Source: Synechococcus sp. CS-1330 (GTDB lineage Bacteria; Cyanobacteriota; Cyanobacteriia; PCC-6307; Cyanobiaceae). From it: a stretch of DNA of 64,000 nucleotides. The stretch is from positions 62,001 through 126,000 of the forward strand of contig JAHLYR010000002.1 of NCBI GenBank assembly GCA_025128025.1, read 5' to 3'. Numbering within the stretch: position 1 is the first letter of the stretch; every line of letters starts with the position of its first letter. The notes beneath the pieces were generated by a model. That model saw only the letters and a list, made by a program, of their open reading frames with translations. It searched no databases and was not told the origin of the DNA. Below, in pieces: positions 1 to 64,000 of the stretch. The translations under genes and the position numbers were made by a program.

Positions 1-261
1 AGGCGCTTTGTTCATCGTTTCCGCAAGCGACGTAAAGGCACCTCGTTCCAGACCCTGGAACACACCATGACCCTGCATGGAGCCTTGAAGCTGCTGCAAC
101 TGCCAACGGCACCAGGGCAGCGTCTCACCTTGCGACAAATACGGGAGGCTTACCGCGAGTTGGCGATGAGCCATCACCCCGACTCTGGCGGCACGGAAGA
201 AACCATGCGGCGCCTTAACGAGGCTTACCAGTTGCTGAAAGAGCTGTACCGCAACGAATAG
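1..261 (+). CDS. small J-domain (DnaJ-like) protein, 5' end outside window
   Basis: The reading frame is open from the first base and ends at 261, so the gene probably starts upstream; an internal ATG lies at 67. The visible C-terminal part is a J domain: helix II residues (IREAYRELAM), the diagnostic HPD tripeptide in HHPDSGG, then helix III (RRLNEAYQLLKEL). J domains stimulate the ATPase of Hsp70/DnaK. The segment before the J domain is strongly basic (RRFVHRFRKRRK). There is no zinc-finger or C-terminal substrate domain, so this is a stand-alone J protein rather than DnaJ proper. The J-domain call is firm; the partner and role are unknown. Confidence 0.8.
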   Translation, partial: RRFVHRFRKRRKGTSFQTLEHTMTLHGALKLLQLPTAPGQRLTLRQIREAYRELAMSHHPDSGGTEETMRRLNEAYQLLKELYRNE

Positions 262-1070
262 GTCCGTACGCCCTTCTCGACTGGGACTCTTAATGGGTCC
301 TGTGATAATTCTTAGTTGAGATTAGCGATTTGGAATTTTTTGGATTCCTTGGGCCCCTGACCTGAACAACCCTCAACAGGTTGATCGGGCAAATGCGTGA
401 CAGAGATCGATTATCTCGTCCCATTTGAGATTTATTATTGGTCTTGAAAAGATTCCGTATTGAGAAGTGCGCGATTTTACATTCTTGGCTCGATCGGTCT
501 TGTCTTGCGATGGGACCATGCAAGAGTCTCAACTAGGACCTCTGCGACACTTTCAGGCAGATGTCTTCTCCTGGTCGGTGATGCTTTGTTGGTTTGATTT
601 CGAATTTTTCCGTGTTTCTGGCTGCATGCCCTCATGGCTTGGCCTTTATGGGTCCTTTGTTGGTGTGGACAGATAACGGGCTGAACAGCATGTCCAGTCA
701 CCTGAAGTGAGCTGGTCCAGATGGCTCGGCTGGCTTCTAAAGCTATGCAGCACAGTGGTTGGTAGACCTGCGTCACTGTGTCATACACAGGTACGCAAGT
801 TCTGCTGACCATTCATGAGGCTTGTTCAAGCTCCAGAACTTGCCAGCTGGTGAGGGGCCCAAGCAACTGGCCGTGGATCACCAGGCATCTCATCATGGAC
901 ACTTGCCAAGACTTCATATGCGTCTTAGGCGAGACTTCAAATAAAGGGGGCTGGGCATGGTGCGAGCTCCCGCCGGCAGAGATCAAAACTTGAACAACGC
1001 CCTGCAGCTCCATCCGTGAGGGCAAGCGTCGATTCTCTTGCGTCTCGCCTGGGACGCGTTAATGGTCCAA
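262..1070. other. gene-free stretch of about 0.8 kb, AT-richer than its surroundings
   Basis: No open frame here has a recognisable motif or cyanobacterial-looking composition; the short frames on both strands look random. The first part is clearly AT-richer than the rest of the window (301-360 is 23/60 G+C). One hairpin is visible at 770-796 (GCGT, CTGTGT, CAT loop, ACACAG, ACGC, with a 2x2 internal mismatch). I saw no tRNA arms, no tmRNA ends and no RNase P core. It could hold a small RNA, long leaders, or decayed sequence. Confidence 0.5.
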
Positions 1071-1110
1071 TAAAAAGACCCGGGCGAAACAGGTGCTCCT
1101 CCGGGTCTTG
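1071..1110 (-). terminator. rho-independent terminator of apcD
   Basis: Read on the minus strand, a 9-bp perfect stem (AAGACCCGG at 1101-1109 pairing with CCGGGTCTT at 1075-1083) is followed by a run of T. It lies 23 bases beyond the apcD stop codon. Confidence 0.85.
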
Positions 1111-1132
1111 CGGCTTGTTGGGATTGTCTGAA

Positions 1133-1627
1133 TCAGGTGCTGGTTTGCATGCCCTGGATCAGAAAGTCGAAGTAAGGGCCCGCAAGGGAAGCCTGGTCTG
1201 TGCTCAGCAGGGCTAGCGAGGCTTCCTTCATGGTGCGCATTGCGTCCACCATGCCTGGCATGGGGACGCCGAGGCTGTTGTACATCTCACGGGCACCGAC
1301 CAGGCCAATCTGTTGAATCATCTCGGTGCTCCCGGCGAGAACGCCGTAGGTCACGAGGCGCAGATACCAGCTGTAGTCACGCAGGCACTGGGCCCGCTGC
1401 TTTTGGCCGTAGGCATTGCCACCGGGGGCCACGTAATCGGGGTTGCGCTGGAAGAGCTGCTTAGCCGACTCATCAACAATTTTTTTCTCGTTGTCGGTAA
1501 GAAGCCGCACAACTGCCAGCCTTTCGGCTCCCCGGCTGAGGTACTCCACCATGGAGCGCAACTCGCCGCCACTGGGATACCGCAGCTGATCATCAGCCTG
1601 AAGGATCAGATCCCGAACGACGCTCAT
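1133..1627 (-). CDS. apcD: allophycocyanin alpha-B chain (ApcD)
   Basis: This is a terminal emitter subunit of the phycobilisome core that passes excitation energy to chlorophyll, mainly photosystem I. The 164-residue product matches the ApcD family along its full length: the N terminus MSVVRDLILQADDQLRYPS, the chromophore-binding cysteine in RAQCLRDYSWYLRL, the MYNSLGVPMPGMVDAM segment and the end PYFDFLIQGM. The ATG at 1627 is chosen over the longer start at 1639 because family members begin MSVV. It is a single gene with its own terminator. Its presence shows that the organism builds phycobilisomes, in keeping with pcyA near the other end of the window. Confidence 0.95.
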   Translation of the reverse strand: MSVVRDLILQADDQLRYPSGGELRSMVEYLSRGAERLAVVRLLTDNEKKIVDESAKQLFQRNPDYVAPGGNAYGQKQRAQCLRDYSWYLRLVTYGVLAGSTEMIQQIGLVGAREMYNSLGVPMPGMVDAMRTMKEASLALLSTDQASLAGPYFDFLIQGMQTST

Positions 1628-1780
1628 CGCAGCGACCACACGCGAGCATCACTGTATCGACTCCGCAGCAAGATCAACGTGCACCGCCGCAAGGTGTAAC
1701 GCCCCTTTGCACGGCGTAGGGTGAAGGATTGGTAGGCGGGCGTGGGCACTAAGAGCTTTGGCAACGGCGCGGGTGGTGGC

Positions 1781-3193
1781 ATGAGCTGTGACGTTGAGCT
1801 GTCCACCGGCATGACCGTGACGGTGGACATCACCGGCCTATCCCATGACGGGCAGGGTGTGGCCCGTCTCGCAGATCGGGTTCTGTTTGTAGCTGGTGCC
1901 CTGCCTGGGGAGCAGGCGAAGGTACGCCTCACCCATAAGGCGCGTCGCCACTGGCTGGCTGAGCTGCAACAGGTGCTTGAGCCGGCACCGGAGCGGCGAC
2001 GACCTCCTTGCATCCTTGCTGATGATTGTGGTGGGTGCAGCTTGCAGCACCTCGACGACTCGGCGCAGCAGCACTGGAAGCACCAAAAAGTCGTTGATGC
2101 CCTGCGGCGAATTGCCCACCTTGATACGGATGTTGCGCCCTTAATGGCAGCGCCAGAAGGGCTCGGCTATCGCAACAGGGCGATTATCCCGCTTGAGCGC
2201 TGCGAGGACGGGCGTTTGCGGGCTGGCTTTTATCGCCCTGGCACCCACAAGATTGTCAATATGAACCGTTGCCCGGTGCTTGATCCGCGTCTGGACGCTT
2301 TGATCGCACCGCTTAAGTCGGATCTTGAGACCAGCGACTGGCCCGTTGATCGGGACTGCCGCGAGGGGGGTGGCCTGCGCCATCTGGCCCTGCGGATCGG
2401 CAGCTACACCGGCGAGTTGCTGATCACCCTGGTAAGCAGCACCCCAGACCTGGAGGGCATCGAGATCCTGGCCGCCCAATGGATGCACCGCTGGCCAGAA
2501 CTTGTGGGGGTCTGCCTAAACCTGCAACCCCTAGCCACCAACACCCTGATGGGTCCCGAGACACGCGTGGTGGTCGGACGTAGCTGGGTGCAGGAGCGTT
2601 TCTGCGACCTCGAGCTGCGCATTGCAGCAGACACTTTTTTCCAGGTCCATACCCGGCAGGCTGAACGAATTGTGCCCCTGGTGCTGGCCGCCCTTGCGGG
2701 CTCTGCGCCTGGCGTGATGGTCGATGCCTACTGCGGCATTGGCACCTACAGCCTGCCGGTGGCTGCGGCTGGCTGGCACGTTCACGGCATTGAACTAAGC
2801 CCCGAGGCCGTGCACCAAGCCAAGGCCAATGCCCGCGAAAACGGCTTAAGTGAATCAGCCACCTTTGAGACCGGAGTGGTGGCCGACTGCCTGGCTGAGC
2901 ACCTGGTGCACTGCGATGCGGTCTTTCTCGATCCCCCCCGCAAGGGACTGGAGCCCGCCACCCTGCAGGCGATCATCGAACGCCCCCCAGCCCACCTGCT
3001 CTACCTCAGTTGCGACCCCGCCACCCTGGCCCGGGACCTGGCCCTGCTGGTTGGCGGTGGCAGTTATCGATTGGAGAGCGTTCAGCCGATCGACTTTTTC
3101 CCTCAAACAAGCCACGTAGAGACATTGACCGTACTGAGCCGTATCGGAGCTGGCCTCCCAACCCCGCAGCACGAGTCAGCGGAGCCGGAGTAG
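1781..3193 (+). CDS. rlmD: 23S rRNA (uracil-5-)-methyltransferase RlmD/RumA type
   Basis: This is a SAM-dependent enzyme that makes 5-methyluridine in RNA. In order it carries an N-terminal TRAM-like domain; iron-sulfur cysteines (C-x5-C-x2-C near residues 77-86, plus the C of MNRCPVLD); the SAM-binding motif VDAYCGIGTYSLP; DPPRKGLE; and the catalytic cysteine in LSCDPATLARDL. The 470-residue length fits the family. A GTG at 1742 would add 13 glycine-rich residues, but the ATG at 1781 gives the usual MSCDVEL-type start. The exact target base (U1939 or U747 equivalent) cannot be told from sequence. The 3' end faces pheT, 22 bases away. Confidence 0.9.
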   Translation: MSCDVELSTGMTVTVDITGLSHDGQGVARLADRVLFVAGALPGEQAKVRLTHKARRHWLAELQQVLEPAPERRRPPCILADDCGGCSLQHLDDSAQQHWKHQKVVDALRRIAHLDTDVAPLMAAPEGLGYRNRAIIPLERCEDGRLRAGFYRPGTHKIVNMNRCPVLDPRLDALIAPLKSDLETSDWPVDRDCREGGGLRHLALRIGSYTGELLITLVSSTPDLEGIEILAAQWMHRWPELVGVCLNLQPLATNTLMGPETRVVVGRSWVQERFCDLELRIAADTFFQVHTRQAERIVPLVLAALAGSAPGVMVDAYCGIGTYSLPVAAAGWHVHGIELSPEAVHQAKANARENGLSESATFETGVVADCLAEHLVHCDAVFLDPPRKGLEPATLQAIIERPPAHLLYLSCDPATLARDLALLVGGGSYRLESVQPIDFFPQTSHVETLTVLSRIGAGLPTPQHESAEPE

Positions 3194-3215
3194 GGCTGGA
3201 TCTGCCGCCTGGATA

Positions 3216-5666
3216 TCAGCTGCGCAACAGGGCACCCAGCTGCTTTTCCAGGGCTGCCCGGATCGAGGAGTGGGCTGCTTCCACCTCTTCATCGGTGAGG
3301 GTGCGGCTGGCATCGCGGTAGCGCAGCCGGAAGGCTTGACTGCACTGGCCTGCAGCAAGTTGTCCGCCCTCGTAGCGGTCTACTAATTCCGCGTGCTCCA
3401 GCAGCGGCTTGCCGGCCTTGCGTATCACCTGAAGCAGCTCAGCAGAATTCGTGCTGGCTGCCACCACTACGGCCAGATCTCGCTCCGATGCGGGAACGGT
3501 GGCATAGGGGGCAAAGGCTGGCTGCCAGCGGTTGCGGCGGGTTGCGGCGATGAGCAAGGCATCGAGTTCGAGCTCGAAGATGATGCTTGTTTGCGGCAGG
3601 TCGAGCTTTTCGGCATGCTCCGGGTGCAGCTGGCCAAACCAGCCCTGGGGCCGCCCCTCCACTACCAGCTGGGCGGCTCGGCCCGGGTGTAGCAAGGGGT
3701 GATCGGTAAGGGGGCGATCTTCGATTGGAATCGCCAGCGATACCAGGGCTTGCTGCAGCAGGCCGCGGGCCTGGTGATAGCTGGGGGGCTGGGGTTTGCC
3801 ACTGCTGCTCCAGCGCTCACCGCGCCGTTCGCCACAGATAACCCCAGCCAGCAGCTGGCGAGCAGACCTGGCGGCATCGCTGCTGAACACCTGGCCGATC
3901 TCAAAAGCCCAGAAACCCGGCTGCCCACTTTGCAAGTTGCGGCGTGCAGCGGCGAGCATCTCGCCATGCAGGTTGTCGCGCAGATAACCGTAATCAGCTA
4001 GCAGGGGATTAGCCAGGGGTATGCGCCCAGCTGCTGCCGGCACCAGGGAAAAGCTGCAGGCCTCCTGCAGCCCGGCAGCGCACAGTTGGCGGCGCAGGCG
4101 GCGCTCCACCTGCTGGGCTGGAGTTAGTCCCCCAGGCTCCAGTGGGTCGGGTAGGTGGCAGGCGAAGTGGTCGTAACCAACTAGACGGGCCACCTCCTCG
4201 ATTAGGTCAACTTCCCGCTGCAGATCCATCAACCGCGAGGGGGGCACGGTGACGCGCCAGCCCTCACCATCTAGCTCTTCTGCCAGCTGGCAACCAAGGG
4301 CCGTCAAGGTCTGGACGATCCTGTCGTCACTTAGGTCTGAATAGTCCTCGCCGTCTTGGACAGGTCCGAGCAAATTGTGCAGAGCGTCACGCCTCAGTTG
4401 CAATGGCTCGATTGGCTGCTCGTCTCGTTGATGCAGCCAGCGGCCCGAAACCTTGGCAGCGCAATGTTGCTTAAGCAGGGCCACGGCCAGATCTGCAGCA
4501 GAGAGGGTGGCCTCCCTGGGCAACCCCTTCTCAAAACGGCTGCTGGCTTCAGTGCGTAGGCCAACGCTGCGGGCTGAGCGGCGCACCGCCTGAGGAGCAA
4601 ATACAGCAGCCTCAAGCCAGATGGAGGTGGTGGTTTCATTTACGGCTTCATCCGCACCACCCATCACGCCAGCCAGGGCGATGGGGCGGTTGCTGTAAGT
4701 AACCACCAGGGCTTCGGGGCTGAGTTTGTGCTCCGCAGCGTCCAGGCTGGTGAATTCCTCACCATCAAGGGCCTGGCGTAGCCCCAGGCTGGCCAGCTGG
4801 GGCTCGCTGTCGCCATTGATTACGGCTAGGCGCTTGCTGTCGAAGGCGTGCAGGGGTTGCCCCGTCTCCAGCATCACCAAATTGGTGATGTCAACAATGT
4901 TGTTAATCGGGCGAATGCCGGCCTTTTGCAGGCGCTGTTGCAGCCAGAGGGGCGATGGGGCGACCTTCAGCCCGTCGAGGGCTGTGATGCTGAATAGGCC
5001 CCCAGCCTCAACTGCGGCCCGGTCGCTGGCGGAAAGTGGCAGCGCCTGGCTTGGTGCGGCAATTTCAGGAGCCTTTATCTGGGTCTGCCCGCCCACCAGG
5101 GCCGCCACCTCCCTGGCGATGCCTTGCATGGAGAGGCCGTCAGGTCGGTTGGCGGTGATCGCCAGCTCCAAAACCTGGTCATCCAGCCCCAGGCTTGGTC
5201 CCACCGCTGCGCCCAGGGGAGGCACCTGCTCCAGCAGCTCATCAAGGATGGCTATTCCTTCCCCATCTGCCGCTTGGCCAAGCTCGGCAAGGGAGCAGAT
5301 CATGCCGCTGCTGGCCACACCGCGTAGCTCGGCTGGCTTGATCGTCAGGTTGACCGCCGGCAGGGTGGCGCCCACCAGGGCAACGGGCACATGGATACCA
5401 GCCCGCACATTCGCTGCTCCGCAGACGATCTGCAGGGTTTCGGCGGCTCCGATATCTACTAAACAGACGCTGAGCTTGTCTGCGTTGGGGTGGGCCTGGC
5501 GTTCACGCACGAAGCCCACCACGACACCGCCGGCCTTGGCGGCCAGGTCCTCTATGGCGTCTACCTCAAAGCCAGCCAAAGACAGACGCTCGGCTAGTGG
5601 CCCCGGAGCGAGGGCTTGTTCGGGGCCGGTCACCAGCTCCTGCAGCCATTGGAGCGAGACCCGCAT
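3216..5666 (-). CDS. pheT: phenylalanyl-tRNA synthetase beta subunit
   Basis: This is the large subunit of the alpha2-beta2 synthetase that charges tRNA-Phe. The 816 residues show the bacterial PheT order: N-terminal MRVSLQWLQELV, an OB-fold tRNA-binding segment (HPNADKLSVCLVDIG), the B3/B4 editing region (GVMGGADEAVNETT), the B5 region, the catalytic-core-like module, and a C-terminal ferredoxin-like anticodon-binding domain ending RLRYRDASRTLTDEEVE. Length is normal. It is transcribed away from rpmG; no pheS is in the window, so the two subunits are encoded at separate loci. Confidence 0.96.
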   Translation of the reverse strand: MRVSLQWLQELVTGPEQALAPGPLAERLSLAGFEVDAIEDLAAKAGGVVVGFVRERQAHPNADKLSVCLVDIGAAETLQIVCGAANVRAGIHVPVALVGATLPAVNLTIKPAELRGVASSGMICSLAELGQAADGEGIAILDELLEQVPPLGAAVGPSLGLDDQVLELAITANRPDGLSMQGIAREVAALVGGQTQIKAPEIAAPSQALPLSASDRAAVEAGGLFSITALDGLKVAPSPLWLQQRLQKAGIRPINNIVDITNLVMLETGQPLHAFDSKRLAVINGDSEPQLASLGLRQALDGEEFTSLDAAEHKLSPEALVVTYSNRPIALAGVMGGADEAVNETTTSIWLEAAVFAPQAVRRSARSVGLRTEASSRFEKGLPREATLSAADLAVALLKQHCAAKVSGRWLHQRDEQPIEPLQLRRDALHNLLGPVQDGEDYSDLSDDRIVQTLTALGCQLAEELDGEGWRVTVPPSRLMDLQREVDLIEEVARLVGYDHFACHLPDPLEPGGLTPAQQVERRLRRQLCAAGLQEACSFSLVPAAAGRIPLANPLLADYGYLRDNLHGEMLAAARRNLQSGQPGFWAFEIGQVFSSDAARSARQLLAGVICGERRGERWSSSGKPQPPSYHQARGLLQQALVSLAIPIEDRPLTDHPLLHPGRAAQLVVEGRPQGWFGQLHPEHAEKLDLPQTSIIFELELDALLIAATRRNRWQPAFAPYATVPASERDLAVVVAASTNSAELLQVIRKAGKPLLEHAELVDRYEGGQLAAGQCSQAFRLRYRDASRTLTDEEVEAAHSSIRAALEKQLGALLRS

Positions 5667-5777
5667 AGCCCGTGGTGTGTTGATCTTCGATCTTAGGGAT
5701 CAACCGGGGGGTGGGACTACCGCCAGGTATGGTGTCAACTTGTCCTTTCGCATCGCTCCAGCGGCGCAACGTCCTTC

Positions 5778-5972
5778 ATGGCTAAAAACAAGGGCGTCCG
5801 GATCGTGATCACTCTCGAGTGCACCGAATGCCGGTCCAACCCCGCAAAGCGTTCTCCAGGTGTGTCCCGTTACACCACTGAGAAGAACCGCCGTAACACC
5901 ACCGAACGGCTTGAGCTGAAGAAGTTCTGTACCCACTGCAACTCCTCGACGGTTCACAAGGAAATCAAGTGA
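5778..5972 (+). CDS. rpmG: 50S ribosomal protein L33
   Basis: The product has 64 residues with the two zinc-ribbon CxxC pairs of the C+ form (CTECRS and CTHCNS), the family core [16 protein letters not shown] and the conserved start MAKNKGVRI. It leads a plus-strand set with rpsR (113 bases downstream) and an RNase II/R gene, an arrangement common in cyanobacteria. Because all four cysteines are present, this L33 should bind zinc. Confidence 0.96.
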
Positions 5973-6085
5973 TTCAGGCTTGGGCCCCAGCTTTGGAGCT
6001 CAATCATCAGTTTCAACTTGATTTGCCCCAGCCCCGTCAGGTACTGGTCAGATCCAGCTTCATTCACCACTCGCCTTCGTAATCC

Positions 6086-6307
6086 ATGTCCAGCTCTTTT
6101 TTCAAAAAGCGCCTGTCGCCAATTAAGCCTGGCGATCCGATCGACTACAAAGATGTCGATCTGCTCAAGAAGTTCATCACCGAGCGCGGCAAGATCCTGC
6201 CCCGCCGGCTCACTGGTCTGACAGCCAAACAGCAGCGTGACCTGACCAACGCTGTTAAGCGTGCCCGCATTGTGGCCTTGCTGCCTTTTGTGAATCCCGA
6301 AGGCTGA
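6086..6307 (+). CDS. rpsR: 30S ribosomal protein S18
   Basis: The product has 73 residues and matches S18: the [24 protein letters not shown] segment (shortened here to its ends KPGD...RGKI), then [31 protein letters not shown]. The basic N-terminal patch KKRLSPIK is typical. It lies between rpmG and the RNase gene on the same strand, so a common transcript is likely. Confidence 0.96.
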
Positions 6308-6350
6308 GGCCTCTCCCCTGGCGGCTGCAACCTTCCAAGTTGGCGATCTG

Positions 6351-8351
6351 GTGGGACTGGGCGATGAGCGCGGTCCCCAGCTTGCTGTTGTATTGGCTGT
6401 GGCCTCAAACAAGGCCTCTTTAGCCATTGGTACAAGCGCGAGGCAGCAGATCCAGCCGCTGCGGCAACTGTTGCTGATTTGTGCGTTTTCTGGCGAGTGC
6501 GACCCGCCCCAGCGCCTTAGCCAAGCTCCGTGGTCGATCAGCGACGACGCTTTGACGGCAGTGCTGCCTGCTCGAAGCGATTTCGCGGCAGCTTGGAACC
6601 TGATGCAGGCTGAACCTCAGGGATTGCAGCTGAGCGACTGGGTTGATCTGGTGTCTTCGCGACGGGATGGCCTAGCTATTGCTGCCTGCTGGCGCTGGTG
6701 TCTCGGTCCCCAAACCCTGTTTCGTCTGCGCCAAAACCTCGTAGAGGCCAGGCCCCTGGCGGATCTGCGCCGTCTGCGGCGAGAACGCCGGCTGCGGGTG
6801 CTCCAGGAGCAAGCTGAAATGCGCTGGCAGCAGCAGCTGCGCGAGCGTCAGCCGCTTGATCTGCAACTGCTCAGCGCTGAGCAGCGCCAGCAGCTTGAGC
6901 TATTGATTGATTGGGCTGGAGGCGAGTGCACAACTCCCCTACCCCTGCCCCTGCGCCAGGCTTTGCAGGCCGCCAAAGTCACGGCCGATACGGGTTCAAT
7001 TCGCCACCTGCTGGTTGATCTGGGCCAGTGGCAAGCCCACAATTTGCCTTCCCTACGAGCCACTGTCTGGGAGCATGGTTTTTCTGCTGATCTACTGGCT
7101 GATGCCGAACGCCTACTAGCTAGCGCTGAGACTGAACAACCAGGCGATGCCGAGCGTCTGGACCTCAGCGGCCAGCGCAGCGTCACCATTGATGACGCTG
7201 ATACCTGCGACATAGACGACGGCTTGGCGTTGGAAACAACTCCGGCTGGCCAGGTGAAGATTTGGATCCACGTGGCGGATCCAGGTCGCTTGATTGAGCT
7301 GGATTCGCCCCTCGATTTAGAGGCAAGACGGCGGGGCAGCAGTCTTTATCTGGCATCCGGAATTTTGCCGATGTTCCCGGAGGGGCTTGCCACCGGACCT
7401 ATGAGCCTGCGGGCCGGCCATCGCAGTGCCGCCTGGAGCATCTGGGTTGAACTCGATGGCGATGGGGCTGTTGCGGCTTCGGGTTTGCAGCGCAGCTGGG
7501 TTAAGCCCACCTACCGGCTCAGCTATGCCGACGCAGACGATCTGATCGATCTTGCCCCGCCTCAGGAGCGCGATCTTGCCGACCTGCACGGCCTGCTGCT
7601 GCGCCGCCGCCAGTGGCGTGTGCGCCAGGGTGCCCTGCTGCTGGATCAGCCGGAGGGTCGGATTCGGGCCCAGGGAGATGCTGCCCAGCTTGAGATCACC
7701 GAACCCAGCCCCGCCCGATTGATGGTGGCCGAAGCGATGATTCTGGCGGGCGCGGTGGTAGCCGGCCTCGGCCAAGACCAAGCTCTAGCCCTGCCCTATC
7801 GCAGCCAGCTGACCGCTACTTTGCCGCCGGAGGCCGAGCTGGCAGCCCTGCCAGCTGGCCCGGTACGCCATTGCGCCATTAAGCGCTGCCTAAGCCGCGG
7901 TCATACCGGCACGGAGCCCAGCCCCCATTTCAGCCTGGGCTTGCCTGCCTATGTCCAAGTCACCTCGCCGATTCGCCGCTATGCCGATCTAGTGGCGCAA
8001 CGGCAACTGCTGGCAATTCAACAGGCGCGCCAGCCCATGGTTGCCGCCGATCTAGCCGCCCTGCTCTCCGACCTAGACGGTCCGCTCAGGCAGGGGACGC
8101 AGATCAGCCGGGAAGACCAGCGTCACTGGCAGCAGGTGTGGTTTGCGGCCCACGGGAGTGAGCATTGGCAGGCCTGTTTCCTGCGCTGGCTGCGGCCCCA
8201 GGACCGGCTGGGGCTGGTGCACGTTGATGCCCTGGCCATGGATCTGGCGGCCGAGTGTCCAGCCGGCTCGTCCCCAGCCGATCTGCTGCAACTGCGAGTT
8301 CAGGCGGTAGACCCCCTGCGCGACCAACTGCGACTGCAGGCCACGGGCTAA
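6351..8351 (+). CDS. rnr: exoribonuclease of the RNase II/R (RNB) family
   Basis: This is a processive 3'-5' exoribonuclease. The RNB catalytic domain spans about residues 260-570, with the metal-binding aspartates in TIDDADTCDIDDGLA and the later motifs HVADPGRLIELDSPLD, LPMFPEG and TSPIRRYADLVAQRQLLA. At 666 residues it is the shorter, cyanobacterial/chloroplast form, without an obvious full set of cold-shock domains. The start is uncertain. GTG 6351 is the first standard start codon, but the frame is open back to 6294 and reads AATFQVGDLVG just upstream, which looks like genuine protein; CTG 6318 has AGG-rich sequence 8 bases before it. It ends overlapping the tail of the convergent FAD oxidoreductase gene by 4 bases. 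Confidence 0.88.
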   Translation: MGLGDERGPQLAVVLAVASNKASLAIGTSARQQIQPLRQLLLICAFSGECDPPQRLSQAPWSISDDALTAVLPARSDFAAAWNLMQAEPQGLQLSDWVDLVSSRRDGLAIAACWRWCLGPQTLFRLRQNLVEARPLADLRRLRRERRLRVLQEQAEMRWQQQLRERQPLDLQLLSAEQRQQLELLIDWAGGECTTPLPLPLRQALQAAKVTADTGSIRHLLVDLGQWQAHNLPSLRATVWEHGFSADLLADAERLLASAETEQPGDAERLDLSGQRSVTIDDADTCDIDDGLALETTPAGQVKIWIHVADPGRLIELDSPLDLEARRRGSSLYLASGILPMFPEGLATGPMSLRAGHRSAAWSIWVELDGDGAVAASGLQRSWVKPTYRLSYADADDLIDLAPPQERDLADLHGLLLRRRQWRVRQGALLLDQPEGRIRAQGDAAQLEITEPSPARLMVAEAMILAGAVVAGLGQDQALALPYRSQLTATLPPEAELAALPAGPVRHCAIKRCLSRGHTGTEPSPHFSLGLPAYVQVTSPIRRYADLVAQRQLLAIQQARQPMVAADLAALLSDLDGPLRQGTQISREDQRHWQQVWFAAHGSEHWQACFLRWLRPQDRLGLVHVDALAMDLAAECPAGSSPADLLQLRVQAVDPLRDQLRLQATG

Positions 8352-10168
8352 TCCGCGGCCAGTCGCGAGGCCCGCAACCACGGCCCCCATGGATTGGCAC
8401 AGCCAATCAACTTGGCCTGGGTCGGCTTATCAAGGTTCTGCAGCCAGCGGTTCAGGCCTGGCTCCAGGCTGATTAGGGGCCACTCCCTTTTGGCGTTATC
8501 ACTGCTGAGATTGGTGTCTCTCACAAAGGTATAGCCGCCCTGGCCGTCCGGTAGCACCCTTCCTTGCCACAGAGACTCCCTGGGTTCGGGATGGCCCTGG
8601 CTCGGACTTAGGGGTCTTTGAAATGGGCGCCCAATTTGGCCATTGGCCTGGAGGAGTTCGGGATTGGCCAGCAGCTGCAGCTGTCGGGCTAACCAATCGC
8701 TGGCATGCCAGGGGGTGTCCCAGAGCGGTACTACTGCCGCTGGAGCACGGTGATCGTGGAGCAGGCATTGCTGAACGGCCAGGGGAGCAAGCTCAGCTGG
8801 GGGGATACCCCGCTGTACCGCCAGGGCCGCTGCCGCCCCGGCCGCCTGGCCGATGTTCAGAATTAGGGGCTGCAAACGGGTGGCCCCATTGGCCATGTGG
8901 CTGCTGCTGAAGGCCTTGTCAGCTGCCAGCAGGTTGTCGATCTCAGCGCTCAGCAGGGCGCCGTAGGGAATGCAGAAGGGAGTGCCGCTCCAGCGCCCTC
9001 CCCAGCGAATGCTTTTAGGTGCCAGCGGCCAGTCAGGCCCGGGGTAGTGGTGGTCGTTGGCGTAGTTGCCCACCGCTATCGACTCCAGTTCGCCGCTGGC
9101 ATTTAGCGGCAGTGGCCCCTGGGATTCAGCGCTGCCTAGGGGGAGCAGGTGCTGTTCCAGCACCAGCGAGCGGCCCACCAGCCTTCGACCCTCTCGCCAA
9201 TAGGGCATGGCAGCCAGCCAGGGGGCAGGACTGCCGGCTTCAGCAGGAAAGGCATGGCCCAGTTGAAGCCAGCCCCCACTTGCCTGCTCAAGGGCTCTTG
9301 CAAACTGCAGGCTGTAGGACTGCATTTCGGCAGCTAATGCAGCTTGCTCCGCTTCGTCAGCGCTGAAGGCGCGTTCCAGCCCCTGGTGCCAGTCATTGCC
9401 GTGCAGCGGCCAGTTGAGCATCACCAGGCCGCCCGGCAGACGCCCGTAGTTGATCGTGCGCTCTAAACCGAATGCCTCGCTGGCTCGTTCAAATGGCGCA
9501 GCCAAGGGTGGGTGCTCTGCAGCCTGCGGCATCACCTCGCTCTGGAGCTGGCCTATCACCACCCAGGTGGGTGATTGCACGGGTTGTTGCTTGAAAAAAG
9601 CTTCCGTTTGCAGCCGTTGCAGGCTGGGGGCACTGGGTTCACCCCATTGCTCCTGGGCTTCCCAGCCGAGTCGGAATGGAGCCTCCGCTAGGGGCAGTAG
9701 ATCGCCGCAGTCGCTGCCATCGACCACAACTTTGCAGGCCAGCCATTGGGTTTCACCCTTGTGCTCCAGCTGTACTGCTGTGATCCGGGCCCCCTGACGC
9801 CGCACCGCCAGCAGCCTGCAGCTTGGCCACCACTGCAGATTGTCCAGTTCGCTTACCCAGCCCTGCAGGATCGCTTCTGCGCTGGCGGGCCGGTAACCAA
9901 AGCAACTCACCCAGTTTTGATCCAGTCCCTCGGGCTCGGCCTGCTCAAGGGCGCGCAGAAAGGCTCCCCAGAGACCGGTCTGCCAAGGGGTGAGCTCATT
10001 GCCATCGGGGCAGCAAACGCCGGCGGCGCTCACCATGCCCCCAAGCCAGTTGCCAGGGGTGAGCAACAGGGTGATGGCACCGCCGCGGGCCGCCTGGATT
10101 GCTGCGGCCACGCCGCCGGTGCCGCCCCCCCACACCAAAACATCCACTGCTTCTAAAGGCAGGGTCAT
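8348..10168 (-). CDS. FAD-dependent oxidoreductase, substrate unknown
   Basis: The 606-residue protein begins with a dinucleotide-binding fold (VLVWGGGTGGVAAAIQAA, GxGxxG type) followed by GNWLGGMVSAAG. Together these resemble the FAD_oxidored family, which includes xanthan-lyase-like and other poorly characterised flavoenzymes. Later blocks are VVVDGSDCGDLLPLA and, near the C terminus, a second flavin-contacting block, NLLAADKAFSSSHMANGATRLQP...GQAAGAAAALA. There is no signal peptide, so it is likely cytoplasmic. ATG 10168 is chosen over TTG 10192. It stands alone between the RNase gene and the divergent metG; nothing around it indicates a pathway. The flavoprotein call is firm, the reaction is not known. 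Confidence 0.8.
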   Translation of the reverse strand: MTLPLEAVDVLVWGGGTGGVAAAIQAARGGAITLLLTPGNWLGGMVSAAGVCCPDGNELTPWQTGLWGAFLRALEQAEPEGLDQNWVSCFGYRPASAEAILQGWVSELDNLQWWPSCRLLAVRRQGARITAVQLEHKGETQWLACKVVVDGSDCGDLLPLAEAPFRLGWEAQEQWGEPSAPSLQRLQTEAFFKQQPVQSPTWVVIGQLQSEVMPQAAEHPPLAAPFERASEAFGLERTINYGRLPGGLVMLNWPLHGNDWHQGLERAFSADEAEQAALAAEMQSYSLQFARALEQASGGWLQLGHAFPAEAGSPAPWLAAMPYWREGRRLVGRSLVLEQHLLPLGSAESQGPLPLNASGELESIAVGNYANDHHYPGPDWPLAPKSIRWGGRWSGTPFCIPYGALLSAEIDNLLAADKAFSSSHMANGATRLQPLILNIGQAAGAAAALAVQRGIPPAELAPLAVQQCLLHDHRAPAAVVPLWDTPWHASDWLARQLQLLANPELLQANGQIGRPFQRPLSPSQGHPEPRESLWQGRVLPDGQGGYTFVRDTNLSSDNAKREWPLISLEPGLNRWLQNLDKPTQAKLIGCANPWGPWLRASRLAAD

Positions 10169-10269
10169 GGCTGGCGGACACGGCTGACACAAGCCTCGCA
10201 GGGGATGATCTGAGCTGGCGTGCTCGTAGTCAGTCTTTCTGTACGTCGCCGCTCCGTAGGATCAAAAGG

Positions 10270-11856
10270 ATGACTTACACGCTCACCACCCCCCTCTATT
10301 ACGTCAACGACCGCGCCCATCTCGGCAGTGCTTACACAACGCTTGCCTGCGATGCGTTGGCACGCCACCAGCGGCTGAGGGGGGAGTCGGTGCTGTTCAT
10401 CACCGGCTGCGATGAACATGGCCAGAAGATCCAGCGCACGGCCGAAGCGGCTGGACTCAGTCCACAGGCCCATTGCGATCTAATCAGCGAGGGATATCGC
10501 GATCTTTGGAACCGCTGGCAAATCAGCAACGACCGCTTCATCCGCACCACCGACCCCCGCCACCGCCAATTGGTGGCTCAATTTTTTGACCGCGTGCAGG
10601 CCAACGGCGACGTGGTGGAGGGGCGTCAGCAGGGCTGGTATTGCGTTGCTTGCGAGGAATTCAAAGACGATGCACCGGGCAGTGAGGATCCCGAATGCCC
10701 CATCCATCGCAAGCCGCTGGAGTGGCGTGATGAGGTCAATTTGTTTTTCCGCCTTTCCCGCTATCAGGCTCAGATCGAGGCCTTGATCCGCCAGCCGGGC
10801 TTCATTGCCCCCGCCAGCAGGCAGAAGGAGGTGGAAAACTTTGTGGCCCAAGGGCTGCGCGATTTTTCAATCTCCCGGATCGACCTGCCATGGGGCATTC
10901 CGGTGCCCGGCCATGAAGGCCATACCTTTTATGTGTGGTTTGACGCCCTGCTCGGCTATCTCACGGCTCTGCTCGACCCGGCGGAGCCAGTTTTGCTGGA
11001 GCAGGTGCTGGAGCGCGGTTGGCCGGCCCAGCTACACGTGATTGGTAAGGACATCCTGCGCTTCCACGCGGTTTATTGGCCGGCGATGCTGCTGTCTGCG
11101 GGGTTGCCCCTGCCAGAGCGCGTATTTGGCCATGGCTTCTTGACCCGCGAAGGCCAGAAGATGGGCAAGTCCCTTGGCAATGTGCTCGATCCTGAGGTCT
11201 TACTTGAGCGCTGTGGCCGCGATGCGGTGCGCTGGTACTTGCTGCGCGACATTCCCTTTGGCGAGGACGGTGACTTCCAGCAGCAGCGCTTCACGGATCT
11301 GGTCAACAACGATTTGGCAAATACGATCGGCAACCTGCTTAATCGCACCTCGTCGATGGCACGGCGCTGGTTTGCAGATGCCGTGCCCCCGGCCGGAGCC
11401 GCCGCCCAAGCCGATCACCCCCTGGCCGTAGCTGCCCTTGCGGCCGGCCATAGCGTCCATACGGCCTTAACCGACCTGGACTTTCGTCGTGCCGCTGAAG
11501 CGGCACTGCAGCTAGCAATCGCTGCAAATGGCTACCTCAACGACCGGGCCCCCTGGAAGCAAATGAAGCTCGAGGGTCAGGAGAGTTTGGTGGCAGCGGA
11601 TCTTTATGCCGTGCTCGAGGCCACCCGCTGGGTGGCGGTGCTGCTGGCCCCGCTCCTGCCTGAGCTTTCTGATCGGATGCTGGTCCAGCTCGGTCAGGAA
11701 CCATTTGCCAGTGGTCCGCTGGCTCCTGCCTGCGACCCTGGCAGCCAAGCTTCTCCATGGCTGCTCGCCCAGCAATGGGGTCAGCTAGAGCCCGGACTTG
11801 CCCTGATTGAGCCGCAGCCGGTGATGTTGCGACTTGAGCTCGAGTCACCTCTGTGA
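10270..11856 (+). CDS. metG: methionyl-tRNA synthetase
   Basis: This class I synthetase charges both initiator and elongator tRNA-Met. It shows the HIGH-type motif in DRAHLGSAYTT, a zinc-knuckle insert with CVACEEF and CPIHRKPL, and the KMSKS-type loop KMGKSLGN, then the helical anticodon-binding domain (NNDLANTIGNLLNRT). The 528 residues make it the short form without a C-terminal dimerisation domain. ATG 10270 directly follows AAAAGG and gives the usual start MTYTLTTPLYYVND; the frame is open further upstream but that part is not conserved-looking. The stop overlaps the lptC start as GTGA, so the two are translationally coupled. Confidence 0.96.
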   Translation: MTYTLTTPLYYVNDRAHLGSAYTTLACDALARHQRLRGESVLFITGCDEHGQKIQRTAEAAGLSPQAHCDLISEGYRDLWNRWQISNDRFIRTTDPRHRQLVAQFFDRVQANGDVVEGRQQGWYCVACEEFKDDAPGSEDPECPIHRKPLEWRDEVNLFFRLSRYQAQIEALIRQPGFIAPASRQKEVENFVAQGLRDFSISRIDLPWGIPVPGHEGHTFYVWFDALLGYLTALLDPAEPVLLEQVLERGWPAQLHVIGKDILRFHAVYWPAMLLSAGLPLPERVFGHGFLTREGQKMGKSLGNVLDPEVLLERCGRDAVRWYLLRDIPFGEDGDFQQQRFTDLVNNDLANTIGNLLNRTSSMARRWFADAVPPAGAAAQADHPLAVAALAAGHSVHTALTDLDFRRAAEAALQLAIAANGYLNDRAPWKQMKLEGQESLVAADLYAVLEATRWVAVLLAPLLPELSDRMLVQLGQEPFASGPLAPACDPGSQASPWLLAQQWGQLEPGLALIEPQPVMLRLELESPL

Positions 11857-13028
11857 CCACCACTGCCCGGCTGCAACGGTGCCCCCTTCTGCCCCTGAGC
11901 CTTGCTGCGGTGGTAAGCCTGCCCGTGCTGCTGCTTGGATGCCGTACCCAGGTGTCTAAGGAGGAGCCGTCCCAGCCTTTTGTCTTCCGCTCCCTCAACC
12001 TGCGCCAGAAGGATTCCAGCGGAAGGCCCCTGTGGGAATTGACCAGCCCGGAGGTGCGCTACGACCTCGGTCGCCGTGTGGCCCAGGCCCGCGACCTGCG
12101 CGGCACCATCTATGCCAAGGGCCAACCCCTATATCTAATAACGGCCAGCAGTGGCACCGTCATTAACGATGGCGAACTGGTGCAGTTGGAGGGCCCGACC
12201 CGGCTGCAGCGACTTGGACCCAAGCCACTTGTTGTGACCTCTACTCGTGTGCGTTGGTATCCCAAGCAGGAGCGCATGGAATTGGACCGCAGTCCGCGCG
12301 CCTCCCAGGGGGAGTTGCTCGTGTCCGCTCGGCGGGCTCGTTTCTGGATCAAGCAGGACAAGTTGGAGTTGCGGGGTCTGCCCCTGTTGGAGCGTTCAGG
12401 GGCGGTCGGCTTGAAGCTGGCGCTGAGCTCTGCAGATTGGTTCCCAACGACTGGCCAACTGATCGGTCGAGGGCCTGTTCGGGGGGAACGGCGTCTCGCA
12501 ATTGGTGGAGTTCAAACACTTTCGGCGCCTTCTCTCAGCGGTAATTCCCTGCTTCAGCTGATCGACCTACAGGCGCCGGTGCAAGTGCTGGATCCTGGCC
12601 GCAAGGGCCGTCTTGATGCCAGCCATATCCGCCTTGACCTGGCGCGGGAGCGCACTAGCAGTCCCCATCCCTTCACGGCTGTGCTGGATCAGTCCCGGCT
12701 TAGCGGCACTGGCTTTGAAGCGATTGGCCCTAGTCACACCTTGGTGGTGCCCCTTAATTGCCGCCTAACCCAACCGACCGACTCCCTCATCGCCAATCGC
12801 TGCAGCTGGAATTGGCAGACAAATCAGATTGAGGCCCTTGGTGCTGTCGAGCTGCGCCGCAAGTCTCTTGCCCAGGTCACCCGCTCTAAGCGGCTTCAGG
12901 GCGTGCTTACTAAGCAGGGGATGGCTGTATTCAGCAGTCCGGGGGCACGGGTGGAAACTCGGGTGACTTTGCCTCCCCGGGCCCGATCAGGACCTGATTC
13001 TCGCAAGCCGGCTCCATTCGCTCTTTAA
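11853..13028 (+). CDS. lptC: LptC-like lipoprotein of LPS export
   Basis: The N terminus is a lipoprotein signal: a hydrophobic stretch ending in the lipobox LLLGC at about residues 26-30, so the mature protein should be membrane-anchored on the periplasmic side. The rest is LptC/OstA-like beta structure (RPLWELTSPEVRYDLGRR; GTIYAKGQPLYLITASSG; NDGELVQLEG). In the Lpt pathway, LptC takes lipopolysaccharide from the LptBFG transporter and hands it to LptA. At 391 residues it is about twice the enterobacterial length, as is usual in cyanobacteria. The GTG start overlaps the metG stop. The partner genes lptA and lptB are near 36 kb. Its 3' end overlaps the convergent CCB gene by 98 bases. Confidence 0.8.
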   Translation: MTTTARLQRCPLLPLSLAAVVSLPVLLLGCRTQVSKEEPSQPFVFRSLNLRQKDSSGRPLWELTSPEVRYDLGRRVAQARDLRGTIYAKGQPLYLITASSGTVINDGELVQLEGPTRLQRLGPKPLVVTSTRVRWYPKQERMELDRSPRASQGELLVSARRARFWIKQDKLELRGLPLLERSGAVGLKLALSSADWFPTTGQLIGRGPVRGERRLAIGGVQTLSAPSLSGNSLLQLIDLQAPVQVLDPGRKGRLDASHIRLDLARERTSSPHPFTAVLDQSRLSGTGFEAIGPSHTLVVPLNCRLTQPTDSLIANRCSWNWQTNQIEALGAVELRRKSLAQVTRSKRLQGVLTKQGMAVFSSPGARVETRVTLPPRARSGPDSRKPAPFAL

Positions 13029-13629
13029 GCCGCTGGGACCAACCCTCGAGCCAGGTCAAATCGCTGCGGCTAAAGCAGCGCGGAGACCAGCCGGCAAGCA
13101 ATACCAAGCCCCTTGAGTCAATCGGCTGAACCACCACGGCTGGCACCCCTGGCAGCAGGCTCTCAAATTCAGCACGGCCTGGATAGAGGTTCAGATCTAC
13201 AAGGGAGATGGCGGCCCCTTTTTCTTGGGCTCGCTGGCAGATTGCTCCTGGTTCAAAGGGAACCGGCGCCAGCAGGCCGCGGCGCAGCAGACATTTGTTT
13301 TGCCACAGCACCACCACCGCTGCCGCTGGGGTGGCGGTGAGCAACATCTGGCTACCCCAGCCCAATTCTTCTTTCAACTCTTCAGGCAACCCCTCTGCGA
13401 GCTCCACTCCCTGCACCCCTTCGAGGGCAACTCGGGCAGCCGCTTCGGGCAAGGCCCGGGTCCAGAGCACACCCACCAACATCAGAGCCACAGCCAGGAA
13501 GCTGGCCAATACGGCGGCTCGCTCGAGGGCGGGATCGATGCTGGCCGCGGTTGTTTGATTCACTACCACCAGGGCCAGAGAGGCCACCCCAGACAGAAAA
13601 CAGACCCTTGCGGGTGTGAAGGGAGCCAT
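12931..13629 (-). CDS. CCB2/CCB4-like cofactor assembly protein of cytochrome b6f
   Basis: The 232-residue protein starts with two membrane segments (FLSGVASLALVVVNQ and AAVLASFLAVALMLVGVLW), followed by a soluble domain with GWGSQMLLTATPAAAVVVLW and GRAEFESLLPGVPAVVVQPI. This architecture and pattern match the CCB2/CCB4 family, which in chloroplasts attaches heme c(i) covalently to cytochrome b6. ATG 13629 is preferred to a TTG at 13671. It is convergent with lptC, and the coding ends overlap by 98 bases. The family assignment comes from pattern recognition only, and CCB2 cannot be distinguished from CCB4. Confidence 0.7.
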   Translation of the reverse strand: MAPFTPARVCFLSGVASLALVVVNQTTAASIDPALERAAVLASFLAVALMLVGVLWTRALPEAAARVALEGVQGVELAEGLPEELKEELGWGSQMLLTATPAAAVVVLWQNKCLLRRGLLAPVPFEPGAICQRAQEKGAAISLVDLNLYPGRAEFESLLPGVPAVVVQPIDSRGLVLLAGWSPRCFSRSDLTWLEGWSQRLKERMEPACENQVLIGPGEAKSPEFPPVPPDC

Positions 13630-13697
13630 GGGGGTTAAGCAGGAGGCGACAGCTGGGCCCGCAGGCGGCAAACTAGATCCATGTTGGGCCTGAACCG

Positions 13698-14393
13698 TTG
13701 CCCCCTTCCCTGCGTGTGACCCATCGGTTTCCCTTATTGGGCGTTGTGGCTGCCCTGTTTATGGGCTTAGCAACCATTTGGATGCCTGCCCCGGCACAGG
13801 CAATTGCCGCCAGTGGTCTACCTGCCACCGCTCCACAGGAACGCATTCTTGACACCGCAGATGTGCTGAGCCGAGCAGCCATCGGCGAGCTCAGCAAAAC
13901 CCTCGAAAGTTTTTCAGCAGAGCGCGTGGATGCCCACTTGATCACCGTCAACCGCCTTGACTACGGGCTGAGCCTTTCCCAGCTCGGCAATTCAGTGCTG
14001 GAGCGGTGGTCCGAGGCTGGGGGCGAGCCCAACCAGGTGCTTTTTTTAATTGACAGCCAGACGAACAGTGCGGCAGTGGTGACCTCTCCAGGCCTGGATA
14101 CCCAGCTTGATGCCAGCCTGCTACGCAGCACGGCCAGAACCACCATGGCCCAGCCGATCCGCGATGGCGGCCGCTATCGCCAGGGCAGTCTCGATGCCAT
14201 GACTCGCCTGCTCAGCGTTCTGCAGGGAGGAGAGGATCCTGGCGAACCAATCACCGCCGAGGTTGTCAGCCAGCCCACCAACATCCCCACGAAGGAAGAA
14301 ACGCAGTCAAGCAATGCTTTCACTTGGATTGTGGTGCTTCTAACGGTTGGCACGATTGTGCCCATGCTCACTTGGTGGGTCTTCTCGCGCTGA
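13698..14393 (+). CDS. psb32: Psb32/TLP18.3-like TPM-domain protein
   Basis: A signal peptide (FPLLGVVAALFMGLATIWMPAPAQA) leads into a TPM domain: ERILDTADVLSRAAIGELSKTL, VDAHLITVNRLDYG and QVLFLIDSQTNSAAVVTSPGL. A single C-terminal membrane anchor follows (TWIVVLLTVGTIVPMLTWWVF). Proteins of this kind sit in the thylakoid lumen and help photosystem II repair; the plant homologue TLP18.3 has acid phosphatase activity. The start is probably the TTG at 13698; a GTG at 13716 is the alternative. It is followed after 4 bases by pcxA, suggesting one transcript. Confidence 0.82.
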   Translation: MPPSLRVTHRFPLLGVVAALFMGLATIWMPAPAQAIAASGLPATAPQERILDTADVLSRAAIGELSKTLESFSAERVDAHLITVNRLDYGLSLSQLGNSVLERWSEAGGEPNQVLFLIDSQTNSAAVVTSPGLDTQLDASLLRSTARTTMAQPIRDGGRYRQGSLDAMTRLLSVLQGGEDPGEPITAEVVSQPTNIPTKEETQSSNAFTWIVVLLTVGTIVPMLTWWVFSR

Positions 14394-14397
14394 TCCG

Positions 14398-15543
14398 ATG
14401 GCACTAACCAACTGGATGGGGGCATTTGGGCGCGCCCAGGCCCTGGACCTCAGCAACGATCTTGAGCGTGGTTATGAATCTGCCCTGCTCATCCAGAGCA
14501 TTGAGCTAGAGCACTACAACGACCGGCCCGTACGCCCGGAATTGGACCTGCGTATTCCCAGGTCGGCCCAGGCTCAATTACTGCGCCGCTTTCGAGCTGC
14601 GCTAGAGGTCTGCCGCCAGTCGGTACAAACCCTGCAGACCCACCGGGGCGAGCTGGCCGGCCAGGAAATCCGCCAGTTTCAACTTATTGAGTCCGTAGTT
14701 GCCCGCTACGCGGCTAGTCGAGATCCTCTGCCTGCCATCAGTCGCTCTCCTGAGGTGCTGCCCCGCAGCCTGATCGGCGTGGTTGATCAGGTGCGCCGCC
14801 AGCTCGACCCCGAGGCGGAAGCGAATGTGGTGGCTGGCTTTCGCCGGCGCAGAGACTCCACCTTGGTGTCTTTGCGCATCCTGCTACTCCTGATTTTGGT
14901 GCCGGTGCTGGTGCAGCAGATCAGCCGCACCTACGTGGTGTCGCCCCTTGTTGATCGCTTTGCTCCAGACAACGCCTTTCTTACCTATCCCAAGCCAAAG
15001 CTTGAGGAGAAGGCCGTTGAGAAGCTGCGACTTTTCCAGGCCGAAATCGAATTTGATGCTCTCTTGAATGGCAATCCCCTGCCAAGCCGAGATCAGCTGC
15101 AGATGCAGCTGGCGAGCAAGGCTCAGTCGCTCAAGGAAGAAGCTGATCTGGAAAGCACCCACGCTATTAAGAACGTGCTTGCCGATCTCGGTGGTCTGGT
15201 CGGTTTTGTGTGCGTTTGCTTGTTTGGTCGCCGTGATCTTCAGGTGCTGCGCGGTTTTCTAGATGAGCTTGTTTATGGACTGAGTGACAGCGCCAAGGCC
15301 TTCGGAATCATCTTATTTACTGATATTTTTGTTGGCTTTCACAGCCCGGAGGGCTGGACAGTGCTGCTGGATGGGGTGGCTCACCACCTCGGCCTGCCTG
15401 CCCAGGAGAATTTCATAATGTTATTTATTGCCACCTTCCCAGTGGTTTTGGCAACAGTTTTCAAGTATTGGATTTTCCGCTATCTCAACCGTGTTTCACC
15501 TTCTTCTGTGGCCACGCTCCACAACATGAATGGTGGTGGTTGA
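14398..15543 (+). CDS. pcxA: proton extrusion protein PcxA/CemA
   Basis: The 381-residue membrane protein has the PcxA/CemA layout: a long soluble N-terminal part with helical repeats, then membrane helices starting at SLRILLLLILVPVLVQQI, and the conserved C-terminal region GRRDLQVLRGFLDELVYGLSDSAKAF (given by its ends), DIFVGFHSPEGW and KYWIFRYLNRVSP. In cyanobacteria it is needed for light-induced proton extrusion and indirectly for CO2 and nitrate uptake. ATG 14398 is chosen because MALTNWMG follows; the frame upstream runs into psb32. The last 14 bases overlap the start of cobU. Confidence 0.93.
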   Translation: MALTNWMGAFGRAQALDLSNDLERGYESALLIQSIELEHYNDRPVRPELDLRIPRSAQAQLLRRFRAALEVCRQSVQTLQTHRGELAGQEIRQFQLIESVVARYAASRDPLPAISRSPEVLPRSLIGVVDQVRRQLDPEAEANVVAGFRRRRDSTLVSLRILLLLILVPVLVQQISRTYVVSPLVDRFAPDNAFLTYPKPKLEEKAVEKLRLFQAEIEFDALLNGNPLPSRDQLQMQLASKAQSLKEEADLESTHAIKNVLADLGGLVGFVCVCLFGRRDLQVLRGFLDELVYGLSDSAKAFGIILFTDIFVGFHSPEGWTVLLDGVAHHLGLPAQENFIMLFIATFPVVLATVFKYWIFRYLNRVSPSSVATLHNMNGGG

Positions 15544-16093
15544 TTTTTCCCAGCCATGCACTCTCGTGCTTGGCCCAGCTCGCAGTGGCAAAAGCCGCTG
15601 GGCTGAGCACCTCGCCCAGCAGTCAGGACTGCCTGTCACCTACCTGGCCACCGGACCTCGGCCAAGCGCTGACGATGCAGCCTGGTTGGCAAGGGTTGAG
15701 GCCCACGCAGCTAGACGCCCACCGCACTGGAGCGTCTTAGAAGTTGACAGCGCCTTGGCCAGCTCCCTCGACGGTCTTCGCCCCCCTGGCTTTGCCCTGG
15801 TCGATTCCCTCGGCACCTGGGTTGCTGCTGGCCTCGAGCTCGATCCGTCTGCCTGGCAACAACGCTGTACAGCCCTTGTACAAAGCTTGAGCACCTGCGA
15901 GGTGCCCGTGCTGCTCGTCAGTGAGCAAACCGGCTGGGGGGTAGTGCCTGCCACCGCGATCGGCGGTTTGTTTCGCGATCGGCTTGGCTCCTTGGAGCAG
16001 CAGCTTGCCCCCCTCTGCGCTGCTATCTGGCTTGTGGTTGCGGGCCGCGCGCTCAATCTGAGCAACCTGGGTTTTGCCGTACCGGCTGTTTGA
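15530..16093 (+). CDS. cobU: adenosylcobinamide kinase / guanylyltransferase
   Basis: This bifunctional enzyme phosphorylates adenosylcobinamide and then guanylylates it during assembly of the lower (nucleotide) loop of B12. The 187 residues carry the P-loop LVLGPARSGKSRWAE, the characteristic TYLATGP strand, the second nucleotide segment ALVDSLGTWVAAGL and the C-terminal RDRLGSLEQQLAPLC...VVAGRALNL. The ATG at 15530 overlaps the pcxA stop by 14 bases; there is no room for a separate ribosome site outside pcxA. It is one of two B12-related loci here; the riboswitch-linked hupE-cobW pair is at 20-22 kb. Confidence 0.92.
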   Translation: MVVVDFSQPCTLVLGPARSGKSRWAEHLAQQSGLPVTYLATGPRPSADDAAWLARVEAHAARRPPHWSVLEVDSALASSLDGLRPPGFALVDSLGTWVAAGLELDPSAWQQRCTALVQSLSTCEVPVLLVSEQTGWGVVPATAIGGLFRDRLGSLEQQLAPLCAAIWLVVAGRALNLSNLGFAVPAV

Positions 16094-16095
16094 TC

Positions 16096-16581
16096 GTGCC
16101 CCAGATCGTCTTATTTCAGCCCCAGATTCCACCCAACACAGGCAGCATTGCCCGCACCTGCGCGGCCACCGGCACGCAGCTGCACCTGGTGGAACCCCTC
16201 GGCTTCCAAATCGATGATCGCCAGCTCAAGCGGGCTGGCCTCGACTATTGGCCCCTGGTGTCCTTGCAGCGCCATGCCGACTGGTCAGCGTTTGCTGATC
16301 ACCGTGTCCGCAGCGGCGGTCGCCTGATCGCCCTTAGTAGCCATGCAAGCCAGCCCTACACCAGTTGGCAATTTGAACCCGATGACTGGCTGCTGTTTGG
16401 CCGCGAAACCGACGGACTGCCAAAGGATGTGCTTGCTTCAGCCGATATTGCGCTGACGATCCCAATGTCGGGTGCCCAGCGGCCCCAGCAGCCCGGAGTG
16501 CGTAGCCTCAACCTCTCCGTATCGGTTGGAGTGGTGCTGTTTGAGGCGCTGCGACAACAGAATTTGCTGACATCGGCTTGA
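16096..16581 (+). CDS. trmL: tRNA (cytidine/uridine-2'-O)-methyltransferase TrmL
   Basis: This small SPOUT-class enzyme 2'-O-methylates the wobble base 34 of some leucine tRNAs. It has the family start VPQIVLFQPQIPPNTGSIAR, then TCAATGTQLHLVEPLGF, and the knot motifs WLLFGRETDGLP and IPMSGAQRPQQPGVRSLNLS. The length (161) is that of TrmL, which lacks extra N- or C-terminal domains. GTG 16096 gives the expected first residues; a TTG at 16090, overlapping the cobU stop, is possible. A hairpin follows at 16617-16634. Confidence 0.92.
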   Translation: MPQIVLFQPQIPPNTGSIARTCAATGTQLHLVEPLGFQIDDRQLKRAGLDYWPLVSLQRHADWSAFADHRVRSGGRLIALSSHASQPYTSWQFEPDDWLLFGRETDGLPKDVLASADIALTIPMSGAQRPQQPGVRSLNLSVSVGVVLFEALRQQNLLTSA

Positions 16582-16616
16582 TCCCCTGAGGTCACAGGGA
16601 TCTGGGCAGCCAACAG

Positions 16617-16634
16617 CCCTTGTTGTCACAAGGG
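16617..16634. other. short perfect hairpin after trmL
   Basis: CCCTTGT and ACAAGGG form a 7-bp stem around a TGTC loop. There is no T-run after it on either strand, so it is not a classic terminator; it may still protect the trmL mRNA end or lie in the leader of the following peptidase gene. Confidence 0.4.
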
Positions 16635-16723
16635 ACACTTGTGGCGGGGAGTTCAGTCCGCTACTGTCTGGCCGGCTCAGGAATATCGGCTTTTCCACAG
16701 GTTTGTCCGACTGAAAGAACTGC

Positions 16724-17746
16724 ATGAAGCCTTTGCAAACAACTCTGCGATTCCTGATTCCTTGCGCCATTGCCCTGCCGGCAGTGGTTGCAGCTCTTGA
16801 CCCCGCTGATATCGAGAATGCTTCCGTTGATACCCTGATTGCAGCCCTACCTGCCCCCAGCGTCGACAAAATTTGGGTCAAGGTGCGCCAGCCCATCAGC
16901 GTTGAAGAGCTATCCAGCAGCCTCAAGCTCGACGAAGAGCGCTTGGCCAAGCTCAACGACGTCAACGAAGATCATCATTTCCGTCAGGGTGACTGGCTTG
17001 TTGTTCCTAGCCAGCAATCCAGACAGATCAAGCAGCTGGCGGCGATCGACACCAGCGAGCTACGCCGCACCCCTCCCCTCCATTCTCTGCCGCCTGTCGA
17101 GGAGCGCGCCATCGTCCGCTTTGGCGACACGGTCGTAAAGATTGCTCAGCGCTACGGATTAACCCTGCAAGAGCTGCTACGTCTTAATCCGGGTCTCGAA
17201 ACAGCCCGGCTTGTGGTGGGCAGTCAGGTTCGGCTTGCTCAGGCCTCCTCGGGCCGCACCCGCATGGTGCTGGGGCTTAAGCCAACCACTAGCGGCGGTA
17301 TCAGCTGGCCTGAACTGCCAGGTTTTGATGAGCTCAATAAGCCCTTTGATGGTCCCAGCTCAGCCCAGGGCTGGATGTGGCCCACCAAGGGGGTTTTTAC
17401 TTCCGGATATGGGTGGCGCTGGGGTCGCATGCACAAGGGCATCGACGTGGCCAACAACGTGGGGACGCCGATCGTGGCGGCCAAGGCCGGTCGCGTGGTC
17501 TTCTCTGGCTGGCATGACGGCGGCTACGGCTATTTGGTGACCCTGGCCCATGCCGATGGCAGCCGTTCCCTATACGCCCACAACAGCCGTCTGATGGTCC
17601 GGGTAGGACAAGATGTTGAGCAGGGATCCTTGATTTCTCATATGGGCAGTACGGGCCGTAGTACCGGCCCCCATCTGCACTTCGAAGTACATCCCCCAAG
17701 CTCCGGAGCTGCCAACCCCCTCCAGTTCCTGCCACCTAGGGCCTGA
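16724..17746 (+). CDS. LysM-containing M23 (LytM-type) peptidase
   Basis: The 340-residue envelope protein has an N-terminal signal sequence (LRFLIPCAIALPAVVAA), two LysM-like peptidoglycan-binding segments (around residues 45-95, and clearly IVRFGDTVVKIAQRYGLTLQ to VVGSQVRLAQ at about 130-172), and a C-terminal M23 domain. The zinc ligands are all present: H and D in MHKGIDVANN and the HxH of PHLHFEV, along with the GYGWRWGR and HNSRLMV blocks. The catalytic set is complete, so it may cleave peptidoglycan cross-links rather than act only as an activator. The gene stops 14 bases before a tRNA gene. Confidence 0.9.
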   Translation: MKPLQTTLRFLIPCAIALPAVVAALDPADIENASVDTLIAALPAPSVDKIWVKVRQPISVEELSSSLKLDEERLAKLNDVNEDHHFRQGDWLVVPSQQSRQIKQLAAIDTSELRRTPPLHSLPPVEERAIVRFGDTVVKIAQRYGLTLQELLRLNPGLETARLVVGSQVRLAQASSGRTRMVLGLKPTTSGGISWPELPGFDELNKPFDGPSSAQGWMWPTKGVFTSGYGWRWGRMHKGIDVANNVGTPIVAAKAGRVVFSGWHDGGYGYLVTLAHADGSRSLYAHNSRLMVRVGQDVEQGSLISHMGSTGRSTGPHLHFEVHPPSSGAANPLQFLPPRA

Positions 17747-17760
17747 TAAACTCATTCAAC

Positions 17761-17834
17761 GGCTCGGTAGCTCAGCAGGTTAGAGCGTGGGATTCATAAC
17801 CCCAAGGTCGGGAGTTCAAGTCTCCCCCGAGCCA
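17761..17834 (+). tRNA. trnM: tRNA-Met (anticodon CAT, elongator type)
   Basis: A full cloverleaf can be drawn: acceptor GGCTCGG/CCGAGCC with discriminator A, D arm GCTC...GAGC, anticodon loop TTCATAA, and T arm GGGAG TTCAAGT CTCCC. The intact first G-C pair argues against initiator tRNA. The lysidine-modified Ile(CAT) tRNA is the alternative, but its sequence is usually different. The anticodon stem has one A-C mismatch next to the loop. CCA is not fully encoded. Confidence 0.93.
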
Positions 17835-17842
17835 TTTTTGAC

Positions 17843-17868
17843 GGGGCCTTGTTTTGACCCTTTTTTAT
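17843..17868 (+). terminator. possible terminator after tRNA-Met
   Basis: GGGG and CCC flank an 11-base spacer and are followed by TTTTTTATTTT. The stem is short, so this is only a weak candidate. Confidence 0.4.
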
Positions 17869-17886
17869 TTTCTATCTATCTCCTAA

Positions 17887-18243
17887 TTAGCGCAACTCGA
17901 CCGTGTTGAGTCTTTCTCGGAATGAAGCCACATCTGAGTGAGCTCTTGCAACGCTGCCCATCAGCTCAAGCGGATCTGGATCAAGCCTTAACTGTTGAAA
18001 ATCCGGCGAGGCAGAGGAGGCGCCAGCAGTTGAGCTAGTACCACCGCGTCTTCCACGGCCATAGCCTTGGTAGCGACCCTCAATTGCCCGAATCAAGGAT
18101 TTGCTGCGATTGACCTCGCCAATGCTCTGGCCTTCCTTGGGCCGTACCAAAGGGTTGCCCTTCAGTTCAGAGCGAAGCTGGCTAAGCAAGCGGAAATGCC
18201 CTGTCGTGTTGTATTTGCGCAGCACACTCGGATCCCATGCCAT
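17887..18243 (-). CDS. conserved cyanobacterial protein, unknown function (118 aa)
   Basis: ATG 18243 gives MAWDPSVLRKYNTTGHFRLL, followed by SQLRSELK and PKEGQSIGEVNRSKSLIRAI. I recognise this N-terminal half as a conserved block found in many picocyanobacteria, with no assigned function. The second half is a low-complexity stretch rich in Gly, Arg and Ser (GRYQGYGRGRRGGTSSTAG), and the end is SFRERLNTVELR. There is no signal peptide or membrane segment. It diverges from the peroxiredoxin gene with 145 bases between the starts. An RGG-like patch might bind nucleic acid, but this is a guess. Confidence 0.75.
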   Translation of the reverse strand: MAWDPSVLRKYNTTGHFRLLSQLRSELKGNPLVRPKEGQSIGEVNRSKSLIRAIEGRYQGYGRGRRGGTSSTAGASSASPDFQQLRLDPDPLELMGSVARAHSDVASFRERLNTVELR

Positions 18244-18388
18244 CCCCTTCACTCCCATAGACATCACTGGGCTCAGCCTATGGCCCCGACAGCCTGGATC
18301 ATGTGATAAATTGTGAATAGCAACTGGTAGTCGATCCGACTTTGGACTGAAGTCCCCAGTGCGCCTAGTCCTCACTTACTTAACCAGC

Positions 18389-18979
18389 ATGTCCCGGCTA
18401 GTTGGCCTGCAGGCTCCAGATTTCACCGCCACCGCCGTGGTGGATCAGGAATTCAAGGAGATCAGTCTCTCCCAGTACCGCGGCAAGTACGTGGTGCTTT
18501 TCTTCTACCCCCTCGACTTCACCTTCGTCTGCCCAACGGAGATCATCGCCTTCTCCGAGCGCTACAACGACTTCTCCAGCCGCAACTGCGAAGTGCTGGG
18601 TGTTTCAGTTGATAGCCAGTTCAGCCACCTCGCCTGGGTTCAGACGGATCGCAAAAACGGTGGTATTGGCGATATCGCCTATCCCCTCCTTGCTGACCTC
18701 AAGAAAGTCATCGCCCGCTCCTACGAAGTCCTCGATGATGAAGCAGGTGTGGCCCTGCGTGGTCTGTTCATCATTGATCCTGATGGCGTGATCATGCAAA
18801 GCACAATCAACAATCTGCCCGTGGGCCGCAGCGTGGACGAGACCCTGCGTCTGCTGCAGGCCTTCCAGCACATCCGCAACAACCCAGACGAAGTCTGCCC
18901 AGCCAACTGGAACCCAGGCGATAAGACCATGAATCCCGACCCCGTTAAGAGCAAGGAGTTTTTCGCCGCCGTTAACTGA
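18389..18979 (+). CDS. typical 2-Cys peroxiredoxin
   Basis: This thioredoxin-dependent peroxidase reduces H2O2 and organic peroxides. The 196 residues contain the peroxidatic cysteine in [13 protein letters not shown] and the resolving cysteine in [11 protein letters not shown], the [13 protein letters not shown] block, and the YF-type C-terminal tail region, which here ends KEFFAAVN rather than in a clear YF motif. ATG 18389 gives [14 protein letters not shown]; upstream in-frame codons are not conserved. A strong terminator follows. Confidence 0.95.
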
Positions 18980-19022
18980 TTGTTATCAGGGCGGGAATTA
19001 TTTGATCCTCAGCGATCAAACC

Positions 19023-19045
19023 GGGGGCCTTTGGCCCCCTTTTTT
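19023..19045 (+). terminator. rho-independent terminator of the peroxiredoxin gene
   Basis: GGGGGCC, a TTT loop and GGCCCCC form a perfect 7-bp stem followed by six T, 43 bases after the stop codon. Confidence 0.92.
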
Positions 19046-19091
19046 GCGACCGCTTGCTAATTGTCGAGTTGAGGGTCGAGTTAGCCAGGCT

Positions 19092-19745
19092 TCAATTGCA
19101 CAGGCTGGCTAGCAGCCTCAATCCGTCGAGTCCCCCCGTGAGCGGGTCGCAGGCCCGTTCCGGATGGGGCATCAGACCCAGCACATTGCCGCCTGCGTTG
19201 GTTAGGCCCGCCACATCACCAACCGAGCCGTTGGGATTGCTTGCGTAGCGCAACACCACCTGACCATTTGCTTCGAGCTCAGCCAATTGCGCGCGCTCGC
19301 ACTGGTATCGCCCCTCCCCATGGGCGATCGGCAGCACGATCGCTTCTGCCTCGCTGTACCCCGTCAACCAGCGACAGTTGCCGGGTTTAACACTCAGCGG
19401 GGTTGGTTCACAGAGAAAATGCAGCCGAGCATTGCGGGTGAGAGCACCTGGCAATAACCCCATCTCAGTGAGCACCTGAAAGCCATTGCAGATACCCAAC
19501 ACCGCACCGCCTGCTTCAGCAAAAAGCCTCACCAACTCCAATACGGGCGCAAACCTGGCAATTGCACCGCAGCGCAAATAGTCGCCATAGCTGAAGCCGC
19601 CTGGGATTACCACCGCGTCTAGGCCGCTGAGATCCCGCTCCTCATGCCAAAGGAAGCGGGTCGGTAAACCGACACACCCCTCTAGGGCCCAGCGCACATC
19701 CCGGTCGCAATTTGAGCCTGGGAACACCACGATGCCAATGGTCAT
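19092..19745 (-). CDS. purQ: phosphoribosylformylglycinamidine synthase subunit PurQ
   Basis: This is the glutaminase subunit that feeds ammonia to PurL in purine synthesis. The 217-residue class I amidotransferase has the start [17 protein letters not shown], the nucleophile cysteine in [12 protein letters not shown], and the catalytic His-Glu in [11 protein letters not shown]. It is the small type that needs PurS. Its start overlaps the purS stop by 4 bases (translational coupling). PurL is not in the window. Confidence 0.96.
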
Positions 19746-20014
19746 CGCTGCTGCTCCCCGGCCTTTTCAAGCAGCTCTAGCTGCCAATTTTCGATTACAG
19801 GATTGGCAAACAAGCGATCACTAAGCAATTCCAGCTGAGCTTGGGCGGTGGTTTGGTCCGGTGCCTCCAATTCCAGCTCTATTGCCTTGCCGATGCGCAG
19901 GCTGCGGACGCCGTCGACGCCGAGTCGGGCCGCTGCAGCCCTGGTGGCCTCGCCAGCCGGATCAAGCACTGAGGGCCGAAGTGAAACCTGAACGCGAGCG
20001 CGGAAGAGTGGCAC
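19742..20014 (-). CDS. purS: phosphoribosylformylglycinamidine synthase subunit PurS
   Basis: This small dimeric protein (90 residues) bridges PurQ and PurL. It shows the family features [40 protein letters not shown] and the C-terminal [14 protein letters not shown]. Translation starts at GTG 20014. It forms a two-gene unit with purQ and is divergent from the secreted 117-residue protein. Confidence 0.94.
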
Positions 20015-20108
20015 CAGAGGAGCAGGAGGTTTGTTAAATCTTGGCAGCCCGGTGGCCCGCTGCCGTCAGTTTTGGTCAGCTTGAAAGCAGCCCCCTGGCG
20101 TATCGGCC

Positions 20109-20462
20109 GTGGTTTGGCGCTTCAACTCAGTTTCTATTGGCGTCTGGCCAGCCTGCACGGCACTGCTGGCAGGCTTCGTACCCCTTTGGGCGCCAGCTGC
20201 GCTGGCCCAGCAACTGCAGTGCCGTCTGGCTGATGGCCCTTGGCAGCCCTGCACGATGCTCGTGGAAGCCCCGGCAGGTGAGCTGCCTATGCGGTGGACG
20301 ATTGAGCTCGGCCAGCGCCGAATTTACTTCCGTCACGACGGCAGTGGCACGGTGCAGATGCTTGATTCAGCAGGCTGGATTGCGGTTGAGACCATCTGGA
20401 TTGCTGGGCCTGCGCTCTGCTGGAACGGGCTATGTGCCCAAGGGGATATCCCCTTGGATTGA
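20109..20462 (+). CDS. small secreted protein, unknown function (117 aa)
   Basis: The product starts with a signal peptide (ACTALLAGFVPLWAPAALAQ), giving a mature part of about 83 residues with four cysteines (QCRL, PCTML, LCWN, LCAQG), probably two disulfides in the periplasm or lumen. The C-terminal half (WTIELGQRRIYFRHDGSGTVQ, ETIWIAGPALCWNGLCAQGD) looks like compact beta structure. I do not recognise a named family. Its 3' end is 4 bases from the end of convergent cobW. Confidence 0.65.
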   Translation: MVWRFNSVSIGVWPACTALLAGFVPLWAPAALAQQLQCRLADGPWQPCTMLVEAPAGELPMRWTIELGQRRIYFRHDGSGTVQMLDSAGWIAVETIWIAGPALCWNGLCAQGDIPLD

Positions 20463-20466
20463 TCAG

Positions 20467-21549
20467 CTAGTTAGCAACTGCCAGCTCCGCGGTCAGGGCC
20501 TGGTTTAGGCAGGATTCGATCCCAGGTCGATCCAGTTGGAAGCCAAGTAAAACCAGCTCCAGGCCGGGGGCCTGCTGGGCGGCCGAAGCCTGCCCAGCCC
20601 CTGGTTCAAACCAGCACTCCAGCCGCGGTCCAACAGCCTGGATCTGAAGCGGCCGGTTTTTACCTGAAAGCCAAAGACGCCCCTTGAGCCGGATCAGGGC
20701 GCTATTGCTCACCAGCTGCTGCAGTTGTTGCTCAAGGGCAACGCGGCAGAATTCGCCAGCCAGCTCGAGCGCAAGCGACTCAATGGCGACATGGCTGTGG
20801 TCGTGATGCTCGTGGTCGTGGTCGTGATCGTCATGGCCTTTGGTGGTCGCCTGCCGGCGCTCAAGGCCCAGCACCAGCTCGGGGGAGACCACACCCCTGC
20901 CCATCGACAACAGCACAGCTCCTGGCTGCAGCTGGGGGCCAAGGCCCCTATGGACCAGATCAATCTCGTCTGCAGATAGGCAATCGGCCCGACTGATCAA
21001 AACCAGATCGGCAGCCTCCAGCTGCTCGGCAAACAATTGATCGATAGCCGAAGCGTGATCCAGGCTTGGATCGGCAAGCCGCTGGGCTTCGAGAGTGGCT
21101 GGATTTGCCACCACACTGCCTGCTGCAAGGGCTTGGCCATCAACAACTGCCACCACGCCGTTGAGACGAATGCGGGTGCGGATTTGGGGCCAATTCAGGG
21201 CTGCAATCAGTGGTTCCGGTAGCGCCAGGCCACTGGTTTCCACCACGATCCCATCCAGGCTGTCTGCACGCTCAAGCAGCTTCTCCATAGTTGGTAAGAA
21301 GTCGTCTTGGACCGTGCAGCAAAGGCAGCCATTTGCCAACTCCACCAGACGGGTATCGAGCTCATCTTCAGGGCAGAAACCGCAGCTGCGGAGCAGGTCC
21401 CCGTCGATACCCACCTCGCCAAATTCATTGACCAGCACCGCCAGACGTTGACCGCTGTTCAATAGCAAATGGCGCAGCAAGGTTGTTTTGCCCGCACCGA
21501 GAAAACCTGTCACCACGCTGACAGGCAGCCTTCCAGTTTGTTTTGTCAT
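20467..21549 (-). CDS. cobW: CobW/COG0523-family GTPase, metal chaperone
   Basis: This G3E GTPase has the P-loop GFLGAGKTTLLRHLL, the metal-binding GCLCC motif (ELANGCLCCTVQ), the switch ETSGLALPEPL, and a base-recognition segment in LISRADCLSADE. A histidine-rich metal-binding stretch follows the G domain at about residue 240 (GHDDHDHDHEHHDHSH), then the CobW C-terminal domain. COG0523 proteins deliver Zn or Co. Here the neighbour hupE and the B12 riboswitch upstream favour cobalt for cobalamin. ATG 21549 is chosen over a non-conserved upstream start. It lies 1 base after the hupE stop, so both are read from one message. Confidence 0.9.
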   Translation of the reverse strand: MTKQTGRLPVSVVTGFLGAGKTTLLRHLLLNSGQRLAVLVNEFGEVGIDGDLLRSCGFCPEDELDTRLVELANGCLCCTVQDDFLPTMEKLLERADSLDGIVVETSGLALPEPLIAALNWPQIRTRIRLNGVVAVVDGQALAAGSVVANPATLEAQRLADPSLDHASAIDQLFAEQLEAADLVLISRADCLSADEIDLVHRGLGPQLQPGAVLLSMGRGVVSPELVLGLERRQATTKGHDDHDHDHEHHDHSHVAIESLALELAGEFCRVALEQQLQQLVSNSALIRLKGRLWLSGKNRPLQIQAVGPRLECWFEPGAGQASAAQQAPGLELVLLGFQLDRPGIESCLNQALTAELAVAN

Positions 21550-21550
21550 C

Positions 21551-22180
21551 TCAGGCTGCCAAGCCGGCCAGGGCCCAGGTGCCGCCAAGGGCCATTAGGG
21601 CGAAACCAAGCCAGCGCAACTGGGTTGAAGAAAGACGTGCCGCCAAGGGTCGCAGCGCAATCAGTGCCACCGCAAGCAGGGCTGCCTGGGAAAGGAACAA
21701 GCCGGTGCCGTAAGCCACTACGGGCATGGCGCTCCAGCCAAATACGGGGCCACTTAGTACGTAGCCATGTAAGGCCATGGCGGGAAGCAGCAGCAGGGGC
21801 GGCAAGAGCCGCAGCAACACCAGTGCCTCAACAATGAGGGTGCAGGCCACCAGGGATTCAGAGCTTGGCATCCCTGGCCACAGCAGGCCAGCGCCACTGC
21901 CGAGCAAGCCAACAGCAAGTAGTCCCAGGCTCCAGCCAAGCCGTTGCTGTAGCCCCACCAAGGAAAGTGCCAGCAGGAAAAGCAGATGATCCGGTCCCAG
22001 CACTGGGTGGGCGAGACCACTCAGCAGGCCATTGAACATGCCTGGCTGAAGCTGGCTTATATCGGCAAAATGATGGGCCTGGACTGGGTTGAGGAGGCCA
22101 ATACCAATTGATGCCAGTCCGGCAACCAACAACCAGCGCCCCAGGGATTGGCCTTGGGGTGGTGTTTTGATCAAATTCAT
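21551..22180 (-). CDS. hupE: HupE/UreJ-family metal transporter, probable cobalt importer
   Basis: The 209-residue membrane protein has an N-terminal hydrophobic signal (LLVAGLASIGIGLLNPVQA), the HupE signature HPVLGPDHLLFLLAL near residue 54, and about six membrane helices. HupE/UreJ proteins transport nickel or cobalt; those under a B12 riboswitch are predicted cobalt importers. That is the case here: the riboswitch lies directly upstream and cobW directly downstream. ATG 22180 follows the riboswitch; upstream in-frame codons fall within the RNA and are not protein. Confidence 0.88.
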   Translation of the reverse strand: MNLIKTPPQGQSLGRWLLVAGLASIGIGLLNPVQAHHFADISQLQPGMFNGLLSGLAHPVLGPDHLLFLLALSLVGLQQRLGWSLGLLAVGLLGSGAGLLWPGMPSSESLVACTLIVEALVLLRLLPPLLLLPAMALHGYVLSGPVFGWSAMPVVAYGTGLFLSQAALLAVALIALRPLAARLSSTQLRWLGFALMALGGTWALAGLAA

Positions 22181-22199
22181 GGGCCGGTCCGCGCCGTAG

Positions 22200-22375
22200 G
22201 AAGAACAAAACCGGCGGGCGTTCTGACTTGGCAATGGATCGCAAGCAAGCCCCAAAGCTGGAGCAGATTCGCGGGCCAGAGCCTTCACAGCTGCGGGACA
22301 GTGCCGGATTTTCACCGACCTTTCCCCCTTACCTCCAGTGGCTGATCCCCACTGGAACCGGAAATTAGATGCTAT
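22200..22375 (-). promoter_or_regulatory. cobalamin (B12) riboswitch upstream of hupE
   Basis: The minus strand carries the conserved cobalamin aptamer blocks in order: GCCACTGGAGG at about 22332-22342, the core GGTGAAAATCCGGCACTG then CCCGCAGCTGTGA at about 22284-22319, and the 3' block AGTCAGAACGCCCGCC at 22213-22228. It ends about 20-30 bases before the hupE ATG. Binding of adenosylcobalamin is expected to lower hupE-cobW expression, probably by hiding the ribosome site, since no terminator hairpin with a T-run is seen. Boundaries are approximate. Confidence 0.93.
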
Positions 22376-22387
22376 CGGCACGTGGCC

Positions 22388-22912
22388 CTATCGGCACGCC
22401 AGGCTGTCTTTAGTGGCGACTCCGGTGCTCGGATTGACACCGGCAGCTCGTTTGCAGAGTGCTTTCTGCTCAGGCAGATCGAGCACTGCATCACTGAAAT
22501 CAGCTCCCTCAATGGTTGCCCCCTTGAAGTGGCTTTGCATCAACATGGCGTTTCGCAGCACAGCACCACTGAGGTCAGTGTCCTCAAAGTGACTGGCGAA
22601 GGCCACCGCGTCCTCCAGGTTGGCGTCCTTGAGGTTGGCTCCCCGTAGGTCGCTGCTGTTGAAAACAGCTCCGCGCAGATCGGTTCCGCTCAGATCGAAG
22701 CCCGTCAGGGTCGCCTTCAAAAACTCCTGCTGTTGAAGGTTGCGGCCGTGCATGTCGGGTTGGAGGTCTTGTAGCGACCGCTGGCTGCGCAGCTCAGGGG
22801 CGGTGATCGCAGCGGCCGGTGAGACCCCCAGGCACCAGGTCAGCACCAGGGCCAGTGCCGCTAGCAGCCAGCCACCTGACCAATTCGCTCGGCTTTCAGA
22901 TCTCGAGCTCAT
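22388..22912 (-). CDS. lumenal/periplasmic pentapeptide-repeat protein
   Basis: The 174-residue protein has a signal peptide (WLLAALALVLTWCLGVSPAAA) followed by pentapeptide repeats of the A(D/N)Lxx type from about residue 66 to 145 (FDLSGTDLRGAVFNSSDLRG, ANLKDANLEDA, ADFSDAVLDL). These fold into a right-handed square beta-helix. Such proteins are common in the thylakoid lumen of cyanobacteria, mostly of unknown role. Cysteines near the C terminus (ALCKRAAG, LACR) may form a disulfide cap. ATG 22912 is used; MIHRK at 22936 is an alternative. Its stop is just upstream of the B12 riboswitch on the same strand. Confidence 0.88.
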   Translation of the reverse strand: MSSRSESRANWSGGWLLAALALVLTWCLGVSPAAAITAPELRSQRSLQDLQPDMHGRNLQQQEFLKATLTGFDLSGTDLRGAVFNSSDLRGANLKDANLEDAVAFASHFEDTDLSGAVLRNAMLMQSHFKGATIEGADFSDAVLDLPEQKALCKRAAGVNPSTGVATKDSLACR

Positions 22913-22942
22913 GGGCGCGCACTTACGGTGAATCATCAAGTT

Positions 22943-23608
22943 ATGGCAACCATGGTGATGGCTTTGCGGGTGGTGGTTCCCCCCCACCCCCTGATTGGCC
23001 ACTGGCTTGGCGTTCTGCGTGATCGACACACGCCTGGCTCGCTTTACGCCTCCGCTACTGCTGAGCTAGGTCGCTGGCTCACCTATGAGGCTGTGCGCGA
23101 TTGGCTGCCCCACAGGCGCATCCAGCTGGAATCACCCCTTGCTGCGGCGGAGGCAGACGTGGTGGATCCGGCGGTCCCCCTGCTGGCCCTGCCCCTGCTA
23201 ACCGCTGGGCTTGGCCTTTGGCAGGGCGGCCAAACAGTGCTTCCTTCTGCCCAGGTGCTGCACCTACAAGAAAGCCTGGGTGTGATAACTCCTCCAGCCG
23301 GGCCAATCCCACCCCGCTGCGGAGTTTTGCTGTTTTTAGCGGAACTCGGAGACGGTGAGTCCCTGCTCCAACTGCTCGATGACCTTTCAGCCCTAGGTGT
23401 GAGCGGTGATCGCTTGCGAGTGATTACATCCCTGGCCTCTGGGCCAGGACTCAAGGCTGTGGGGGAGCGGCACGGCAACCTCACCATTTACGCCGCTGGC
23501 ATCGATCCGGATTTGAACGAAGCCGGTGCGATCGTCCCTGGTATCGGCGATGTGAGGCAGAGGTTGTTTGGTGGCACGGTGCTGGATGAAATGCCCACCG
23601 ATACCTAG
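22943..23608 (+). CDS. uracil phosphoribosyltransferase-like protein with degraded PRPP loop
   Basis: The overall fold matches cyanobacterial Upp: VVVPPHPLIGHWLGVLRD at the N terminus, then TAELGRWLTYEAVRDWLPH, and the uracil-binding end IYAAGIDPDLNEAGAIVPGIGD. Two catalytic elements are altered. The PRPP loop, normally close to DPMLATGGS, reads FLAELGDGES, and the RAGLG block reads TAGLGLW, so the arginine is lost. It may be a non-enzymatic or altered-specificity relative. ATG 22943 is used; ATGs at 22952 and 22958 and GTG 22928 are possible. It diverges from the pentapeptide gene with only 30 bases between start codons. Confidence 0.75.
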   Translation: MATMVMALRVVVPPHPLIGHWLGVLRDRHTPGSLYASATAELGRWLTYEAVRDWLPHRRIQLESPLAAAEADVVDPAVPLLALPLLTAGLGLWQGGQTVLPSAQVLHLQESLGVITPPAGPIPPRCGVLLFLAELGDGESLLQLLDDLSALGVSGDRLRVITSLASGPGLKAVGERHGNLTIYAAGIDPDLNEAGAIVPGIGDVRQRLFGGTVLDEMPTDT

Positions 23609-23633
23609 GCTCGCTGAAGAAAGGGCTTCATTT

Positions 23634-23906
23634 ATGCGTAATCACAACGGCGGCACCCCAGCTAGTGGCAGTTCCAGCCTCAGTGTGTTGGCTGGTGCTG
23701 TTATTGGTGCTGCTGGCCTTGCTTGGTGGCTGCTTGCTGAGGCCGAGCGCCGCCGGCACCAAGGCCGGCCTGCCCGCGCCGCTGGAATTGCAGCCTCGCC
23801 GGCGGTTGCCGCGACGGACCGGGACCTTCACGACCGGGTCCATGAGCTCAACCAGGCCATCGACGACGTGCGCCGTCAACTGGAGACCATGACCATCCAG
23901 GGTTAG
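23634..23906 (+). CDS. small single-pass membrane protein, unknown (90 aa)
   Basis: The protein has one hydrophobic helix ([21 protein letters not shown], about residues 16-36), then an Arg-rich segment on the presumed cytoplasmic side ([14 protein letters not shown]), and a C-terminal helix with heptad-like spacing ([22 protein letters not shown]), a possible short coiled coil. I do not recognise a family. It lies between the UPRT-like gene and ilvD, 25 bases after the former, on the same strand. Confidence 0.65.
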
Positions 23907-23961
23907 GGCTTCGGCGCCTATCGGCCCGGTGGGTAGGTTTCTTAAAGCCCAACCCATCACC

Positions 23962-25632
23962 ATGCTCCGCTCCGCCGCGATCACGCAAGGCATTCAGCGC
24001 TCCCCCAACCGCGCCATGTTGCGGGCCGTTGGCTTTGGCGATGGCGATTTCAACAAGCCGATTATTGGCGTTGCCAATGGCTACAGCACAATTACACCCT
24101 GCAACCTGGGCTTAAACGAGCTGGCTCAGCGCGCCGAGACGGCCCTTCAAGCAGCCGGTGCCATGCCCCAGATGTTTGGCACCATCACGGTGAGCGATGG
24201 CATATCAATGGGCACGGAGGGAATGAAGTATTCCCTGGTGAGCCGCGAGGTAATTGCCGATTCGATTGAAACTGCCTGCAACGCCCAAAGCATGGATGGC
24301 CTGCTGGCAATTGGTGGTTGTGACAAAAATATGCCAGGAGCAATGTTGGCCATGGCGCGCATGAATATTCCCTCAATTTTTGTTTACGGTGGCACGATTA
24401 AACCTGGCAAGCTTGGCGCCTGTGATCTCACAGTAGTAAGCGCTTTTGAGGCGGTTGGTCAATACAGCGGCGGTCGTATTGATGAGCAGGAGCTCACTGC
24501 AATTGAAAAGAATGCTTGCCCTGGTGCCGGTAGTTGCGGCGGCATGTTCACCGCTAACACCATGAGTGCCGCCTTTGAGGTGATGGGCTTAAGCCTGCCC
24601 TACAGCTCCACCATGGCTGCTGAGGATCCGGAGAAAGCAGAAAGTGCTGCCCGCAGCGCCGAGGTTTTGGTTGATGCACTGAAGGCAAACATCTTGCCTA
24701 GTGACCTACTCACCCGAGAGGCCTTCGAAAATGCCATCAGCGTGATCATGGCGGTGGGTGGCTCTACTAATTCCGTGTTGCACCTTTTGGCCGTAGCCCG
24801 CACCGCTGGAGTACCCCTAAGCATCGACGACTTTGAGACGATCCGCCAGCGGGTGCCAGTGATCTGCGATCTAAAACCCAGTGGTCGCTACGTGACCGTT
24901 GACCTTCATCAGGCCGGTGGCATACCCCAGGTGATGAAGCTGCTGCTTGATGCGGGCTTACTGCATGGCGATTGCCGCACCATCGAGGGCAAAACCCTGG
25001 CTGAGTTGTTGGCGTCTGTTCCTTCCGAGCCCCCCTCTGGACAGGATGTGATCCGTCCACTTAGCAACCCCCTATATCCAAAAGGGCACCTGGCGATTCT
25101 CAAGGGGAACTTGGCTGAAGAGGGTGCGGTAGCCAAGATCAGTGGGGTTAAAAACCCCGTTATCACCGGCCCAGCACGGGTTTTTGAAAGTGAGGAATCC
25201 TGCCTGGCCGCAATCCTTGATAAGCAGATCAACCCTGGTGATGTGGTGGTAGTGCGCAATGAGGGCCCGGTGGGTGGCCCTGGCATGAGGGAGATGCTCA
25301 GTCCCACTGCTGCAATCGTGGGGCAGGGCCTGCTCGATTCGGTGGCCCTGATCACCGATGGCCGCTTTTCAGGCGGTTCCTTCGGTCTGGTTGTGGGTCA
25401 CGTTGCACCCGAGGCTGCCGTGGGCGGCACCATCGGCCTGGTTGAGGAAGGGGACAGCATCACGGTCGATGCCATCGAATTGCTAATCCAGCTCAATGTC
25501 CCTGATGTGGAAATCGCTCGGCGGCGCTCCGCCTGGGTCAAGCCTGAGCCCCGTTATCGCACCGGGGTGCTTGGCAAATATGCCCGCCTGGTTGGCAGCA
25601 GCAGCCGGGGTGCGGTGACCGATGAGATCTGA
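23962..25632 (+). CDS. ilvD: dihydroxy-acid dehydratase
   Basis: This enzyme catalyses the third step of valine/isoleucine synthesis, removing water from 2,3-dihydroxy acids with an Fe-S cluster. The 556 residues contain the cluster cysteines in [11 protein letters not shown] and [16 protein letters not shown] and an N-terminal site near TPCNLGL; the nucleotide-like block [33 protein letters not shown] and a full C-terminal domain are also present. ATG 23962 gives [20 protein letters not shown]; the longer GTG start at 23929 adds non-conserved residues. Confidence 0.97.
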
Positions 25633-25649
25633 TGGCTGAGAGCAAGGCC

Positions 25650-26036
25650 TCAGTCCAGCGGCACTAACAGGGCCCTGAGTCTTCGTGCCAAAGCCTCCAG
25701 GGGGGCACCATCAATTGGTCGCTCGCAGCGGAGGCCTGACTCCGGCTCCATCCACACCGGATGGCTTCCCTGCCAAAGCAGGGGGCGTTGAGGGTCGTGG
25801 CACCAGGCCAGGGTGAGGTTGAGGTCTTTACCGCTGCGATAGATCTCAATTTCGAGATCGGCGTCGGGATAGCGCTCCCCATCGGCCTGTCTTACCTCCA
25901 GTCGCAAGTTGCAATCGTCGCAGCGCTGAGAGTCATCGAGGGGCAGCACGGCATGACGCAATGGCTTACGGCAGAGATCGGCGGCGGCTGCCACGAGCTG
26001 TTGCAGGTTGCTATTAACTAGCTCAGGGGTAGCCAC
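25650..26036 (-). CDS. conserved cyanobacterial protein with a CxxC motif, unknown function
   Basis: The product has about 128 residues from GTG 26036 (VATPELVNSNLQQLVAAAAD). It contains RCDDCNLRLEV, a CxxC that could bind metal or be redox-active, then GERYPDADLEIEIYRSGKDL and HPVWMEPESGLRCE. A start at 26084 would give 144 residues but overlap the preceding CIA30 gene by 62 bases; the GTG leaves a 14-base overlap. I recall similar proteins in picocyanobacteria, none characterised. It ends the gnd-pgl-CIA30 run, so it may be co-transcribed with oxidative pentose phosphate genes. Confidence 0.7.
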   Translation of the reverse strand: MATPELVNSNLQQLVAAAADLCRKPLRHAVLPLDDSQRCDDCNLRLEVRQADGERYPDADLEIEIYRSGKDLNLTLAWCHDPQRPLLWQGSHPVWMEPESGLRCERPIDGAPLEALARRLRALLVPLD

Positions 26037-26565
26037 GTACAGAGCGAAGTTGTAAGTAGATCGGACCGGCGCGGAAGCCAGCATTTAAGCCGCCATCATC
26101 GGCGAAGCGTGAATGTAAAAGCTGCAATCTAGTGATCCGACTTGGGTCAAATTTCAAGGGCAGCCCCACCGGCTTAGCGCGCACCGAGGCTCTTAGATCG
26201 GCAAAGGGAATCCTCACGAGGCTGGGCCCCTCAGGCTCCGTAGCGAATTCGATCACCCAGCGCAGGCCCCCAGGGATCAAGTTGGTGAGTCCCGCCAGAC
26301 CGTCAGCGCAGGCAACCGCCAACTTGAAGCGTCTGCCAGCACCAAGCAGCTCAAGTTCAAGCCCCTCACAATTCGAAAGATCGAGAGGGGGAGAAAACAG
26401 AGGCGAGCGGCAACTGATGAAGCCGCCTCCTTCCTCAACGAGCGTGCCTTCAAACTCAAGCCCTGTTGAGGCGATCCGGCAGTTGCCCTGGCTGCGCCCA
26501 CCCATCACGGTGTCGTTTAGGGCATGCCAGCCAATGAAGCCGTCGCCGCTGGCGATGGGAATCAC
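26023..26565 (-). CDS. CIA30/NDUFAF1-like protein
   Basis: The 180-residue protein has the CIA30 domain pattern: WHALNDTVMGGRSQGN near the start, FEGTLVEEGGGFISCRS, and the C-terminal ITRLQLLHSR. In mitochondria CIA30 is an assembly factor of respiratory complex I. Bacterial and plant members have a galactose-binding-like beta-sandwich and are less well understood; a link to NDH-1 or photosystem assembly is inference. It overlaps the pgl stop by 4 bases and runs into the CxxC protein gene. Confidence 0.85.
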   Translation of the reverse strand: MIPIASGDGFIGWHALNDTVMGGRSQGNCRIASTGLEFEGTLVEEGGGFISCRSPLFSPPLDLSNCEGLELELLGAGRRFKLAVACADGLAGLTNLIPGGLRWVIEFATEPEGPSLVRIPFADLRASVRAKPVGLPLKFDPSRITRLQLLHSRFADDGGLNAGFRAGPIYLQLRSVRGYP

Positions 26566-27302
26566 TGGCCAACTCCCGCTGCTGCTGCTTGGTCAGCAAA
26601 TATCAGCACCTCACTGGCAGGCTGCACCAGCTTGGCTGGGGTGCGCAGAGATGATTCCTCGGGGTCGAGTAACCGTTGCAGGGCCTGCACCTTGCCGGCG
26701 CCACTCACCAGGAAGACCACCAGCCGCGCTGCTGAAAGGGTCGGGGCCGTAAGGCTGACCCGGGGTAGACCCTTGCCCTCACCGAGGGTTACGGAGCGGT
26801 CCCGCACCCCCGGTGCAGCGGTGCCAGGAAACAATGAGGCGGTGTGACCATCGTCGCCGAGGCCCAACAGCACCACATCCAGCACCGGCGGGAAGTCGCC
26901 GCACAGCTGTTGCAGCAGGTCTGCGTACGCTGCCACTCCTTGCTCCGGCTTGGCGAGCTGGGTGGGAACTGCATGCAAGCAGGCCTTGCTTCCGGGGAGC
27001 TCGGCCATCAAGGTTTCCCTGAACATGCGGGCGTTACTGGAGGGGTCGTCGCTTGGTACCCAGCGCTCATCGCCGAGCAGTACATCGACCCGATCCCAGG
27101 GCAGGTGTAGCTGACCAAGGAGTCGATAGGTCGCCTTCGGTGTCTCACCGCCGGCCAGTGCTATCTGGGCGCGATCGCGCTGGGCCAATACCTGATCAAG
27201 CTCTGAGGCCAGGGCTTGGGCCGTTTGACGGGCGAGCTCAGCTGCCGACTCAGCCACCACCAGGCGATAGCGAGTGGTGGAGCCTGGAGTGATTGGGGTC
27301 AT
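26562..27302 (-). CDS. pgl: 6-phosphogluconolactonase
   Basis: This is the second step of the oxidative pentose phosphate pathway, hydrolysing 6-phosphogluconolactone. The 246 residues show the isomerase/lactonase fold motifs AQIALAGGETPKATYRLL, DRVDVLLGDERWVPSDDPSSN and the catalytic-site block VVLLGLGDDGHTASLFPG. ATG 27302 lies 4 bases past the gnd stop, placing it in one unit with gnd, which encodes the next enzyme. Confidence 0.95.
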   Translation of the reverse strand: MTPITPGSTTRYRLVVAESAAELARQTAQALASELDQVLAQRDRAQIALAGGETPKATYRLLGQLHLPWDRVDVLLGDERWVPSDDPSSNARMFRETLMAELPGSKACLHAVPTQLAKPEQGVAAYADLLQQLCGDFPPVLDVVLLGLGDDGHTASLFPGTAAPGVRDRSVTLGEGKGLPRVSLTAPTLSAARLVVFLVSGAGKVQALQRLLDPEESSLRTPAKLVQPASEVLIFADQAAAAGVGQ

Positions 27303-27306
27303 TGGC

Positions 27307-28725
27307 TCAGTCCAGCCACTCGGTGTGGAAGTTGCCAGGCTTGTCGACTCGCTCGTAGGTGTGGGAGCCAAAGCAGTCGCGCATGGCCTGCACTAGGTTT
27401 TGGGGCAGGCGGGCGCTGCGGTAGCTGTCGATGTAATCGAGGGTGCTGCTCAGGCAAGGCACGGGAATACCCGCCAGGGCCGCACCGGCAACCACCTGCC
27501 GGAGGCCCGGCAGACGCCTGTTGATCTGCTCGGCAAACCAGGGGTCGAGCATGAGGTTGGCCAGGTTGGGGTTGGTGCCATAGGCATCTTGGATTCGTTG
27601 CAGCAAGCGGGCCCGGATGATGCAGCCCCCTTTCCAGATCTGGCCGATAGCTGAAAAATTTAGGTTGTAATTGTGCAGCTTTGAGGCTTCCTGCAGCAGG
27701 GCCATGCCCTGGCCGTAGCTGACGATGCAGGCGGCAATGCAGGCATCGCGCAGGGGAGCCAATTCATCTGCCACGCTACCCAGATTAAAGCTGTGGGCGG
27801 CAGGCTCTGGCAGCAGGGCGCCCGCTTCGAGTCGCTCGGAGCGCAGCGAGCTCAGCACTCGGGCATTAAGGGCGGCATAGATGGTTGGCACGGGTACACC
27901 CATCTCCAGGGCGCTCACCACGGTCCAAAGACCAGTGCCCTTCTGGCCAGCCGCATCCACGATCGCCTCCACCAGATCGGCACCGGTTTCGGGATCCTTG
28001 GTGCGCAGGCAAACCTCGGTGATCTCCACCAGGAATGAGGCCAACTCCTCGGTTTGATTCCAGCTGGCTAGAACGTCGGCCATCTGATCGCCGTTCAGTC
28101 CGCCAACCCGCTTCATCAGGTCGTAGGCCTCAGCCAGGATCTGCTCAATGCCGTATTCGATGCCGTTGTGCACCGTTTTGACGAAGTGACCAGCGCCACC
28201 GGGGCCGATGTAGGTCACACAGGGACCATCGTCGACCTGGGCTGCCATCTTGCGCACCAGCGGTTCGATGGCGTCGTAGGCCGCCTTGGTGCCACCGGGC
28301 ATCATGCTTGGTCCTTCCAGGGCGCCTTTGGCGCCACCGGAGACGCCCATGCCGATGTAGCCGAAGCTCTTGCTCTCCAGCTCGGCAACGCGCCGTTCCG
28401 TATCGGCGTAGAGAGAATTGCCGCCGTCAATCAGCAGGTCACCCTCCTCAAGGAAGGGGGAGATCGCCGCAATTGTGTCGTCGACGGGCTGGCCCGCCTT
28501 GACCATCATCAGGATTCGGCGTGGACGCTCCAGGGTCGCCACGAACTCCTCAAGGGTCGCGGCACCAACGATGTCCTTGCCGGCGCCACGACCTGCCAAA
28601 AACTCATCGGTTTTGGCCTTGGTGCGATTGAACACAACTGAGGAGTAGCCGTTGCGCTCAGCATTGAGGACGAGGTTTTCCCCCATCACTCCCAAACCGA
28701 TCAGGCCGAAATGCGCCTTACCCAT
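27307..28725 (-). CDS. gnd: 6-phosphogluconate dehydrogenase (decarboxylating)
   Basis: This enzyme converts 6-phosphogluconate to ribulose 5-phosphate, producing NADPH. It has 472 residues: the dinucleotide fold GLIGLGVMGENLVLNAE with the NADP-type arginine in FNRTKAKTDEFL; the substrate segments MGVSGGAKGALEGPSMMPGG (trimmed to its core) and HFVKTVHNGIEYG; and the C-terminal dimerisation tail (RDCFGSHTYERVDKPGNFHT). Length and motifs are complete. It is the main dark-phase NADPH source together with pgl downstream. Confidence 0.97.
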   Translation of the reverse strand: MGKAHFGLIGLGVMGENLVLNAERNGYSSVVFNRTKAKTDEFLAGRGAGKDIVGAATLEEFVATLERPRRILMMVKAGQPVDDTIAAISPFLEEGDLLIDGGNSLYADTERRVAELESKSFGYIGMGVSGGAKGALEGPSMMPGGTKAAYDAIEPLVRKMAAQVDDGPCVTYIGPGGAGHFVKTVHNGIEYGIEQILAEAYDLMKRVGGLNGDQMADVLASWNQTEELASFLVEITEVCLRTKDPETGADLVEAIVDAAGQKGTGLWTVVSALEMGVPVPTIYAALNARVLSSLRSERLEAGALLPEPAAHSFNLGSVADELAPLRDACIAACIVSYGQGMALLQEASKLHNYNLNFSAIGQIWKGGCIIRARLLQRIQDAYGTNPNLANLMLDPWFAEQINRRLPGLRQVVAGAALAGIPVPCLSSTLDYIDSYRSARLPQNLVQAMRDCFGSHTYERVDKPGNFHTEWLD

Positions 28726-28802
28726 GACTGAATTTGAAGCTTTTGGCGACAGTGTGGCGAAGCGTGCTGGTCAGCCCAGGCATCCGTCACAACTTGGTGG
28801 CA

Positions 28803-28840
28803 AAGGTGTCAGCAACTCCTGGTTTTTGGCCTGACACCTT
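28803..28840 (-). terminator. inverted repeat after glgC, probable terminator
   Basis: AAGGTGTCAG and CTGACACCTT form a perfect 10-bp stem with an 18-base loop, 16 bases past the glgC stop in the glgC-gnd gap. Only a short T-rich sequence follows on the minus strand, so termination may be weak or the hairpin may stabilise the mRNA. Confidence 0.55.
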
Positions 28841-28855
28841 GGCAGCTTCCCTTGC

Positions 28856-30151
28856 TCAGATCACCGTGCCGTCAGCGATGGTGCCATTTTTGACAACCAC
28901 CACAATGCCGTTGCGGATGTAGAAATTGAGCTCCGGACGGTCAGCTTCCTCGACGTGGTCCTTGTTGACGATCGTGACGTTGTTTCCGATCCGCACGTTC
29001 TTGTCGAGGATGGCCCGTTTAACAGTGGTTCCCCTGCCCACACCCAGGGGGATGCCACCACGCTCGCGCAGTACTAGGCGCTCCTCGGAAGACTCGAAGT
29101 AGTCGGCTCCCATCACCAGAGTGTCCTGAAGCACCACCTCGTCTTCAACGCGGGAGCGCACACCCAGTACGCAGTGGTGAATGCTGCAGGCTTTGAGCAG
29201 GGACCCCTCACCGATGATCGAGGCGGTTACCTGGGCGTCCTGCAACTTGCTGGGGGGCAAATAGCGGGGCCTGGTGTAAATCGGGAACTTCTCGTCGTAA
29301 AAGGAGAAGGCCGGGTTGGGTTGATCGGTAAGCGCCAGGTTGGCTTCATAGAAGGCGCCGATAGTACCAATGTCCTCCCAGTAGTCGTCAAAGAGGAAGC
29401 TTTGGAGCCGGTCACCGCGGGCCAGGGAGGCGGGGATGATCTCTTTGCCAAAGTCTGTTGAGGAGGGGTTGCTGCTCAGCAGGTCAAAGAGGGTGTCGCG
29501 GCTGAATACATAGATGCCCATCGAGGCGAGGTAGGGGCGCTTGGCTGCCTCCTCCGCCGAGAGGCCAAGGGCCTGGGTGTCGACTCGCATCGTCTCAAGC
29601 TCCGCACCCTTGGGCTTCTCGCGAAACTCCTGGATGCGCCCATCACCGCTGGTGCGCATCAGGCCAAAGCCTTCGGCTTGAGCGGGGTCCACGGGCAAGG
29701 CACCCACAGTGAGCTGGGCGCCGGTGTCGATGTGGTGCTGAACAAAACGGCTGTAGTCCATCCGGTAGAGCTGGTCACCAGAAAGAATCAGATAGTGGTC
29801 CACGTCCCATTCGTGGAAAAGCCACTGGTATTTACGGACTGCATCCGCCGTGCCCTCAAACCAGCTTGGGCTTTCTGGGGTCTGCTGGGCTGCCAGTACC
29901 TCCACAAAGCCTTGGCCAAATCCAGCCGAAAGGTTGTAGCTCATCGTCAGGTGACGATTCAGCGACGCACTATTGAACTGGGTAAGTACATATATTTTGT
30001 TAATTTCTGAATTAATGCAATTGCTGATTGGAATATCAATTAGCCGATACTTACCTGCCAGTGGCACTGCTGGCTTGGCCCGCATTTTTGTCAAGGGGTA
30101 AAGGCGGGTACCAGCACCACCTCCCAGAATTATCGCCAGTACACGCTTCAT
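28856..30151 (-). CDS. glgC: glucose-1-phosphate adenylyltransferase
   Basis: This enzyme makes ADP-glucose for glycogen synthesis and is the regulated step of carbon storage. The 431 residues have the start [20 protein letters not shown], the nucleotidyltransferase core ([30 protein letters not shown]), and a left-handed beta-helix C terminus ending [13 protein letters not shown], which carries the 3-phosphoglycerate activation site in cyanobacterial enzymes. The codons for about residues 34-57 are strikingly AT-rich (29981-30050, about 29% G+C) compared with the rest of the gene. Confidence 0.97.
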
Positions 30152-30265
30152 AAATCCTGCTACCAGCGGGTCTCGGGGCTGACCGTACTTGAGCGTCCTG
30201 CTATTGGGCGAGCCTTTTGATCTCCTGCGGCACGAACTGTTGCAGTGCCCAAGGCTGGGGCTGGT

Positions 30266-31576
30266 TCAAAGCTCTGGCGGACGCTCCTGCAGCTCAAACA
30301 GATCCTCGAGGACTCTCATGGCGCTGTGGCGCTGCTGGCGCGGTTGGGGGGCCCGCAGGTTGGTAACAGGGGTGTGCAAGATCTTGTTGATGATGCCCTT
30401 GCTGAGGGCTTCAACCACCTTGCGCTCCCGGGCTGAAAGGTCTGGACCCATGCGGCTTAGGGCCTTCTGGAGCTCCTGCTCACGGATGTCTTCCAGCTGG
30501 CGCCTTAGCCGGTTTACAACCGGCACCGCTTCAAGCCCGTCCCACCATTCCAGGAAGGCACGAGACTCCTCCTGCAGCAGCCCTTCGGCCTCAGCCGCCA
30601 TTTCGCGCCGCGCCTCCTGGTTGCGGTTTACCACCTCCTGCAAATCATCAACGTCGTAGGACTGCACGCCGGGGAGGCCAGCGGTATCGGCCGAAATGTT
30701 TCGGGGTACGCCGATGTCTACCAGCATCAAGCTGGAGCGGCGATTCAGTCCGCTGAGCCTCTCCGCTGTGATGATTGGTGTGTCAGCAGCGGTGCTGGTG
30801 AAAACCAGCGAGCAGGTGCTGAGGCAATGGTCCAAGTCGTCGAGGGGACGGCACTGAACTGGCAGTGCTGGGAAGTCAGCGGCCAGTAGTTCCGCCTTGC
30901 TAACCGTGCGGTTGAGCAGCACAAGCCCCTTACAGCCCTTGGCCTGAAGGTGCTGTAGCAGCAGCCGGGCCATGCGCCCTGCTCCCACCACGGCCACCTG
31001 CTCCTGATCAAGGGTCACCAGCTCATCGAGGCCTCGAGCTTGGCCCACCTTGAGCTGGGCCAGCTCTACAGCCGCTGAGCTAATCGAGACAGCGCCGGTC
31101 CCGAGGTTGGTTTCTGTACGTACCCGCTTGCCGGTGCTAACCGCCTGGGTAAGCAGCCGATTGAGGATTGGGCCAACGGAGTGGTGCTCCTGGCCAAGCC
31201 TCACCATCTTTTTTACTTGAGAGAGGATTTGCCCCTCCCCAAGCACTAGGGAATCGAGGCCTGCTGAAACCCTCAGCAGGTGGCTGATCGCCTCCTCGTG
31301 GTGAAAGGTAAATAAATGAGGTGTGAGCTCCTCTACCGCCAAGCCAGAGAGCTGGCTTAAGAAAGCTCCGACAGCGGAAATACCCTGCTCCGGGTGTCGA
31401 AGCAGGGTATATATCTCCAGCCGATTGCAGGTGCTGAGGATGGATGCCTCCAGCACTTGATCGTCGGCCCGCAGCTGCTGCAGCGAAGCCTCCATGGTTT
31501 GTTCAGGGATGCTGAGGCGCTCCCGGATCTCCACTGGAGCCGTGCGATGACTGAGGCCGACGACGGCAATGTGCAT
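30266..31576 (-). CDS. hemA: glutamyl-tRNA reductase
   Basis: This is the first committed step of heme, chlorophyll and bilin synthesis, reducing glutamyl-tRNA to glutamate-1-semialdehyde. It has 436 residues: the start MHIAVVGLSHRTAPVEIRER, the catalytic cysteine in ILSTCNRLEIY, the NADPH-binding VAVVGAGRMARLLLQHL, and a C-terminal dimerisation helix region. It lies 35 bases downstream of glpX and upstream of glgC on the same strand. Confidence 0.96.
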   Translation of the reverse strand: MHIAVVGLSHRTAPVEIRERLSIPEQTMEASLQQLRADDQVLEASILSTCNRLEIYTLLRHPEQGISAVGAFLSQLSGLAVEELTPHLFTFHHEEAISHLLRVSAGLDSLVLGEGQILSQVKKMVRLGQEHHSVGPILNRLLTQAVSTGKRVRTETNLGTGAVSISSAAVELAQLKVGQARGLDELVTLDQEQVAVVGAGRMARLLLQHLQAKGCKGLVLLNRTVSKAELLAADFPALPVQCRPLDDLDHCLSTCSLVFTSTAADTPIITAERLSGLNRRSSLMLVDIGVPRNISADTAGLPGVQSYDVDDLQEVVNRNQEARREMAAEAEGLLQEESRAFLEWWDGLEAVPVVNRLRRQLEDIREQELQKALSRMGPDLSARERKVVEALSKGIINKILHTPVTNLRAPQPRQQRHSAMRVLEDLFELQERPPEL

Positions 31577-31611
31577 GGAGGCTGGCTGGGGTGCTCGGAC
31601 TGCTGCGGGCG

Positions 31612-32616
31612 TCAGCTCAGCGCGATGCTCTGGGCTCCATCCTTCATGTGAATGGTATTGGTAAAGCGAGCGGTGTTGTCCAGGTTGCTGATCACCAGGG
31701 AGCTGGTGCGGGTGCAGTCCTTCTCGAACTTGACGCCGTGGAACAGCAGGCCATCGGTGATGCCACTGCCAGCGAAGACCACGTTTTCACCGGAAGCAAG
31801 CTCCTCTGCTTCGTAGATCTTGTCGACGTCGGTGATGCCCATCTCGTTGAGACGAGCGATGTTGCCTTCCTTGGTGTAGTCGGCCCACTCAGAGGTCTGA
31901 GCCACGGCAGGGTCGTACACGAGCTGGCCCTGGAAGTGACCGCCAAGGGCGCGCATGGCTGCGGCGGAGATCACACCTTCAGGGGCTGCGCCGATGCCCA
32001 TCAGGCAATGGGTGCCGGTGCCTGCAAAACCGCAGGCGATGGCAGCCTGAACGTCACCGTCCGAGATGGGTTGAATCCTGGCGCCAGTGGCCCGGATCTC
32101 GGCGATCAGGTCCTTGTGACGAGCGCGGTCCATCACGACGATGGTGAGTTCGCTGGCGGCAAGTCCAAGGCACTCGCTGAGGATCTTGATGTTCTCGGTG
32201 GCCGACTTACGGATGTCCACCTTGCCCTTGGCTGCCGGGGGCGCAGCCAGTTTCTTCATGTAGAAGTCGGGAGCGTTGAAAAGTCCGCCGCGATCAGAAG
32301 CGGCTAGCACCGCCATGGAGCCGCGCTGGCTGTTGGCGCAAAGGTTGGTGCCTTCGCAGGGATCAACGGCGAAATCAACGCCGGGACCGGTCCCACTGCC
32401 TACTTCTTCGCCGATGTAGAGCATGGGGGCTTCATCGCGTTCGCCCTCACCGATGACGATGCGGCCCTGCATCTGGATGAGGCCCATGCGGGTGCGCATG
32501 GCCTCAACTGCTGCAGCGTCAGCTTCATCTTTTTTGCCCAGGCCGGTCAGTTCGGCAGAGGCGATGGCAGCTTGCTCAACGACCTCGAGAATTTCCTGGA
32601 TGAGGGTGCGATCCAC
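31612..32616 (-). CDS. glpX: fructose-1,6-/sedoheptulose-1,7-bisphosphatase class II
   Basis: This cyanobacterial bifunctional phosphatase of the Calvin cycle is related to GlpX. The 334 residues contain the metal-binding blocks [20 protein letters not shown] and [15 protein letters not shown], the substrate segment [19 protein letters not shown], and the C-terminal DLDNTARF-type end ([18 protein letters not shown], in part). It is transcribed divergently from rpe, another Calvin-cycle gene, across a 202-base gap that probably holds both promoters. Confidence 0.96.
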
Positions 32617-32818
32617 GGTGATCCGGCAGGGGAATGGGCTTCAGTAATGGAGTAGGCCGGGCGGGACACGGGGTCAGAATCCTGCTGCTGCCAAGCCTTT
32701 CGAAGATGAAGCGGCCGCAACTGTATCAGTGCCCGCGGCCATGGGACCTAGGGGCGGCTCAATGCTTGTCAGCAGACCACTTCCTACAATCCAAAGCCAC
32801 CCGATCGGTTGATCCAGC

Positions 32819-33493
32819 ATGAGTGCCAAATCCCTGGTGATCTCCCCGTCAATTCTGTCCGCCGATTTCTCCCGTCTCGGCGACGACGTGCGTGCTGTCG
32901 ATCAAGCTGGTGCCGACTGGATCCACGTTGACGTGATGGATGGCCGGTTTGTGCCGAACATCACCATTGGACCCTTAATCGTGCAGGCGTTGCGGCCCGT
33001 AACCACCAAGACCCTCGACGTTCACCTAATGATCGTTGAGCCCGAGCGATACGTGGCTGATTTTGCCAAAGCTGGCGCCGACATCATTTCTGTGCAGGTT
33101 GAGGCTTGCCCCCACCTGCATCGCAACCTTGCCCAGATCAAGGATCTTGGCAAACTCGCTGGTGCCGTGCTCAACCCCAGCACCCCTCTAGACACGCTGG
33201 ACTACTGCCTGGAGCTCTGCGATCTAGTGCTGATCATGAGTGTCAACCCGGGCTTCGGTGGCCAGAGCTTCATCGACAACCAGGTACAAAAGATTCGCGA
33301 CCTGCGCCGCATGTGCGATGAGCGTGGCCTGGATCCCTGGATTGAAGTGGATGGCGGCATCAAGGCAGATAACGCCTGGAAAGTAATTGAAGCGGGCGCC
33401 AATGCCATCGTTAGCGGTTCTGGTATTTTCAACCAGCCTGATTACGCCGCAGCAATCACCGGTATTCGCAACAGCAAGCGTCTAGGGGCATGA
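32819..33493 (+). CDS. rpe: ribulose-phosphate 3-epimerase
   Basis: This enzyme interconverts ribulose 5-phosphate and xylulose 5-phosphate in the Calvin and pentose phosphate cycles. The 224-residue TIM barrel has [16 protein letters not shown], the metal/catalytic residues in [15 protein letters not shown] and [22 protein letters not shown], and the phosphate-binding end [10 protein letters not shown]...IVSGSGIF. A tandem repeat and a G/C hairpin lie just after the stop. Confidence 0.97.
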
Positions 33494-33504
33494 GCATCAG
33501 AACT

Positions 33505-33552
33505 GGTTCGCAAGCCAGTTCACAAGCCAATTCAGAATCCAGTTCGCAATCC
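33505..33552 (+). repeat. four exact-length tandem 12-bp repeats
   Basis: Four consecutive 12-bp units follow the rpe stop: GGTTCGCAAGCC, AGTTCACAAGCC, AATTCAGAATCC and AGTTCGCAATCC (consensus near AGTTCRCAAKCC). They run directly into the C-run of the next hairpin. No protein frame is implied. A possible replication-slippage product or a small repeat family; I cannot tell which. Confidence 0.8.
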
Positions 33553-33579
33553 CCCCCCCGCGCATGTGTGCGGGGGGGG
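33552..33579. terminator. G/C-homopolymer hairpin between rpe and ccsA
   Basis: CCCCCCCCGC (33552-33561) pairs perfectly with GCGGGGGGGG (33570-33579) around an 8-base loop; a G-U and a C-G pair could extend it to 12 bp. It sits between convergent rpe and ccsA and could end both transcripts, but no T-run follows on either strand. Confidence 0.6.
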
Positions 33580-33628
33580 ATCAAATAGGTTTAGTTCCTA
33601 TCTGTAGTTGAGCAAACGGGCTTATGCC

Positions 33629-34549
33629 TTAGCTGTCAAAGAACCATCCGTAGCTGTGCAATCCAATGCCCAGCAGGTTCACACCGATATAGCAAACCAC
33701 GATCACGACCAAGCCTGCTGCCGCTACTAGGGCGGGCTTACGGCCCTGCCAGCCACGGATCAAGCGAGTGTGCAAATAGGCGGCGTAGACAAGCCAGCAG
33801 ATCAGGGCCCAGGTTTCCTTCGGATCCCAGCTCCACCAGCTGCCCCAGGCCTCGTTTGCCCACACGGCCCCGCTAACTAAGCCAACCGACAGCAGCAGGA
33901 AGCCCACTGTGATCGTGCGGTAGCTGAGAGAGTCGAGCTGTTCCACCGCAGGCATGGCCACGCTGCTCAGTTGCAGCTGGGGTGTGGCCAGTTGGGCCTG
34001 GCGATAGCCGCCACTGCCGATGGAGCTGCTGCGCAGTTCCAATGAATTGCCGCGGTCAGTGAATAGCACCGCCAACGAAAGCAATGACCCCACCAGCAGG
34101 GCCGCGTAGCTGATCATGATCACGCTGACGTGCATCACTAGCCAGCTGGAGCGCAGGGCCGGCACCAGGGGTGAAGCTTCCTGGAGCCGATCCGGTAGGG
34201 CGAAACTGGCAAAAGCCACACAACCGAGGGCCATGGGGGTAGCCGCTGCGGGCACCAACGGCGAAGGCCAGCTCCGCTCCACCAGCAGCTGGGTGAGGGT
34301 GCAGCCCCAGGCGAGAAAGCAGAGGGATTCGTAGAGGTTGCTGATCGGGAAATGCCCCGATTCCCACCAGCGCAAGACCAATTGGGCCGTGAGGCAGAGA
34401 TTGGCGCCGGCAACCAGCAGGCGTACCGCCGTGCTCGATCGGCCGCCGCTAAGCGACCAGAACGCCAGCGGCAGGGCGACCAGCAAGAGGGCAAACGCCG
34501 TCAGACCCAGGCCAAGCACTGGGTCGTTCAACAAGGCGGGCACGGGCAA
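33629..34549 (-). CDS. ccsA: cytochrome c biogenesis protein CcsA (system II; also named CcsB)
   Basis: The protein is an integral thylakoid membrane component of the Ccs heme-delivery machinery for c-type cytochromes. The 306 residues have about eight helices and the tryptophan-rich heme-handling signature [21 protein letters not shown] (quoted to its core [12 protein letters not shown]), with flanking histidines ([25 protein letters not shown]) and a typical end [14 protein letters not shown]. The signature identifies CcsA/ResC rather than Ccs1/ResB. It is the last gene of the typA-lpt run, 40 bases after the LptF/G gene. Confidence 0.93.
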
Positions 34550-34589
34550 AGACTCAATATCAGCTCAGTTTGGCGAATGGCAGGTGCTG

Positions 34590-35768
34590 TTAGCGGCTGG
34601 CCTGGCGTAACAGATACACGCCGCCACCCAAACCGATCACAACTGGCAGCCAGGCGGAGAAGTAGGGACTGAGGGTGCCCTTGACCCCGAGCGAACTGAA
34701 AACAAACGCCACCAGGTAGTAGCCAAAGATCAGCAGGACGCTGAGCCCGAAACCCTGGCTCCGGCTGCGGCGCGAATGGGGGCGCACCCCAAGGCTGCTA
34801 CCAATTAAGCCAAACACCAAGCAGACCGCGGGGAAGGCGAACTTTTCCTGGATGCGAACCCGTAGCTTGCGGGCACCCTGCAGATCACTCGCCTCTCTGA
34901 GCAGCCTCTCGGCGGTTCGCGCTTGGCCGATTGTCATTGAATTGGAATCCTTGGGCAGCTTGGCAACCTGAAGCGGCTGACTACCAAGGGGGTACAGGTA
35001 GCGCTCGAAATCAGCTGACGTGGTTGAGCTGTCCGATCCTTCCGTGACTCCAAAGACATGGCCATCAAGGAATTCCCACTGGGCATCGGCCTCGCTCCAG
35101 CGGGCCCGATCGGCACTAAGCAGCACCCGTTGATCTCGGCGTGAGAGGTCAAGCAGGGTGACCCGCTCCATCACTCCTTTATTGAAGCGTTGGGCATAGA
35201 AAAAGTGGGTAAGGCCGCGCTCCGTACTACCGTCTTCCGCCTGTATCTCACCATATTTAGAGAACATGACGTTGTCTTTCTGCTCGCCAGCTACGGCACG
35301 GCCAATCGCTCGGTTGAGGGTGTTTTTGGCCTCGAGCAAGGTACGCGGCACGATGGCCTCGTTGAAGGTGAAGGTGAGCATGGTCATGACCAGTGCGATA
35401 GCAACGGCGGGCATCACCATTCGCCACGTGGCAACGCCCACACTGCGCAGGGCGGTGAGCTCACTGTTGCCTGAAAGCTTTGAATAGGTGAGCAACGTGG
35501 CCATCAGCGTGGCCATCGGGAAGGAGAGCACAAGAAAGGAGGGCATCTCCAGCACCAGCACCCGCACGGCCACATCAAGGGGCAACCCCGATTCCGCCAC
35601 CCGGCGGACAAGTTCAAATACGGCACCCACTGAGAGGGAGACGGCGGTAAATGCGGCTACACCGAAAATCAGGGGGCCGATCAGTTCCGCCAGCAGCCAG
35701 CGATCCAGCAGGGGTAGGTGGCGCCATGGGGTCAGCAGCTGCTGGCGTGCGCGGTGTGACCAACTCAT
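34590..35768 (-). CDS. LptF/LptG-family permease of LPS export
   Basis: The 392-residue YjgP/YjgQ-family membrane protein has three N-terminal helices (LLAELIGPLIFGVAAFTAV and following), a large periplasmic beta-jellyroll-like middle (about residues 125-290), and three C-terminal helices (FAFPAVCLVFGLIGSSLGV, GFGLSVLLIFGYYLVAFVF). It pairs with LptB as the inner-membrane LPS extractor. Only one such permease is seen, next to lptB and lptA, so the transporter may be a homodimer as proposed for cyanobacteria, unlike enterobacterial LptF+LptG. Its start overlaps the lptB stop by 4 bases. Confidence 0.9.
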   Translation of the reverse strand: MSWSHRARQQLLTPWRHLPLLDRWLLAELIGPLIFGVAAFTAVSLSVGAVFELVRRVAESGLPLDVAVRVLVLEMPSFLVLSFPMATLMATLLTYSKLSGNSELTALRSVGVATWRMVMPAVAIALVMTMLTFTFNEAIVPRTLLEAKNTLNRAIGRAVAGEQKDNVMFSKYGEIQAEDGSTERGLTHFFYAQRFNKGVMERVTLLDLSRRDQRVLLSADRARWSEADAQWEFLDGHVFGVTEGSDSSTTSADFERYLYPLGSQPLQVAKLPKDSNSMTIGQARTAERLLREASDLQGARKLRVRIQEKFAFPAVCLVFGLIGSSLGVRPHSRRSRSQGFGLSVLLIFGYYLVAFVFSSLGVKGTLSPYFSAWLPVVIGLGGGVYLLRQASR

Positions 35769-36493
35769 AGCCGGAAGGATTCTCCGAGGTAGTGGCGGCG
35801 CACCAGGGGATCGGAACCCACCTGCTGGGAGCTGCCGGCAGCCAAAATGGATCCCTCAGAAAGGATGTAGGCCCGATCGGTGATCGCCAGGGTTTCGCGC
35901 ACGTTGTGGTCTGTGATCAGCAGGCCCATACCCCGCCCCTTGAGCTGGTGGATCAACTGCTGCAAATCCGATACCGCGATTGGGTCTACTCCCGCAAAGG
36001 GCTCATCCAGCAGCAGGTAGCGGGGACCCTCCACACCCACCGCCAATGCCCGGGCAACCTCACACCGCCGCCGCTCACCTCCGGACAATTGATATCCCTT
36101 GCGGTTTTGAAACTCGCTGAGGTGAAAATCCTCAATTAAGCCATTGAGCCGCTGGCGCCTCAGCTCCATTGGCGTGGCACTCTCCTGCAGGGCAAGGCTC
36201 AGGTTGTCACGCACACTTAGCTGACGAAACACGCTGGGCTCCTGGGGCAAGTAGCCGATGCCTAGGCGGGCCCGTTGGGGCATGGGCAGCTGTTCGATTG
36301 CCATGCCATCCATCAACACCTGGCCGGAGTCGGGGCGCAACAAGCCAGTCACCAAACCAAAAGTGGTGGTTTTGCCTGCCCCGTTGGGCCCAAGCAAGCC
36401 CACTACTTCACCTGGCTCCAACTGCAGCGACACGTGGTTGACCAGCAGTCGTCCGCCGATGGCCAGCACAACGTTGACGAGCTCCAGACTCAT
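35765..36493 (-). CDS. lptB: LPS export ABC transporter ATPase LptB
   Basis: The 242-residue ATPase has the Walker A GLLGPNGAGKTTTFGLV, the Q-loop LPQEPSVFRQLSVRDNL, the signature LSGGERRRCEVARAL, Walker B YLLLDEPFAGVDPIA and the switch histidine LLITDHNVRET. The FAGVDP variant and overall sequence are typical of LptB. It overlaps lptA upstream and the permease gene downstream by 4 bases each. Confidence 0.96.
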   Translation of the reverse strand: MSLELVNVVLAIGGRLLVNHVSLQLEPGEVVGLLGPNGAGKTTTFGLVTGLLRPDSGQVLMDGMAIEQLPMPQRARLGIGYLPQEPSVFRQLSVRDNLSLALQESATPMELRRQRLNGLIEDFHLSEFQNRKGYQLSGGERRRCEVARALAVGVEGPRYLLLDEPFAGVDPIAVSDLQQLIHQLKGRGMGLLITDHNVRETLAITDRAYILSEGSILAAGSSQQVGSDPLVRRHYLGESFRL

Positions 36494-36945
36494 GGCATCA
36501 GGCCTTGCTTTGGTGTTGGTGCATTCATTCGGTAGTGGGTGATCACTTGTTGTCCAGGGGCCGGATCAGCCACGATCCGCTCGCTCGCCACCAGATACAC
36601 CAGCCGTTCAGCCCGAATGCTGTGCCCCGAATCTTGAATTACATCAACATCACCGCTGAGCACCATCCTGCCCTCACGACTGAAGTATTGGGCCTGACGG
36701 GCCGTGGCCACAACCCGTTGGTCTGGGTAAACGATGCGCACATTGCCGGTTGCTGTCACAACTCCGGTGCTGTTATCGGCCTTTTGCAGGTCGGATTCAA
36801 TCGTTACCAGCCCGCTGGTGGGAGTCACTACGGCTGGGGCTGCAAGTGCAGGGGGCAATATTGCCGAGAGGAACAGGGGCAGGGCCGTCAGCCGCAGGAG
36901 CACTGAGCGCACGGAGGAAAGTACCAACAGTTGGGTATGGGACAT
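36490..36945 (-). CDS. lptA: LptA/OstA-like periplasmic LPS-binding protein
   Basis: A signal peptide (VLLRLTALPLFLSAILPPALAA) precedes an OstA_N domain: LVTIESDLQKADNSTGVVTATGNVRIVYPDQ (core TGVVTATGNVRI), ARQAQYFSREGRMVLSGDV and AERLVYLVASERIVADP. LptA oligomers bridge the periplasm to the outer membrane. At 151 residues it is a single-domain form. It lies 15 bases after DUF309 and overlaps lptB by 4 bases. Confidence 0.88.
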   Translation of the reverse strand: MSHTQLLVLSSVRSVLLRLTALPLFLSAILPPALAAPAVVTPTSGLVTIESDLQKADNSTGVVTATGNVRIVYPDQRVVATARQAQYFSREGRMVLSGDVDVIQDSGHSIRAERLVYLVASERIVADPAPGQQVITHYRMNAPTPKQGLMP

Positions 36946-36960
36946 TACGTAATTTTTAAT

Positions 36961-37374
36961 CTACAGAACGGTTATGGGGCGGCTTTCAACCAATCTGGGC
37001 AATTCCAATCCTTCAATGGACCTCTGCTGCTGCAACGCCAGCAGGCGCTGCATGGATGAGTTAATCAAGGCGACTAAATCTATCTCTAGAGCGTTAGGCG
37101 GACAAGCCTTAAGGCGGCCTAGACCCTCACCCATCAAGATTGTGGCGCCGCGGCAGTTTCCCCTTTCAAGGTGCAGTTCAGCCACGGCAATTTGCAGAAT
37201 TCCCTGCAATACCGGCCGCATAGGGCCAGCGGTTTCATGCCAAAGGGCTTCGAAGCCGTCGTGACAGGCGTACCAATCACCGCTGTTAAACAAGAATATG
37301 GCCTCGCCCAGACGGGTGTCGGCCAATAATTCCTGCTCTTCGCTTAAAACCTGCTGCTCAGGATTCGGGCGCAC
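36961..37374 (-). CDS. DUF309-family protein
   Basis: The 137-residue all-helical protein contains the DUF309 core FNSGDWYACHDGFEALW and AGPMRPVLQGILQIAVAELHLERGN (core LQGILQIAVAELH). The conserved H and E residues resemble a metal-binding site. No function has been shown for the family. The start is GTG 37374, 3 bases after the typA stop, and lptA follows 15 bases downstream, so it is embedded in a common transcript. Confidence 0.85.
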   Translation of the reverse strand: MRPNPEQQVLSEEQELLADTRLGEAIFLFNSGDWYACHDGFEALWHETAGPMRPVLQGILQIAVAELHLERGNCRGATILMGEGLGRLKACPPNALEIDLVALINSSMQRLLALQQQRSIEGLELPRLVESRPITVL

Positions 37375-37377
37375 TGA

Positions 37378-39186
37378 TCAGCGCTTAGCGGCCTTTTTAG
37401 AAGGCAGTTTGCGCAGCCTGATCGATTGGGGTGTGACCTCAAGCATTTCATCGGGTCCGATGTACTCAAGAGCCCGCTCTAGGGTCATCTGAATAGGTGC
37501 TTGCAGGGTGTCAAGCACCTCTGCGCCAGCCGAGCGGATGTTGGTCACCTGCTTTGCTTTGCTGACGTTGAGTTCCAGGTCGGGTGGTCGGTTGTGTTCG
37601 CCAACAATCATCCCTTTGTAGACCTTGGTGCCCGGCGTAATAAAGAACTGGCCGCGATCTTCCGCACCCTTGAGTGCATAGAAGGTGGCTGTGCCTTCCT
37701 CAAAGGCAATCAACACGCCATTACGGCGGTTGTCCATGTCTCCCTGCATCTTCCGGTAGTCGAGGAAGGAGTGGCTCATGATCCCCTCGCCCCTTGTGGC
37801 GCGAATGAATTCGCCGCGGAAGCCAATCAGACCACGAGCTGGCACCACAAACTCCAGCTGAGTGCGGCCATCATTGGTATTTTCCATATTCTGCATCTCA
37901 GCTTTGCGGATGCCAAGCTTCTCAATGCAGCCGCCCACCGACTCCTCAGGCACATCCAAAACCAAGGTTTCGTAGGGCTCCGATGGGGTGCCATCAATGG
38001 TGCGGAAAATCACCTGGGGCTGGGATACCTGGAATTCATAGCCCTCACGACGCATCGTTTCGATCAGGATGCCAAGGTGTAATTCACCACGGCCGCTGAC
38101 TGCCCAGCGATCCGGTGAGTCAGTGTCCTCTACCCGCAGGGCGACGTTGGTGAGCAGCTCTTTCTGCAGGCGATCCCGCACCTGTCGGCTGGTCACGAAT
38201 TTGCCCTCCTTGCCAGCGAAGGGGGAGTCATTGATGACGAAAGTCATCTGCAGGGTGGGTTCATCAACCCGAATCAGGGGCAGGGCCTCAGGGTGATCGG
38301 GGCACGCGATTGTTTCGCCAATATTCACCTCGTCAAAACCGGCCACAGCCACGAGATCGCCAGCGCGGGCCTCCTCAATCTCAACGCGCTGCAGACCCTG
38401 GAAGCCAAGCAACTTGCTGATGCGGCTGCGCTTGATGCTGCCGTCGTCACGGATAAGTGCAGCAGTTTGGCCAGCCCTGATTGTGCCGTTGTGGATGCGT
38501 CCGATCATGATCCGACCCAAAAAGTCGGAGTAGTCCAAGGTGGTGACTTGAAGCTGCAGTGGCTTCTCGGGATCGCCCACGGGGGGCGGAACGTGCCGCA
38601 GGATCGCATCGAAGAGCGGCTTCATGTTGTCGCTCTCGGTTTTCATATCTGGCTTGGCGTAGCCGCCCATGCCACTACCAAACAAATAGGGGAAATCGCA
38701 CTGGTCGTCGTCGGCACCTAGCTCAAGGAACAAGTCGAGAACCTTGTCAACAGCTACCTCGGGGTCAACTCGGGCCCGGTCAATCTTGTTAACGAAAACA
38801 ATTGGGCGAAGCCCTTTTTCGAGTGCTTTTTTAAGCACAAATCGGGTTTGAGGCATGGGGCCCTCGTTGGCATCAACGATCAGCAGGCAGCCATCAACCA
38901 TGCCGAGAACCCGCTCCACCTCACCACCGAAATCAGCGTGGCCAGGAGTATCAACGATGTTGATACGAATTCCTTCGTAATCGACAGCGGTGTTTTTGGA
39001 CAGAATTGTGATCCCGCGCTCACGCTCAAGATCGTTCGAGTCCATCACACAGGTCGGAACCGCCTCTCCCTCGCGGAAGATGCCCGATTGGGTGAGCATG
39101 GCATCCACCAATGTGGTTTTGCCATGGTCAACGTGGGCAATGATCGCAATGTTGCGAATCGGCGTACCTGGGTGTGCACCGCTCAT
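37378..39186 (-). CDS. typA: ribosome-associated GTPase TypA/BipA
   Basis: The 602-residue translational GTPase of the EF-G family has G1 [16 protein letters not shown]2/switch with [16 protein letters not shown]3 [17 protein letters not shown]4 VNKIDR, then EF-G-like domains II, III and V and the BipA-specific C-terminal domain. It helps ribosome assembly and stress growth, especially in the cold. It leads the minus-strand run ending with ccsA. Confidence 0.96.
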
Positions 39187-39293
39187 ACAAATAAAACCCT
39201 ACTTTTACGTTGAATGGAATCTGTTGACTTGAAGTTTATGTAGACGGAACGTTTGATGGAACGTTTACGCAGACTTGAAGCCATCATCCAACT

Positions 39294-41852
39294 CTATCCC
39301 ACACCCCAACCGCTTTTGAGGCTGCCGCGGGTCACGCCAAGACGGTTGTCCAGCTGTTCCTGCTGCCAGAGGCTGCGTCCGCTGATCTCACCACGCAGGG
39401 CCGCTGAATATTGCTGTACCCGATGCTGGCTCTCGGCCGCTGATTCCTGCAACAACTCAATTCGGAACTGCCGCACCCCAGCACGCATCAACTGGGGCAG
39501 GGCCTCAGCAGCTGTCTGAGCTCGGCCATTAAACAAGGTGTTACGGCAGCCAAGATCGGCCCTTAGAGGGTGCTCACTGCCGCTGCGATCACGCAGCAGC
39601 ACCGTGTGCTTTTCGCAAGGGCGGCCGCAGTCGGTGTGGTCGTGTCCGTCGGATAGGAAGGCGCAAAAGAGGCAGTGCTCCATGTGGAACAGGGGCATGT
39701 GCTGGTGGGCCGTTACCTCAACCTGGCCGGGGGGGCAGCCCCGCACCAGGGCCAGCATCTGCTGGAGGTCGAGGTCGTAGCTCGCGGTGATTCGCTGCAG
39801 CTTCCAATGGTCCAGAAACCACGCGGCGGTAACTGGATTAGCGACATTCAAGGAAAAATCGCCGTAGCAAGGAGCAAGAGCCGTGAGCACCTCAAGCTGG
39901 TCGGCATTGCGAACTAGGTAGCCATCGGGGGCCGCCCGCACTAGGGGCTCCAGGGTCCAGCGCTCATCAGGCCTTGTGACGCGAGGTCCGGCCAGCCATA
40001 TCCCTCCAGGCCAGCAGCCACGGCCGATTGCCACGGCCTCGCGCAACTCGGCCGGCTGATCAAGGTCAGCGATTACCGACGCTACTGGTTGATCGCGCAG
40101 GGCTTTCAACTGCTCAAGGCTGCGCACCAGCACAACCAACTGCGGGTCAGAATTCTCAGCCCTGTCCAAGCCTGGCCCTGGTATAGGCGAAGCACAGGCA
40201 GGGCTGGAAAGACTCTGCAGTAGCTCTGTAAAATCAGCCGTATCCCCTGCCAAAGGGGCCTGGTAGCAGCTGGGGCCAGGCTCAATTGCGGCCAGCGCCT
40301 CAACTAGGTCGCGGCGCAACTTGTTGAGCTGGGCTAGCGGCAGAAAAAGCGCTCCCTCGAGCGCAAGTTCCAGCTGCTCCAACCTCCAGCAGGTGCCGCC
40401 AAGGCGCCCCAGCTGGGTTTGAAGTCGGGGTTTGTCTAGGGCTTGATCGTTGGCGGCCTGCAGGGCCGAGGCGGAGCGCAGCTTTATTGGCGCAGTTGCT
40501 GCTGGATCTAGTCCCTCTGCCCACTCAACCCGCAGCTCCAAGGGCTCGCCAAGCCGTCCTTGCAGGCGAAGCCTTAAGCCTCGAGTGCACTCCGGTGTTG
40601 CCTGGCCGGCCAAGCGCTGCCATTGACTTTCAAGTGAGGGATCGCTGGTGAGCCAGCAGGGGCTACCCGCTGACAACCCGCGGGTTTCGATCCGGCCAGG
40701 GCCAAGCCTTACTGCCAGCCGGCCCATCGGGCGCTGCTGCACAGCCATCAGCCGGCCGCCAACCTCCGCGGGTGGCTCGAGTGGTCCAGATCCAGGGGCC
40801 TCAAACACCAGACCATCGCCTGGCTTCAGAGCCGCCTGCGTCTTGATGATCCACCAACCGCCGGCACTGCAGCGCTCGAGTACACCAACCTGCGGGCCCC
40901 GCTTCTTGCTCCAGCGGCCGTGCACGAGAGCCTGGTGGTCGAGGCCCCCCAACCAGCCTGTGGAAAGCCCCCGCGAGAAGCTCAACTCCAGGGAGCGCCT
41001 CTGCTCAGCTGACTGGGGTGCGCTGGGTAGACCCTCGGCTAAACGATCGAGTCCTTGGCGATAGGCATCGGTAACGGCTGCCACGTAGGTGGCTTCCTTA
41101 AGACGCCCCTCGATCTTGAGGCTAGCGATGCCGATCTGCTCGAGCTGGGGCAAAAGCTCCCAAGCGGAGAGATCCTGGGGTGAGAGCAGGTAGCGCTGGT
41201 CTTGAAGATCCCGTTCTTCGCCGTCAACAATCAGCTGGTAGGGCAAGCGGCAAGCCTGGGCACACTCGCCCCGGTTGGCACTTCGCTGGCCCAATGCTTC
41301 GCTGGTGAGGCACTGGCCCGAATAGGCAACGCACAGGGCGCCATGCACAAACACTTCCAGGGGCATGGCCAACTGGCGCTGTTGCAGCTGACTTTGCAAG
41401 CGGCCCAGGTCTTTGAGCGTCAGCTCCCGGGCAAGCACGACTCGGGCACAACCAAGCTCAGCAGCCATGGCAACCCCTGCAGCGCTGGTGATCGACATCT
41501 GAGTGGATCCGTGCACAGCCAGCTCGGGCGCCAGCTTGCGCGCCAGCCGGGCCAGGCCAACGTCTTGAACAATCAGGGCATCGACATGGGCCGCAGCAGC
41601 AGCCCTGATCAACCCTGCCGCCTCAACCAGCTCATCGCTGAATACGAGCACATTGACGGTGAGAAATCCCTTCGCCCCCCGCCGATGCAGCCAGTGCATC
41701 AGTTCTGGCAACTCCTCCTGTTGAAAATTGGCCGCCCGCATGCGGGCGTTGAATACCTCAACACCGAAATAAACAGCGTCGGCTCCATTTGCTACCGCGG
41801 CGCGCAGAGCCTGCCAATTTCCCGCAGGGGCCAGCAATTCCGGAATAGTCAT
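39294..41852 (-). CDS. U32 peptidase-family protein (RNA-modification type)
   Basis: The 852-residue protein has an N-terminal U32 domain (ELLAPAGNWQALRAAVANGADAVYFG, core LLAPAGNW) with the cysteine-rich signature SANRGECAQACRLPY, CLTSE and IEGRLKEATYVA. A long C-terminal extension holds a second cysteine set (EHCLFCAFLSDGHDHTDCGRPCEKH, core HCLFCAFLS and DCGRPCEKH). Members such as RlhA and TrhP act in RNA hydroxylation rather than proteolysis; the cysteines suggest an Fe-S cluster. Function here is inferred from family only. The start touches the stop of the VanY-like gene by 1 base. Confidence 0.88.
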   Translation of the reverse strand: MTIPELLAPAGNWQALRAAVANGADAVYFGVEVFNARMRAANFQQEELPELMHWLHRRGAKGFLTVNVLVFSDELVEAAGLIRAAAAAHVDALIVQDVGLARLARKLAPELAVHGSTQMSITSAAGVAMAAELGCARVVLARELTLKDLGRLQSQLQQRQLAMPLEVFVHGALCVAYSGQCLTSEALGQRSANRGECAQACRLPYQLIVDGEERDLQDQRYLLSPQDLSAWELLPQLEQIGIASLKIEGRLKEATYVAAVTDAYRQGLDRLAEGLPSAPQSAEQRRSLELSFSRGLSTGWLGGLDHQALVHGRWSKKRGPQVGVLERCSAGGWWIIKTQAALKPGDGLVFEAPGSGPLEPPAEVGGRLMAVQQRPMGRLAVRLGPGRIETRGLSAGSPCWLTSDPSLESQWQRLAGQATPECTRGLRLRLQGRLGEPLELRVEWAEGLDPAATAPIKLRSASALQAANDQALDKPRLQTQLGRLGGTCWRLEQLELALEGALFLPLAQLNKLRRDLVEALAAIEPGPSCYQAPLAGDTADFTELLQSLSSPACASPIPGPGLDRAENSDPQLVVLVRSLEQLKALRDQPVASVIADLDQPAELREAVAIGRGCWPGGIWLAGPRVTRPDERWTLEPLVRAAPDGYLVRNADQLEVLTALAPCYGDFSLNVANPVTAAWFLDHWKLQRITASYDLDLQQMLALVRGCPPGQVEVTAHQHMPLFHMEHCLFCAFLSDGHDHTDCGRPCEKHTVLLRDRSGSEHPLRADLGCRNTLFNGRAQTAAEALPQLMRAGVRQFRIELLQESAAESQHRVQQYSAALRGEISGRSLWQQEQLDNRLGVTRGSLKSGWGVG

Positions 41853-42556
41853 CAGCGCGCCAACCGCTGGGCTGGCTCAAACAACTGCAGGGCCTCGGCG
41901 CTGCCCTCAAATCGCCAATGCCAGGGTTCGTAACTCACCCCCTGGGCATTGCCTCGGGGGAAGGAGAGGCTGAAGTGATAGCGAGCAGCATTGCCCTGTA
42001 GCCAGGCGTAGGCTGGGGTTTGATCAAAACTTGGTGAGAGGTTTGTGGCAGGTGCGAGGCCATCGCCGAGATCGATGGCGAAGCCTGTGCTGTGCTCAGA
42101 AAACCCAGGCGGGGCGCTAACCATCGCCCTTTCTCGAGCGCTCTGGTTGCGATCCGATTTCACATCAAAAAAGAGTTCTTTTTGAAGCGCATGGGATCGG
42201 AAGGCGCTCAGCACCACTAGCTCTACCCCGCTACTGGCTGCATCTCGCTGCATGGCCAGAAGAGCTTCTGCTGCGTCGCGGTGCAGGCTTAGCCCAGGGG
42301 CAATCGCCACCCGTTTCGAAGCGGCCAGCTCGCCGTAGGGGAAATGGCCCAGCAGGCGCCCATCAAGACCCGTGCGGGCGTTTAGTCCCTTTACTGGCGG
42401 TGGGGCCAATAGGCGCTGCAGCGGCCCTGGGCGCCAAACCACAACTAGGGCAAGGGTGATCAAAAGCGAGCCTGTGCCCACGCTGACTCCCAGTAGCCAG
42501 CGGTTCGTCTTGGCTGAAGGTGGGCTGGTGCGGCGGGCGACAGGAATGTCCCCCAT
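41852..42556 (-). CDS. VanY-family D-Ala-D-Ala carboxypeptidase, membrane-anchored
   Basis: One N-terminal membrane anchor (WLLGVSVGTGSLLITLALVVVW) is followed by a VanY domain: LSAFRSHALQKELFFDVKS, the zinc-binding SEHSTGFAIDLGDG and the catalytic/zinc segment YEPWHWRFEG. It would trim the terminal D-Ala from peptidoglycan stem peptides in the periplasm. ATG 42556 is used rather than a longer upstream start. No vancomycin-resistance cluster surrounds it, so this is a housekeeping wall enzyme. Confidence 0.9.
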   Translation of the reverse strand: MGDIPVARRTSPPSAKTNRWLLGVSVGTGSLLITLALVVVWRPGPLQRLLAPPPVKGLNARTGLDGRLLGHFPYGELAASKRVAIAPGLSLHRDAAEALLAMQRDAASSGVELVVLSAFRSHALQKELFFDVKSDRNQSARERAMVSAPPGFSEHSTGFAIDLGDGLAPATNLSPSFDQTPAYAWLQGNAARYHFSLSFPRGNAQGVSYEPWHWRFEGSAEALQLFEPAQRLAR

Positions 42557-42740
42557 GGCTAGGGGTTGGCCTGGCCTGCGGGAATTGCGATACGTCACGC
42601 GGGTTCCCTGCCTGGCACCGAGCAATCTTCCTAAACACAAGCAATGAAGATCCTAGGCGTGGAGGTCGGATTGCCCACCACCTGACCGGTTAGCGGTGTT
42701 AGCTTCCCAGCAGCATCCAAGTTGGCGGAGCGTTTTTTTG

Positions 42741-44138
42741 ATGTTGCGAGTCGCGGTTGTGGGTGGCGGCCCCAGTGGATCCTGTGCAGCTGAGGTGCTT
42801 GCCAAGGCTGGTATTCAAACCTGGATTTTTGAGCGCAAGCTCGACAACGCTAAGCCTTGCGGTGGCGCCATTCCGCTTTGCATGGTGGAAGAATTCGACC
42901 TGCCTGAGTCGATCATCGACCGCAAGGTGCGGAACATGAAGATGATCTCCCCCTCAAATAGAGAGGTAGATATTAATTTGGAAAATGAGAATGAATACAT
43001 TGGCATGTGCCGTAGAGAGGTTATGGACGCCTTTCTCCGCAACCGATCTGCAGAACTAGGTGCCCAGCTCGTGAACGGCTTGGTTACCAAAATCGATACT
43101 GGTGTCAACCGACAGGGCCCTTATACCCTTACCTACTCCGATTATGCCGCTGGAGAAGCAACTGGAGTAACCAAGACTCTAGAAGTTGATTTGATTGTGG
43201 GGGCTGATGGAGCCAATAGTCGAGTTGCCAAGGCTATGGATGCCGGTGACTACAACGTAGCCATCGCCTTCCAGGAGCGCATCAGACTGCCTGCCGAGGA
43301 GATGAAGTACTACGAAAACTTGGCTGAGATGTATGTGGGTACTGATGTATCTCCAGACTTTTATGCCTGGGTGTTTCCCAAGTACGACCACGTAGCGGTT
43401 GGTACTGGAACCATGCAACAAAACCAAGGGCTGATCAAGGGACTCCAAGAGGGCATCCGTGAACGGGCCAAAAAACGGCTGGTTAACGGCGAAGTAATCA
43501 AGGTCGAAGCTCATCCGATTCCGGAGCATCCCCGCCCCCGTCGGGTGGTTGGCCGCATGGCTTTAGTTGGTGATGCTGCTGGCTATGTCACCAAGAGCTC
43601 TGGCGAGGGCATTTATTTCGCAGCCAAAAGTGGTCGCATGTGTGCCGAGCAGATTGTGGAATCCAGTGCTGGTGGTAGCAAGGTGCCTACCGAGGCAGAT
43701 CTTAAAAAATATCTGAAGAAATGGGATCGCCAATACGGCGCTACCTACAAGGTGCTTGAGATACTCCAAAATATTTTCTACCGAAACGATGCTGCTCGCG
43801 AAGCATTTGTCGAGATGTGCGACGACAAGGACGTGCAGCGCCTCACCTTTGACAGTTACCTCTACAAGCGGGTGGTGATGATGAATCCGTGGCAGCAGTT
43901 GAAACTGACGCTGCTTACCCTAGGTTCGGTACTTAGGGGCAATGCCCTCGCTCCCCAGGGCTACAAGCCGGTGGATAGCGCTGTGCGAGGCGAAACTGAA
44001 GTTAATGCCATGCTGGCGGTCAGCACCATCAAAGGTGGTATCAAGGTGGGTGTGAAATCACGCAAAACCGAAACCACCACTGCAGACAACGCAGAGCCTG
44101 AACAGGATCGCGAACCGGCCCTGGCCGGAAAGGATTGA
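42741..44138 (+). CDS. chlP: geranylgeranyl diphosphate/chlorophyll reductase ChlP
   Basis: This flavoprotein reduces the geranylgeranyl chain to phytyl for chlorophyll and tocopherol. The 465 residues have the FAD fold VAVVGGGPSGSCAAEVL, the ChlP-specific KPCGGAIPLCMVEEF, VGADGANSRVAKAM and the second FAD motif LVGDAAGYVTKSSGEG. ATG 42741 is chosen because the family starts MLRVAVVGGGP. The region from about 42,940 to 43,800 is visibly richer in A+T than its neighbours. It faces the desaturase gene. Confidence 0.96.
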   Translation: MLRVAVVGGGPSGSCAAEVLAKAGIQTWIFERKLDNAKPCGGAIPLCMVEEFDLPESIIDRKVRNMKMISPSNREVDINLENENEYIGMCRREVMDAFLRNRSAELGAQLVNGLVTKIDTGVNRQGPYTLTYSDYAAGEATGVTKTLEVDLIVGADGANSRVAKAMDAGDYNVAIAFQERIRLPAEEMKYYENLAEMYVGTDVSPDFYAWVFPKYDHVAVGTGTMQQNQGLIKGLQEGIRERAKKRLVNGEVIKVEAHPIPEHPRPRRVVGRMALVGDAAGYVTKSSGEGIYFAAKSGRMCAEQIVESSAGGSKVPTEADLKKYLKKWDRQYGATYKVLEILQNIFYRNDAAREAFVEMCDDKDVQRLTFDSYLYKRVVMMNPWQQLKLTLLTLGSVLRGNALAPQGYKPVDSAVRGETEVNAMLAVSTIKGGIKVGVKSRKTETTTADNAEPEQDREPALAGKD

Positions 44139-44173
44139 TTCTCAGCTGTTACTTGTTTCAGCAGCTAATTGGT

Positions 44174-45325
44174 TTAGGAATTTCCAACGCTCATATTGGC
44201 TTCTGCCAATGTGAGCAATTTTTTTGCCTCTGAATTCCACAGAACGTATCTAAAGCTGCTGGGGAAATCTTTAAGGCTCAATCGCGGACATTCTGCCAGT
44301 AGCACTGCATTGGCTTCGTGGCAGGCCCGCAGGCGGTAATTAGGAATTCTTTCGCAGAGATGATGAATGCTGTGGAAGGAGATGTCTGCCCAAAACCAAT
44401 TTAGGAGTGCTGGCATTTCCAAATTACTACTACCCTCTAGGGCGCCGCGCTGATAATCCCAACCTTCGCTGCCACTTGCATAGGAGTCTGCAAAATTATG
44501 TTGAACGAAAAAGATGCAGAGAAATAAAGCTGAGGATAAAGTCATCACAAATAGGTAGCAGCTCCAAAACAAGCCATGGCCAAGCCATGATCCCATCAGC
44601 CACCAGCTAGTGAGTACAACCAAATTATTAGCAAACAGATCTATGCACTCAGCGGATGTATACCAATGGCTGGAGCGAAAATTACGACTTAACGTTGGCA
44701 GTTCGGCAAGACCGGCTAGTCCCTTTTGGCCTAGGTGGGATGCCATAGATGCCAGCCACTCAGATACACCCAGCAAAAGCACAATCCTTGGCCGTATCAG
44801 CAGGTAGTAGCAACCGCCTGGAAATAGCATCAGAGGGTGGCGACTAAGTCCATAAAACCAGCGTTGGCGCGGTGACAAGGCCAAGTAGTCGCTCAGGGTC
44901 AGCAGCGCAGAGGGGCCCCGGTAGCGCTCCCAGTTGCCGTTGTGTTTGTGGTGAAAAGCGTGGCCGCGGGACCAGGGGTGTTGGGGGATTGCATTTAAGC
45001 AACCCAGGAGAAAACCAACGGCCCTGTTCAACCAGCGAGTTTTGAAGAGCGATTCGTGGCCGCAATCGTGCATTAGCGCGAATGAGCGTGCCGAAAACAG
45101 GACTAGCAGCAGCAGCACTGGCAACAGCAGTAGCCGTAGGCCAGCCCCGGCGGCGGCGAGCGCCGGCACTAATGCCCAAAGCAGGGCTGTCGGGATGAGG
45201 GTATTGATTAACTGCCAGCTGGCGATGCGGTCATCGCCTTGGCGGAAGGCTTCGAGCTGAAAATCTCGGCGCCGCGGTGAAATGGGCGACGAGGAGGCCG
45301 GCAGTGATGGAAGCAAACTCAACAA
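44174..45325 (-). CDS. membrane fatty-acid desaturase-type protein
   Basis: The 383-residue membrane protein has the three histidine boxes of di-iron desaturases: HDCGHESLF (about 86), HHKHNGNWE (about 125) and HSIHHLCERIPNYRL (C-terminal). Four or more hydrophobic segments surround them. The pattern is closest to acyl-lipid desaturases of the omega type, but carotenoid hydroxylase/ketolase-like roles use similar boxes. The N-terminal extension is Ser/Pro rich. It is a lone gene convergent with chlP, 35 bases between the stops. Confidence 0.85.
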   Translation of the reverse strand: MLSLLPSLPASSSPISPRRRDFQLEAFRQGDDRIASWQLINTLIPTALLWALVPALAAAGAGLRLLLLPVLLLLVLFSARSFALMHDCGHESLFKTRWLNRAVGFLLGCLNAIPQHPWSRGHAFHHKHNGNWERYRGPSALLTLSDYLALSPRQRWFYGLSRHPLMLFPGGCYYLLIRPRIVLLLGVSEWLASMASHLGQKGLAGLAELPTLSRNFRSSHWYTSAECIDLFANNLVVLTSWWLMGSWLGHGLFWSCYLFVMTLSSALFLCIFFVQHNFADSYASGSEGWDYQRGALEGSSNLEMPALLNWFWADISFHSIHHLCERIPNYRLRACHEANAVLLAECPRLSLKDFPSSFRYVLWNSEAKKLLTLAEANMSVGNS

Positions 45326-45383
45326 TGAACCCCAATTTGAACAGGCATTTAGGTCGCCAACAGTCCTAGAGCCTATGGGGATC

Positions 45384-47549
45384 TCATCCCACGATGCGAC
45401 TGAAGTCAGCTAATACGGAAGCCTGATTGCGCAGCACCGCTAGCAAATGGAGACGGTTGCTGCGTACCGCTCCATCTTCAGCCATCACCATCACGCTTTG
45501 CTCGCCGTCAAAGAAAGCCGCCAAGGCTGGGGCGCCAGCCGAAAGCCCCCTAGCCAAGTTGCGATAGCGATCATGGGCGCTACTGGTGGCGATGGGCTCA
45601 AGCTTGTTGAGCACCGCCAACATGGCTGCCTCACTGCTTTTTTCAAACAGATCAGGATCGACTACTGCCGCGGCACTGAGCACGCTGCTTGGCAGATCGG
45701 CCTGGTTTGCAAGCCGCGCCGCCCGTGTAACTACCGCCTGCACCGCTGCCAACTGGCCAGAGCTGCGCAGCTCCATAAGCAGGGCAACTCGTAGCCGGGC
45801 ATCCTCTGGATCGGACAGCACCCGCCCTTGATCACCTTTGTTACCAGCCACCGCTTGCACTAGGTCGAGATCCATTCCGCCTTCCTCAAGCAGGCTCACC
45901 AGCCGCTGGCACAGGAAGTCGGCGAGCTCACTGGTTAATTCTTCCGCATCAACGGCGTAGTGAGGCAGCAGCTCAGCCCAGTGCTGGCAGGAACGCTGCA
46001 ACAGGGCGAGCAGATCCAAGCGCCAGCCCTTCTCCCACAAAATCTGCAGCATGCCTTGGCCCGCTCGGCGCAGGGCGTAGGGATCGGAGGAGCCGGTGGG
46101 ACGTTCGCCCTTGGCGTAAATGCTTAAGAGCAACTCCAGGCGCTCAGCCAGGGCGACAACAGCTCCTGCCTCGGAGCTGGGTAGGGCGTCGCCGGCGCCA
46201 CGAGGCAAGTAATGCTCCAGCACAGCCAGGCCTACCTGATGGGGCTCTCCCTCTGCCACCAGGTATTTGCCCCCCATTGCTCCCTGCAGCTCTGGGAATT
46301 CACCCACCATCTGGCTGACAAGGTCGTGTTTGCACAGATGGGTCGCCCGACGGGCATGGCTGCCGCAGCTGGAGGAAAGCTCGAGCTGCTCAAGCAGGAC
46401 GTCTGTGCACCATTCGAGCCGCTCCGTGCGATCGAGCAGGGAGCCCAGGCCCTCAGCGAAGGTGACCCGCTCTAGCTGAGATCTGCGATCAATACTGGCG
46501 ACATTGCGGTCAGCCCGTACAAAGAATTCAGCGTCGGCGAGTCGAGCCTTCAGCACCCGCTCGTTGCCACGCGCCACGCTGGCAGCGGCTTCGGGCAGGG
46601 CGTTGCTGACGCACAAAAAGCGTGGCAGCAAGCTTCCTCGGGCAGCAAGGGCTAGCGGATCAAGGTTGTGGCCCTTTGCATATAGAGGCACATAGCGTTG
46701 GTGCGCGCGCATCACGGTGCTGAGCACCTCGGCCGGCAGGCCTAAATAGTGCTCGTCGAATTGACCCTGCAGCAGGGTGGGCGATTCGACAAGGTCAATC
46801 AGTTCCTGGAACAGCTTTTCCGGTAGATCGGCCTCGGCGTTGTGGGTTGAGGCTGCAGCTTCAACGGCGCTGCGGATAACGGCTCCACGGCGATCGCGAT
46901 CAACCTCCACACCCGCGGCGGCCAGCAGATCGGTGTAGGCCTCGGCGCTAGGGATGGTCACGCTGGCCTGATGCAGGCGATGGCCCCGGCTCTCCCTGCC
47001 AGCCGTGACGACCGGATCACTGCCAGCAAGGCTTACGGGCACCAGCTCAGCATCGAGCAGGGCCACAAGCCACCGCACTGGCCTGGAGAAGCGACTCTCC
47101 CCCTCCCCCCAGCGCATGAAGCGGCGTCCCTGCAGGGCCTCAAACCAAAGGGGAACCTGGGTTGCCAGCACATCGGTGGTGGGCTGCCCTGGTTCGAGGC
47201 AGCGGGCAAACAAAAATGGCCCCTTGGATGTGTCACGAATTTCCAGGGCCTCGGGGGCAACGCCACAGCGTTTGGCAAAGCCAAGGGCTGCAGCAGTTGG
47301 TTGGCCATCCTTGAGGGCCTGGGCCTGGGGAGGCCCCTTGCGCTCCTCCTCCAGATCTGGCTGACGATGCGGCAGCCCAGTCACGCTGACCACCAACCGG
47401 CGGGGTGTACTTGTGCAGTAAACGCGCTCGTGACTGAGCCTCAAGGTGCCCAGATCGCGGCGCACCAGCTGCTCCAGCTGGGGCAGGGCTAGCCGCGCAA
47501 AATCGGCCGGTAGTTCCTCAGTGCCGATTTCGAGCAAAAAAGTCGACAC
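45384..47549 (-). CDS. glyS: glycyl-tRNA synthetase beta subunit
   Basis: This is the large subunit of the bacterial alpha2-beta2 glycine enzyme. From GTG 47549 the protein begins STFLLEIGTEELPADFA after the initiator; it has 721 residues. Conserved blocks include LVESPTLLQGQFDEHYLGLP (core VESPTLLQG), FLCVSNA, ARLADAEFFVRADR and TFAEGLGSLLDRTERL, and a C-terminal DALR-like anticodon domain. The alpha subunit is not in the window. It is divergent from sir. Confidence 0.95.
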   Translation of the reverse strand: MSTFLLEIGTEELPADFARLALPQLEQLVRRDLGTLRLSHERVYCTSTPRRLVVSVTGLPHRQPDLEEERKGPPQAQALKDGQPTAAALGFAKRCGVAPEALEIRDTSKGPFLFARCLEPGQPTTDVLATQVPLWFEALQGRRFMRWGEGESRFSRPVRWLVALLDAELVPVSLAGSDPVVTAGRESRGHRLHQASVTIPSAEAYTDLLAAAGVEVDRDRRGAVIRSAVEAAASTHNAEADLPEKLFQELIDLVESPTLLQGQFDEHYLGLPAEVLSTVMRAHQRYVPLYAKGHNLDPLALAARGSLLPRFLCVSNALPEAAASVARGNERVLKARLADAEFFVRADRNVASIDRRSQLERVTFAEGLGSLLDRTERLEWCTDVLLEQLELSSSCGSHARRATHLCKHDLVSQMVGEFPELQGAMGGKYLVAEGEPHQVGLAVLEHYLPRGAGDALPSSEAGAVVALAERLELLLSIYAKGERPTGSSDPYALRRAGQGMLQILWEKGWRLDLLALLQRSCQHWAELLPHYAVDAEELTSELADFLCQRLVSLLEEGGMDLDLVQAVAGNKGDQGRVLSDPEDARLRVALLMELRSSGQLAAVQAVVTRAARLANQADLPSSVLSAAAVVDPDLFEKSSEAAMLAVLNKLEPIATSSAHDRYRNLARGLSAGAPALAAFFDGEQSVMVMAEDGAVRSNRLHLLAVLRNQASVLADFSRIVG

Positions 47550-47631
47550 GGCGTCAGGGCAACACAAGACGACTGTATTGAACGCCGTTCGCTAACTTCA
47601 TTGGCGTGCCGAGCGTTGTGCCAAGGACCTG

Positions 47632-49368
47632 ATGCCCGAAGTCAAGCCGGCCGCCTCCAAATTTGAGCAGCTCAAGGCCAGTAGTGGCCACCTCAAAGAG
47701 CCATTGCTGACGGAGCTCGGCAACGACTCCGCCAATTTCACGGAAGGTGCTGTCCAGATCCTGAAGTTTCACGGCAGCTACCAGCAGGACAACCGCGAAA
47801 ACCGGCGCAAGGGCGCCGAGAAGGATTGGCAGATGATGCTGCGATTGCGCAATCCCGGTGGGCGGGTCCCGGGGCCCCTCTTTCTGGCCATAGACGAGCT
47901 TGCCGACCGGCTAGGTAACGGCAGCCTGAGGGTCACCACTCGCCAGGCATTTCAAATGCATGGCGTCCGAAAGGAGAACCTCAAAGAGGTAATCGGCACG
48001 ATCGTGCGCGAGCTGGGCTCGACCCTGGCGGCCTGTGGCGACATCAACCGCAATGTGATGGCGCCGGCAGCACCCTTTGAAAAGGGGGCATACCCCGCTG
48101 CGCGCAAGCTTGCCGACGACATCGCTGATTTGCTTTCTCCCCAGGCGGCTGAGGGTTCCTACCTCGACCTCTGGGTTGATGGTGAGCTCAGCTACAGGAT
48201 CAAGCCCAGCCCGGCGGTAGCCAAAATCAAGGCACTGCAGCAGGAGGGTGCCGTTTTTAGCGGTGATGCGGCCGAACCGCTCTATGGCGACACCTACCTC
48301 CCCCGAAAATTCAAGGTTGCCGTCACCGTTCCCGGCGACAACTCGGTAGACCTGTTGACCCAGGACATCGGCTTGGTGCTGTTCTGTGACCCCCAAGGCA
48401 GCCCCCTCGGCTGCAACGTTTACGTAGGTGGTGGCATGGGCCGCACCCACAACAAGGAGGAGACCTTCGCTCGTACAGCAGACCGCCTCGGGTATGTGGC
48501 CTATGGGCACGTGCTTGAACTGCTGCAGGCGATCGTGGCCCTACAGCGGGACCATGGCGACCGGGAACAACGGCGCCATGCCCGCATGAAGTATTTGATC
48601 CACGACCGGGGCGTGGATTGGTTCCGTCAGGAGCTTCAGGAGCGCTACTTCGCCCACCCGATTAAAGGGATGCGGCTAGAGCCAAAAAACAAGCTCGAGG
48701 ATTACCTCGGCTGGCATCGCCAGAGCCGTGGCCTTTGGTTTGTGGGCCTACCAGTGCTGTGCGGACGCCTATCCGGTGAGCTCAAGAGTGGTTTACGTCG
48801 ACTGGTCGACACCTACAAGCTCGAGGTGCGACTCACCCCCAACCAGGATCTGCTGCTCTGCAACATCGGCACCGCCCAGCGCTCCACCATCCGCGCTGCC
48901 CTGGCTGGGCTTGGCATCAATGCACCGGAAGCACCTGCCCCACTGCAGCGCCACGCCCTGGCCTGTCCGGCCCTGCCCCTATGTGGTCTCGCTGTTACGG
49001 AAGCTGAGCGCATCCTGCCAAGCGTGCTGGAGCGGCTGGAAGCCCAACTGCAGCGCCTGGAGATTTCCCGATCGGTGCTAGTGCGCATCACCGGCTGCCC
49101 CAATGGCTGCGCGCGCCCCTACATGGCTGAGATCGGCCTGGTTGGCAGTGGTGTTGACCAATATCAGTTGTGGCTGGGGGGCACGCCCAACCTCAGCCGA
49201 TTAGCGGAGCCCTACCTAGAGAAGATGCCGCTGGAGGATCTAGAAACCACCCTTGAACCCTTGCTGAAGGCCTGGCAGAGCGCCGGCGGCCGCCGCAGCT
49301 TTGGCGATTTTGTGGTCAAGAGTGGCCGTGACACCGTGCAGCAATTGCTGGAAGCAGGGGCTGGCTGA
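47632..49368 (+). CDS. sir: ferredoxin-sulfite reductase
   Basis: This siroheme/[4Fe-4S] enzyme reduces sulfite to sulfide with six electrons from ferredoxin. The 578 residues include TTRQAFQMHGVRKENLKEVI, which distinguishes sulfite from nitrite reductase, and NVYVGGGMGRTHNKEETF. The cluster/siroheme cysteines are ALACPALPLCGLA and GCPNGCARPYMAE, in the usual C-x5-C...C-x3-C order. It is divergent from glyS with 82 bases between. Confidence 0.95.
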   Translation: MPEVKPAASKFEQLKASSGHLKEPLLTELGNDSANFTEGAVQILKFHGSYQQDNRENRRKGAEKDWQMMLRLRNPGGRVPGPLFLAIDELADRLGNGSLRVTTRQAFQMHGVRKENLKEVIGTIVRELGSTLAACGDINRNVMAPAAPFEKGAYPAARKLADDIADLLSPQAAEGSYLDLWVDGELSYRIKPSPAVAKIKALQQEGAVFSGDAAEPLYGDTYLPRKFKVAVTVPGDNSVDLLTQDIGLVLFCDPQGSPLGCNVYVGGGMGRTHNKEETFARTADRLGYVAYGHVLELLQAIVALQRDHGDREQRRHARMKYLIHDRGVDWFRQELQERYFAHPIKGMRLEPKNKLEDYLGWHRQSRGLWFVGLPVLCGRLSGELKSGLRRLVDTYKLEVRLTPNQDLLLCNIGTAQRSTIRAALAGLGINAPEAPAPLQRHALACPALPLCGLAVTEAERILPSVLERLEAQLQRLEISRSVLVRITGCPNGCARPYMAEIGLVGSGVDQYQLWLGGTPNLSRLAEPYLEKMPLEDLETTLEPLLKAWQSAGGRRSFGDFVVKSGRDTVQQLLEAGAG

Positions 49369-49393
49369 GCCGTGCTAGCACGCCTGCGCCAGA

Positions 49394-50116
49394 TCAGCTA
49401 AGCCTGGAACTGGCCGAATCCCCTACCCGTCCATAACAGGCCTCCCTGGCGCCGCTACGCCAGGCCCATAGCTGATCCCCCCAGCTGAAGTGCCACCACT
49501 CGTTGGGGTGCTGCTCAAATCCGGCCCCGGTCATCACCCTGGCTAGCAACTGGCGGCGCTGGTGCCAGGTAGCGGCAGGGCTGCAGGAATCGGCCAAGGC
49601 GGCGGCTTGATGAAATAAGGGTTCGGAAACCCTGCCAATTGCATCGATCTCTCCCCCCATCGCCAGGGCCTGGCCGCCAGCATCTGCCAGGGTGAGATCC
49701 ACGGCAGCTCCGGTGCTGTGGGGTGGTGGGGTGGCCGGATCATCGCTGGGAGGGGCCCAGAAGCGGCCCACGGCGGCCTCTGCCCGATCTCGCTCGGGGG
49801 AGGGATGGTCGGGGTTGATGCCGATTCGACCACACTCGGTTACTAGGGAGTGGCGCACCATGAAGCGCTGCACGGCAACAGGCCTCCAGGCATCAAAAAT
49901 CGCCAAGCTCCAGCCAGGCTGCTGCTTCTGCAGCGCTTGCTGGGCTTGCAGCAGGCGGGAGACCACCCCCTGCCGCAACCGAAATGGCGATGCAGCAGGC
50001 CCATAGGGCGCTCCCAGGGCTGCGTAGGGATGGGGTTCAAGCCGCAGCAAGGCCGTTGGAATTTCCTGCAACGGCTCATAAACCTCAGCAATCGGAATGG
50101 AGTTCCAGGGGCGCAA
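49394..50116 (-). CDS. VanX-family D-Ala-D-Ala dipeptidase
   Basis: The zinc dipeptidase has the VanX/DdpX motifs in order: SLAIFDAWRPVAVQRF, HSTGAAVDLTLADAGG (zinc His and Asp), and NEWWHFSWGDQLWAW (catalytic Glu and zinc His). It probably recycles D-Ala-D-Ala from wall turnover. The start is uncertain. TTG 50116 gives the expected RPWNSIPIAEV end and leaves 117 bases for the sigma-factor promoter; GTG 50266 would add 50 unsupported residues and overlap the divergent sigma gene. It ends 25 bases from the sir stop. Confidence 0.87.
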   Translation of the reverse strand: MRPWNSIPIAEVYEPLQEIPTALLRLEPHPYAALGAPYGPAASPFRLRQGVVSRLLQAQQALQKQQPGWSLAIFDAWRPVAVQRFMVRHSLVTECGRIGINPDHPSPERDRAEAAVGRFWAPPSDDPATPPPHSTGAAVDLTLADAGGQALAMGGEIDAIGRVSEPLFHQAAALADSCSPAATWHQRRQLLARVMTGAGFEQHPNEWWHFSWGDQLWAWRSGAREACYGRVGDSASSRLS

Positions 50117-50233
50117 GGGGGCTGAGGTCAGGCTTTGCCATTCAACCTGGGCAGCAAAGCCAGAGGTGGCCGGCAGATCACGGCATCCAGCCCTTAAGGT
50201 TTCGAAACTCTGACGCCCACCCAGACCTCGCCC

Positions 50234-51226
50234 ATGCCCACTCGCTTCGTTTTGAGCGGCGATCACCCCCTAGATGGCAGCCATGGTCGGGATTTGTTGC
50301 GCTCCTACATGCGCGACATCAGCAGGGTACCGCTGCTGAGCGCTGAGCAGGAGATCACCCTTGGGCGCCAGGTTCAACAACTTGTCGCCCTCGAGGAGGT
50401 TCGCGAGGAGCTCACCTTGAGGGCTGGCGGGATTGCCCCTAATGACCAGCAGCTGGCTGTTGCTGCCGATCTAGCAATAGATGAGCTTCAAGCCCGGATC
50501 CGCGATGGCAGGCAGGCCAAGGAAAGAATGGTGTCGGCGAATCTGCGCTTGGTGGTGTCAATCGCCAAGAACTACACCAACAGCAGCTTTGAGCTGGCAG
50601 ATCTGATCCAGGAGGGCACGATTGGGCTGGTGCGAGGCGTGGAAAAATTTGATCCCAGTCGTGGATACAAGTTTTCTACCTACGCCTACTGGTGGATTCG
50701 GGAGGGCATTACCCAAGCAATCAAGAACAAGAGCCGCACGATTCGCCTACCAGCCCCAATCACGGCCTCCCTCAGCAAACTCAAACGCTGCCAGCGGGAG
50801 CTAAGCCAGGTACTAGGTCGTCCGCCCAGACTGCATGAGCTTGCATCAGCCGCAGGCATGACTGAACTGGACGTAGAGGAGCTGATGTTTCGAGCTGTAA
50901 AGCCGCTCAGCTTCGATTACACCACAGCTGAAGGGGAAGCCATTAATCTGCTTGACAAGGTAGCCTGCGACGGGGTACAGCCAGATCAATTAGCACTAGA
51001 AAATTGCCTCAAGAGCAATATTCGTAAGTTGCTGGATCAGCTGCCTGAACAGGAAGCCCAATTACTGAAGATGCGTTACGGCATCGACCAGGAGACGGCT
51101 TTGAGCTTGTCAGCGGTGGCCCGCCAACTTGGTATCACCCGTGATACTGCTCGCGGGCTAGAGCGTCGGGCAGTTGCTTCCATGCGCGATTTATCAGGGC
51201 AGGTTTCCGACTACCTATCCGCCTAG
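50234..51226 (+). CDS. group 2 RNA polymerase sigma factor (sigma-70 family)
   Basis: The 330-residue sigma factor has region 1.2 (DLLRSYMRDISRVPLLSAEQE), region 2 with KERMVSANLRLVVSIAKNY and FSTYAYWWIREGI, region 3 (RLPAPITASLSKL, LGRPPRLHELA) and region 4 with the helix-turn-helix SAVARQLGITRDTARGLERRA. It lacks the long acidic region 1.1 of the principal SigA, placing it among the non-essential group 2 factors used in light, nutrient and stress responses. The subgroup (SigB to SigE) is not certain. It ends 8 bases before the recG stop. Confidence 0.93.
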   Translation: MPTRFVLSGDHPLDGSHGRDLLRSYMRDISRVPLLSAEQEITLGRQVQQLVALEEVREELTLRAGGIAPNDQQLAVAADLAIDELQARIRDGRQAKERMVSANLRLVVSIAKNYTNSSFELADLIQEGTIGLVRGVEKFDPSRGYKFSTYAYWWIREGITQAIKNKSRTIRLPAPITASLSKLKRCQRELSQVLGRPPRLHELASAAGMTELDVEELMFRAVKPLSFDYTTAEGEAINLLDKVACDGVQPDQLALENCLKSNIRKLLDQLPEQEAQLLKMRYGIDQETALSLSAVARQLGITRDTARGLERRAVASMRDLSGQVSDYLSA

Positions 51227-51234
51227 CTAGGTGG

Positions 51235-53745
51235 TTAGTTAAGCCGGGCCGCTTGATCCATCTGGCGGCGTCGCTGCTCAGCTAGGGCATGGGCTAACCC
51301 CTGATGCTGCTGTAATTCCGGATCAGCAGCTGCGATCATGCGGGCAACGTCGCGGGCTTCTTCGAGCACAGTTCCATCCTCGGTGAGACTCGCTAGGGCC
51401 AAATCAGGCAGGCCGCTCTGGCGTGTACCCAGAACCTGGCCTGGCCCCCTCAGACGCAGATCCATCTCGGCTATTTCGAAGCCATCGCTGGTGCGCACCA
51501 GCACCTCCAGGCGCTGGCGGGCGAGCACGTTGCTGCTGTCGTTGATCAACAGGCAGTAGGAGGCGGCAGCTCCCCGCCCCACTCGACCCCGCAGCTGGTG
51601 CAACTGGGCAAGGCCGAAGCGTTCTGCATGCTCAATCACCATCACGCTGGCCTCAGGCACATCAACGCCCACCTCCACCACGGTGGTGCTTACAAGCACC
51701 TGGGTTTTCCCGCTGGCGAAGGCGCCGATGGCGGCCTGTTTCTCAGCGCTGCTTAACCGACCATGCAATAGCCCCACGGCTAAATCCGGAAACTCCTCCT
51801 CACTTAGCTGGCGGTGCACCTCCACAGCCGAGCGCAGCTCGAGTTTCTCCGACTCCTCCACCAGCGGCAACACCACATAGGCCCGCTGGCCAAGGGCCAC
51901 CTGCTCGCGGATCAGCTCATAGCCACGCTGGCGCTGACTGCCTTTGATCATGCTGGTGCGGATTGGCTGGCGTCCCGGGGGTAATTCGTCGATCTGGCTC
52001 ACATCCAGGTCGCCATGAAGAGACAGAGCCAGGGTGCGAGGAATTGGCGTTGCCGTCATCGTCAGCAAATGGGGCTGCAGCCCCTTAGCCAGTAAGCGAT
52101 TGCGCTGGCGCACCCCGAAGCGGTGCTGTTCATCAACCACAACTAACCCAAGCCGATCGAACTGCACTGGGTCCTCCAGCAGGGCGTGGGTGCCCACCAG
52201 CAGTTGCAGCTGACCATTGACTAGATCCTGCAGCAGCTGCCGCCTTCGCGGGGCTGAGGTGGAGCCAGTTAGAAGAGCTGAGGTGACGTGTAGCTGGGGC
52301 AGCCACTCCGCCAGCTTGCGGTAGTGCTGTTCGGCCAGCACCTCGGTAGGTGCCATCAGGGCCCCCTGGCAGCCAGCCTCGATCGCAGTGAGTAGGGACG
52401 CCAGGGCCACCACGGTTTTGCCACTGCCCACATCCCCTTGCACCAAGCGGGCCATTGGCTGGGGGCGGGCCAGATCGGCGCGGATCTCAGCTAGCACCCG
52501 TTGCTGAGCGCCGGTAAGACCAAAGGGCAGGATGGTTAGAAATTGCTGCACCAGGCCCTCGCCACCCGGGGGCAAGGCCAGGGGTGGCGCAGGCCTTTGG
52601 CTCAGTTGGCGACGCCTTTGGGCCAGGCCCAACTGCAGCAGCAAAAACTCATCAAACACCAGGCGGCGACGGCTTGCCTGCAGCTGCTCCTGGCTGCTGG
52701 GACCATGGATCTGGGTGAGCGCTTCAGAGCGGCCCATCAGCTTCTGGCTGCGGAGCAGGGCCTCAGGCAGGGGATCGGGCCAGCTATTCACCAAGGGAAT
52801 CACGGCTTCCACCACCTGGCGCAGCCGGTCTGCACCCAATCCTTCAGTGAGGCCGTAAACAGGCAGGAGCCTGCCGATCGTTTCGGAGCGCACCGGTGCC
52901 TGGGGCGACTCCAACACCTCCATCAACGGATCCTGAAAGGCTGGGCCATAGGGGGTTTCCTTGACCAGGCCACTGACCGCAACGGTGGCTCCAACTGGAA
53001 ACAGGCGTAGCTGGGATTGCAGCCAACCAGGACTGGAAAAGCGCTGCCCGGCAAAAAAGCGAGTCACCTTGATCCGCCCAGTGCAATCGACTAGGTGAAG
53101 TTCGAGAATCGATAGGTTGGGATTGCGCGGGCTGGCAAAGGCATGGCTGCGGCGCACCGTTGCCACAATCGTGGCGGTGGTTCCCGGGCTGAGCCCGTTG
53201 ATCCGCACGAGATTGGCGTAGTCGAGATAGTCACGTGGGTAGTAGTGCACTAGGTCTCGCACCAGCAGCAAGCCGAGCTGGGCTAAGCGGCTGGCGGTTT
53301 TGGGGCCAACCCCGCGCACTTCTGAGAGGGGCGTAGCGGCGTTGAGGTTGGCGGAATTGGGCGCCTTGCCGCCGACTGTTGAGTTTGATACCAGCCGCAG
53401 CCGGGGTGGCGCCACCGCCAGCACTGGCTGCTGGGCCTGGCGCAGGGCATGCAGCCTTTCCCTCGCCGTTCGCACCAGGCTCTGGCGCCTGGATAGGGGC
53501 AACTCGCCATAGGCCTGAAAGCCAGCTGAAAGATCAAGTAAGCGCTGTAGAGCTTCAGGAGGCAGATTGGCTGGATGCAGCTGCAATTGCTGCACCACAA
53601 AGCTGCTGAAGCAGGTTTGACGCCCCTTTAGGTCGATAAATCCCCGGTCGGCCTCCACCTGCAGGGCCTGCTGCAGAGCCCGCAGCCAGGCTTCTAGTCT
53701 GGGCAGCTCGGCAGGCTCTGGGCTGGGTTGATGTCCTGCAGCCAC
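51235..53745 (-). CDS. recG: ATP-dependent DNA helicase RecG
   Basis: This branch-migration helicase rescues stalled forks. It has 836 residues: a cyanobacteria-type N-terminal extension, the wedge/OB domain (RGVGPKTASRLAQLGLLLVRDL, core GVGPKTASRLA; HYYPRDYLDYANL), the helicase motifs GDVGSGKTVVALASLL, VVDEQHRFGVRQRN, TATPIPRTLAL, VSTTVVEVGVDVP and LHQLRGRVGRG, and a C-terminal TRG-like end. The GTG start overlaps the preceding unknown gene by 52 bases. Confidence 0.95.
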   Translation of the reverse strand: MAAGHQPSPEPAELPRLEAWLRALQQALQVEADRGFIDLKGRQTCFSSFVVQQLQLHPANLPPEALQRLLDLSAGFQAYGELPLSRRQSLVRTARERLHALRQAQQPVLAVAPPRLRLVSNSTVGGKAPNSANLNAATPLSEVRGVGPKTASRLAQLGLLLVRDLVHYYPRDYLDYANLVRINGLSPGTTATIVATVRRSHAFASPRNPNLSILELHLVDCTGRIKVTRFFAGQRFSSPGWLQSQLRLFPVGATVAVSGLVKETPYGPAFQDPLMEVLESPQAPVRSETIGRLLPVYGLTEGLGADRLRQVVEAVIPLVNSWPDPLPEALLRSQKLMGRSEALTQIHGPSSQEQLQASRRRLVFDEFLLLQLGLAQRRRQLSQRPAPPLALPPGGEGLVQQFLTILPFGLTGAQQRVLAEIRADLARPQPMARLVQGDVGSGKTVVALASLLTAIEAGCQGALMAPTEVLAEQHYRKLAEWLPQLHVTSALLTGSTSAPRRRQLLQDLVNGQLQLLVGTHALLEDPVQFDRLGLVVVDEQHRFGVRQRNRLLAKGLQPHLLTMTATPIPRTLALSLHGDLDVSQIDELPPGRQPIRTSMIKGSQRQRGYELIREQVALGQRAYVVLPLVEESEKLELRSAVEVHRQLSEEEFPDLAVGLLHGRLSSAEKQAAIGAFASGKTQVLVSTTVVEVGVDVPEASVMVIEHAERFGLAQLHQLRGRVGRGAAASYCLLINDSSNVLARQRLEVLVRTSDGFEIAEMDLRLRGPGQVLGTRQSGLPDLALASLTEDGTVLEEARDVARMIAAADPELQQHQGLAHALAEQRRRQMDQAARLN

Positions 53746-54824
53746 AGCTGTTCCGCCTCTAATGCCTGAACCCGCCGCCTGAGACGGCGATAGTGCTGAG
53801 CCATTCTGCGCACCTCCTGGCGGTGTTGCTGGATCCGGGTACGACAGGTGTGAAGTTTGGGCAGGGAATGCTCAAGGTCAGCAGGCCGGAGCAGCACCGC
53901 TATGGCTTCAAGGCGACCGGCTGCGGGCTCTGGGCCGAAGGGCAGGGGCAAGCGCAGCAGATTCGCTGGAGCTTCCAGGCTCTCCAATTGCGCTGTAAGG
54001 GCAGCATCAAGCAGGCTGACTGGCAACAGGGTTGTGGTTATACCCAGCCGCAGTAGCTCAACGTTGAGAGCATGGGAGAGATTGCGTAAGCGGCGGCTGA
54101 GAGCCTGCTCAAAGCCGCCGATCCAGGCGAGCAGCAGCGCCGGGTCTGCTGGTAAGCGCCCCCCATCCCATGGTGTTGGAGTCTGGTTGGACGGCTGCAC
54201 CAACCAATCGCTGAAGGCTTCCGCCATGGCTCGCATCGTCACCTCGCGATCTTCCTGGCCATCTGCGTCTTCCTGCTGCTCGTCCGCTTCCTCGTTCTCT
54301 GCCCCTGGCTGATTGTTATTGGTCTCCGCTAGCTCAACTGCGGGGCGGAGGTTAAAGCTGGAGCGGCTGAGGAAGTCGGCGCCAATGGGCAGGGCCATTC
54401 CAAGGTTGATTGATCCCCGTGCTGGGGGCTCCTCCGGCTGCTCGAACTCCTCTGATTCGGAGTCGTCTCCTCCCAGGGCCGCCAGCAGCCTGCTGCGCTG
54501 GCGGCTGCGTTGCTTGTTGTGTTCGCTAGCTATTTGGGCCGCTAGGTGGGCGGTCTGCTCAACTGTCAGCAAGCTGCTAGCCCGCTGCACCAGGTTGCGG
54601 ATGCGCCGATGCAGCACGCGGCGCTGGTTGACATCCAGTTCGCAGTAGCGATCAGGATGCACTTGGGTCGAAACATGAAAACAGGCCTGTTGAACACTGG
54701 TCAACAGGCCGTCTCTAAGCACCTGGAGATACAGGGCTAGGTGGCGATAGAGCTGGGGGTTGGAGGCCACCAGCTGGGATTCCAGATCCTCAAGCTGCTG
54801 ATGGGCAGCCTCCAATGGGGTCAC
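53694..54824 (-). CDS. cyanobacterial protein of unknown function (376 aa)
   Basis: Three parts are visible. The N-terminal 115 residues are mostly helical (HPDRYCELDVNQRRVLHRRI, then a repeated basic run KQRSRQRSR). The linker of about 75 residues is very acidic (GDDSESEEFEQPEEPP; AENEEADEQQEDADGQEDRE). The C-terminal half is helical, ending in a likely coiled coil (RTRIQQHRQEVRRMAQHYRR). There is no signal peptide or membrane segment. I recognise no named domain. It sits 11 bases after tsf and overlaps recG by 52 bases, so it is in the rpsB-tsf-recG transcript and may be linked to translation or DNA repair only by position. Confidence 0.7.
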   Translation of the reverse strand: MTPLEAAHQQLEDLESQLVASNPQLYRHLALYLQVLRDGLLTSVQQACFHVSTQVHPDRYCELDVNQRRVLHRRIRNLVQRASSLLTVEQTAHLAAQIASEHNKQRSRQRSRLLAALGGDDSESEEFEQPEEPPARGSINLGMALPIGADFLSRSSFNLRPAVELAETNNNQPGAENEEADEQQEDADGQEDREVTMRAMAEAFSDWLVQPSNQTPTPWDGGRLPADPALLLAWIGGFEQALSRRLRNLSHALNVELLRLGITTTLLPVSLLDAALTAQLESLEAPANLLRLPLPFGPEPAAGRLEAIAVLLRPADLEHSLPKLHTCRTRIQQHRQEVRRMAQHYRRLRRRVQALEAEQLWLQDINPAQSLPSCPD

Positions 54825-54835
54825 TGGCTTGCTGA

Positions 54836-55495
54836 TCAGGCCGTCTGGCTCATGGCTGCCACTTCGGCAGCGAAATCAGCCTTCTCAACTTCGATACCTT
54901 CACCAAGGGTGAAGCGAGTGAAGCGTCGCACCTGGATGTTTTCACCCACCTTGCCGGCCACCTGCTTCACCATCTCCGCCACGGTGACAGCACTGTCTTT
55001 GATGAAAGGCTGATCTAGCAGGGCTAGTTCCTTGAGGCGCTTGCCAATTCGGCCCTCAACGATCTTGACCTTCATCTGCTCGGGTTTGCCCTCGAGATCA
55101 TCACGACCCATCTCGATGGACTTTTCCCGCTCCGAAATCTCAGCAGGAATCTGGTCAGTGCTTACGTATTCCACACCAGGACAGGCAGCGATCTGCATGG
55201 CCACGTTGCGCAGCAATTCCTGGAAAACGTCGCCACGGGCAACGAAGTCGGTTTCGCAATTGACCTCCACTAGCACGCCTACACGAGCGCCGGTGTGGAT
55301 GTAGCTGCCCACTGCACCTTCAGCGGCGGTGCGTCCGGCCTTTTTCTCAGCGGTTGCAATGCCCTTCTGGCGCAGCCATTCAGTGGCTTTGGTGGCATCA
55401 CCGCCACATTCAGAGAGCGCCTTCTTGCAATCCATCATTCCTGCGCCAGTTTTATCGCGCAGTTCCTTAACCAGCTTTGCCGAAATCTCTGCCAT
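54836..55495 (-). CDS. tsf: translation elongation factor Ts
   Basis: EF-Ts recharges EF-Tu with GTP. The 219 residues start with the UBA-like domain ([21 protein letters not shown]), then the core signature [19 protein letters not shown] and [16 protein letters not shown]. The short single-repeat length is normal for cyanobacteria. It follows rpsB by 53 bases, the almost universal rpsB-tsf pairing. Confidence 0.97.
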
Positions 55496-55548
55496 GGGTT
55501 GGTATGGGGTACGGGTTACTAAATGGTGAAAAGATGAGGGGGAGGGGA

Positions 55549-56262
55549 TCAGCCCTCGTCGTCACGGCCCTGATCTTGAGCTCCGTGGCGGCCTTCGTTG
55601 ATGGCATCGGCTAGGCGGCCAAGCACCAGCTGCACGGAACGAACGGCGTCGTCGTTGCAGGGGATCGGCACGTCGCAGAGGTCGGGATCGCAGTTGGTGT
55701 CAAGCATGGACACCAAGGGAATATCAAGCTTGCGAGCTTCGAGCACGGCGTTGGTTTCACGGCGCTGATCCACCAGCACCACTACGTCGGGCAGGCGGCG
55801 CATGTTCTTCAAACCGCCCAGATACTTCTGTAGGCGCTCGAGTTCACGGCGCAACACGGCAGCTTCCTTCTTAGGACGCATAGCGATGGCGCCCGAACTT
55901 TCCATGCGCTCCAAATCCTTGAGCCGATCGATGCGGGCACGCATCGTGGTCCAGTTGGTGAGCATGCCGCCCAGCCAGCGCTGGTTGACATAGGAGGCGC
56001 CGCAACGGGTGGCCTCAATCGCAATCACTTCAGAAGCCTGCTTCTTGGTGCCAACAAACAGAAAGCGCTTGCCACTGCGGGCCGCACTGCGGGTCCACTT
56101 GTAGGCGTTGTTCATGCAGACGGCGGTCTGCACCAGATCAATGATGTGAACCCCGTTACGCGCGCAATAGATGTAGCGCGACATCTTGGGATTCCAACGG
56201 CGCGTTTGGTGCCCAAAGTGGGCACCCGCCTCCATCATTTCGGAGAGAGTTACAACAGCCAT
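55549..56262 (-). CDS. rpsB: 30S ribosomal protein S2
   Basis: The 237-residue S2 has the blocks [51 protein letters not shown], and [20 protein letters not shown]. An acidic, Gly-rich tail ([14 protein letters not shown]) follows the domain. ATG 56262 is used; the longer frame is leader sequence. The 142-base leader to 56404 may carry autoregulation, but I could not identify a known S2 leader fold. Confidence 0.96.
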
Positions 56263-56404
56263 AATTTTGGGTTGGGGTTTCGGGTTTGCCTCCACCTGCC
56301 AGGGATCCAGAACGACCCATACGACCAGAAGGGCCGACGGGCATTGCTGCTCGGATCACCCGAAACACGCAGGTGTGCGGTGTGATTTGTACTTAGGCAC
56401 CCTA

Positions 56405-57358
56405 TCAAATAGGGCTAGGGGCTGGACCTGTGCCCTTGAGTGCTTTGGCTTCTGCAAACAGGGCCCGCACTCCCAGGCGGTTGAGCGGCACTCGCAACAG
56501 CTCCATGGCCACCCCGGGATGGCCGCGGCGGATCAACCAGGCCAGCAGGGGCTGCAGGCTGCGTTCGTTGAGCAGGCCGCCCAGGGTGAGCGTCTCCCAG
56601 AGCAGGCGATGCAGCCAAGTGAACTGAATGATCAGCCGCACCCGCCGGGTGGGGTGCTTTTGGTAAAAGACCAGCCCCATTTTTGCTCGCTCCCGCTCCA
56701 CCCGAATCAAATCGGGGATCTGCTCCAAATTCAGGGCCGGATGCCAGTGGTAGCCAACGGCCTCCGGGCAGCGCACCAGCCCAACTCCAAGCCGCCTCAG
56801 TCTTTCGCCGAGCTCCAGGTCTTCCCAGCCATACAAACGGAAGCGCGTGTCAAATAGGCCGGCCTGCTCAAGCAGCTGCCGATCGATCGCCACGTTGCCG
56901 GTGGCGAAATAGGCAAAGGAATGATCCTGAAGCTTGTGTGGTTCGCTGCAGGGATCCTGGAAATTGGCGGTGTTTATGACGGCCCCATAGGTGAAACAGC
57001 GGCGGTTGCCGCGCCGCTGCCACTCGCGCTCTAGGGCTTCAGCGTGGCTGCGCAGAAAGCTGGGGGTGACCACCAGGTCGCTGTCGATGAAAACGACCAC
57101 GTCGCCACGGGCTGCCTCCACACCCCGATTGCGGCCCTGAGCAGGACCACCGTGCTCCTGCTCGATCAGTCGCAGGTGCGGCAGCTGCAGGCTGTGCTGC
57201 CGCAGCCAGCTAACGGTGGCATCGGTTGAGCCATCGTCGACCAGGACAACCTCGTAGCCCGTGATCAAGGCTGAGGGATCCTGGGCCTCTAGGGCCAGCA
57301 GGCACTTCTGCAGGATCGGCAGGCGGTTGTAGGTGGGGATGACGACGCTGAGGAACAT
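56405..57358 (-). CDS. family 2 glycosyltransferase
   Basis: The 317-residue GT-A enzyme has the start MFLSVVIPTYNRLPILQKCL, the nucleotide-sugar segment VVLVDDGSTDATVSWL, the metal-binding DxD in VVVFIDSDLVVTPSF, and a C-terminal acceptor/catalytic GWEDLELGERLRRLG block seen in GT2 enzymes with a glycosyltransferase-7-like end. No membrane helices are obvious. Its product is probably an envelope polysaccharide or glycolipid, but the sugar and acceptor cannot be read from sequence. It lies upstream of rpsB on the same strand. Confidence 0.88.
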   Translation of the reverse strand: MFLSVVIPTYNRLPILQKCLLALEAQDPSALITGYEVVLVDDGSTDATVSWLRQHSLQLPHLRLIEQEHGGPAQGRNRGVEAARGDVVVFIDSDLVVTPSFLRSHAEALEREWQRRGNRRCFTYGAVINTANFQDPCSEPHKLQDHSFAYFATGNVAIDRQLLEQAGLFDTRFRLYGWEDLELGERLRRLGVGLVRCPEAVGYHWHPALNLEQIPDLIRVERERAKMGLVFYQKHPTRRVRLIIQFTWLHRLLWETLTLGGLLNERSLQPLLAWLIRRGHPGVAMELLRVPLNRLGVRALFAEAKALKGTGPAPSPI

Positions 57359-57385
57359 CGGGGTCGCCGCGAGGGTCTAAACAGC

Positions 57386-57410
57386 AAAAAGGGGATCCTT
57401 CCGGATCCCC
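57386..57410 (-). terminator. rho-independent terminator of the 51-residue gene
   Basis: On the minus strand GGGGATCC, a four-base GGAA loop and GGATCCCC form a perfect 8-bp stem followed by five T. It lies 24 bases after the stop of the small basic protein gene. Confidence 0.88.
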
Positions 57411-57434
57411 TCAGCGATGCATGGGCTGCACTAA

Positions 57435-57590
57435 TCAGTCGGCGGCGCCACCGTTGTTGGCTGTGCCAGTCACACCATTGCCGGCGCCTTCACCGCGGCC
57501 ATCGTTACGCAGCTTGCGCTTCTTGAATTTGCGCGCGTAGGAGCGATTTCGCTCTTGCTTTTCCTTCTTGAGATTCCTGCGCTTAGCCAT
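57435..57590 (-). CDS. small, very basic protein, unknown function (51 aa)
   Basis: ATG 57590 opens MAKRRNLKKEKQERNRSYAR, then KFKKRKLRN and a flexible Gly/Asn tail (GRGEGAGNGVTGTANNGGAA) ending in D. The first 30 residues are about half Lys/Arg, like ribosomal or nucleic-acid-binding peptides. I have seen similar short basic proteins in picocyanobacteria, always uncharacterised. It has a strong terminator and lies 35 bases downstream of devA. Confidence 0.75.
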   Translation of the reverse strand: MAKRRNLKKEKQERNRSYARKFKKRKLRNDGRGEGAGNGVTGTANNGGAAD

Positions 57591-57625
57591 GCGAGCGGCG
57601 TGTTGGAGAGATGCGAATTTCCACC

Positions 57626-58318
57626 CTACTCAATTGCGAAGGCGCCGTTGCTCAACTGACCGTCCTCCATCTGCACAAGACGGTCTGCCACATCAAGTAT
57701 CCGAGGGTCGTGGGTCACCATCAACACACCGCATCCCTGGTCCTTGGCTAGCCCCTTAAGCAGCTCGACCACCTCTCGCCCGGTACGGGAATCAAGAGAT
57801 GCCGTGGGCTCATCTGCCAATAGGAGCTGGGGCCTGGCGGCTAGAGCTCGGGCGATCGAGACCCTTTGCTTCTGCCCGCCGGATAGATCGTGGGGCAGCT
57901 TGCCGAGGTGGTCACTCAACCCAACGGCCCGCAACCACTCCCGAGATCTATCCCTACGGGCTCGATAACTGAGCCCTTGCAGCAGGTCTGCACCCATCTG
58001 TACGTTTTGCTCCGCCGTAAGGCACCTGAGCAGGTTGTGGCCCTGAATGATCATGCCGATCCTGCGGCGCAGCTTGAGCCGGGCGACGCGGCTTGCTCCC
58101 TTGAGCTCTTCGCCAAACACCTGTACCGAGCCCTCCTGCACCTGCCGCAGCGCTCCAATCAGGGTCAAGAGGGTGGTTTTGCCGCAGCCGGAGGGTCCGG
58201 TAAGTAGCACCACCTCACCGGGATCAACGCAAAGGCTGATGTCCTGGAGCACTTGGCGGCGATTGACGCCACTGCCAAATGAGTGCCTCAAGCCTTCCAG
58301 GCGCACCATCGCAGCCAT
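57626..58318 (-). CDS. devA: DevA-type ABC transporter ATPase
   Basis: The 230-residue ATPase of the LolD/MacB class has Walker A LLTGPSGCGKTTLLTLIGAL, the Q-loop IIQGHNLLRCLT, the signature LSGGQKQRVSIARAL, Walker B LLLADEPTASLDSRTG and the switch VLMVTHDPRILD. With devC and devB it forms a DevBCA exporter, which in heterocystous cyanobacteria exports glycolipids through TolC. The start overlaps the devC stop by 1 base. Confidence 0.93.
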   Translation of the reverse strand: MAAMVRLEGLRHSFGSGVNRRQVLQDISLCVDPGEVVLLTGPSGCGKTTLLTLIGALRQVQEGSVQVFGEELKGASRVARLKLRRRIGMIIQGHNLLRCLTAEQNVQMGADLLQGLSYRARRDRSREWLRAVGLSDHLGKLPHDLSGGQKQRVSIARALAARPQLLLADEPTASLDSRTGREVVELLKGLAKDQGCGVLMVTHDPRILDVADRLVQMEDGQLSNGAFAIE

Positions 58319-59490
58319 CAGAAGATCTCCGCGGGATCGGCATCACCAAGGCGCCGCATCGCCAAGGTTGCCGAACCCATACACATCACCAAAATCATGA
58401 TGAAGACCGTCAGTGCCCGGGTCAGATTCATTGACACCGGTAGCTGGGTGGCGTTGCGCACCAGTAGATAGAGAGCCTGACCGGCGGCGTAGGCAGGCAG
58501 ATAGCCGAACACAGCCAGCAGCATCCCCTCCCTAGCCACCACTCCAAGCAGGGTGGGGAGCCGGTAGCCCATCGCCATCAAGGTGGCGTATTCCGGCAGA
58601 TGATCGCTGACGTCCGAATACAAAATCTGGTAGACGATTACGCAGCCCACCACGAAGCCCATGGCAGCACCCAGGGTGAAGATGAAACCGATCGAGGTGC
58701 TGGATCTCCAGTAGTTCTGCTCAAATGCGATGAAGCCTGCTTTGGTTAGCACGCTGACGTCATCGGGTAAATCCCGCTTCAGCCTTTCGACCACCGCATC
58801 GGCATCGGCCCCAGCTCTCAAGCGGATTAGACCCACCTCAATGCTGCCTGGAGGAGTATTTGGCAGTAACTGGAGATAGGTCTCCTGGCTAGTGAGCAGA
58901 TTGCCATCAGCGCCGAAGGAGGTGCCGAGACCCACCAGACCGGCCACCCTTACTTTTTTGCCATTGATCTCGCTTTCGACGGTGCGTCCGCCGCGAAACC
59001 ACTCTGCTACGGGGCCAAATTCTGGCCTGGAGAGCTCATCAAACAGCACTCGGCCCCGATCCTGCAGAAGCTTTGCCTTGGGCGCGAGGCTGGGGTCGGT
59101 GAACAGGGGATCGGCAGGTTCGAAGCCCAGGGTGAGGATTGAGCGGGTTGCCTTGGTGTCTGGATTGCGCCAAAGCAGCAAATTCCAGTGAACCGGAGTA
59201 ACCCCCTCCACATCTGGATCTGCCATGGCCTGCACCAGACGGCGGCGGGGAAAGCCGGCCATGCTCACCGAGCTGCTGGAGCGGGGGCTGATTAATACCA
59301 GGTCGGTGTCAAAGAGGCGGTGAATAGTGACGCTTGCGTCAAACAGGCCGTCCCTAAAGCCCAGCTGCATAAACATCAAGATGCCTGCGAAGGCGATGCC
59401 AGCAAGGGCGACAGCCAGGCGCACGGGCTGGCGAGTCAACAGCAGCCAGGCAAGGGGAATGCGGCGGCCCTGCCAGATACGGCCAAGCAT
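58318..59490 (-). CDS. devC: DevC-type ABC transporter permease
   Basis: The 390-residue FtsX/MacB-like permease has an N-terminal helix (LAVALAGIAFAGILMFMQLGF), a large periplasmic domain (about residues 45-260) and three C-terminal helices (GFIFTLGAAMGFVVGCVIVY, TALMAMGYRLPTLLGVV-type region, ALTVFIMILVMCMG). SISFNLF details are not needed: order and topology fit DevC. It joins devB upstream (shared base at 59490) and devA downstream (shared base at 58318), so the three are tightly coupled. Confidence 0.92.
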   Translation of the reverse strand: MLGRIWQGRRIPLAWLLLTRQPVRLAVALAGIAFAGILMFMQLGFRDGLFDASVTIHRLFDTDLVLISPRSSSSVSMAGFPRRRLVQAMADPDVEGVTPVHWNLLLWRNPDTKATRSILTLGFEPADPLFTDPSLAPKAKLLQDRGRVLFDELSRPEFGPVAEWFRGGRTVESEINGKKVRVAGLVGLGTSFGADGNLLTSQETYLQLLPNTPPGSIEVGLIRLRAGADADAVVERLKRDLPDDVSVLTKAGFIAFEQNYWRSSTSIGFIFTLGAAMGFVVGCVIVYQILYSDVSDHLPEYATLMAMGYRLPTLLGVVAREGMLLAVFGYLPAYAAGQALYLLVRNATQLPVSMNLTRALTVFIMILVMCMGSATLAMRRLGDADPAEIF

Positions 59491-60425
59491 TAGGGCTCCC
59501 CAGGCGCCCTGGTGGCAGCGAGGCGCGCAATCACCTTTAAGCCCGTGAGATCGCGCACTCGCTGGCTATCGGAGGGATCTAGGGCTACCCGCACCTCCAC
59601 AACCCTGGCATCCGCGTCTCCGGTGGGATCAGTTGAAAGAACTGAACGCTGCCGCACCTGGGGACTAATCCGAATGACCTCGCCCGTAAGCGTGCCTTGA
59701 TAACCGCCGTTTTCGCTGATCAAAGAGACGCCCTGACCAAGGCGCACTCGGTCGATGTCACTTTCGTAAACCTCAACCAAGGCCTGCATGCGGTTGCTGG
59801 CGCCGAGCTCAAGTACGCCTGTTTCAGTCGGCCGCTCGCCAACTCGGGCATGGAGTTTGAGCACGGTGCCAGCCATGGGCGCCCGTAGTTCGGTAAGCAG
59901 CAACTCAGCTTTGAGTTTCTCGCGTTCAGCCCATGCTTCGTTGCGATCACCCTGAAGCTTGAGCAGGTCCGTCTCGCGATTGTCCAGCTCACCGCTGGGT
60001 ATGGCTCCGGAACGACTCAGTTGGCGGTAGCGACGGACGTCGCGGGTTTGTACAGCCAATCTGGTGTCAAGGTTGCGAAGGCGTGCCTCAATTAGCCGTT
60101 GTTGGGCCACCAGGGTGGGCGCTGTGTCAAAACGGGCCAGCAGCTGGCCACTGCTGACGCGGTCGCCTTCCTCCACCAAAAGCTCGGAGATCCGGGGGCT
60201 GCCGCCGATGCCACTGATGGGGGCCGCTAGCAAGCGCACATCACCAGCCGGCTCCAGCCGTCCGAGTGCTGCCACCGCCTCCTGATTACGGGGAGTTGCC
60301 GCCACCACCGGTGCTTTGACGGCAGGGGTTCGCTGCTGGCGAACCAGGGCGACAGCCAAAACCAAAACCAGGGCCGCGCCGCAAAGCCACCAAAGCCGGT
60401 TAATACCCAGCAAAGCGCGCTTCAC
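59490..60425 (-). CDS. devB: DevB-type membrane fusion protein (HlyD family)
   Basis: The 311-residue adaptor has one N-terminal membrane helix ([18 protein letters not shown]), a lipoyl/barrel-sandwich half ([33 protein letters not shown]), a shorter coiled-coil hairpin with [14 protein letters not shown] and [16 protein letters not shown], and the second lipoyl half [18 protein letters not shown]. It links DevC to an outer-membrane TolC-like channel. GTG 60425 overlaps the pcyA stop as GTGA, so its translation is likely coupled to pcyA. Confidence 0.9.
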
Positions 60426-61201
60426 GGTGCCGGCGGATCGTCGAACAGCAACTCCTCGATGTAACGGTCGGCCCACTCCGGGTTGAAGGCCTTCTCCAGC
60501 ACCCGTCGAGTCTTGTCGTTTTGTTTCTGTTGCTTGCAATACCGGAGCTGACCCTGCCATCTGGCAACCGTAGCTGGGTGCGTTGGTGCCTGAGGCTCAC
60601 TGGCGGCTATGGCCGACTCCAGCACATCGAGAAAGCCGCTTACCTCGTCGAGAAACGCGGCCTCCTCAGCGGCGTTCGTGGGTCTCACAAAGCGAACGTA
60701 GGGCGAAAAAATCGACCCCCAGCCCGGCAGCTCCCGTTCCTGCTCAAAGCTGCTGCGGGGCCTGGCAGCAAGAGCCTCGGCGATGCCGGCTGGTAGCTCG
60801 CCGCAAACTGGCGAGAGGTCGACGATGGCGGCGGAGACCCCGGCCGGACCGGCCACGATGTCAGCCCCAAAAACAGGCAGGTCGAAACGTGGATCCGGGA
60901 AGAGAACGCAGTGCAAAATCTGCAATCCCGCGCCAAGGCGAGCGGTTTCTAGGTGCAGCTTGCGCAGTCCTAGGCAGCGACGTAGCTCGTTGCGTATGAA
61001 CAGCGATTCGCCATCGAGGCTGCCACTGATGGCCTCGAGATCGGCAGAGACCGCAAGCGCTTCCAATTCGGGCAAGCCTTGCCAGAACGTACGAATCCGC
61101 TCCGCTAGGGCGTCCATCAGGGGGTGAATCGCACCGCTTTCGGCGCTAGAGCCCGCGGGGGCAGCGTCGGGACTCTGAGACGAAGCGGGGGCGGAACTCA
61201 C
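60422..61201 (-). CDS. pcyA: phycocyanobilin:ferredoxin oxidoreductase
   Basis: PcyA reduces biliverdin IX-alpha by four electrons from ferredoxin to phycocyanobilin, the chromophore of phycocyanin and allophycocyanin. The product matches Pcy[22 protein letters not shown] with the catalytic Glu (LET) and His (ILHC), then [21 protein letters not shown] with the proton-donating Asp in ADIV, and a C-terminal [13 protein letters not shown]-type block ([20 protein letters not shown]). GTG 61201 is chosen. An ATG at 61243 adds 14 residues not expected in the family and would leave only 7 bases to the divergent M16 gene. devB follows with a 4-base overlap. Confidence 0.92.
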
Positions 61202-61250
61202 GACAGGAGGTGCAGCCAGCAGAATGCAGATCCTGCCACGCATCTGAGCC

Positions 61251-62519
61251 TTGCCCCTGGCCCCATCCCAGCCCCTGCTGCCAGGCCTGGCTAACCCCAG
61301 CGATCAACTTCTGGCCAACGGCGCCACCGTGGTCAGCCTGTTTCTGCCCGACTCGCCGCTGGTATGCCTCGATTTTTGGTGCCGCGCAGGCAGCGTTTTT
61401 GAATCCGCCGCGGAAAGCGGCATGGCCCATTTTCTTGAACACATGGTGTTCAAGGGCAGCGAGCGGCTTGGGCCTGGTGAATTCGACCTTCGCATCGAGG
61501 CAATGGGTGGCAACAGCAATGCCGCCACCGGTTTCGACGATGTCCATTACCACGTTTTGATCCCACCAGAGGCGGCGGCAGACGCCCTCGACCTACTGCT
61601 TGATCTGGTGCTGCACCCCCGCCTCGATGCCGCAGCCTTTGACATGGAGAGGCAGGTGGTGCTCGAGGAGCTGGCCCAAAGCGAAGATCAGCCCGATGAA
61701 ATCGCTCTGCAGCAGTTACTTCGACTTGGCTGCCCAAATCACGCCTACGGCGAACCGATTCTTGGCCAGCGCGAGCTGCTGCTCGAGCAGACACCTGATG
61801 CCATGGCCGCCTTCCATCGGCGTCTTTATGGCGCCAACCGTTGCGTGCTGGCCATGGGCGGCGCCCTCGAGCCGGAGACCCTCGCCGAACGCATAGCCGC
61901 CAGTGGCCTGGCCCAATTGCCGCTGGTGGAGGAGCCCCGCACCCGGCCAGCCCTTGTGGTGCAGCCAGGGGAGCACCGGATCGAAGTGCCGCGGCTGGAA
62001 TCGGCGCGCCTACTGATGCTTTGGGGTTTGCCTCCCGCCTCTCAATTGCACGACGTGATGGGCGCAGACCTGCTCACAACCGTGCTGGCCGAGGGGCGCC
62101 GCAGCCGCTTAGTGGAGAGGCTGCGCGAGCAACTGCGCATCGTGGAAAGCATCGATCTCGATCTGCACGTAATGGAGTTCGGCAGCTTTGCCCTGCTGGA
62201 AGCGATCTGCGAAACGGACGAGTTGGCCTCCGTTCGCAAAGCGATTGAGGCGGTCTGGTGCGAGCTGTTGCAGGAGGGTATGGCTAAGGCGGAATGGCAG
62301 CGGGCCCAGCGTCTTGTGGCCAATGGCTACCGCTTTGGTTTAGAAGCCGCTGGCGGTGTGGCGGGCCTGATCGGCAACAACCGTCTCTGGGGGCGACACC
62401 ACAGGCTGGAGCTGCCGCTCGAAGAGATCGGTTGCTGGAGTGCATCCAAATTGCTGCAGCAGTCCGTTCCCCTGCTTGATCCCAGCCGGGCCTGCGTTCT
62501 CGAGGCGGTGCCGGCATGA
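61251..62519 (+). CDS. M16-family zinc peptidase, catalytic subunit
   Basis: The 422-residue M16B peptidase has the inverted zinc motif HFLEH in [13 protein letters not shown] (residues about 59-67), the third ligand glutamate region [15 protein letters not shown], and the [10 protein letters not shown] block. The start is TTG 61251, directly after an in-frame stop at 61245. It overlaps the next M16 gene by 4 bases (ATGA). Such pairs form a two-subunit clamp in which this subunit holds the metal. Substrate unknown. Confidence 0.9.
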
Positions 62520-63814
62520 CCATCACCCATCCATCCTCTGCCAACTGGCAGCACACCAGCCTTCATGGCGGCCTTCCGCTGATCTGGCAGCGCCGGCCTG
62601 GACCGGCGATCGTGGCTTGCCGGCTGTGGATACGGGGCGGCAGCAGTCAGGACCTGCCTGGCCAGCGCGGGGCTGGCCAATTGCTGGCCGGCTTGATGAC
62701 CCGCGGTTGCGGCAGCTACGGGCCTGAAGCCTTGGCCGACCTCGTGGAGGGTCACGGAGCAGCCCTGCGCGCTGAAGCCGCCGAAGACTGCCTGGTGATC
62801 AGCCTCAAGTGCGCCAGCAGCGACACGAGCGAACTGCTGCCCCTGTTGCTGACAATGGCCAGGCAGCCCTGGCTTAGCCCCGACCAACTCGAGCTAGAGC
62901 GGGACCTGAACCTCCAGAGCTTGCAGCGCCAGCGGGAGGATCCATTCCAGCTAGCCCACGACCAGCTGCGCCACTTGCTCTATGGCGATGGGCCCTATGG
63001 CCACGACCCCCTCGGTGTGGATGGGGAACTAGCTGCCCTGCACACCGAGCAGATAGGGGCGTTGGTGCCTGAGCTCGGCCAGAACGGCGCCCTTTTGGTG
63101 GCCTGCGGTGATTTGGATGACGAACTGCCCCAGCTGCTCAATCCCCTGCTGAATCAGTGCCCCTGGACCACGGCCCCGCCAAGCCCCGGCGCCGGGCCCG
63201 GCGCAGCCTCCGGGCTGGAGCGCTTTGCCTGCTTGGAGCAAGACACGGAGCAACTGGTACTGATGCTGGGTACGGCGACCGTGCCCCTGGGCGATCCGGA
63301 CGGGCTGGCACTGAGGCTGCTTCAGGCCCACCTGGGCATGGGCATGTCCAGCCGCCTATTCGTAACCATGAGGGAGGAGCGGGGCCTGGCCTACGACGTT
63401 GGGGTCCACATGCCGGCGCGGCGCGGCGCTACTCCCTTTATCTGGCACCTCTCCACTTCCGCTGAGCGCTCAGAAGAGGCCACCACTGCTCTTCTCGAGG
63501 AGTGGCAAAGGGTCCTAGATCAGCCCTTGAGCGCCCCTGAGCTCGCTTTGGCCAAGGCCAAATACCGCGGCCAGGACGCCATGGGCCGCCAGACCTGCGG
63601 CCAGATCGCCGATCGTCAGGCGCTGGTGCTGGGCCATGGCCTGGGCTGGAGCTACGTGGAGGACAGCCTGGAGCAGGCCCAGCAACTGGATGCCGGCACC
63701 CTGCTGGCGGCAGCTCGCCGCAGGCTTTCGGCTCCCGCCCTCAGCATCTGTGGTCCAGCGCCAGCCCTTGCCGCCGCAGAAAAGGCCTGGCACCGCCACT
63801 CTCTCAGTGCCTGA
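62516..63814 (+). CDS. M16-family peptidase, non-catalytic partner subunit
   Basis: The 432-residue M16 homologue has no HxxEH motif: the corresponding segment reads GQLLAGLMTRG. The C-terminal substrate-binding Arg/Tyr pair is kept (SRLFVTMREERGLAYDVGV). This split, zinc site in one chain and R/Y in the other, is the known design of heterodimeric bacterial M16B proteases. The ATG overlaps the catalytic-subunit stop by 4 bases, which supports equal synthesis of both chains. Confidence 0.9.
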   Translation: MTITHPSSANWQHTSLHGGLPLIWQRRPGPAIVACRLWIRGGSSQDLPGQRGAGQLLAGLMTRGCGSYGPEALADLVEGHGAALRAEAAEDCLVISLKCASSDTSELLPLLLTMARQPWLSPDQLELERDLNLQSLQRQREDPFQLAHDQLRHLLYGDGPYGHDPLGVDGELAALHTEQIGALVPELGQNGALLVACGDLDDELPQLLNPLLNQCPWTTAPPSPGAGPGAASGLERFACLEQDTEQLVLMLGTATVPLGDPDGLALRLLQAHLGMGMSSRLFVTMREERGLAYDVGVHMPARRGATPFIWHLSTSAERSEEATTALLEEWQRVLDQPLSAPELALAKAKYRGQDAMGRQTCGQIADRQALVLGHGLGWSYVEDSLEQAQQLDAGTLLAAARRRLSAPALSICGPAPALAAAEKAWHRHSLSA

Positions 63815-63835
63815 TATGGCTTGCCAAGTGCCTGA

Positions 63836-64000
63836 TTAAGGCTCAGCAGCTTGTAGTTGGTCGGCTTCCAGCAAAAAGGTGCCGCGGCGAAAGCGAACTG
63901 CCAGTTGATTGCGCGCCTTAATGGCCAGAACCTGACCCTGCTCATCGCTATCCACCAGGTCTGGGGGACGCAACATCGGCATTGGATCAGCTGTTTTTAG
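63836..64000 (-). CDS. DUF3148/CRR42-like protein, C-terminal part only
   Basis: The frame runs off the window edge, so the start is missing. The visible residues LKTADPMPMLRPPDLVDSDE, then VLAIKARNQLAVRFRRGTFL and the end EADQLQAAEP fit the small beta-barrel family DUF3148, whose plant member CRR42 is needed to assemble the NDH-1 complex. It is convergent with the M16 pair, 21 bases from the stop. A role in NDH-1 assembly is inferred from the plant homologue. Confidence 0.78.
   Translation of the reverse strand, partial: LKTADPMPMLRPPDLVDSDEQGQVLAIKARNQLAVRFRRGTFLLEADQLQAAEP

Follow-up and report, generated by a model that had tools for sequence, protein, structure and literature searches.

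The locus examined here raises the question of why a cyanobacterium would keep a protein that is derived from uracil phosphoribosyltransferase (UPRT, encoded by upp) and in which the catalytic motifs of that enzyme are degenerate. The open reading frame (22943–23608, plus strand), which encodes 221 aa, lies in a 64,000-nucleotide stretch of DNA (hereafter the window) from Cyanobium; the source genome is Cyanobium-like (97% protein identity to Cyanobium usitatum), 2.5 Mb in size and 99.9% complete. An initial annotation had described the product as a UPRT-like protein whose PRPP loop was lost and which might have become a sensor, a regulator or an enzyme acting on another substrate. Among the matches listed from open-licence PMC papers, no description of a degenerate UPRT in cyanobacteria was found.

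The fold of the window protein is that of a UPRT over its whole length. Its single Pfam match is to UPRTase (PF14681; residues 12–210, 118.3 bits against a cut-off of 27), while the cut-offs of the NCBIfam upp equivalog TIGR01091 (100.2 versus 208.35 bits) and of NF001097 (108.4 versus 114 bits) were not reached; these were the only two models to appear in an NCBIfam search up to E 1, and no match to the PyrR model was obtained in that search. An AlphaFold model based on an alignment of 46 sequences (the window protein and 45 of the 60 fetched loci) reached a pLDDT of 89.2 and a pTM of 0.85, and the 27 best Foldseek rows for this predicted structure were all UPRTs (TM about 0.8). Similarly, the matched stretch of a Prochlorococcus orthologue (L091) was modelled with a pLDDT of 92.4 and aligned to solved UPRTs with Z scores of 21.5–26.7; a different fold was rejected for this orthologue as no other family came near, the next non-UPRT entry having a Z score of 12.3. 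The row of another locus, L092, aligned poorly in the first alignment (31%) and may hold a frameshift. A phage origin of the window gene was also considered and rejected, since 18 stretches in viral contigs matched the search pattern and none was confirmed as a relative.

Compared with bacterial Upp proteins (PF14681; PDB 1i5e and 1o5o), the window protein thus shares the whole-length fold, and additionally the N-terminal module and the PGxG loop, but differs in having lost the PRPP loop, the RAG arginine, a second arginine and the GDAGDR motif, and in scoring below the NCBIfam upp cut-offs. The former PRPP loop (23336–23362, plus strand) reads LAELGDGES (residues 132–140, within FLAELGDGES at residues 131–140) where intact relatives align with DPMLATGGS, and the loop pattern [DE]PMxATG is not matched; codon 87 (23201–23203, plus strand) encodes threonine in the column of the RAGLG arginine. 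Both changes had been read correctly in the initial annotation, as had the uracil-binding IDPDLNEAGAIVPGIGD, which is found in the protein, and an intact loop does not occur elsewhere, the predicted model aligning end to end with solved UPRTs. The altered loop is not an assembly error, because other genomes at 96–99% identity read LAELGDGES (L037 and L039) or VAELGDGES (L038) at the same position.

In the UPRT of M. tuberculosis, Arg77, Arg102 and Asp198 are proposed to serve catalysis or PRPP binding, Asp198 being equated with Asp200 of B. caldolyticus (PMC3570474). Transferred by a shift of two and by alignment to 1i5e, these residues correspond to T87, residue 110 (112 in the clade alignment; no arginine) and Asp203 of the window protein, so that the window protein has lost the PRPP loop together with two of the three proposed residues but retains one aspartate. 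The second arginine, whose role in UPRTs is taken from the same source (PMC3570474), would lie in residues 107–114 (23261–23284, plus strand). This segment is absent from most Prochlorococcus-like orthologues (L091, L094, L110, L126–L150 and L186–L197), its columns being filled in fewer than 60% of rows. Asp203, within GIGD, is equivalent to the proposed catalytic Asp200 of B. caldolyticus, and therefore not every proposed catalytic residue has been lost; across the degenerate clade this position is often Asn or another residue. It forms part of the uracil-loop region (residues 187–207, IDPDLNEAGAIVPGIGDVRQR; 23501–23563, plus strand), in which the window protein reads GIGDVRQR (residues 200–207) versus GLGDAGDR in intact relatives, GDAGDR having become GDVRQR. 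In the degenerate clade I187, D188, P199, G200, G202 and R207 of this region are retained, and GDAGDR is mostly lost.

Judged from these motifs, the window protein very probably has no UPRT activity. It could still be a UPRT, either a weak one or one with a rearranged PRPP site, as Asp203, the PGxG loop and Arg207 remain, and there is a precedent of wrong prediction: the metazoan homologues (human, and Drosophila krishah) were doubted on sequence grounds and predicted to be unable to bind uracil, yet the Drosophila UPRT is reported to be active (PMC4536494). In those proteins, however, two uracil-site residues are absent and the active-site regions are described as conserved (PMC4536494), whereas the window protein has lost the PRPP side, including the Asp, Pro and Thr of the loop and both PRPP arginines. 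Furthermore, the loop proline is reported to be catalytically important in the E. coli enzyme (Lundegaard and Jensen 1999, cited in PMC3570474), and we regard continued UPRT activity as very unlikely. Another comparable protein is trypanosome APRT2, an inactive type I phosphoribosyltransferase for which no detectable activity is described; it differs in keeping its PRPP motif and in having an active paralogue (PMC8836349), whereas the window genome is without a second Upp over the cut-off.

The existence of a second intact upp, raised in the initial annotation as a point to be checked, was not borne out: the only PF14681 match over the Pfam cut-off in the genome is the window gene itself, and four weak matches proved to be other phosphoribosyltransferases, namely PyrR and PyrE, which exceed their own cut-offs, and a ComF-like and an unassigned protein, which fall below. 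PyrR (NF003549) is, like Upp, of the phosphoribosyltransferase superfamily and is annotated as a regulator with UPRT activity, but it belongs to another family and is encoded separately and intact in this genome (242 bits against a cut-off of 138). Sequence assignment would thus make it a possible substitute for the UPRT activity, and uracil salvage, if needed, would fall to PyrR. Across the family, PyrR is over its cut-off in 182 of 201 genomes; in three high-quality genomes of one genus (G364, G466 and G482), no PyrR match is better than weak (best E 1e-11 to 1e-23), which sets them apart from their congeners. The uracil permease PF00860 was rejected as a correlate of the state of upp, being uninformative: it matched in 23 of the 201 genomes of the family, exceeding the cut-off in 22 of them and mostly scoring 30–45 bits, and it is absent from the window genome. 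The co-occurrence of PyrR in most family genomes would also fit a protein that, without catalysis of its own, assists or regulates another phosphoribosyltransferase, for example as a prozyme of PyrR, and inactive and regulatory phosphoribosyltransferases are known (PMC8836349); against this, one genome (G514) has the protein and no PyrR match, and pyrR is unlinked in the window genome, lying on another contig. Such a partnership therefore appears quite unlikely.

The protein is retained throughout the family, with matches in 183 of the 201 genomes and in 130 of the 131 of high quality. By script label, the 181 unique sequences comprise 78 intact, 12 partial and 91 degenerate proteins; two sequences labelled degenerate (L034 and L176) have an intact loop and were treated as intact in the tree. 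Degenerate motifs were found in all 10 genomes searched from the genus of the window, and the motifs are lost in all 35 rows that we term Prochlorococcus-like or marine, a label of our own under which L091, L094 and L110 are named Prochlorococcus and the others group with these on the tree. Conversely, the loop is kept in the examined rows from cyanobacteria outside the family and, within the family, in L070–L073, L075, L081, L082, L160, L164 and L169, which include Synechococcus WH 5701 and Vulcanococcus limneticus; the motifs are retained by several early-branching members. Other family members carry ATAG in place of ATGG, and these proteins are treated here as probably active, with T. gondii as a precedent. 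In L166–L168 the loop reads DPILARGAT or DPILARGTT and the other motifs are intact, possibly representing a further, early stage of loss. L176 (G368:C24:155268-155876) is a second, very divergent UPRT in one family genome, with an intact PRPP loop, a GDAGDL tail and a very long branch, and was possibly acquired elsewhere.

Phylogenetic analysis indicated that the catalytic motifs were lost several times within the family. A quick tree was calculated from 141 rows, leaving out the motif columns and dropping 22 second-paralogue rows and rows more than 96% identical; it contains one wholly degenerate clade of 70 rows (SH-aLRT 97) and three further losses, that is, four changes, of which one (L165) rests on a draft sequence that contains ambiguous residues, and three rather than four changes are forced when only strongly supported branches are considered. 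A more careful tree, for which the rows were thinned by hand to 67 (44 degenerate and 23 not), likewise requires four changes, or five if the DPILARG rows are counted as lost, and in it the branch leading to the main degenerate clade receives a bootstrap value of 81 and an SH-aLRT value of 88. A single origin of the degenerate rows was rejected (p-AU 0.0013), a p value weakened by the fact that the group was named after the first tree had been seen.

Intact and degenerate copies are orthologous, as indicated by their shared genomic place: the window gene occupies the ancestral upp locus. Among the loci whose rows were listed, intact and degenerate family members have in common a divergent pentapeptide-repeat gene upstream, which in all but a few cases is followed by a cobW-like gene still farther out; downstream they share a small protein and ilvD, except for the WH 5701-type clade and the intact L169, in which ilvD was not found. 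In the window, ilvD (dihydroxy-acid dehydratase; PF00920 and PF24877) lies at 23929–25632 on the plus strand, and the pentapeptide-repeat protein (PF00805, matched on 22388–22948) at 22388–22936 on the minus strand, its start being uncertain and the ATG at 22936 having been taken. The two reading frames stand head to head (22934–22954) with 6 bases between the ATGs at 22936 (minus) and 22943 (plus), and because of this short distance at least one of the true starts is probably internal to its reading frame. In the upp product, Met4 is a conserved residue.

Purifying selection acts on the degenerate gene. Its median omega (dN/dS, Nei-Gojobori) in 17 close pairs chosen by hand was 0.083, compared with 0.058 for the pentapeptide gene, 0.085 for the small protein and 0.040 for ilvD (17 pairs each) and 0.086 for the cobW-like gene (15 pairs), and at this distance it is as constrained as its neighbours. 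Over wider distances the median rose to 0.379 in 1338 degenerate pairs, versus 0.241 in 155 intact or partial pairs of the family and 0.091 in 31 pairs from outside it; for disjoint nearest pairs the corresponding values were 0.156 (35 pairs), 0.145 (8) and 0.089 (8). The close-pair and wide-distance values together indicate a gene that is functional but under looser constraint. This looser constraint, and the free variation of the catalytic motifs in freshwater rows, could be expected of a gene in decay that is kept by chance, but a match in 130 of 131 high-quality genomes, a close-pair omega near 0.08, like that of the neighbours, and retention in genomes of about 1.6–1.7 Mb make decay hardly credible. 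A selected non-catalytic role of the window protein is, in our judgement, likely.

To establish which parts of the protein are retained, sites were considered conserved if at least 90% of the 55 intact or partial rows agreed, and kept if the same residue occurred in at least 85% of the 70 degenerate rows. By this measure 27 of 34 conserved sites are kept in residues 1–64, versus 16 of 46 in the remainder of the protein (p 1e-4 in a Fisher test that treats sites as independent), thereby defining a preserved N-terminal module (residues 8–64, VVVPPHPLIGHWL...GRWLTYEAVRDWLP; 22964–23134, plus strand). In the Sulfolobus UPRT, the equivalent region makes up a large part of the dimer interface. In particular, residues 15–17, 19–23, 45–49 and 48–56 are (with an offset of +7) parts of the A/B dimer interface listed in the contact table for the Sulfolobus enzyme (PMC13408691). 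The conservation of this region might result from folding alone. Outside this module, the degenerate clade has retained the PGxG loop, Asp188 and Arg207.

The Prochlorococcus-like clade has moreover fixed a new loop, (D/E)QI, with Gln134 and Ile135 each in 34 of 35 rows, Asp or Glu at 133 in 33 of 35 and an acid at 132 in none of the 35; further new near-invariant sites are P87, W93, G127, G169 and P204. As far as can be read from the alignment, the newly fixed loop residues favour the view that the site has been put to new use in this clade. On one account the rebuilt loop binds a different metabolite, making the protein an enzyme or sensor for another substrate or ligand, and loop residues that decay should not fix were indeed fixed again there; no single new loop motif is present in the freshwater degenerate rows, the window included, and a fixed loop could equally be a protein contact, and we hold another ligand to be unlikely. 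The initial proposal, in which the protein outlived its catalytic loop because it serves some other purpose, is upheld by the repeated loss, the family-wide retention and the purifying selection, and more strongly than a single sequence would allow; a sensor, a regulator and an enzyme for another substrate are all candidates for that purpose.

A candidate for a partner is encoded by the small gene (23634–23906, plus strand) that starts 25 nt past the upp stop codon. Its predicted one-helix product is probably related to the ssl2009 thylakoid family, the location being taken from the name of the NCBIfam model (NF053524), which it matches below the cut-off (28.8 versus 58 bits, E 1.5e-6); no Pfam match over the cut-off was obtained. 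The small protein at the same place in L116 scores 109 bits against this cut-off of 58, which misses the picocyanobacterial small proteins that were tried (those of the window and L141). In a wider search 135 of 146 genomes matched NF053524, 58 of them over the cut-off, and matches as strong as that of the window (about 26–35 bits) occur in many genomes outside the class; since weak matches are widespread in the phylum, the main support for the relation comes from our own profile and from position. The C-terminal motif of the small protein, roughly LN.AI.DVR.QL, is found both within the family and outside it.

The profile was built up from ORFs that had been preselected as small, hydrophobic and downstream of upp; applied to all 6319 ORFs of the loci and the window it gave 147 matches. 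Judged by their start coordinates, 8 of these lay outside the expected place, and 7 of the 8 are long ORFs that extend into it. With this profile the small gene was found within 700 nt downstream of upp in 95 of 96 degenerate family loci, the 96th (L054) having it behind a run of N, in 14 of 27 intact or partial family loci and in 35 of 40 non-family loci of this orthologue, and in none of 25 second-paralogue and 4 distant loci; nor was it found beside L176. Some of the loci in these counts are one place fetched twice. With the curated models alone, the small gene adjoins upp in 33 of 41 class-level genomes among the matches listed, the 624-nt type being used for genomes with two Upp copies. 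The pairing is not obligatory, because in the WH 5701-type clade the small gene adjoins ilvD, away from upp, in 8 of 8 genomes searched.

We consider it rather probable that the window protein is a pseudoenzyme of UPRT descent, maintained because of a non-catalytic role that is older than the loss of catalysis. The second role would already have been present in the active ancestor, as repeated retention after repeated loss is otherwise hard to explain: the ancestor would have had two jobs, and picocyanobacteria would repeatedly have dropped the chemistry. The window protein would then no longer make UMP. The ssl2009-like partner gene favours a membrane-associated form of this role, in which a dimeric adaptor, perhaps binding a base or nucleotide through the kept PGxG loop, would work with the co-encoded small protein at the membrane, probably the thylakoid. 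This membrane partnership is put forward tentatively, our estimate having been lowered slightly because sub-cut-off matches to the ssl2009 model are unspecific.

By analogy with other systems, caution is due on the pseudoenzyme reading, on the grounds of the Drosophila precedent described above and of a genetic tool: inactivation of upp serves as the basis of counter-selection with 5-FU in Synechococcus elongatus, Synechocystis 6803 and Synechococcus 7002 (PMC4166995), and thus the second role seems dispensable in these three model cyanobacteria in the laboratory. In plants, the plastid UPRT (UPP) is described in reviews as having a pronounced function in establishing photosynthesis (PMC9312225, citing Ohler 2019), and UPRT mutants as dwarfish and chlorotic (PMC4137279); unlike the window protein, the Arabidopsis enzyme is described as active (PMC4536494). 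A doubtful extension of our reading would give cyanobacterial Upp, and by descent perhaps plastid UPP, an ancient non-catalytic thylakoid role with ssl2009-type proteins, the only role that picocyanobacteria would have kept after several losses of catalysis; if true, this could also explain why photosynthesis is affected in plants with mutated UPP.

Where a UPRT label is assigned by homology, models of pyrimidine recycling would credit very abundant phototrophs with a uracil salvage that they probably lack. Catalysis was lost repeatedly while the protein was retained, and this constitutes a natural experiment that separates the chemistry of the enzyme from its second role. Should the second role be exercised at the thylakoid, a small cyanobacterium would make it possible to test why plant plastids need UPRT to establish photosynthesis.
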